Notes: generated by a model not told the origin, from the sequence alone. A stretch of DNA of 20,467 nt from a virus (IMGVR_UViG_3300046718_000379:1-20467), one strand, 5' to 3'. Counted from the stretch's first letter, positions 1-20,467 are shown. Translations and numbers: made by a program.

Positions 1-1755
1 GAACCCGGCGCGTGGCAACCGTTCCCCGGCTGGCAGACGCGCAGCACGACCAGCCTCGGGGCGTTGCGTCCGCAGGGCGGGCGGCGCATCTACATGGTCG
101 CGGGCACGTTCCTGCTCGCCAGCTACAACGGGCAGGTCTTCAAGCCGAGCGATGTGGGCGTCTGGGGCGCGGCGGTGCTCTCGGGCCGCTCGACCGTCAA
201 CGAGCACTTCTTCGTCTACGACCGCAACCTCGTCGCGCTGTTCGACGGGCAGGGGTCGATGCAGAAGAGCGAAGACGGCACGACGTGGACGCGCATGGGG
301 ATCGCTGCGCCTGCCGCTGCGCCGGGCGTCGCGCTGGTCGCAGGCGGCACGCTCGTCGCGGGCAACACCTACGAGGTCGCCTACACGTTCGCCGACGCGG
401 GCCTGACCTACGAGAGCAGCGGCTCGCCGGTCGCGTCCATCGCGCCGACGGCGGGCAACCTCACGATCCGCGTGACGATGGCGGTGAGCGCCGACCCGCA
501 GGTCGATACGAAGTATGTCTACTGCCGCAACGTGACGGCGGGCGAGTCGGTGCTGCGGAAGGTCGGCACGACGGGCGTGCCTAACGCGACGACGACGTTC
601 GACATCACGACGCCGAGCACGTTCTTCCCTGACGGCGTCGAACTGCCGACGAAGAACACGGTGCCCGGCGCGTTCAGCTTCGGCGTCGTCTGGCGCAACC
701 GCTGGTGGGCACGCGACGCGGCGATCACGAACCGCATCTGGTTCAGCGAGATCTTCCTGCCGCAGGCGTGGCCGGGCCTCTACTACCTCGACATCCCGTT
801 TGAACGCGGCGACCGCATCACCGCGCTCATCGCGCTCGGCGACACGCTCATCGTCTTCGGCAACACTGGGGTCTACCTGATCATCGGGCAGACCTCGCTC
901 GACTTTGAGGTGCGCCCCAGCGCGGGCGCGGTGGCCGGGGCGCTCGGCCCGCGTGCGGTCTACCAGATCGAAGCGGGCGTGCTACACGGCAGCGACGGCG
1001 GCGTCTACCTCTTCGACGGCGCGAGCGACTCGCTGCTGTCGGACGACATCTGGACGGCGTGGCAGGACATGATGACCCACGTCGCGCCGACGGATATGCA
1101 GCGGATCGCGATCTGCTATCACCCGCAGCGGAAGGAGGTGCGCGTCTCGGTGCCGCGCCTCTACGACGTGTCGGTGCCGGGCGAGTGGGTGCTCGACCTC
1201 TCGCGCACGAAAGCCGCCGAGGGGACGAGCGCGTGGACGAGCACGACGCGGAAGATCGGCGGTTACATCCCGTGGGATGGCCGCGAGGCGAGCGCAGGCG
1301 ATGCGGGGCGGCTCTGGACGTGGAAGCTCGACGCGGGGCAGTTGGCGGAAGAGTCGATCCCCAACGCGGGCGAAGACGGCCAGCCGATGACGTGCTACTA
1401 CGAAGGCCCGGCGCTGCTGCCTGCCGCGCGGCGGTGGGCGCGGTTCATCGAACTGTTCGGCGAGTATCGCCCGACCTCGGGCACGTTCAACATCGAGGTC
1501 ATGGTGGACGACTCGTCCGTGGCGAACCTGCTGATCGATGTCGCGGGGGCGGGCGTCTCGCTCTACGGCACGGGGATCTACGGCATCGCGAGCTACAGTG
1601 GACGGCAGCGGAAGTACTTCACGTCGATGCTGCCGCTGATCGCCGAGGGCAACGCGATCACGCTGCGGGCGACCTACGTCGGCATCGGGCTGTTCAAGTG
1701 GTTCACCTACGCCATCGGCGTGCGGCCTGAACCGCAGATGCGAGGGTTCAACTGA
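1..1755 (+). CDS. Beta-propeller-like phage tail/nozzle structural protein (5' partial)
   Basis: The reading frame is open from the first base, so the gene starts outside the window; 584 residues are visible. The protein is rich in Gly, Trp and aromatic residues, with repeating beta-strand segments of the kind seen in propeller proteins: for example an RWWARD stretch, then RIWFSEIFLPQAW, then a run around ALGDTLIVFGNTGVYLI and GSDGGVYLFDGA. This pattern (WS/FSE..P..W, then D.I.AL....L.VFG..G.Y.I) is typical of nozzle or DNA-stabilisation proteins at the head-tail junction of short-tailed phages; the assignment comes from that pattern, not a database match. It is followed directly by a tail fibre-like gene, with the TGA stop sharing its A with the next ATG (TGATG). 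Other tail proteins with propeller folds remain possible. Confidence 0.7.
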   Translation, partial: EPGAWQPFPGWQTRSTTSLGALRPQGGRRIYMVAGTFLLASYNGQVFKPSDVGVWGAAVLSGRSTVNEHFFVYDRNLVALFDGQGSMQKSEDGTTWTRMGIAAPAAAPGVALVAGGTLVAGNTYEVAYTFADAGLTYESSGSPVASIAPTAGNLTIRVTMAVSADPQVDTKYVYCRNVTAGESVLRKVGTTGVPNATTTFDITTPSTFFPDGVELPTKNTVPGAFSFGVVWRNRWWARDAAITNRIWFSEIFLPQAWPGLYYLDIPFERGDRITALIALGDTLIVFGNTGVYLIIGQTSLDFEVRPSAGAVAGALGPRAVYQIEAGVLHGSDGGVYLFDGASDSLLSDDIWTAWQDMMTHVAPTDMQRIAICYHPQRKEVRVSVPRLYDVSVPGEWVLDLSRTKAAEGTSAWTSTTRKIGGYIPWDGREASAGDAGRLWTWKLDAGQLAEESIPNAGEDGQPMTCYYEGPALLPAARRWARFIELFGEYRPTSGTFNIEVMVDDSSVANLLIDVAGAGVSLYGTGIYGIASYSGRQRKYFTSMLPLIAEGNAITLRATYVGIGLFKWFTYAIGVRPEPQMRGFN

Positions 1756-2621
1756 TGGCGAGCTACCCGACGACTCCCGTTGTCTTCCCGGCCCGCTCGG
1801 ACGGCCAGACCGTCTTCGCGCAGCACATCAACGCGCTGCAGGACGAGATCGCGGCCATCGAGCAGAGCTTGATCGTCGGCCCGCCGCCGCCGCAGATGGC
1901 GTCGAACCCGCTGACCGTCTCCGGCACGAACCCGACGCTCGTGCTGGACGACAACCAAGGCGGCGGCGCACTCTCGAAGGTCCGGCTGAATAGCGACGTG
2001 AGCGGCAACGTCAACCTCACCAGTAACGCGGACTACCCCGGTGGAGTGTGGACGGCTGATGACGTGGCGGCGATCTCCGCGCTGTTACAACTCCAGCCCC
2101 AGACCGGTCGCCTCATTTTTTACAACGCGCCCGTCGGGCCGAACCCGCGCAGCTTTAACGTGCTGTTCCAAGTGCAAAACGACGGCAGCATCCGCGAGCG
2201 CGGACGGGCGGCGGCGCTGGGCGACTGGACCAACGTGCCGTTCAACGCGGCGGACTACACCGGCAGCGGCGCGATGACATGGGCTGTGGCCGCCGGTAAC
2301 GTGTCGCTCTATCGCTATTCCATTGTTGGGAAAACTGCCTTCGTGGAGATGGACATCTCTGGAGCCATTCTGGGCGGGACCGCAAGCACCTCGCTCCGCG
2401 TCGCGCTACCAGCCGCCATCACGCCCGCCACAGGTGGCGGGAGCCGTCAATTTCCAGTGTGGCTGCACACCGGGAGCGCGGCCAACTCCATCATCGGGAT
2501 GGCGGTGTATTCAGCGGGCATTGGCCGCATTGATGTTTACTGCCATCCCAACGCCTCGACGTTGTGGACGATTGGGCAGGCCCCGCGCATCACACCCTCT
2601 TTCTTTTTCGCGATTAACTGA
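1755..2621 (+). CDS. Tail fibre/receptor-binding-like protein
   Basis: 288 residues. The start ATG overlaps the preceding stop by one base, and GAGGG at 1742-1746 sits 8 nt upstream. The N-terminus (FPARSDGQTVFAQHINALQDEIAAIEQSLI, about residues 11-40) matches a short anchor seen at the start of many phage fibre or appendage proteins: an R-DG--h-A-HINALQDEI pattern followed by a short coiled coil. The middle carries a Pro run and beta-rich sequence. The C-terminal portion, from about WTNVPFNAADYTGSGAMTW to the end, looks like a compact beta-sandwich tip domain likely to contact a receptor. Codon use changes here: from about 2280 to 2620 A+T-rich codons such as ATT, AAA, TCT and GGA become frequent, unlike the neighbours. 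This suggests exchange of the tip module. The fibre role is inferred from N-terminal pattern, position and mosaic composition. Confidence 0.68.
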   Translation: MASYPTTPVVFPARSDGQTVFAQHINALQDEIAAIEQSLIVGPPPPQMASNPLTVSGTNPTLVLDDNQGGGALSKVRLNSDVSGNVNLTSNADYPGGVWTADDVAAISALLQLQPQTGRLIFYNAPVGPNPRSFNVLFQVQNDGSIRERGRAAALGDWTNVPFNAADYTGSGAMTWAVAAGNVSLYRYSIVGKTAFVEMDISGAILGGTASTSLRVALPAAITPATGGGSRQFPVWLHTGSAANSIIGMAVYSAGIGRIDVYCHPNASTLWTIGQAPRITPSFFFAIN

Positions 2622-2631
2622 GCCGCTGACG

Positions 2632-2997
2632 ATGGCGCAGACCAGCTACGTCAATCAGGTGCTCGCGGGGTTCCCAGCCGACCAGCGCAAGGCGCTGCAG
2701 TTGGCGTTTGAGTACGTGCTCACGAACCTGCGGCTCGGGCGACCGGATCCATCGAGCCGCGCCGAGAACCTGCAGTTGTACTATTTCGACGGCGTCACGG
2801 CGGCGGTCGCGAACACGGAGTTCTCGATGGTGCATGGGCTGGCGGCGGTGCCCTACAACATGATCCAAGTGCTGCCGGTGCGGATCGTCGGCGCGCAGAT
2901 CGTGCCGCTGCGCGTCACGCGTGCCGCCGACACCAACCGGATCTACCTCGCGTCGTCGGTCGCGAACGCGCCCTTCATGGTCGCGCTGGAGGTCTGA
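2632..2997 (+). CDS. Small phage structural protein with VHGLAAVP motif, fibre-associated
   Basis: 121 residues. ATG at 2632 is chosen because it begins shortly after the stop of the fibre gene; the Shine-Dalgarno is weak, so translation may depend on coupling. An N-terminal helical segment (about residues 1-45) is followed by a beta-rich C-terminal half with EFSMVHGLAAVPYNMIQVLP and a terminal ANAPFMVALEV. The pattern (aromatic-x-h-x-HGLgxxP, later a short strand, then an Ala/Asn loop and LEV) recurs in small proteins beside tail fibre genes in podovirus-like genomes. Its molecular role is not known to me; a tail or fibre-adaptor component fits best. The gene ends in TGATG, overlapping the next start by one base. 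Confidence 0.6.
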   Translation: MAQTSYVNQVLAGFPADQRKALQLAFEYVLTNLRLGRPDPSSRAENLQLYYFDGVTAAVANTEFSMVHGLAAVPYNMIQVLPVRIVGAQIVPLRVTRAADTNRIYLASSVANAPFMVALEV

Positions 2998-4241
2998 TGG
3001 CCTACGGCTACAACGCGCAGGGGCAGATCGTCTGGCTGGATGACAACGGGCCGACGATGGCGTTCGACCCGCACTCGGGCGCGTCGCATCCGATGGGCGG
3101 CGGCACGCCGATCATCGCCTACGGGCCGAACCGCAACATCACGCCGGGGCAGGGGTGGATCGACCCGGCGACGCAACACGTCGCGCCGCAGTCGTCCGAG
3201 GAACTGGGGGCGATCTACGACCGCTCGCCCAGCGGGACGCCGGAGGGCCGGGCGAAGTTCATCGCCGCGATGCAAGCGCCCGACACGCGACGAGCGCCGA
3301 CGCAAGACACCTCTGGCCCGATCTGGAACATCATCCGGGGCAAGCTCCCGCCGGGGAAGAAGTACGACTCGCAGGGCAACATCGTCAACACGACCGCGTT
3401 TGAGAAGTTCGACACGGGCCTCAACAACGCAGCGGCCTACGGCGGCGCGGGCCTCGGCCTCGCCGCTGGTGGCCTCGCGCTCGGGGCGCTCGCGGCGGGC
3501 GCGTATGGTGGGGCTGCAGCGACCGGCGGCGCAGCAGCGAGCGGTGGTAGCGCGGCAGCGGGTGGTGGCGCGGCGGCGCTGCCTGCGGGCTGGGCACCCG
3601 TGGCGATGGGCAGCGGCGGGGCGTGGGGCGGGGCAGGCGCAGCGGGCGGCACGGCAGCGGGCCTCGGCGGCGCAGGCACCGGGCTGGCGATGACCCCGGA
3701 AGGCGTCATCCTGCCCTCGGCGGCGTCGGCGGGCGGCAGCACGGGCCTTGGGGCGACGGGCGATCTCGTCTTCGGCTCCGGCTTCGGCGCGGCCCCGACC
3801 ATCGGCGTGCCAGCGGGCACGTTTGGGGCGGGGGCGGGCACTGCCGCAGCGGGCACGGCGGGCGCGGGGACGGCAACCACGGTGGGGGAGACGTTGGCAA
3901 AGCAAGCAGCCAAGACCGGGGCGCAGACGGCGGCGAAGAAGGTGATGAAGGCGGGCGCGGTCGTCGCGCCTGCGGTCGCCGGGCTGTATGCTGCGACGCG
4001 GGGCGGGAGTGGAGGCGGGTCGATGGACATGAATCAGGCGCTCACGGCGCTCCTGCAGCAGCAGCAGGATCAGATGCAGCAAGAGTCGCCGCTGCGGAAG
4101 TTGCTGCTGTCGCAGCAGGCGGGGATGCTGCCGAGCTACATGAAGCGGGATCCGCAGTACCAGCAGTGGCTGCAGAACAGCGCGCCCGCCGCGCAGAGCG
4201 CGATGAACGCGGCGGTGCAGCGCCCGCCGTATCTCACGTAG
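2997..4241 (+). CDS. Gly/Ala-rich putative internal virion protein
   Basis: 414 residues. ATG shares its A with the previous TGA, with GGAGG at 2988-2992 just upstream. Three regions are visible: a polar N-terminus (about 1-140); a long Gly/Ala-rich, weakly hydrophobic segment (about 142-345) full of GG, AAG and GAG repeats that could form glycine-zipper membrane helices; and a Gln-rich, Met-containing helical C-terminus with QQQQDQMQQ near residue 355, then PLRKLLLSQQ. I recognise no enzymatic motif. Position after the fibre genes and before further Gln/Ala-rich proteins suggests a component ejected with the DNA, analogous in place and composition to T7 or P22 ejection proteins. That is inference; a scaffold or membrane-active protein is also possible. 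Confidence 0.55.
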   Translation: MAYGYNAQGQIVWLDDNGPTMAFDPHSGASHPMGGGTPIIAYGPNRNITPGQGWIDPATQHVAPQSSEELGAIYDRSPSGTPEGRAKFIAAMQAPDTRRAPTQDTSGPIWNIIRGKLPPGKKYDSQGNIVNTTAFEKFDTGLNNAAAYGGAGLGLAAGGLALGALAAGAYGGAAATGGAAASGGSAAAGGGAAALPAGWAPVAMGSGGAWGGAGAAGGTAAGLGGAGTGLAMTPEGVILPSAASAGGSTGLGATGDLVFGSGFGAAPTIGVPAGTFGAGAGTAAAGTAGAGTATTVGETLAKQAAKTGAQTAAKKVMKAGAVVAPAVAGLYAATRGGSGGGSMDMNQALTALLQQQQDQMQQESPLRKLLLSQQAGMLPSYMKRDPQYQQWLQNSAPAAQSAMNAAVQRPPYLT

Positions 4242-4250
4242 GAGGTTTCG

Positions 4251-5402
4251 ATGGCGTCCCCTTCGCCCTACTACAACCCCGGAGGCCCGCCCGCGCAGTA
4301 CGGCGGGTCGTCGCCGAGCTACACGCCTCCGAGCTACGCGCCGTCGCCGATGGCGGGGTGGGGCGCACCGTCAACGAGCAGCGCCAGCGCCCAACCGGAC
4401 ACCAGTCCGTTCGGGAACTTCTTTGACGACCCGACCTCGCAGCCGATCAACACCGCGTGGAACCAGCGGATGACGCAGTTGAATCAGGCCGCGCCCAGCT
4501 ACGGTGACATCACCAGCACGCTCGGCAGCTACCTGCAGCCCGACCCGCGCTTCAACGCGGGCCTCGCGGCGCTCGCGGGCGCGGCGGGCGGCAGCGCCGC
4601 GCAAGCGAAGGTGCTCGACAACCCCTACACCGCGCAGTTCGCGACGGCGACGCAGAACCGGATGAAGGAACTGAATCAGGATCCGTTCTCGTCGTCGGAC
4701 GAGGCGGCGCTGAAGGCGCGGTTCTTCGACTCGCTCGCGCTCTCGCGCGATGACGCGTACAAGCAGAACGCGCAGCAGATGGCGTCGCGTGGCCTCGCGC
4801 CATCGAGCGGCGTCGCGCAGGCGCTCGGCGCGGAGACGAGCGCGGGCTACCAGAAGGCGCGAGCCGGGCAGCAGCAGGCGCTCCTGCAGTACGTCACCGA
4901 CGAGCGCAACCGGCGGCGCGACGCGGCGGTCGGGATGTCGGGCAACCTGCAGCAGGCGGGGCTGGCCGACACCTCCGAGAAGCAGGGCGCACTGACGAGC
5001 AACGCGTCGCTGGCGAACCAGTGGCAGGCGACCCGCGCGAGCATCCTCGGCAACGTGCTGCAGGCGATCCAAGGGCAGCAGGGGCTGGGCCTCAACGCGG
5101 CGACCACGATGGCGTCGCTGCGGCGGCAGCAGTATCTGGACGACAACCAGCGCGGCGCGGACCTGCTGCAGACCTCGGCGCTGCCGAACGCGCTGACGCA
5201 GGCGCGGATGCAGGCGCTGCAGCAGACGCTGGCGGGCGGGCCGACGAGTCAGTCGCTCTTCGGCCAGTACAGCCAGATGAACGCGCAGCAGATCGCGCAG
5301 GCGCAGGCCAACGCGCAGCGCAACGCGGCCATCTGGGGCGCGGCGGGCCAGATCGGCGCGGGCGTCGCGAACAACATCAACTGGGGTCAGGTCTTCTCGT
5401 AG
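4251..5402 (+). CDS. Putative internal virion (ejection) protein, Ala/Gln-rich helical
   Basis: 383 residues. A strong Shine-Dalgarno (GGAGG at 4241-4245) is 5 nt from the ATG and overlaps the stop of the gene before. The first 60 residues are Pro/Ser/Tyr-rich and probably disordered; from about residue 110 onward the protein is almost entirely alpha-helical, dominated by Ala, Gln, Arg and Leu, with a segment around MASRGLAPSSGVAQALGAE followed by heptad-like helices. This pattern (paired Arg/Ala/Gln helices around an RGL/I-x-SSG turn) is common in phage proteins annotated as hypothetical or DNA-ejection components. The C-terminus has a short Gly/Ala hydrophobic helix (WGAAGQIGAGVANNINWGQVF). 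The ejection role is inferred from composition and order. Confidence 0.58.
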   Translation: MASPSPYYNPGGPPAQYGGSSPSYTPPSYAPSPMAGWGAPSTSSASAQPDTSPFGNFFDDPTSQPINTAWNQRMTQLNQAAPSYGDITSTLGSYLQPDPRFNAGLAALAGAAGGSAAQAKVLDNPYTAQFATATQNRMKELNQDPFSSSDEAALKARFFDSLALSRDDAYKQNAQQMASRGLAPSSGVAQALGAETSAGYQKARAGQQQALLQYVTDERNRRRDAAVGMSGNLQQAGLADTSEKQGALTSNASLANQWQATRASILGNVLQAIQGQQGLGLNAATTMASLRRQQYLDDNQRGADLLQTSALPNALTQARMQALQQTLAGGPTSQSLFGQYSQMNAQQIAQAQANAQRNAAIWGAAGQIGAGVANNINWGQVFS

Positions 5403-5411
5403 GCGCGACCG

Positions 5412-7478
5412 ATGGACAACTTCCAGCAACTGCTCGGCAACCCGAACCCGCTGCAGGCGCTCCTGCAGCCGCAGTCGCCGTACGCGATGCCGGGCATGGC
5501 CTCGATGGAACCGACCGCGATGCCGGATCTGTCGGAGCTTGCCGGGCCGGGCGCGTCCAGTCCGCTCGCCGCCATCGCGTCGGCGATCAGCGCGGGCGGG
5601 GCGGGCGGCACCGCGCCGATGGACGAGGAGCCGAACTACGACGGCCCCAACGCGGGGTCGGCGGCGGCGGGCCTCGGGCCTGACCTGCAGCAGTCGCTGG
5701 GGCTGGGCGCGGGACCGTCGGCGATGACCGGCAGCGGCGACGCGGACGCGGGGCAATACACGCTGGGCGTGACGCCCGTCAGCACCGGCTACACACCGCC
5801 GCCGCGTCCCCCGGATCCGCTCGATGAACGCACGCTGCACCCGAGCGGCACGCGCAACATCATGCAGGGCGTCATGCCCGGCATCGCCGCGCTGATCGCC
5901 GGGCTGACCGGCGGCAAGGAGTCAGCAGCGGCGGTGCTGCAGGGCGCGAACGCGGGGAACCAAGCCTACAACGCGGACCTGAAGGAGCGCGGCCTGCGGA
6001 AGTATCAGCAGGCGCAGCAGAGCTACGCGCGGGACCACCAGTTGTGGCAGGACGAGCAGCAGCGGCTGGAGCACAACACGTCGATCATCGCGTCGCTCGC
6101 CGAGAAGGCGAAGTCGTTCGCGAACCCGGCTGACGGCCTCGCGTGGCTGAAGTCGCAGGAGGCGATCTACGCCAAGCAGGGCGTCAACGTGATGGACGCG
6201 TGGAAGGGCGTCGAGGTCGGCGCGGACACGCGGCGGAAGGACTACCTCGCGGGCAAGCTGAAGACCGTGATCGACACCATGCGCCAGCAGGCCAAGGACA
6301 GCGGGCGGGTGTTCGATGAATCGAAGCTCGATGACAACATGGCGATCCGCATCGACGGCGAGACGAAGCCGCTGTCGGTGTGGCGCGAACTGGCCGACGC
6401 GTTGCCGCCGTCTGCCGGGCGCGGCGCGACGACCTCGGCCATCGAGCAGAAGGTCGAGAGCGACGTGCAGGATCAGATCGCGATCATCAGGGCGCGGACG
6501 GGCCGCGAGCCGCTGACCGCCGAGGTGTCGCAGATCCGCAAGGACGAGTGGAACAAGGTTGCCACCGAGCAGGATCAGTCGGAGGAGATGAAGAAGCTCG
6601 CACTGGAGCACGCACGCAAGGCGAACCGCTACCTCGACGCGACGACCGCAGAGGCGCTGGCGAAGGCGCACGCGGGCGGCGGCATCACCTCGCAGCAGGA
6701 CATCTTCGCGCGAAGCCGCATGGCCGAACTGTCGCGCAATAAGGTCTTCGTGCAGGCGCAGGCGCAGGGGAACCTCTACGACCAGTTCCTGCAGACGATG
6801 AACGACCCGCACCCGAACGGCATCACCGACCAGACGCTGATCGCGGAGTTTATCCGCGCGAAGCATCCCGGCTCGGCGCGGGTCGGCGATCAGGAAAGTA
6901 TGCGGATCGAACTGGCGCGAGCGGGCGTGTCGAACCCGCAGGCGATAGCGGCGCAACTGTTCAGCGGGACGGCGCTGCTGCCGAAGCAGCGGCAGGAAAT
7001 GGCCGACGTGCTCAAGCGGTCCTACGAGGCGTCGCGGGCGGGGGCCGAGATGCTGATGGACGGCTACCAGTCGCAACTGGAAGCGCGGCAGATCCCGCCC
7101 CAGCCCTATCTGCTGCCGGGGGTCGGGTCCACCCACGATCCGATTCGCCCGAAGTGGCAGCGCGACCTCGACGCGAAGGACGCCGCCGAGGAGGCCGCGC
7201 AGAAGCAGACGCAGATGTTCCGCCCCGGCAGCGTGCAGGCGTTTGAGGGCGGGGCCGCTGCGCCTGCGGGCACGCCCGCGCAGATTCGCGCGAGCGGTGG
7301 GCGTCCGTTGATCCCCGGAGCGCAGGCCGCGCAGGGGAAGGCACCCGCGCAGGCCGGGTCGAGCGTGGTCACGGACCCCGAGGGTAAGGGGATGGTGATC
7401 ACCGATCCCAACGACGGCAAGCGATACCAGATCCTCGGGAAGAACGCGGCGGGGCAGTACGTGAAGAAGGAACTGTAG
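5412..7478 (+). CDS. Large putative internal virion protein, unknown function
   Basis: 688 residues starting 9 nt after the preceding stop; the Shine-Dalgarno is poor (TAGG only), so coupling is likely. Residues 1-150 are Pro/Gly/Ala-rich and low-complexity. A hydrophobic patch (MQGVMPGIAALIAGLTGG, about 154-171) precedes a long charged, Gln-rich helical region (about 190-560) with probable coiled coils. The C-terminal tail (about 570-688) is Pro/Ala-rich and ends in a small beta-like unit (GMVITDPNDGKRYQIL...). No catalytic motif is evident. It sits between two other helical, Ala-rich genes, which fits one component of a multi-protein ejection apparatus. Its TAG stop is immediately followed by the ATG of the giant gene. 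Confidence 0.58.
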   Translation: MDNFQQLLGNPNPLQALLQPQSPYAMPGMASMEPTAMPDLSELAGPGASSPLAAIASAISAGGAGGTAPMDEEPNYDGPNAGSAAAGLGPDLQQSLGLGAGPSAMTGSGDADAGQYTLGVTPVSTGYTPPPRPPDPLDERTLHPSGTRNIMQGVMPGIAALIAGLTGGKESAAAVLQGANAGNQAYNADLKERGLRKYQQAQQSYARDHQLWQDEQQRLEHNTSIIASLAEKAKSFANPADGLAWLKSQEAIYAKQGVNVMDAWKGVEVGADTRRKDYLAGKLKTVIDTMRQQAKDSGRVFDESKLDDNMAIRIDGETKPLSVWRELADALPPSAGRGATTSAIEQKVESDVQDQIAIIRARTGREPLTAEVSQIRKDEWNKVATEQDQSEEMKKLALEHARKANRYLDATTAEALAKAHAGGGITSQQDIFARSRMAELSRNKVFVQAQAQGNLYDQFLQTMNDPHPNGITDQTLIAEFIRAKHPGSARVGDQESMRIELARAGVSNPQAIAAQLFSGTALLPKQRQEMADVLKRSYEASRAGAEMLMDGYQSQLEARQIPPQPYLLPGVGSTHDPIRPKWQRDLDAKDAAEEAAQKQTQMFRPGSVQAFEGGAAAPAGTPAQIRASGGRPLIPGAQAAQGKAPAQAGSSVVTDPEGKGMVITDPNDGKRYQILGKNAAGQYVKKEL

Positions 7479-10400
7479 ATGGCGAAGGGCGACATCAGCG
7501 TCGGCTTCGGCGGCATGGGGCCGTCGGACGTGCGGGCCAGCGGGATCCCGTCGATGGCCGACTCGGTCACCGTGCCTGCGGACGACACCAGTGCGTCGTG
7601 GCTCGACCGGCTGCTGGAGTCGGTGGCCGGGCCGAAGATGACCGAGGATCCGAACTACGGCCCCGACAGCACGATGGCGCAGTTGTACGACAAGTACGCG
7701 CGTCCGATGAACCCGCTGAACCTGCTCGTCGGCGCGGCGAAGGAAGTGCCCGCGCTCGCCGCGAAGGTGCCGCTCAACGCGACGCGGTTCGCCGCGCGGT
7801 TCTCGCCCGACCCCAACGCCGAGCAGTATCTCAGCGGCGACGACCCCGAGAGCATCGGCGCGAAGATCGACGCGCTCACGAAGACCGGCGCTCTCAGTCC
7901 GCGTGACTTCGGCCAGTCCGTTGGCGCGGCGGGCACCGACATCATGGCGATGGTCGCGGGCGACGAGGCGGCGGGCCTGCCTGCGCTCTCCGAGGCGCTG
8001 CCGTCGGCGGTCAAGGGTCTGCCCGGCTTGGCGAAGACCGTGGACTGGGCGGGCACCAACATCGGCAAGGGCGGGCTATACGGGCAACTGCTCGACAACG
8101 ACGCGGAGACGGGCGCGGTCGCAGGCGGCATCGGCGGCGCGGCGGTCGGCTCCGGCGAGGCGGTGCTGTCGCGGGCTGCGCCGTTTCTGGAGAGCGCCGC
8201 CGAGAAAAGCCTCGGGCGCGTCATCGCGCCGGGCAAGGAGGCGTGGAAGAAGTTCGTCGGCAAGAACGCGCAGGACATCATCCGCGACGTGCCGCTGTCG
8301 GCGGCTGCGCCGTGGCGCGAGGGCGGCGGGCTGCAGGGCATCGTGGACTACGCGCAGCAGCAGGCCGACAACATCGGCGTCTCGCTCGACGCCGCGTACG
8401 CGCAGCGGCTGCAGCCCGACATCGCGCCGAAGCTGAAGGGCATCCGCGATCAGATCCGTTCAACCGCCGACAACCTGCTGCAGGCGCACGGCATGGCCGT
8501 CGTGAACCTCGCGCCCGAGTCGAAGCAGGCGCTGGAGGAGATCCGCGCGTCGCTCGCCACCGGGCGCGGCGCGTTGAACCCGAAGGACACGAATATCTCG
8601 GTGCTGCAGGATGCGGCCAGCCGCCTGCAGGAGGTGACCAACGGCCTCGGGTCGGAGATGGCGCAGGTCGGCACGGCCAGCCCGCGTGCGTTCCAAGGCC
8701 AGTTGATCCAGCGCGGCATCGCGCGTGGGGCGCAGAGCACCGCCGAGCAGGGCATCGCGCGAGCGATGGGCGACATCGACAACGTGATCAGTGGCGACCT
8801 CGTCGGCACGCGGATGGCGACCGAGCCGCTCGCGCGACGGATCGACAAGCTGCGGATGAACTTCGGCGACACCAACGCGGCGGGCGAGTTCGTCTCGACC
8901 GACCCGGCGTTCAGCAGCAGCATCGAGAAGCTCGCCGCGACGGTGCGATCGTACGGGCCGGAAATGAACGCGCAGCAACTGCGGAACCTCGCGCAGGACT
9001 GGGGCAAGATCGTCTCGGGCGCGAACGGGCGCGGGTTCCTCTCCCCGATGGCCGACGAGTCGATGAAGGGCGCGATGCGGGCCGCACGCGGCGAGGTCGA
9101 GACGACGCGCGACGCGCTGATGGGCACTAAGGTCCGCGACCAGAGCAACGAGCTTGCGTTCTGGAAGCGCCTCTCCGAGGCGGCGGAGAGCACCGCCGAG
9201 CGCCGCGTCGGCCACATGGGCGGCGGGCTGTTCGGCTCGATGGCGACGCTGGCCGGGGTGGGCGGCGGCGAATATGCCGCGCACGCAGCGGGCCACGGGC
9301 TGGTCGGAAGCCTCGGCCTCGGCGCGGGCGGCGCAGCAGCGGCGGCGGTGACGGTGCGCGTGATGCGCTCGCCGATCTACAACCTGCTGTCGGCGAAGAC
9401 GAAGCTCGCGATGGCGAGTGCCCTGCGGAAGGGCACCAACGCGGCGCTGGGGACCGCGATGCGCCGGGCGCTGCTGGAACTGTCGCTGCTCAACCACGGC
9501 GGGCTGTCCGCGCTCGGGCACACCGACCTGACCGCCACCGAGGCCGACGCCGAGCACCACAACATCATCAACGGGCGCGATGTGACGCCGGGCGTGCTGG
9601 AGTCGGCCAACCCCGACACCGTCTACGGCGCTGGCGGCAGCGTGGACCCCGGCATCGAGCACAACCAGCGCCTGCTGCAGCAGCAGGATCAGATCGACCA
9701 GAGCATCGAGGAGGCCGCGCCGCCGCTGGACCCGCAGACCGAGAGCCGCGTCTACGACAAGCTCGCGAACACGCAGGTCGCGTCGGCGGGCCTGAGCCGC
9801 CTGCCGGAGTGGCTGCAGACGCAACTGGTGAACGCGCCCGACCTCGGCGCGACGCACCCGCATCTGCAGAAGCTGGCGAACCTGATCGCCGAGCAGACCT
9901 CGCCGCTCAACCTCGCGTTCCTCGGCGACGAGGCGCTGCGCCCGCTGGCGGCGGGCACGAAGCTCGCCGGGGCATCGGAGATGGTCGGGAAGGGGCTGGC
10001 GGCGGCGATGGCCGCTGCGGGCCTCCAGACGGGCCTAGAAGGCGTGCAGGAGGGCCGACCGGGCAAAGTCATCGGCGGCGGCGTCCAGACCGCCCTAGGG
10101 GCGCTGGGGCTGCGTGGCGGGGGTGTGGCGGGCGCTGCCGAGGAAGCGGCGGCGGCGCTGACGCCTGCGGCCCGCCGGGCGGGTGGGTTCGCCACCCGCG
10201 TCGGGCAGGGGCTGGCGGGCGCGGGGAAGGCGGCGGTCATCGGCCCGGCCATCGGGCTGGCGTCCACGGCGCTCGCGGACACCGACCTCGCCAAGAGTCT
10301 GATCCCCGACGACGAGACGCGCAACGCCGTGTTCAACGCGGCGGGTATGGGTGCAGGCGTGGTCGGCCTCGGCATGGCGGCGGGCAAGGGGATGAAGGGG

Positions 10401-12506
10401 CTGCGCGAGGAGGCCGCTGCGGGGCGGCTCAAGGCGGTCACCGAGCACCTCGACACGCTCGACCCGGCGACGAAAGCCTCGGTCGTGGACGAGGTCGCGC
10501 AGGCGTTCCCGGTGCTCGACGGTTACCACAAGCCGACCGCGCACCTGACCGACCGGATGCTGGCGAAGCGTGCCGCCGATCTCTCGCCCGAGGCGCAGCA
10601 GGTCGTGGGCACGCTCCGCGCGGGGCTGGCGAAGGGCGACAAGATCGCGCCCGCCGAGATGCAGGCGCTGATCACCGGGCGCGAGTACGTCCCCGACCGC
10701 ACCGTGCGCGACCTGCACCGCTCGAAAGACCCTGACGCCAAGACGCTGCCCGGTGCGCCGTTCGACGTGACCTCGCGCTCGCATGAGAACACGCGGCTGA
10801 AGGAGTACATGCAGCTAGTCAAGGAGGGGAAGGACGGGTGGGACTGGTACGAGAAGGGCGGGCGCGCGGTGATGTTCCACGCGAACGACGACCCGGCCTT
10901 CGCGCGGCAGATCTCCGAGGCGCTCGCGTTCACCTCTCCGGCGACCGAGGTGCTCGTCAACGGTGGCTTCGGCTTCAAGGGCGTGAATCAGGCGCGAGCG
11001 GGCGTGCCGATAGAGACGGGGCGGTTCCCGGCGCGCATGAGCCGCGAGATCGGCGACGTATTCTCCGAGGTGGGCAGCGGCGCATCGGGGCTGAAGGTCA
11101 GGCCGTTTCGGGACGCGCTTGCGCGGGGTGGGGACTTCAAGGCGGGCGACACGCCGGAGCGCCCGGTCAACGACATCTGGCAGGGCGAGGCGTGGGGCTA
11201 CATCAACCCCGACGGGACGCCGCTGCGGCGCGGGTTCACGGCGGAAGAGCACAAGTGGATGGACCGGATGAGCGACAAGGCGCTCGCCGCTGCGAAGAGC
11301 GACCCGGCGCTCGCGGCGCTCATCCCGAAAGACGCGGGCGAGTGGACGCTGTCGCGGCTGCAAGCCGCTGCGTGGGTCGGCGCGAAGCGGCGCGTGGCGT
11401 TGGCCGAACTGGCGGCGCGGGCAGAAAAGACCGGGCGTCCCACCACCGCCGCGCAGATCGCGAAGGCGCACATCGTGCCGAACTTCGCCGACGCCATCGA
11501 GCGCAACTACGGCCACATGAGCCGCGAGACGGTCCCGGCGAAGCAGCGCGGCGGCGGGCACATGAAGGAACTGCACGACCCGAACTACGCCGACGCCGCG
11601 CAGTTGAAGCAAGACCTGCACGACCTCACGCTCTCCGACAGCGGGCAGTACGACGCGCAGGGCCGCGACCAGATCCTCGCGAGCTACGGCGGGATGCCGG
11701 GCAAGGTGGTCGAGGGCGTCGGGATGTTCAAGGGCGACACCGCGCCCGGCCTGCAGCAGCCCGTCGTCACCGGCAGCGTGCTCGACGCGGCGGGCAGTCG
11801 CGCGCTCGATGAGGGGTCGCTGCGGATCATGCGCGCGACCGACGCGAGTCAGGCGCTGCTCAACCGGCAAGCGGCCACGGCGGGCGGCAAGGCGATGGAG
11901 GCCGGGTCAGGCGTGCCGCGCACCACCGCCGTGATCACGCTGGGACGCCCGCCGACGCGGGCCGAGACGCTCGACACGCATCAGCGCATCCTCGCGCACG
12001 GGGGCACTGCCGACACGGTCGCGCAGAGCTACACCGGCAAGGAGATGGTGCTGCTGAACCTCGGCATGGACCCGAAGGCGTTCGCGAAGCTGGCGAAGGA
12101 CGTGAACAAAGCGCACGGCCAGCCGGGCGGGCTGGAGATGAAGGTCTGGTCGGGCTACTACGACACGAACAAGTGGAACCTGCACGGGTCGGAGTTCGGG
12201 CAGGGGTATCACCCACAGATCGAGCCGCTGGCCGAGGGGATCAAGCCGGGGCTGGGGTTCGACGTGGCGATGCCGGGCCTCGCCGAGCGCAAGCTCCGCA
12301 TCGACGCGGAACTGAAGCGGCGCTCGGGCGGGCGGCTCTCGCTCGACAAGAACCACGAATACCTGCTCAAGACGATGGCGAACGAAGGCTGGGCGGGGAT
12401 GAAGAAGCTGTCGCGGGAGTTTGGCGTGCCGGTCACGCTGCTGGCGGCGGCGCTGCGCTTGATGGGCGCAACACCGCCGAGCGACGACACTACCGACGGC
12501 GCGTGA
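7479..12506 (+). CDS. Giant putative ejection/internal virion protein (1675 aa)
   Basis: The largest gene in the window. ATG lies directly after the preceding TAG, with AAGGA at 7467-7471 giving a 7-nt spacing. Long amphipathic helices alternate with Gly/Ala-rich hydrophobic stretches, notably about residues 585-630 and 825-960, which could insert in membranes. Around residues 1120-1240 there is a distinct globular region: WDWYEKG, then LAFTSPATEVLVN, then RFPARMS and a later NDIWQGEAWG. A W-Y ... SP-T-V--N ... RFPA arrangement recurs in phage proteins (I associate it with the DUF7178 family), function unknown. I see no convincing lysozyme or transglycosylase active site. Size, last place in the virion block and composition resemble the giant ejected proteins of podoviruses (T7 gp16 class) by analogy only. 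The 3' end overlaps the convergent minus-strand gene by 17 bp. Confidence 0.62.
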   Translation: MAKGDISVGFGGMGPSDVRASGIPSMADSVTVPADDTSASWLDRLLESVAGPKMTEDPNYGPDSTMAQLYDKYARPMNPLNLLVGAAKEVPALAAKVPLNATRFAARFSPDPNAEQYLSGDDPESIGAKIDALTKTGALSPRDFGQSVGAAGTDIMAMVAGDEAAGLPALSEALPSAVKGLPGLAKTVDWAGTNIGKGGLYGQLLDNDAETGAVAGGIGGAAVGSGEAVLSRAAPFLESAAEKSLGRVIAPGKEAWKKFVGKNAQDIIRDVPLSAAAPWREGGGLQGIVDYAQQQADNIGVSLDAAYAQRLQPDIAPKLKGIRDQIRSTADNLLQAHGMAVVNLAPESKQALEEIRASLATGRGALNPKDTNISVLQDAASRLQEVTNGLGSEMAQVGTASPRAFQGQLIQRGIARGAQSTAEQGIARAMGDIDNVISGDLVGTRMATEPLARRIDKLRMNFGDTNAAGEFVSTDPAFSSSIEKLAATVRSYGPEMNAQQLRNLAQDWGKIVSGANGRGFLSPMADESMKGAMRAARGEVETTRDALMGTKVRDQSNELAFWKRLSEAAESTAERRVGHMGGGLFGSMATLAGVGGGEYAAHAAGHGLVGSLGLGAGGAAAAAVTVRVMRSPIYNLLSAKTKLAMASALRKGTNAALGTAMRRALLELSLLNHGGLSALGHTDLTATEADAEHHNIINGRDVTPGVLESANPDTVYGAGGSVDPGIEHNQRLLQQQDQIDQSIEEAAPPLDPQTESRVYDKLANTQVASAGLSRLPEWLQTQLVNAPDLGATHPHLQKLANLIAEQTSPLNLAFLGDEALRPLAAGTKLAGASEMVGKGLAAAMAAAGLQTGLEGVQEGRPGKVIGGGVQTALGALGLRGGGVAGAAEEAAAALTPAARRAGGFATRVGQGLAGAGKAAVIGPAIGLASTALADTDLAKSLIPDDETRNAVFNAAGMGAGVVGLGMAAGKGMKGLREEAAAGRLKAVTEHLDTLDPATKASVVDEVAQAFPVLDGYHKPTAHLTDRMLAKRAADLSPEAQQVVGTLRAGLAKGDKIAPAEMQALITGREYVPDRTVRDLHRSKDPDAKTLPGAPFDVTSRSHENTRLKEYMQLVKEGKDGWDWYEKGGRAVMFHANDDPAFARQISEALAFTSPATEVLVNGGFGFKGVNQARAGVPIETGRFPARMSREIGDVFSEVGSGASGLKVRPFRDALARGGDFKAGDTPERPVNDIWQGEAWGYINPDGTPLRRGFTAEEHKWMDRMSDKALAAAKSDPALAALIPKDAGEWTLSRLQAAAWVGAKRRVALAELAARAEKTGRPTTAAQIAKAHIVPNFADAIERNYGHMSRETVPAKQRGGGHMKELHDPNYADAAQLKQDLHDLTLSDSGQYDAQGRDQILASYGGMPGKVVEGVGMFKGDTAPGLQQPVVTGSVLDAAGSRALDEGSLRIMRATDASQALLNRQAATAGGKAMEAGSGVPRTTAVITLGRPPTRAETLDTHQRILAHGGTADTVAQSYTGKEMVLLNLGMDPKAFAKLAKDVNKAHGQPGGLEMKVWSGYYDTNKWNLHGSEFGQGYHPQIEPLAEGIKPGLGFDVAMPGLAERKLRIDAELKRRSGGRLSLDKNHEYLLKTMANEGWAGMKKLSREFGVPVTLLAAALRLMGATPPSDDTTDGA

Positions 12507-12726
12507 GGGCGCGCACGCGCTGTCGCAGCACGCGCAGCAGGGTCTTCTGAAGCGCGGCTCGCGCCAGCCGTGCGCCGGTCGCGGCGGGCGTTTCGTGCCG
12601 GGCGCGCAGGTCGAGTCGCCAGCGCCGCAGCGCCGCCTCCGGTATCGGCGGGGCCGGGCGCACGGGCACCCCGGCTTGTGCGCTGTTGATCGCGGCGAAC
12701 ACGTCAGCCGGTGTCGGCTTCGTCAT
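12490..12726 (-). CDS. Small basic protein of unknown function
   Basis: 78 residues. The start ATG overlaps the stop of the upstream gene in an ATGA arrangement, so it is probably translated by coupling. The N-terminus (MTKPTPADVFAAINSA) looks like a short amphipathic helix. The rest is strongly Arg/Ala-rich, with many Arg in the last 45 residues ending in ALTRRR, which could bind nucleic acid. I do not recognise a family. It is the last gene of the minus-strand block and its 3' end overlaps the giant plus-strand gene by 17 bp, so late transcripts run antisense into it. The overlap pattern supports it as real despite the Arg-rich composition. Confidence 0.6.
   Translation of the reverse strand: MTKPTPADVFAAINSAQAGVPVRPAPPIPEAALRRWRLDLRARHETPAATGARLARAALQKTLLRVLRQRVRALTRRR
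12499..12520. terminator. Possible bidirectional hairpin at the convergent gene junction
   Basis: Perfect 7-bp inverted repeat GCGCGTG (12499-12505) / CACGCGC (12514-12520) with an 8-nt loop, spanning the ends of the two converging genes. There is no T-run on either side, so intrinsic termination is doubtful; it may only pause or protect 3' ends. Confidence 0.25.
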
Positions 12727-13187
12727 CGCGTCACCTCGTCAGGCGTCAGCCGCTGCCGCGCCGCTGCCGTGTCCCGCATCGCCACGCGCACCTCGTCGCC
12801 ATCGCCGTCGGCCAGCATGAAGAGCAGGTCGGCGAGCGTGCCCTTGTCGAGCCGCAGCAGCGAGGTCAGCAGCGGCTCGGGACAGATCAGCGCCGTGCTC
12901 GGCGGGCGTCCTTTCGACAGCGTGCCGTTGTGCGCCGACGCCGCCGCGCGAGCGGGCGAGGTGCGCGAGCCGAGCGCGACCGCCGGGTTCGGGTCGTCCC
13001 ATTCCACGACGTAGCCTGCCTCGCGCAGCGTGCGGGCGAGCTTGCGCCGGTCGCCGATCACTTCGGCGGTGCGCGTCGAGGTCGCGGGGTTGTAGCGGAC
13101 CTGATGCACCTCCGGGGGCAGGCGCACGGTGGTGCGCTGCTCCCGGTAGTCGGTGCCGTTGGTCTGGATCGTCACGTCGATGGTCAT
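12723..13187 (-). CDS. Hypothetical phage protein (154 aa)
   Basis: 154 residues. ATG at 13187 follows the upstream TAG by 3 nt, and the AGAGGAAC that ends the upstream gene provides the ribosome-binding site. The N-terminal half is beta-rich (MTIDVTIQTNGTDYREQRTTVRL, then VRYNPATSTRTAEVIGDRRK) followed by an LREAGYVVEW segment; a Ser/Ala/Pro linker leads to a C-terminal helical part (LLTSLLRLDKGTLADLLFMLADG). No catalytic motif seen. Two-domain organisation and the tight chain with neighbours suggest a real early-region gene; its function is unknown. Confidence 0.72.
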   Translation of the reverse strand: MTIDVTIQTNGTDYREQRTTVRLPPEVHQVRYNPATSTRTAEVIGDRRKLARTLREAGYVVEWDDPNPAVALGSRTSPARAAASAHNGTLSKGRPPSTALICPEPLLTSLLRLDKGTLADLLFMLADGDGDEVRVAMRDTAAARQRLTPDEVTR

Positions 13188-13190
13188 GGG

Positions 13191-13379
13191 CTAGTTCCTC
13201 TTCTGTTTCCAATGCCGCTTGGCGCACGTTCGGCAGACCGACGACGTGGTCAGGCTGGCAGCGTCCGGTGGGAACTTCCAGCGCACGCTGGCGAGGTCGC
13301 GCCCGCAGAGGACGCGCTCGCCCTGCGCGGTGGGGCGCTTGAAGTCGTAGTAGTGCATCAACGTCGGGTAGTTCCTCAC
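13191..13379 (-). CDS. Small putative zinc-binding protein
   Basis: 62 residues starting with GTG at 13379, preferred over the internal ATG at 13358 because AGGAG lies 8 nt upstream of the GTG and the GTG overlaps the previous stop (GTGA). Cys25, Cys49 and Cys52, with His56 after them, form a C...CxxC(x3)H pattern, and the sequence around it (VLCGR..., then TTSSVCRTCAKRHW) resembles short phage zinc-ribbon proteins that carry a TC-x2-C knuckle. Zinc binding is inferred; no partner is known. The C-terminus is basic (KRHWKQKRN), compatible with nucleic-acid contact. It is the middle of a chain of coupled genes. Confidence 0.72.
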   Translation of the reverse strand: MRNYPTLMHYYDFKRPTAQGERVLCGRDLASVRWKFPPDAASLTTSSVCRTCAKRHWKQKRN

Positions 13380-13660
13380 GTCGGGTTCTCCTGCTTCTGC
13401 ACCCAGCCGCTGCCGAGCGCGTGTCGCTCCGGCGCGCCGACGGGGCCGACGATGGTGAAGGTCACGCCGCGCACGGGCGGGTCGCCCAGCAGCGTCAGCG
13501 TGCGGTCGTGGCGCATCGCGCTCGTCGTCGGCATCGACAGCGAGTGCGCCTCGGTGCAGACCTGCTGGCAGAACATCGCGGTGCGCGTCTCCCAGTCGAG
13601 GTGATACTCCTGCGCGTAGCTGTAGCCGCTCACGCGAGCGATGCTCTTGGGGTCGCGCAT
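13376..13660 (-). CDS. Hypothetical phage protein (94 aa)
   Basis: 94 residues. ATG at 13660 is chosen because GGGAGGGA lies just upstream, within the last codons of the preceding micro-gene, only 2 nt after that gene's stop. A much longer open frame continues upstream, but there it is Arg/Pro-rich and overlaps real genes in another frame, so it is rejected. The protein has a mixed alpha/beta look, with two Cys near residues 31-35 (FCQQVC) and beta-like segments (RTLTLLGD, VRGVTFTIVGPVG). I do not recognise the family. The stop overlaps the next GTG by GTGA. Confidence 0.72.
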   Translation of the reverse strand: MRDPKSIARVSGYSYAQEYHLDWETRTAMFCQQVCTEAHSLSMPTTSAMRHDRTLTLLGDPPVRGVTFTIVGPVGAPERHALGSGWVQKQENPT

Positions 13661-13662
13661 GA

Positions 13663-13734
13663 TCAGTTCCCTCCCGCGCAGCAGAGGCCGCAGAGGATGC
13701 CGAAGCCGATGACGAAGAGGATGGTGGCGATCAC
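13663..13734 (-). CDS. 23-residue putative membrane microprotein
   Basis: A very short frame: GTG at 13734, overlapping the TGA of the upstream gene (GTGA), stop at 13663-13665. The product, VIATILFVIGFGILCGLCCAGGN read from GTG, is almost wholly hydrophobic with one membrane-spanning helix (about residues 2-17) and three Cys near the C-terminus (a C...CC cluster) that could be acylated or metal-bound. GGAAGG lies about 9 nt upstream. Its last codons carry the ribosome-binding site of the next gene, so it fills the only gap in a chain of coupled genes. Such small one-span phage peptides can be holin-like, superinfection-related or membrane anchors; I cannot tell which. The alternative is that this is simply a spacer that happens to be hydrophobic. 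Confidence 0.5.
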   Translation of the reverse strand: MIATILFVIGFGILCGLCCAGGN

Positions 13735-13964
13735 TTGCCACCGCCTTCCGTCGCGCCGCCGCTGACGGTCTGGATGATCTTCCGCGCCTCCTGCAGATGC
13801 GTGAGCGCCGCCTGCAGCGCCTGCGTGGGCGCGTGGGCGACGGCGCGTTCCCAGCGGTAGTGGCGAATCTCCAGCCCGGCGCTGACCTCGTCGTTGATCG
13901 CGCGGATGATCGCGATCCGCTCCAGCTGCTCCTGCGTGCGTCCCGTGATCGTCTTCTTCGGCAT
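13731..13964 (-). CDS. Small helical hypothetical protein (77 aa)
   Basis: 77 residues. ATG at 13964 is supported by the CACTGGAGA leader 8 nt upstream (measured from GGAG). It looks alpha-helical (TQEQLERIAIIRAINDEVSAGLEIRHYRWERAVAHAPTQALQAAL...), with a Gly-rich tail. I see no known motif. Its stop codon overlaps the GTG start of the membrane microprotein, so both are probably co-translated. The upstream intergenic space holds a UUCG hairpin. Confidence 0.75.
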   Translation of the reverse strand: MPKKTITGRTQEQLERIAIIRAINDEVSAGLEIRHYRWERAVAHAPTQALQAALTHLQEARKIIQTVSGGATEGGGK

Positions 13965-13971
13965 GGTCGTG

Positions 13972-13980
13972 TCTCCAGTG
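13972..13980 (-). promoter_or_regulatory. CACTGGAGA translation leader, 77-aa gene
   Basis: Exact 9-mer; 8 nt between GGAG and ATG 13964, full leader CACTGGAGACACGACC. Confidence 0.7.
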
Positions 13981-13986
13981 AAGGGC

Positions 13987-14002
13987 GGGGGCCGAAGCCC
14001 CC
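13987..14002 (-). promoter_or_regulatory. Intergenic C(UUCG)G tetraloop hairpin
   Basis: 6-bp stem GGGGGC-UUCG-GCCCCC on the minus-strand RNA, between the stop of the 146-aa gene and the leader of the 77-aa gene. No U-tract follows, so it is unlikely to be an ordinary terminator; RNA stabilisation or processing is more likely. Confidence 0.6.
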
Positions 14003-14013
14003 ACCCGGATGAA

Positions 14014-14454
14014 CTACTTGCTGCGCTTCTCGCGCCGCGCACGTCGGGCTGCGGCCTTCGCCGCTCGCGCGACCCGCGCCTTCTCGCGGACCTTCGGGTC
14101 GAGCAGCGGGTTCGGGCGCGTCGGCGCGTCCTGCTGCGCCTCGGCCAGCCGCTGGCCCTGCTTGCGCTTCGCGAGGTAGGCCACGGCGTCGCGCTGCCGG
14201 GCGATGACCTCGGTGACGTGCGGCGGGAACACGATCCGCGTCGTGCGGTTCTTCGCGACGTGCTCCACGAAGAGGTAGTCGCCCTTGTCGAACCGCACGG
14301 TCTGGATGATGAACGTCTCGCTCGACACGATGTCGGTCGAGCGCACGGTCGCCGGGCGGGTCTGCGCCGCCTCCGGCAGCTTGTGCAGTTGCCCAAGCTG
14401 GTGGTCGAAGTTGTCTTGCCCTGAGTCGCCTGCCGGTCGGAGTGCTTTGGTCAT
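14014..14454 (-). CDS. Hypothetical protein with basic C-terminal tail (146 aa)
   Basis: 146 residues with ATG at 14454, 8 nt from GGAG of the CACTGGAGA leader. After about 35 polar residues there is a beta-rich core (RSTDIVSSETFIIQTVRF, DYLFVEHVAKNRTTRIVFP) ending in an ARQRDAVAYLAKRK helix. The last 25 residues are strongly basic (KAAARRARREKRSK), as in proteins that bind nucleic acid. No family recognised. It lies within the unit starting at the promoter near 15303-15332. Confidence 0.75.
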   Translation of the reverse strand: MTKALRPAGDSGQDNFDHQLGQLHKLPEAAQTRPATVRSTDIVSSETFIIQTVRFDKGDYLFVEHVAKNRTTRIVFPPHVTEVIARQRDAVAYLAKRKQGQRLAEAQQDAPTRPNPLLDPKVREKARVARAAKAAARRARREKRSK

Positions 14455-14461
14455 CGTCGTC

Positions 14462-14470
14462 TCTCCAGTG
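14462..14470 (-). promoter_or_regulatory. CACTGGAGA translation leader, 146-aa gene
   Basis: Exact 9-mer; 8 nt from GGAG to ATG 14454, following spacer GACGACG. Confidence 0.7.
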
Positions 14471-14495
14471 GGGCGCGAGCACCATGCCCGCGCCC
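14471..14495 (-). promoter_or_regulatory. Intergenic inverted repeat without UUCG loop
   Basis: 7-bp stem GGGCGCG / CGCGCCC (14471-14477 and 14489-14495), 11-nt loop, directly upstream of the CACTGGAGA at 14462-14470. It occupies the place a UUCG hairpin holds elsewhere. Confidence 0.4.
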
Positions 14496-14508
14496 AGTCG
14501 TCCGTCGT

Positions 14509-15255
14509 CTACAGTCGGTCGTCGGCGGCAAGCTCCACCACCACGCGCCCGTCGTGGCGCGCCTCGCGCGGCGTGAAGCCGGGCTGCGCGTCATACGCGG
14601 CCTCGGCGACCTTCACCCACGCGGCGACCTTGTCGGCGACCGGGGCCACGTTGACCACCGGCACGACCTTGGCGCTGCCCTTGGCCTTGTGCGGCAGGCC
14701 GTAGCGGCTCGCGCACACCGGGCCGTAGCCGACCTCGACGCTGCCCTCGTCCGTCAGGCCGAGGCCGCAGAACGAGCAGCGGCCCGTCAGCGCGCCGTAG
14801 GCGGCACCAGCCGCCGCCGGGTCGGCCTCGATGGCCTGCAGCGTCGGCAGCAGGGCGTCCACGCCGTAGGCCGCGCCCTCGCGCGTCACCTTGCCCACGT
14901 ACTCGCCGTTGAGCTTGACGTAGACGCTGCCGGGGTTGCGCGAGTCGTCGCCCGCCAGCGAGAGCAGAAGCTCGCCGTTGCCGGGGGCCGCGAAGCGCGT
15001 CTTGGGGAACTTGAGGCCGCGCTCACGCGCCGCCTTCAGGAAGGCCACCAGCCCGCTCAGGCTGACGACCGGGCGCGGGGCCGGGGCGACCGCAGACGCT
15101 GCCACCGCGACGGCGGCGAGCGCCTGCGCGGCTTGGCAGTCGCTCAGGTTGGCGTGCTTGGAGCCAGCGCCGCGTGCCCAGATGATGCTCTGGCCGGGGG
15201 TGATGGCTGACTTGCAGATGGTGCAGGTTCCGGCGAACTTCGCAGTGATGGTCAT
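14509..15255 (-). CDS. DUF6011-like zinc-finger phage protein
   Basis: 248 residues. ATG at 15255 (MTITAKFAG) is preferred to an upstream GTG in the same frame because the CACTGGAGA leader and a predicted 5' hairpin lie just before it. Two probable zinc sites are visible: N-terminal Cys11-x2-Cys14 with His34 and Cys40, and C-terminal Cys160-x2-Cys163 followed by a GYGPVC motif with Cys181. The second matches the DUF6011 pattern (C-x2-C-G-x-L-T-D-x-x-S-h-x-x-GYGPVC). Between them sit an Ala/Pro linker and a beta-rich domain (about residues 85-140). The function of the family is not established; nucleic-acid or protein binding is likely. First gene of the promoter unit at 15303-15332. Confidence 0.8.
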   Translation of the reverse strand: MTITAKFAGTCTICKSAITPGQSIIWARGAGSKHANLSDCQAAQALAAVAVAASAVAPAPRPVVSLSGLVAFLKAARERGLKFPKTRFAAPGNGELLLSLAGDDSRNPGSVYVKLNGEYVGKVTREGAAYGVDALLPTLQAIEADPAAAGAAYGALTGRCSFCGLGLTDEGSVEVGYGPVCASRYGLPHKAKGSAKVVPVVNVAPVADKVAAWVKVAEAAYDAQPGFTPREARHDGRVVVELAADDRL

Positions 15256-15260
15256 TGTCG

Positions 15261-15269
15261 TCTCCAGTG
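15261..15269 (-). promoter_or_regulatory. CACTGGAGA translation leader, DUF6011-like gene
   Basis: Exact 9-mer; shorter 6-nt gap from GGAG to ATG 15255; lies 4 nt after the transcript 2 hairpin. Confidence 0.7.
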
Positions 15270-15273
15270 TCTC

Positions 15274-15294
15274 GGGGCGACCCAGCGCCGCCCC
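15274..15294 (-). promoter_or_regulatory. 5' leader hairpin of transcript 2
   Basis: 6-bp stem GGGGCG / CGCCCC (15274-15279 and 15289-15294) with a 9-nt loop differing at one base from the loop of the 16727-16759 hairpin, so these two leaders are homologous. Confidence 0.55.
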
Positions 15295-15302
15295 ACCCAA
15301 TG

Positions 15303-15332
15303 ATTAGACACCCAGCGGTAGGTTGCTGTCAA
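15303..15332 (-). promoter_or_regulatory. Promoter-like element 2 (drives the 15255 gene)
   Basis: TTGACA (15327-15332) and TCTAAT (15303-15308), spacer 18 nt, preceded by GGGGGC. Predicted start near 15296, two to three bases before a hairpin. Confidence 0.65.
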
Positions 15333-15361
15333 GCCCCCGTCAAACCTTGGGCTTTTCGGCC

Positions 15362-15712
15362 CTACGCCCGCCTCCCGCTCAGGACGCCGACGGCCTCGGA
15401 GGCCGCGCGTTCGATGATGGCGGCGACGTAGCCCCGGCGCTCGCCGCACGCCTTCTCCGTCTCGCGGCGCAGCACGTCGGCCTTGTCGCGGGCGAGGTCG
15501 GTGATGACGGTCGCGGCCTCCTTCGCGTCGGCGACGATCTGCGCGGCCACCCGGTGGGCCGTGCTCGGCAGCATCGGCGACGGCAGGATGTCCGTCGCGA
15601 TGTCGCGGACGATGGCGTCGCGCTGGTCGGCCAGCCACGGGCCGAGGTAGGTGTGCGGGCCGAGCTTCGCGATGAACGCGTCGAGGGCGGCGACTTCTAG
15701 GTCTTTGGTCAT
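15362..15712 (-). CDS. Hypothetical helical phage protein (116 aa)
   Basis: 116 residues from ATG 15712 with the CACTGGAGA leader 8 nt upstream. It starts with an amphipathic helix and a GPHTYLGPWLADQRDAI segment (about residues 18-34), a Y-x-GPWL pattern I have seen in other phage and bacterial hypothetical proteins, followed by long Ala-rich helices with a Cys near residue 90. No catalytic signature. Its stop is about 30 nt upstream of the -35 box of the next promoter unit, so it is the last gene of the 16755 transcript unit. Confidence 0.74.
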   Translation of the reverse strand: MTKDLEVAALDAFIAKLGPHTYLGPWLADQRDAIVRDIATDILPSPMLPSTAHRVAAQIVADAKEAATVITDLARDKADVLRRETEKACGERRGYVAAIIERAASEAVGVLSGRRA

Positions 15713-15736
15713 GGTCGTGTCTCCAGTGGTCGAGGG
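15710..15736 (-). repeat. CACTGGAGA leader (15720-15728) in a 27-nt duplicated segment, 116-aa gene
   Basis: The 9-mer is 8 nt from ATG 15712. The whole 27-nt segment, from the start codon upstream, is identical to 16137-16163. Confidence 0.7.
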
Positions 15737-15737
15737 G

Positions 15738-16139
15738 TTAGAAACCGTTGCCGACGGGGAAGCCGAAGTGCGCCTTCAGCTTCGCGATCAGGTGCGACTC
15801 GGAGGTCGCGCCGAGCACCGCGCCGTCGCGGATGAGGACGCAGACGTTCGTCTCCAGTTGGCGCTCGCCCATGTAGGTCGAGGTGACGTAGAGGTCAAGC
15901 TCGGCGCAGCCCGGCGCGGCGGCGTGCGCGTCGATGGCCTTGATGGCGCGCAGCGCGACGAAGTCGCCGAGGTCGCTGTCGTCGGTCCAGTTCAGCGCGT
16001 TCGGCAGGTTCGCGCCGTCGCCGTTCGGCGAGCAGTCGCGCAGGCCGACCTCCGCGCAGGGCGCGAAGCCGCTGGTGTTCGCGCGGACGGCGGCGTTGAT
16101 CGCCTTCCGCAGGGCCGGGGTGACGGGGATGCTGTTCAT
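15738..16139 (-). CDS. Hypothetical phage protein (133 aa)
   Basis: 133 residues from ATG 16139, with CACTGGAGA 8 nt away. Mixed alpha/beta: an N-terminal helix (TPALRKAINAAVRAN), an acidic central part (NWTDDSDLGDFVALRAIKAIDA) and a beta-rich C-terminal part (ELDLYVTSTYMGERQLETNVCVLIRDG). No family recognised. The 27 bases from its start codon upstream are identical to those at the next gene downstream, so this leader is one of a duplicated pair. Confidence 0.75.
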   Translation of the reverse strand: MNSIPVTPALRKAINAAVRANTSGFAPCAEVGLRDCSPNGDGANLPNALNWTDDSDLGDFVALRAIKAIDAHAAAPGCAELDLYVTSTYMGERQLETNVCVLIRDGAVLGATSESHLIAKLKAHFGFPVGNGF

Positions 16140-16163
16140 GGTCGTGTCTCCAGTGGTCGAGGG
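16137..16163 (-). repeat. CACTGGAGA leader (16147-16155) in a 27-nt duplicated segment, 133-aa gene
   Basis: Second copy of the duplicated leader; 9-mer 8 nt from ATG 16139. The two flanking genes are otherwise unrelated. Confidence 0.7.
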
Positions 16164-16283
16164 TCAGAAGCTCTGCAGCCACGCGATCAGCGCGTCGGCG
16201 TGTGGCCTCGCCTGCTCGGGCTTGCCGCAGGCGAGGAAGGCGAACACCTTCGCGAGGTGGGTCGAGGCGGTCTGGCGGTCCAT
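16164..16283 (-). CDS. 39-residue helical microprotein
   Basis: Short frame starting with ATG 16283, 8 nt from GGAG of a perfect CACTGGAGA leader, and ending with TGA at 16164-16166. The product (MDRQTASTHLAKVFAFLACG and on to IAWLQSF) reads as one or two helices with aromatic and Leu faces and one Cys. It was found by following the leader motif rather than by length. It may be a host-takeover peptide of the kind common in phage early regions, but there is no direct evidence. The UUCG hairpin lies just upstream. Confidence 0.68.
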   Translation of the reverse strand: MDRQTASTHLAKVFAFLACGKPEQARPHADALIAWLQSF

Positions 16284-16290
16284 GTCAGTG

Positions 16291-16328
16291 TCTCCAGTGA
16301 GGCCGGGGGCCGAAGCCCCCGGCGGGTG
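16291..16328 (-). repeat. CACTGGAGA leader (16291-16299) plus UUCG hairpin cassette, 39-aa gene
   Basis: 9-mer 8 nt from ATG 16283. The leader plus hairpin (16291-16328) matches 18570-18608 except for one inserted base. Confidence 0.7.
16302..16323 (-). promoter_or_regulatory. Intergenic C(UUCG)G tetraloop hairpin
   Basis: 9-bp perfect stem (arms 16302-16310 and 16315-16323) closing a UUCG loop on the minus-strand RNA, between the 126-aa gene and the 39-aa gene. Nearly identical in sequence to the copy at 18582-18603. Confidence 0.62.
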
Positions 16329-16329
16329 G

Positions 16330-16710
16330 TCAGTCGTTGCGTCCGTTGGCGTCGCCGCGCCACGCCCCGGCGAGCTTCAGCGGCTCGGCGGCGAGGCCGA
16401 AGTGGTCAACCGGGTAGACGCCGACGCAGCGTGCGGCCTGCCAGACATAGCCCTCGGCGTTCTTGCGAGCGCCCGCCTCGGTGCGCGACCAGACGATGTG
16501 GTAGCGGACGCGCTGCGTGCCGGGGTGCGTCTTGCCTTGGTACTCGTAGGTTTCCGAGAGGGCCGGGTCGCCGATGCGGTTGCCCGTGACGCGTAGCCCG
16601 GCTTCCGGGTTCACGGCGGCTTCGGCGACGGCGGCGAAGCCGTAGGCGGTGCCTGACTTGCGGGTGAAGTTGCCGAAGGGGGTGTTGATGACGTTCGTGA
16701 GCTTTGCCAT
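16330..16710 (-). CDS. Hypothetical phage protein (126 aa)
   Basis: 126 residues. ATG 16710 (MAKLTNVINTPFG) is chosen because the leader and a predicted 5' hairpin lie upstream; the open frame extends further but through the hairpin itself. The sequence alternates beta-like and helical segments (GTQRVRYHIVWSRTEAGARKNAEGYVWQAARC), with one Cys, and ends in Arg/Asp residues. No recognised motif. It is the first gene downstream of the promoter at 16762-16791 and is followed by a UUCG hairpin. Confidence 0.75.
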   Translation of the reverse strand: MAKLTNVINTPFGNFTRKSGTAYGFAAVAEAAVNPEAGLRVTGNRIGDPALSETYEYQGKTHPGTQRVRYHIVWSRTEAGARKNAEGYVWQAARCVGVYPVDHFGLAAEPLKLAGAWRGDANGRND

Positions 16711-16717
16711 TGGTCGT

Positions 16718-16726
16718 TCTCCAGTG
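16718..16726 (-). promoter_or_regulatory. CACTGGAGA translation leader, 126-aa gene
   Basis: Exact 9-mer directly abutting the transcript 3 hairpin; 8 nt from GGAG to ATG 16710. Confidence 0.7.
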
Positions 16727-16759
16727 TCTGGTGGGGCGACCCAACGCCGCCCCACCAGA
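16727..16759 (-). promoter_or_regulatory. 5' leader hairpin of transcript 3
   Basis: Perfect 12-bp stem: TCTGGTGGGGCG / CGCCCCACCAGA (arms 16727-16738 and 16748-16759), 9-nt loop. It directly abuts the CACTGGAGA at 16718-16726. If transcription starts near 16755 the first few stem bases are not transcribed. Confidence 0.58.
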
Positions 16760-16761
16760 AG

Positions 16762-16791
16762 AGTATGCGCCCAAACCTAGCGGACTGTCAA
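16762..16791 (-). promoter_or_regulatory. Promoter-like element 3 (drives the 16710 gene)
   Basis: TTGACA (16786-16791) and CATACT (16762-16767), spacer 18 nt containing CTAGGTTT, preceded by GGGGG. The -35 box begins 5 nt after the stop of the upstream gene. Predicted start near 16755. Confidence 0.65.
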
Positions 16792-16796
16792 CCCCC

Positions 16797-17732
16797 TCAT
16801 ATTCCCTCGAAAACTGCCATCAGCTTGTCTCGCAGCGCCTGACGACTGCCGCGCAGGGCGGCGTTCTGGGCGCTCAGGCCGACCAGTTGCTCGCGGGCCA
16901 GCCCGAGAACCGCCACGGCGTCGTCCAGCATCCGCAGCAGTTCGGTGAGCGAGGTGTCCACTGCCGCCTCGGTCGTCGCCCCAGCGGCCACCAGCGCGGC
17001 CACAGAGGGCTTCTGGGGCAGGTCGGCGGCGACCGCCTCCAGCGCCGCCTGCGCCCCCGGCGTGACCGTCAGGGTCGGCACGTTGGCCGGGTCGAGGCGC
17101 ATCGACAGCAGGTCGGGCACGTCAGGCGGCACCGGGGTGTGCTTGAGGCGCTCCTCCTCCAGCGCCCGCTCGATGCCCCGGCGCACGACGCTGACGGTGG
17201 ACTGCACCGACACCAGCGTCGTCGTAAACCCGTGCGTGTAGGCCGACCGCAGCAGGCGCTCGGCCTCGGCCTTCTGGTGGCCGTGGTCGCTGCCGTAGAC
17301 GTAGTTGCGCTCGATGAAGCTGAACAGCGACCCGGTCCACTTCTCGCTCGGGGCGTCGGGGTGCTTCGGCGTCTCCAGTGTCTTCGGTTGCAGCGGCTGC
17401 AGCAGGCGGCGCACCTCGCCGGTCCCGAGCAGCGCCGGGTGGACGAAGGTCTGCGTCCCCTTCGCGAGGTCGCAGACGCGGCGGTGCTGTCGGTGGCCGA
17501 TCCACTTGAAGAACAGCACGACGCCGATGTCGCCGCGCAGGTTCGCGGCCTTGTCGATCTCCGGCCCCTCTGAGGGCCAGAGGCAGATGCGCGGGTCGTC
17601 GGCGACCCACTGCGGCAGGTTGCCAGCCTTTGTCCCAACGATCAGGATCCGCCGTTGGTTTGCGACCGCGTCGAGGATGGCATTGGCGACGGGTTCACCG
17701 GGTGGTAGCAGGTCACGAAGTGGCGTTGACAT
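16797..17732 (-). CDS. Hypothetical protein, possible Rossmann-like N-terminal domain (311 aa)
   Basis: ATG 17732 (MSTPLRDLL) is preferred over ATG 17738 because AAGGAG lies 7 nt upstream of 17732 but only 1 nt from 17738; the longer frame overlaps the HNH gene. The N-terminal part (ILIVGTKAGNLPQWV, then GDIGVVLFFKWIGHRQHRRVCDLAKG, about residues 22-90) has the strand-loop-strand look of a Rossmann-like domain such as DUF2325; this similarity is weak and from memory. From about residue 120, after a Pro/Lys linker, comes a helical region with GFTTTLVSVQSTVSVVRRG, which could be a DNA-binding helix pair, then an Ala/Leu-rich coiled-coil tail. The linker codons contain a 14-base copy of the leader motif (see findings). 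The gene ends just before the -35 box of the next promoter. Function unknown. Confidence 0.7.
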   Translation of the reverse strand: MSTPLRDLLPPGEPVANAILDAVANQRRILIVGTKAGNLPQWVADDPRICLWPSEGPEIDKAANLRGDIGVVLFFKWIGHRQHRRVCDLAKGTQTFVHPALLGTGEVRRLLQPLQPKTLETPKHPDAPSEKWTGSLFSFIERNYVYGSDHGHQKAEAERLLRSAYTHGFTTTLVSVQSTVSVVRRGIERALEEERLKHTPVPPDVPDLLSMRLDPANVPTLTVTPGAQAALEAVAADLPQKPSVAALVAAGATTEAAVDTSLTELLRMLDDAVAVLGLAREQLVGLSAQNAALRGSRQALRDKLMAVFEGI

Positions 17733-17734
17733 GG

Positions 17735-18073
17735 TCATGCTCCTTTTCGAGCGTATCGAGCGCGTTTCCGAGCCGCCCGGCAGACGAGGCAGGCTTGATG
17801 CCCGCTGCCGAGTAGAACGTAGGCGTGCCCCTTCGGGCAGTGTGTGTGTCGAGGCTTGTGGTGCCGCCCGTGGGCAGCGCCAGACATCAGGGCGAGGTGG
17901 TTCGGGTTGATGCACGCGCGGACGCCACAGCGGTGGTGGACGCACTGCCCCGGCGGGATCGGCCCGACGAACACCTCGTAGGCGAGGCGATGCACCCGCC
18001 AGAGACGACCGGCGTGCTTCACCACGCCGTAGCCGTCAGGGCGGCGAGTGCCGGTCCAGAGCCAGCACTTCAC
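17735..18073 (-). CDS. HNH endonuclease
   Basis: 112 residues, GTG start at 18073 overlapping the upstream TGA (GTGA). The HNH signature is clear: a WLWTG.......YG....G....HRLAYE lead-in (residues 4-33), then HHRC (46-49), Cys54, Asn56 and His59 in a C-x4-C-x-N-P-x-HL arrangement typical of HNH_3-type phage nucleases. A second metal-binding knuckle follows (Cys79, His83, Cys95, Cys98) and the C-terminus is basic. These residues would bind one catalytic divalent metal and structural zinc, to cut DNA. The stop is ATGA-adjacent to the next gene. It may be a free-standing homing endonuclease or a nuclease serving the phage cycle; being inside an overlapping operon slightly favours the latter. Confidence 0.9.
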   Translation of the reverse strand: MKCWLWTGTRRPDGYGVVKHAGRLWRVHRLAYEVFVGPIPPGQCVHHRCGVRACINPNHLALMSGAAHGRHHKPRHTHCPKGHAYVLLGSGHQACLVCRAARKRARYARKGA

Positions 18074-18564
18074 AGTGCATCCTCCTGCGCGACCGCCGCG
18101 AGGGCGGGGAGCGCGGCCCGCACGCGCTGCTGGACCGCTGCGATGCGGGCAGCGGCCTCGGCAGGCGACGGCAGGGGCTTGCCCGAGACGAGGCTGACAG
18201 CGGCGCTGGGAGGCCGCTGGGGCGTCGGGGGCACCGGGCGGGGCACACGCGCGCCGCCGGGCAGGTTCGTGCTCTGGCGGGCCGCAGGAGCCGCCGGAGG
18301 GGCCGTCTCAGCGACGACCGGCTGCGCGAGCGCCTGCGCCAGTTGGTGCCGCACGGCGTGCCACCGGGCGCGCACGGCGTCGGCGACATCCGGGGCGGTC
18401 ACGGCGACCAGCGAGAAGTGGAGGGCCGACGCCTGCTGCTCGCGGTCGAGCAGGCCGACGGGGACGCCCTCGGTGACGAGGTAGCAGAACGCGCGGAGGC
18501 CGAACGCCTCGGCGGTTTCGCCGGGCTGCTGCCGGGCGAGGACGGGGATGCGGGGGAAGCTCAT
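18070..18564 (-). CDS. Hypothetical protein with Pro-rich linker (164 aa)
   Basis: 164 residues from ATG 18564, GGAG 6 nt upstream in the CACTGGAGA leader. The N-terminal domain (about 1-80) is helical with some aromatic residues (FGLRAFCYLVTEGVPVGLLDREQQASALHFSLVAV). A Pro/Ala/Gly-rich, probably disordered linker (about 83-130) leads to a C-terminal Ala/Arg helix (PAEAAARIAAVQQRVRAALPALAAV). No family recognised. Its stop overlaps the HNH start, so the two are probably co-translated. Confidence 0.75.
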   Translation of the reverse strand: MSFPRIPVLARQQPGETAEAFGLRAFCYLVTEGVPVGLLDREQQASALHFSLVAVTAPDVADAVRARWHAVRHQLAQALAQPVVAETAPPAAPAARQSTNLPGGARVPRPVPPTPQRPPSAAVSLVSGKPLPSPAEAAARIAAVQQRVRAALPALAAVAQEDAL

Positions 18565-18569
18565 GGTCG

Positions 18570-18608
18570 TCTCCAGTGAAGGCCGGGGGCCGAAGCCCCC
18601 GGCGGGTG
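18570..18608 (-). repeat. CACTGGAGA leader (18570-18578) plus UUCG hairpin cassette, 164-aa gene
   Basis: 9-mer 6 nt from ATG 18564. Near-identical copy of the 16291-16328 cassette, in front of an unrelated gene. Confidence 0.7.
18582..18603 (-). promoter_or_regulatory. Intergenic C(UUCG)G tetraloop hairpin
   Basis: 9-bp perfect stem (18582-18590 and 18595-18603) with a UUCG loop, between the DUF932 gene and the 164-aa gene, 3 nt before the CACTGGAGA motif. Confidence 0.62.
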
Positions 18609-18613
18609 AGGTG

Positions 18614-19624
18614 TTACGCCGCCACCAACTGGCGGGCCTGCGTGAGGGCGAGCACCTTGACCTCGGCGTTCGCGCCGAAGAGGGCCGACTCGTTCGCCCG
18701 CTGGCGACCGCTGACCGAGGATGCCTCGGCAGGACGGACGTGGTCGAAGTACTCCGTGACGGCGTTGTAGACCGACCACGCGTTCGGGTCGCCGCCGGTC
18801 AGGACGGTCGCCTGCTCGACGCCGACGCCTTCGAAGACCAGCCGCGACACCGTCGCCCGGCGCTTCGCCAGCGTGTCGTTGACGACCAGCTTGCCGCCGA
18901 CGACCTCGCCGGGGAACACCGACTCGATGTAGGCGATGACCTCGCTCGGGTTCAGCTTGCGCTGGGCCAACTGCTTGAAGCTCTCGCCCGTGGCGATCAG
19001 CGACTTGGTCAGGCCGGTGAAGAGCGCCCGCGCCTGCTCGACGCGCGACGCCGCCGACGTGGTGTGGCGGATGCTCACGACGTTCGCGTGGGCCTCGCTG
19101 CGGGCCAGCGCGATGGTGTTCTGGCAGACCGCGCGGGTGCCGGTCGCGATGATCTTCACCGCGCCGCTGCCGTCGTGCGACCACGTCAGGAGCGCGTAGC
19201 CCTGCACGCTGTCGCCGTTGCCGGTGACATCGACCGTCGCCCCGGCCAGCCGCACCAGCGCCCAGAGCCGCTCGCCGCGCCCGAGGGAGCCGATGACCTC
19301 GATGGTCGCGCCCAGTTCCTCGACCGCCGTCTCCAGAATCGAGACGGCCTGCCGGTTCTGCACCGCCGCGTAAGACGGGCCGACCACCGCCAACTGCGCG
19401 AGGTCGGTCGAGCGCCGGGCCAACTGGCCGAGCGGGATGAGCGAGCCGGTGCCGTCGTAGAGCGGCTCAAGGATGACGGTCCAGTCGAGGCCAGCCGCCG
19501 CGAGCGACTGGTCGATGGAGTAGCGCACGTCGCCGCGTAGGCGGGTGCCGAGGCCGTGCCACGGGGTCGAGCCGATGTAGGCGATGGACGACTGGCCGTT
19601 GATGGTTGCGATGTTGTGAGCCAT
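18614..19624 (-). CDS. DUF932 / phage-plasmid-like protein (TIGR03299 type)
   Basis: 336 residues; ATG 19624 with CACTGGAGA 9 nt from the start. The N-terminal motif (AYIGSTPWHGLGTRL, residues 15-29, PWHGLGT core) and the body (ALVRLAGATVDVTGNGDSVQGYALLTWSHDGSGAVKI, later TRAVCQNTIALARSEAHA) match the widely distributed DUF932 family of phages and plasmids, and the length is typical. The family's biochemical role is not established; it is generally an early-region or accessory gene. The most confidently identified gene of the minus-strand block along with the HNH nuclease. Confidence 0.9.
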   Translation of the reverse strand: MAHNIATINGQSSIAYIGSTPWHGLGTRLRGDVRYSIDQSLAAAGLDWTVILEPLYDGTGSLIPLGQLARRSTDLAQLAVVGPSYAAVQNRQAVSILETAVEELGATIEVIGSLGRGERLWALVRLAGATVDVTGNGDSVQGYALLTWSHDGSGAVKIIATGTRAVCQNTIALARSEAHANVVSIRHTTSAASRVEQARALFTGLTKSLIATGESFKQLAQRKLNPSEVIAYIESVFPGEVVGGKLVVNDTLAKRRATVSRLVFEGVGVEQATVLTGGDPNAWSVYNAVTEYFDHVRPAEASSVSGRQRANESALFGANAEVKVLALTQARQLVAA

Positions 19625-19632
19625 TGGTCTGA

Positions 19633-19641
19633 TCTCCAGTG
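19633..19641 (-). promoter_or_regulatory. CACTGGAGA translation leader, DUF932 gene
   Basis: Exact 9-mer; longest gap of the set, 9 nt from GGAG to ATG 19624; no hairpin beside it. Confidence 0.7.
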
Positions 19642-19657
19642 AACGAGGGTTGACGAG

Positions 19658-19903
19658 TTAGCGGACGCGGACGGCGAACTTCTTGCCGCCGCCGAAGGTC
19701 GGGACGACGTAGGTCGTGGCGCTCAGGCCCGCGCGGTGCGCGAGCGTGACGGCGGCGCTCACCGCGTGGTCATCGAAGCTGGTCAGCGTGACGCTCTTCG
19801 GGTTGATCTGGATGCGGAGGGCGTGCAGCAGGGCGTCGTTCGCCTCGACGGCGTTGATGAACTTCTGCTGGGCGGCTTCGGCGGCAGCGGTGAGCTTCGT
19901 CAT
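19658..19903 (-). CDS. Hypothetical protein, first gene of the minus-strand unit (81 aa)
   Basis: 81 residues; ATG 19903 (MTKLTAAAEAAQQKFINAVEA) with CACTGGAGA 8 nt upstream. An N-terminal Ala-rich helix is followed by a beta/alpha part (NPKSVTLTSFDDHAVSAAVTLAHRAGLSATTYVVPTFGGGKKFAVRVR) that looks compact. An open frame extends upstream, but it runs through the promoter and hairpin, so the shorter start is chosen. No family recognised. It would be the first protein made from the divergent control region. Confidence 0.76.
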   Translation of the reverse strand: MTKLTAAAEAAQQKFINAVEANDALLHALRIQINPKSVTLTSFDDHAVSAAVTLAHRAGLSATTYVVPTFGGGKKFAVRVR

Positions 19904-19910
19904 CGGTGTC

Positions 19911-19919
19911 TCTCCAGTG
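19911..19919 (-). promoter_or_regulatory. CACTGGAGA translation leader, 81-aa gene
   Basis: Exact 9-mer; 8 nt from GGAG to ATG 19903, 1 nt after the base of the transcript 1 hairpin region. Confidence 0.7.
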
Positions 19920-19920
19920 C

Positions 19921-19943
19921 GTCGCCGCGACAATCGCGACGAC
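19921..19943 (-). promoter_or_regulatory. 5' leader hairpin of transcript 1
   Basis: 10-bp stem with one G-U pair: arms 19921-19930 and 19934-19943, 3-nt loop. On the minus-strand RNA it starts at the predicted first base and ends 2 nt before CACTGGAGA. Confidence 0.55.
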
Positions 19944-19949
19944 CTGCCA

Positions 19950-19980
19950 AGTATACGTCGAAACCTAGCCACCGCGTCAA
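19950..19980 (-). promoter_or_regulatory. Promoter-like element 1 (drives the 19903 gene and beyond)
   Basis: On the minus strand, TTGACG (19975-19980) and TATACT (19950-19955), 19 nt apart, preceded by a GGGGGG tract and with CTAGGTTT in the spacer. Predicted start near 19943, at the first base of a hairpin. Confidence 0.6.
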
Positions 19981-20069
19981 GCCCCCCTAAACATTGGGCT
20001 TTTCTCTCGTTTCGGCCCGTCCTGCAGATACTTGCTGCAGCGCACGCGGGACGTGGCATCCTACTCCCC

Positions 20070-20342
20070 ATGACGAGAGACGACCTCATCGCGGCACTGG
20101 CGGCGTCGCCCAAACGGGGGCGGCTGACGCTGCTCCTGAAGCTCATCCCCCAGCCTGCGGCGCTCATCGCCAAGCGGGCGGGCATCGGGCGGGCGTCGCT
20201 CTACCGCGAGGCGACGATGTCCCTCGCCCTGAAGCTGCGGGTGGCGCGGGTGGTCCGCGTGCCCGCGTCGATCATCTGGCCGGAGACAGCGACGCTCGCG
20301 TTCGAACTGCTCTACGGCTTTGGGGGAGGGAAACGGCGATGA
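20070..20342 (+). CDS. Small helix-turn-helix-like putative regulator
   Basis: 90 residues. ATG 20070 chosen as the first start after the divergent control region; no Shine-Dalgarno precedes it, so it may be translated from a leaderless or near-leaderless mRNA. The segment PAALIAKRAGIGRASLYREATM (about residues 30-51) reads like a helix-turn-helix recognition unit, and the following LKLRVARVVRVPASIIWPE resembles the ending of Cro or YdaS-like repressors (a ...PE/PD just after the last helix). That similarity is from pattern only. Orientation opposite to the minus-strand unit and the shared intergenic region suggest it regulates that region. The ATGA overlap at its end couples it to the next gene. 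Confidence 0.6.
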   Translation: MTRDDLIAALAASPKRGRLTLLLKLIPQPAALIAKRAGIGRASLYREATMSLALKLRVARVVRVPASIIWPETATLAFELLYGFGGGKRR

Positions 20343-20467
20343 AGAAGAGCAAGGTAGACGACACCGGGACGCTGCAGGAGGCGCGCGTGATCAACGCGCT
20401 GGTCAGCGACGTGACGCTGACGCTGGCGAAGCCCGAGGCCGGGACGGTGGCCGAGGTCGGCGACGAC
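20339..20467 (+). CDS. Hypothetical protein, 3' partial
   Basis: Begins with ATG 20339 overlapping the TGA of the previous gene (ATGA), with GGGGGAGGG about 8-9 nt upstream as ribosome-binding site. Only 43 residues are in the window (MKKSKVDDTGTLQEARVINA..., Val/Ala/Thr/Asp-rich). No family can be assigned. Good ribosome-binding site and coupling support it as a real gene. Confidence 0.72.
   Translation, partial: MKKSKVDDTGTLQEARVINALVSDVTLTLAKPEAGTVAEVGDD

Follow-up and report, generated by a model that had tools for sequence, protein, structure and literature searches.

Why does one nine-base sequence recur just ahead of start codons along one arm of a phage genome, and what would it do there? 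The window, which is the whole 20,467-base stretch of DNA that was analysed, represents part of a phage genome of roughly 40–45 kb. This phage carries an SU10-type portal, a gpT-like capsid protein and a terminase, and its minus-strand arm encodes DUF932, an HNH endonuclease and a DUF6011 protein. The HNH reading frame (17735-18070, minus strand) lies between the 164-aa and 311-aa genes and is possibly a homing insertion.

Copies of the tag and the phages that carry it

The tag, CACTGGAGA, occurs 11 times in the window, always on the minus strand and never on the plus, where dinucleotide-preserving shuffles give an expectation of 0.17. Ten of the 11 copies stand ahead of ATG start codons. An earlier note had reported ten exact copies 6–9 nt before starts, and our recount gave identical figures, with GGAG 8 nt from the ATG in seven cases, 6 nt in two and 9 nt in one. 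The copies are as follows.

19911..19919, minus: CACTGGAGA ahead of the 81-aa gene (19903-19658), first gene of the minus arm
19633..19641, minus: CACTGGAGA ahead of the DUF932 gene (19624-18614)
18570..18578, minus: CACTGGAGA ahead of the 164-aa gene (18564-18070)
17372..17380, minus: intragenic CACTGGAGA within the 311-aa gene, without a start codon behind it
16718..16726, minus: CACTGGAGA ahead of the 126-aa gene (16710-16330)
16291..16299, minus: CACTGGAGA ahead of the 39-aa gene (16283-16164)
16147..16155, minus: CACTGGAGA ahead of the 133-aa gene (16139-15738)
15720..15728, minus: CACTGGAGA ahead of the 116-aa gene (15712-15362)
15261..15269, minus: CACTGGAGA ahead of the 248-aa DUF6011 gene (15255-14509)
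14462..14470, minus: CACTGGAGA ahead of the 146-aa basic-tailed gene (14454-14014)
13972..13980, minus: CACTGGAGA ahead of the 77-aa gene (13964-13731)

The intragenic copy recurs in two relatives, where the coding sequence around it is conserved (QPKTLET or QPTTLET), and coding constraint suffices to account for it. Overall, the tag-to-start spacing tolerates 6–11 nt, a range no wider than ordinary ribosome binding would allow. A DNA-level site (a repressor, stoperator or antitermination site) that lies at starts by chance is a highly improbable explanation. Some copies do sit downstream of promoters, but most have none, the distance is fixed to the start codon rather than to promoters, and every copy linked to a start lies in sense orientation.

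Relatives were collected by DUF932 and capsid searches. They comprise a motif-bearing set of five long phages (G002, G004, G008, G009 and G016), a sister set of four syntenic phages (G011, G012, G013 and G060) whose capsids are 86–88% identical and whose terminases are 68–77% identical where compared, and a distant set of five phages with capsids at about 55–60%. One relative, G002, is a near-identical contig of 38,465 bp that aligns with the window from about base 216 onward and continues past it. G002 has plus-strand copies of CACTGGAGA at 21048 before an Erf recombinase gene, at 22754 before an exonuclease gene and at 28433 before a 109-aa gene that adjoins the terminase. The earlier observation that no copy precedes the plus-strand virion genes thus stands for the window, but restriction to the minus strand is a window effect, and the rule is gene class rather than strand.

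More remote searches gave little. A comparison with 50,697 phage records gave neither a DNA match for the minus arm nor any close protein relative, and full-length protein matches to named phages reach just about 24–32% identity. A search of 84,980 genomes of bacteria and archaea for the host, through capsid homology, found no relative, and Rfam and tRNA scans returned zero matches. Two kinds of tag match were set aside: G015, a contig of lower GC whose two copies lie close together, seems to be a local duplication rather than a relative, and singleton matches in other viral contigs look like background. Within the minus arm, the 146-aa protein (14014-14454, minus strand) has a strongly basic C-terminal helix and is 90–93% identical in two otherwise diverged motif phages; its structure model (pLDDT 64) was too poor for a fold search.

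Genes marked by the tag and by its sister

Across the five motif phages, with genes called by our own script, an exact copy of the 9-mer stands ahead of 48 out of 150 non-virion genes but of only 3 out of 137 in the virion block (P=2e-12; shared ancestry among the genomes means that this and later P-values overstate independence). The three virion-block exceptions are one family, the 109-aa gene next to terminase. The tag had been proposed to mark early or accessory genes, and the non-virion bias bears this out, with early timing the inferred part. Unsupervised motif finding upstream of starts recovered CACTGGAG(A) only in non-virion genes of the motif phages; virion genes and distant phages yielded weak Shine-Dalgarno signals only. 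Virion leaders that contain GGAG mostly read AGGAGC, commonly overlapping the TAG stop codon of the preceding gene.

Among non-virion genes, the tag follows the spacing of starts. Tagged genes have a median upstream gap of 49 nt, against -1 for the others, and starts that overlap or lie within 5 nt of the upstream gene make up 7 of 44 tagged and 53 of 89 other non-virion cases (P=2e-6). Those seven tagged starts, within or at the end of the upstream gene, run against the gap rule, and several untagged non-virion genes with gaps have CACTGGAGC instead. The 39-aa gene is tagged behind a gap in G002 and G008, and is untagged in G004, G009 and G016, where it overlaps or closely follows the upstream gene. 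Our preferred reading, at a probability of about 0.6, is that CACTGGAGA is a lineage-specific start-associated sequence, or extended ribosome-binding site, for independently started, non-virion and probably early genes. Tagged genes would have to start translation alone, with no upstream gene overlapping, and selection would keep the tag there.

At the DUF932, 248-aa, 116-aa, 39-aa, 126-aa and exonuclease genes, the corresponding slot in the sister phages is filled by CCGAGGAG or CGAGGGAG, often with a promoter hairpin of the same type before it. In the four sister phages this tag, a pattern defined after inspection and looser than CACTGGAGA, precedes 29 of 132 non-virion and 2 of 122 virion genes (P=2e-7). 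Counted across clades, sister-type tags precede 0 of 287 genes in the motif clade, and the CACTGGAG-type tag 1 of 254 in the sister clade. A first form of the sister pattern, CCGAGGRAG, was dropped when real variants did not fit it. Sister capsid leaders read GGAGA(C/T)ACGACC, and the capsid leader of L092 (gene 17485-18402, plus strand) is CCCACTAGGAGCCAGCC, which is tag-like with one additional A.

The clade difference bears on a stronger form of the preferred reading, in which the nine bases serve as an operator for a small RNA or an RNA-binding protein, of phage or host, that raises or lowers early-gene translation. The specificity of such a factor would have changed between the clades, so that all the tags changed together. 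The concerted change at orthologous genes is as this idea would have it, as are the identical tag in otherwise unlike leaders and the conservation past the 4 bp that pair with rRNA. One candidate reader is the 146-aa basic-tailed gene product, whose gene was found in every motif phage of sufficient completeness and in no sister phage that was compared, but this co-occurrence is based on a handful of related genomes and the structure model of the protein is poor. We hold a dedicated reader to be possible and, on present evidence, rather unlikely.

Hairpins and promoters ahead of the tag

Many tagged starts are preceded by a predicted RNA stem. A strong stem ends near the ribosome-binding site at 26 of 61 distinct tagged starts; among the untagged starts of these phages the figure is 16 of 240 (P=1e-10). 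At the threshold used, the other 35 of 61 are without a strong adjacent hairpin. The hairpins are of two types. The first are GC hairpins with TTCG or TGCG loops in gene gaps. The second often have a GTTGG or GCTGG loop and begin 4–9 nt past the -10 box of a TTGACA/TATACT-like promoter, so the transcript should begin with the stem. The hairpins and promoters of the window are listed below.

19950..19980, minus: promoter-like TTGACG-19-TATACT, upstream of the 81-aa gene
19921..19943, minus: hairpin GTCGTCGCGA[TTG]TCGCGGCGAC, shortly past the -10 box and before the 81-aa gene tag
18582..18603, minus: intergenic hairpin GCCGGGGGC[TTCG]GCCCCCGGC, directly upstream of the 164-aa gene tag
16762..16791, minus: promoter-like TTGACA-18-CATACT, read from sequence, upstream of the 126-aa gene
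16727..16759, minus: 5'-terminal-type hairpin TCTGGTGGGGCGGC[GTTGG]GTCGCCCCACCAGA, abutting the 126-aa gene tag
16302..16323, minus: intergenic hairpin GCCGGGGGC[TTCG]GCCCCCGGC, before the 39-aa gene tag
15303..15332, minus: promoter-like TTGACA-18-TCTAAT, read from sequence, upstream of the DUF6011 gene
15273..15295, minus: hairpin TGGGGCGGC[GCTGG]GTCGCCCCG, before the 248-aa DUF6011 gene tag
14471..14495, minus: intergenic hairpin GGGCGCGGGCA[TGG]TGCTCGCGCCC, abutting the 146-aa gene tag
13983..14006, minus: intergenic hairpin GGGTGGGGGC[TTCG]GCCCCCGCCC, before the 77-aa gene tag

The stems are supported by compensatory change. A set of 15 hairpins, mostly of the promoter type and drawn from both clades, has standard pairing in 98% of the inner seven pairs and 42 cells changed on both sides, whereas re-dealing the 3' arms in 5,000 trials left 55% paired on average and 82% at maximum. 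The shuffle leaves relatedness in and the hairpins were chosen for pairing, so the changes on both sides outweigh the percentage. Ahead of hairpins in both clades lies (T/C)ATACTCTTCTGGT (the sister phages L107 at 12630 and 15470, L118 at 8659 and L119 near 22400, and the window at 16767), apparently a conserved promoter and transcript-start region. The TTCG hairpins were rejected as intrinsic terminators for want of a T run behind the stem, and partial termination at them is possible. Burkholderia phages have much the same TTCG hairpin in places outside their annotated genes.

Under the preferred reading, a tagged leader would be modular, with often a stable hairpin, then the tag with its GGAG core, a 5–8 nt spacer often ending in ACGACC, and the ATG. 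The hairpin would sit at the transcript start where there is a promoter and in the gene gap elsewhere; it would insulate or protect the RNA and leave the tag single-stranded. GGAG would recruit the 30S subunit, while the CACT and A around it would add something that anti-Shine-Dalgarno pairing does not explain. We infer the role in translation and the transcript starts of tagged genes. A more speculative extension, which we rate below a dedicated reader, treats the tag as a password: a co-evolving phage factor would admit or repress only those mRNAs that bear the lineage's start tag behind a hairpin, and the tag would have been replaced in concert when the clades split.

Ribosome pairing, copying and precedents

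Against the standard 16S tail, which is assumed and may not be the host's, CACUGGAGA forms the four GGAG pairs only, at -6.4 kcal/mol, just as the earlier note had argued. The corresponding values are about -8.5 to -9.3 for the sister tags and -12.5 for a full Shine-Dalgarno. The standard tail is plausible because AGGAG, found in the virion leaders of these phages, agrees with it. With CUCCAGUG at the host 16S end, the tag would be no more than an ordinary Shine-Dalgarno; CCUCCU there would fit an extended tag. The ribosome-binding region is predicted to be somewhat more open at tagged starts (0.52 unpaired) than at other starts (0.43). As for a tag equally common in unrelated host genes, which the same note had named as grounds for refutation, a search of 257 Gb of sequenced bacteria and archaea with the 18-base leader pattern turned up 12 scattered single hits, near chance.

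Conservation of CACT and the final A past the needs of a Shine-Dalgarno had also been claimed, and for the final base orthologous leaders agree. In 37 leader pairs (mean protein identity 73%), where the first eight motif bases match by construction, the ninth base, not used in choosing pairs, matches in 86%, and the ungapped flanks in about 45%. A competing account is an ordinary strong Shine-Dalgarno leader spread by cassette exchange, with uninformative additional bases and copies that are young or homogenised. The phage encodes Erf and an exonuclease, homology blocks between G002 (13757-19426) and G009/G004 end 1–15 nt from several tag copies, and groups of copies share longer flanks, all of which suggests that cassettes may be exchanged along with their leaders. 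Block ends fall at gene starts anyway, so their nearness to tags is weak evidence, and we make no claim that the tag guides recombination. Most copies share nothing past the nine bases, which persist while flanks diverge. The earlier proposal of a recently spread cassette therefore survives in part, as leaders partly behave as exchangeable modules, but mere spread is a doubtful explanation of the tag.

In T4, early-gene initiation regions are targeted as a class by the phage factors RegB and RegA (PMC3014915). An early mRNA endonuclease that cuts at GGAG, as RegB does to inactivate early transcripts, would find GGAG followed by A-containing spacers in the non-virion leaders here; the RegB consensus is GG*AGRAYARAA (PMC3014915). 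However, RegB does not need CACT, virion leaders carry GGAG too, the spacer mismatches the strong-site consensus, and the proteins scanned, which did not include every small gene, held no RegB-like match; we think such a target very unlikely. RegB needs GGAG with an A-rich 3' context and RegA sites are A+U rich (PMC3014915), and neither uses CACTGGAGA.

The closest precedent is the Start-Associated Sequence (SAS) of Cluster K mycobacteriophages, a short asymmetric repeat present in 11–19 copies at the ribosome-binding-site position. It stands before non-structural genes, mostly with ATG starts, prefers intergenic gaps and is conserved past rRNA pairing. About half of the SASs lie behind an inverted-repeat/promoter element (extended SAS, ESAS), a 17-bp imperfect inverted repeat with a SigA-like promoter, and its authors found little support for an RNA hairpin (PMC3203893; PMC11373665). 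Cluster EF Microbacterium phages have a 13-bp SAS in ten copies at ribosome-binding-site positions with a linked upstream element (PMC7302621). Like the Cluster K SAS, CACTGGAGA is a short non-palindromic repeat at ribosome-binding distance from starts, limited to non-structural genes (in the proportions given above), associated with larger gaps and conserved past rRNA pairing. The consensus differs, however (GGGATAGGAGCCC in Cluster K and GGGAAAGGACCCC in Cluster EF), and the phages here are unrelated to those genomes. Here the stem shows compensatory change, and sister clades have different tags at orthologous genes. Hairpin and promoter occur at a subset of tags and differ from the ESAS in sequence, length and order; the EF upstream element is a weak sequence motif and not a hairpin. 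By analogy, the tag is probably best read as an SAS of the Cluster K/EF kind, with different letters and a better-supported RNA hairpin.

This precedent adds to what the earlier note had seen, as do the layout of hairpins and promoters, the copies on the plus strand and the other tag of the sister clade. SASs have been known since 2011 without a function, and the present case is an independent one in unrelated phages. It offers three new handles. The tag tracks uncoupled starts and not particular genes; it is linked to a hairpin whose stem shows compensatory changes and with which several transcripts would open; and the sister phages, though almost the same in their capsid, have another tag at orthologous genes. 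With these handles, swap experiments could separate the effects of ribosome, hairpin and factor.
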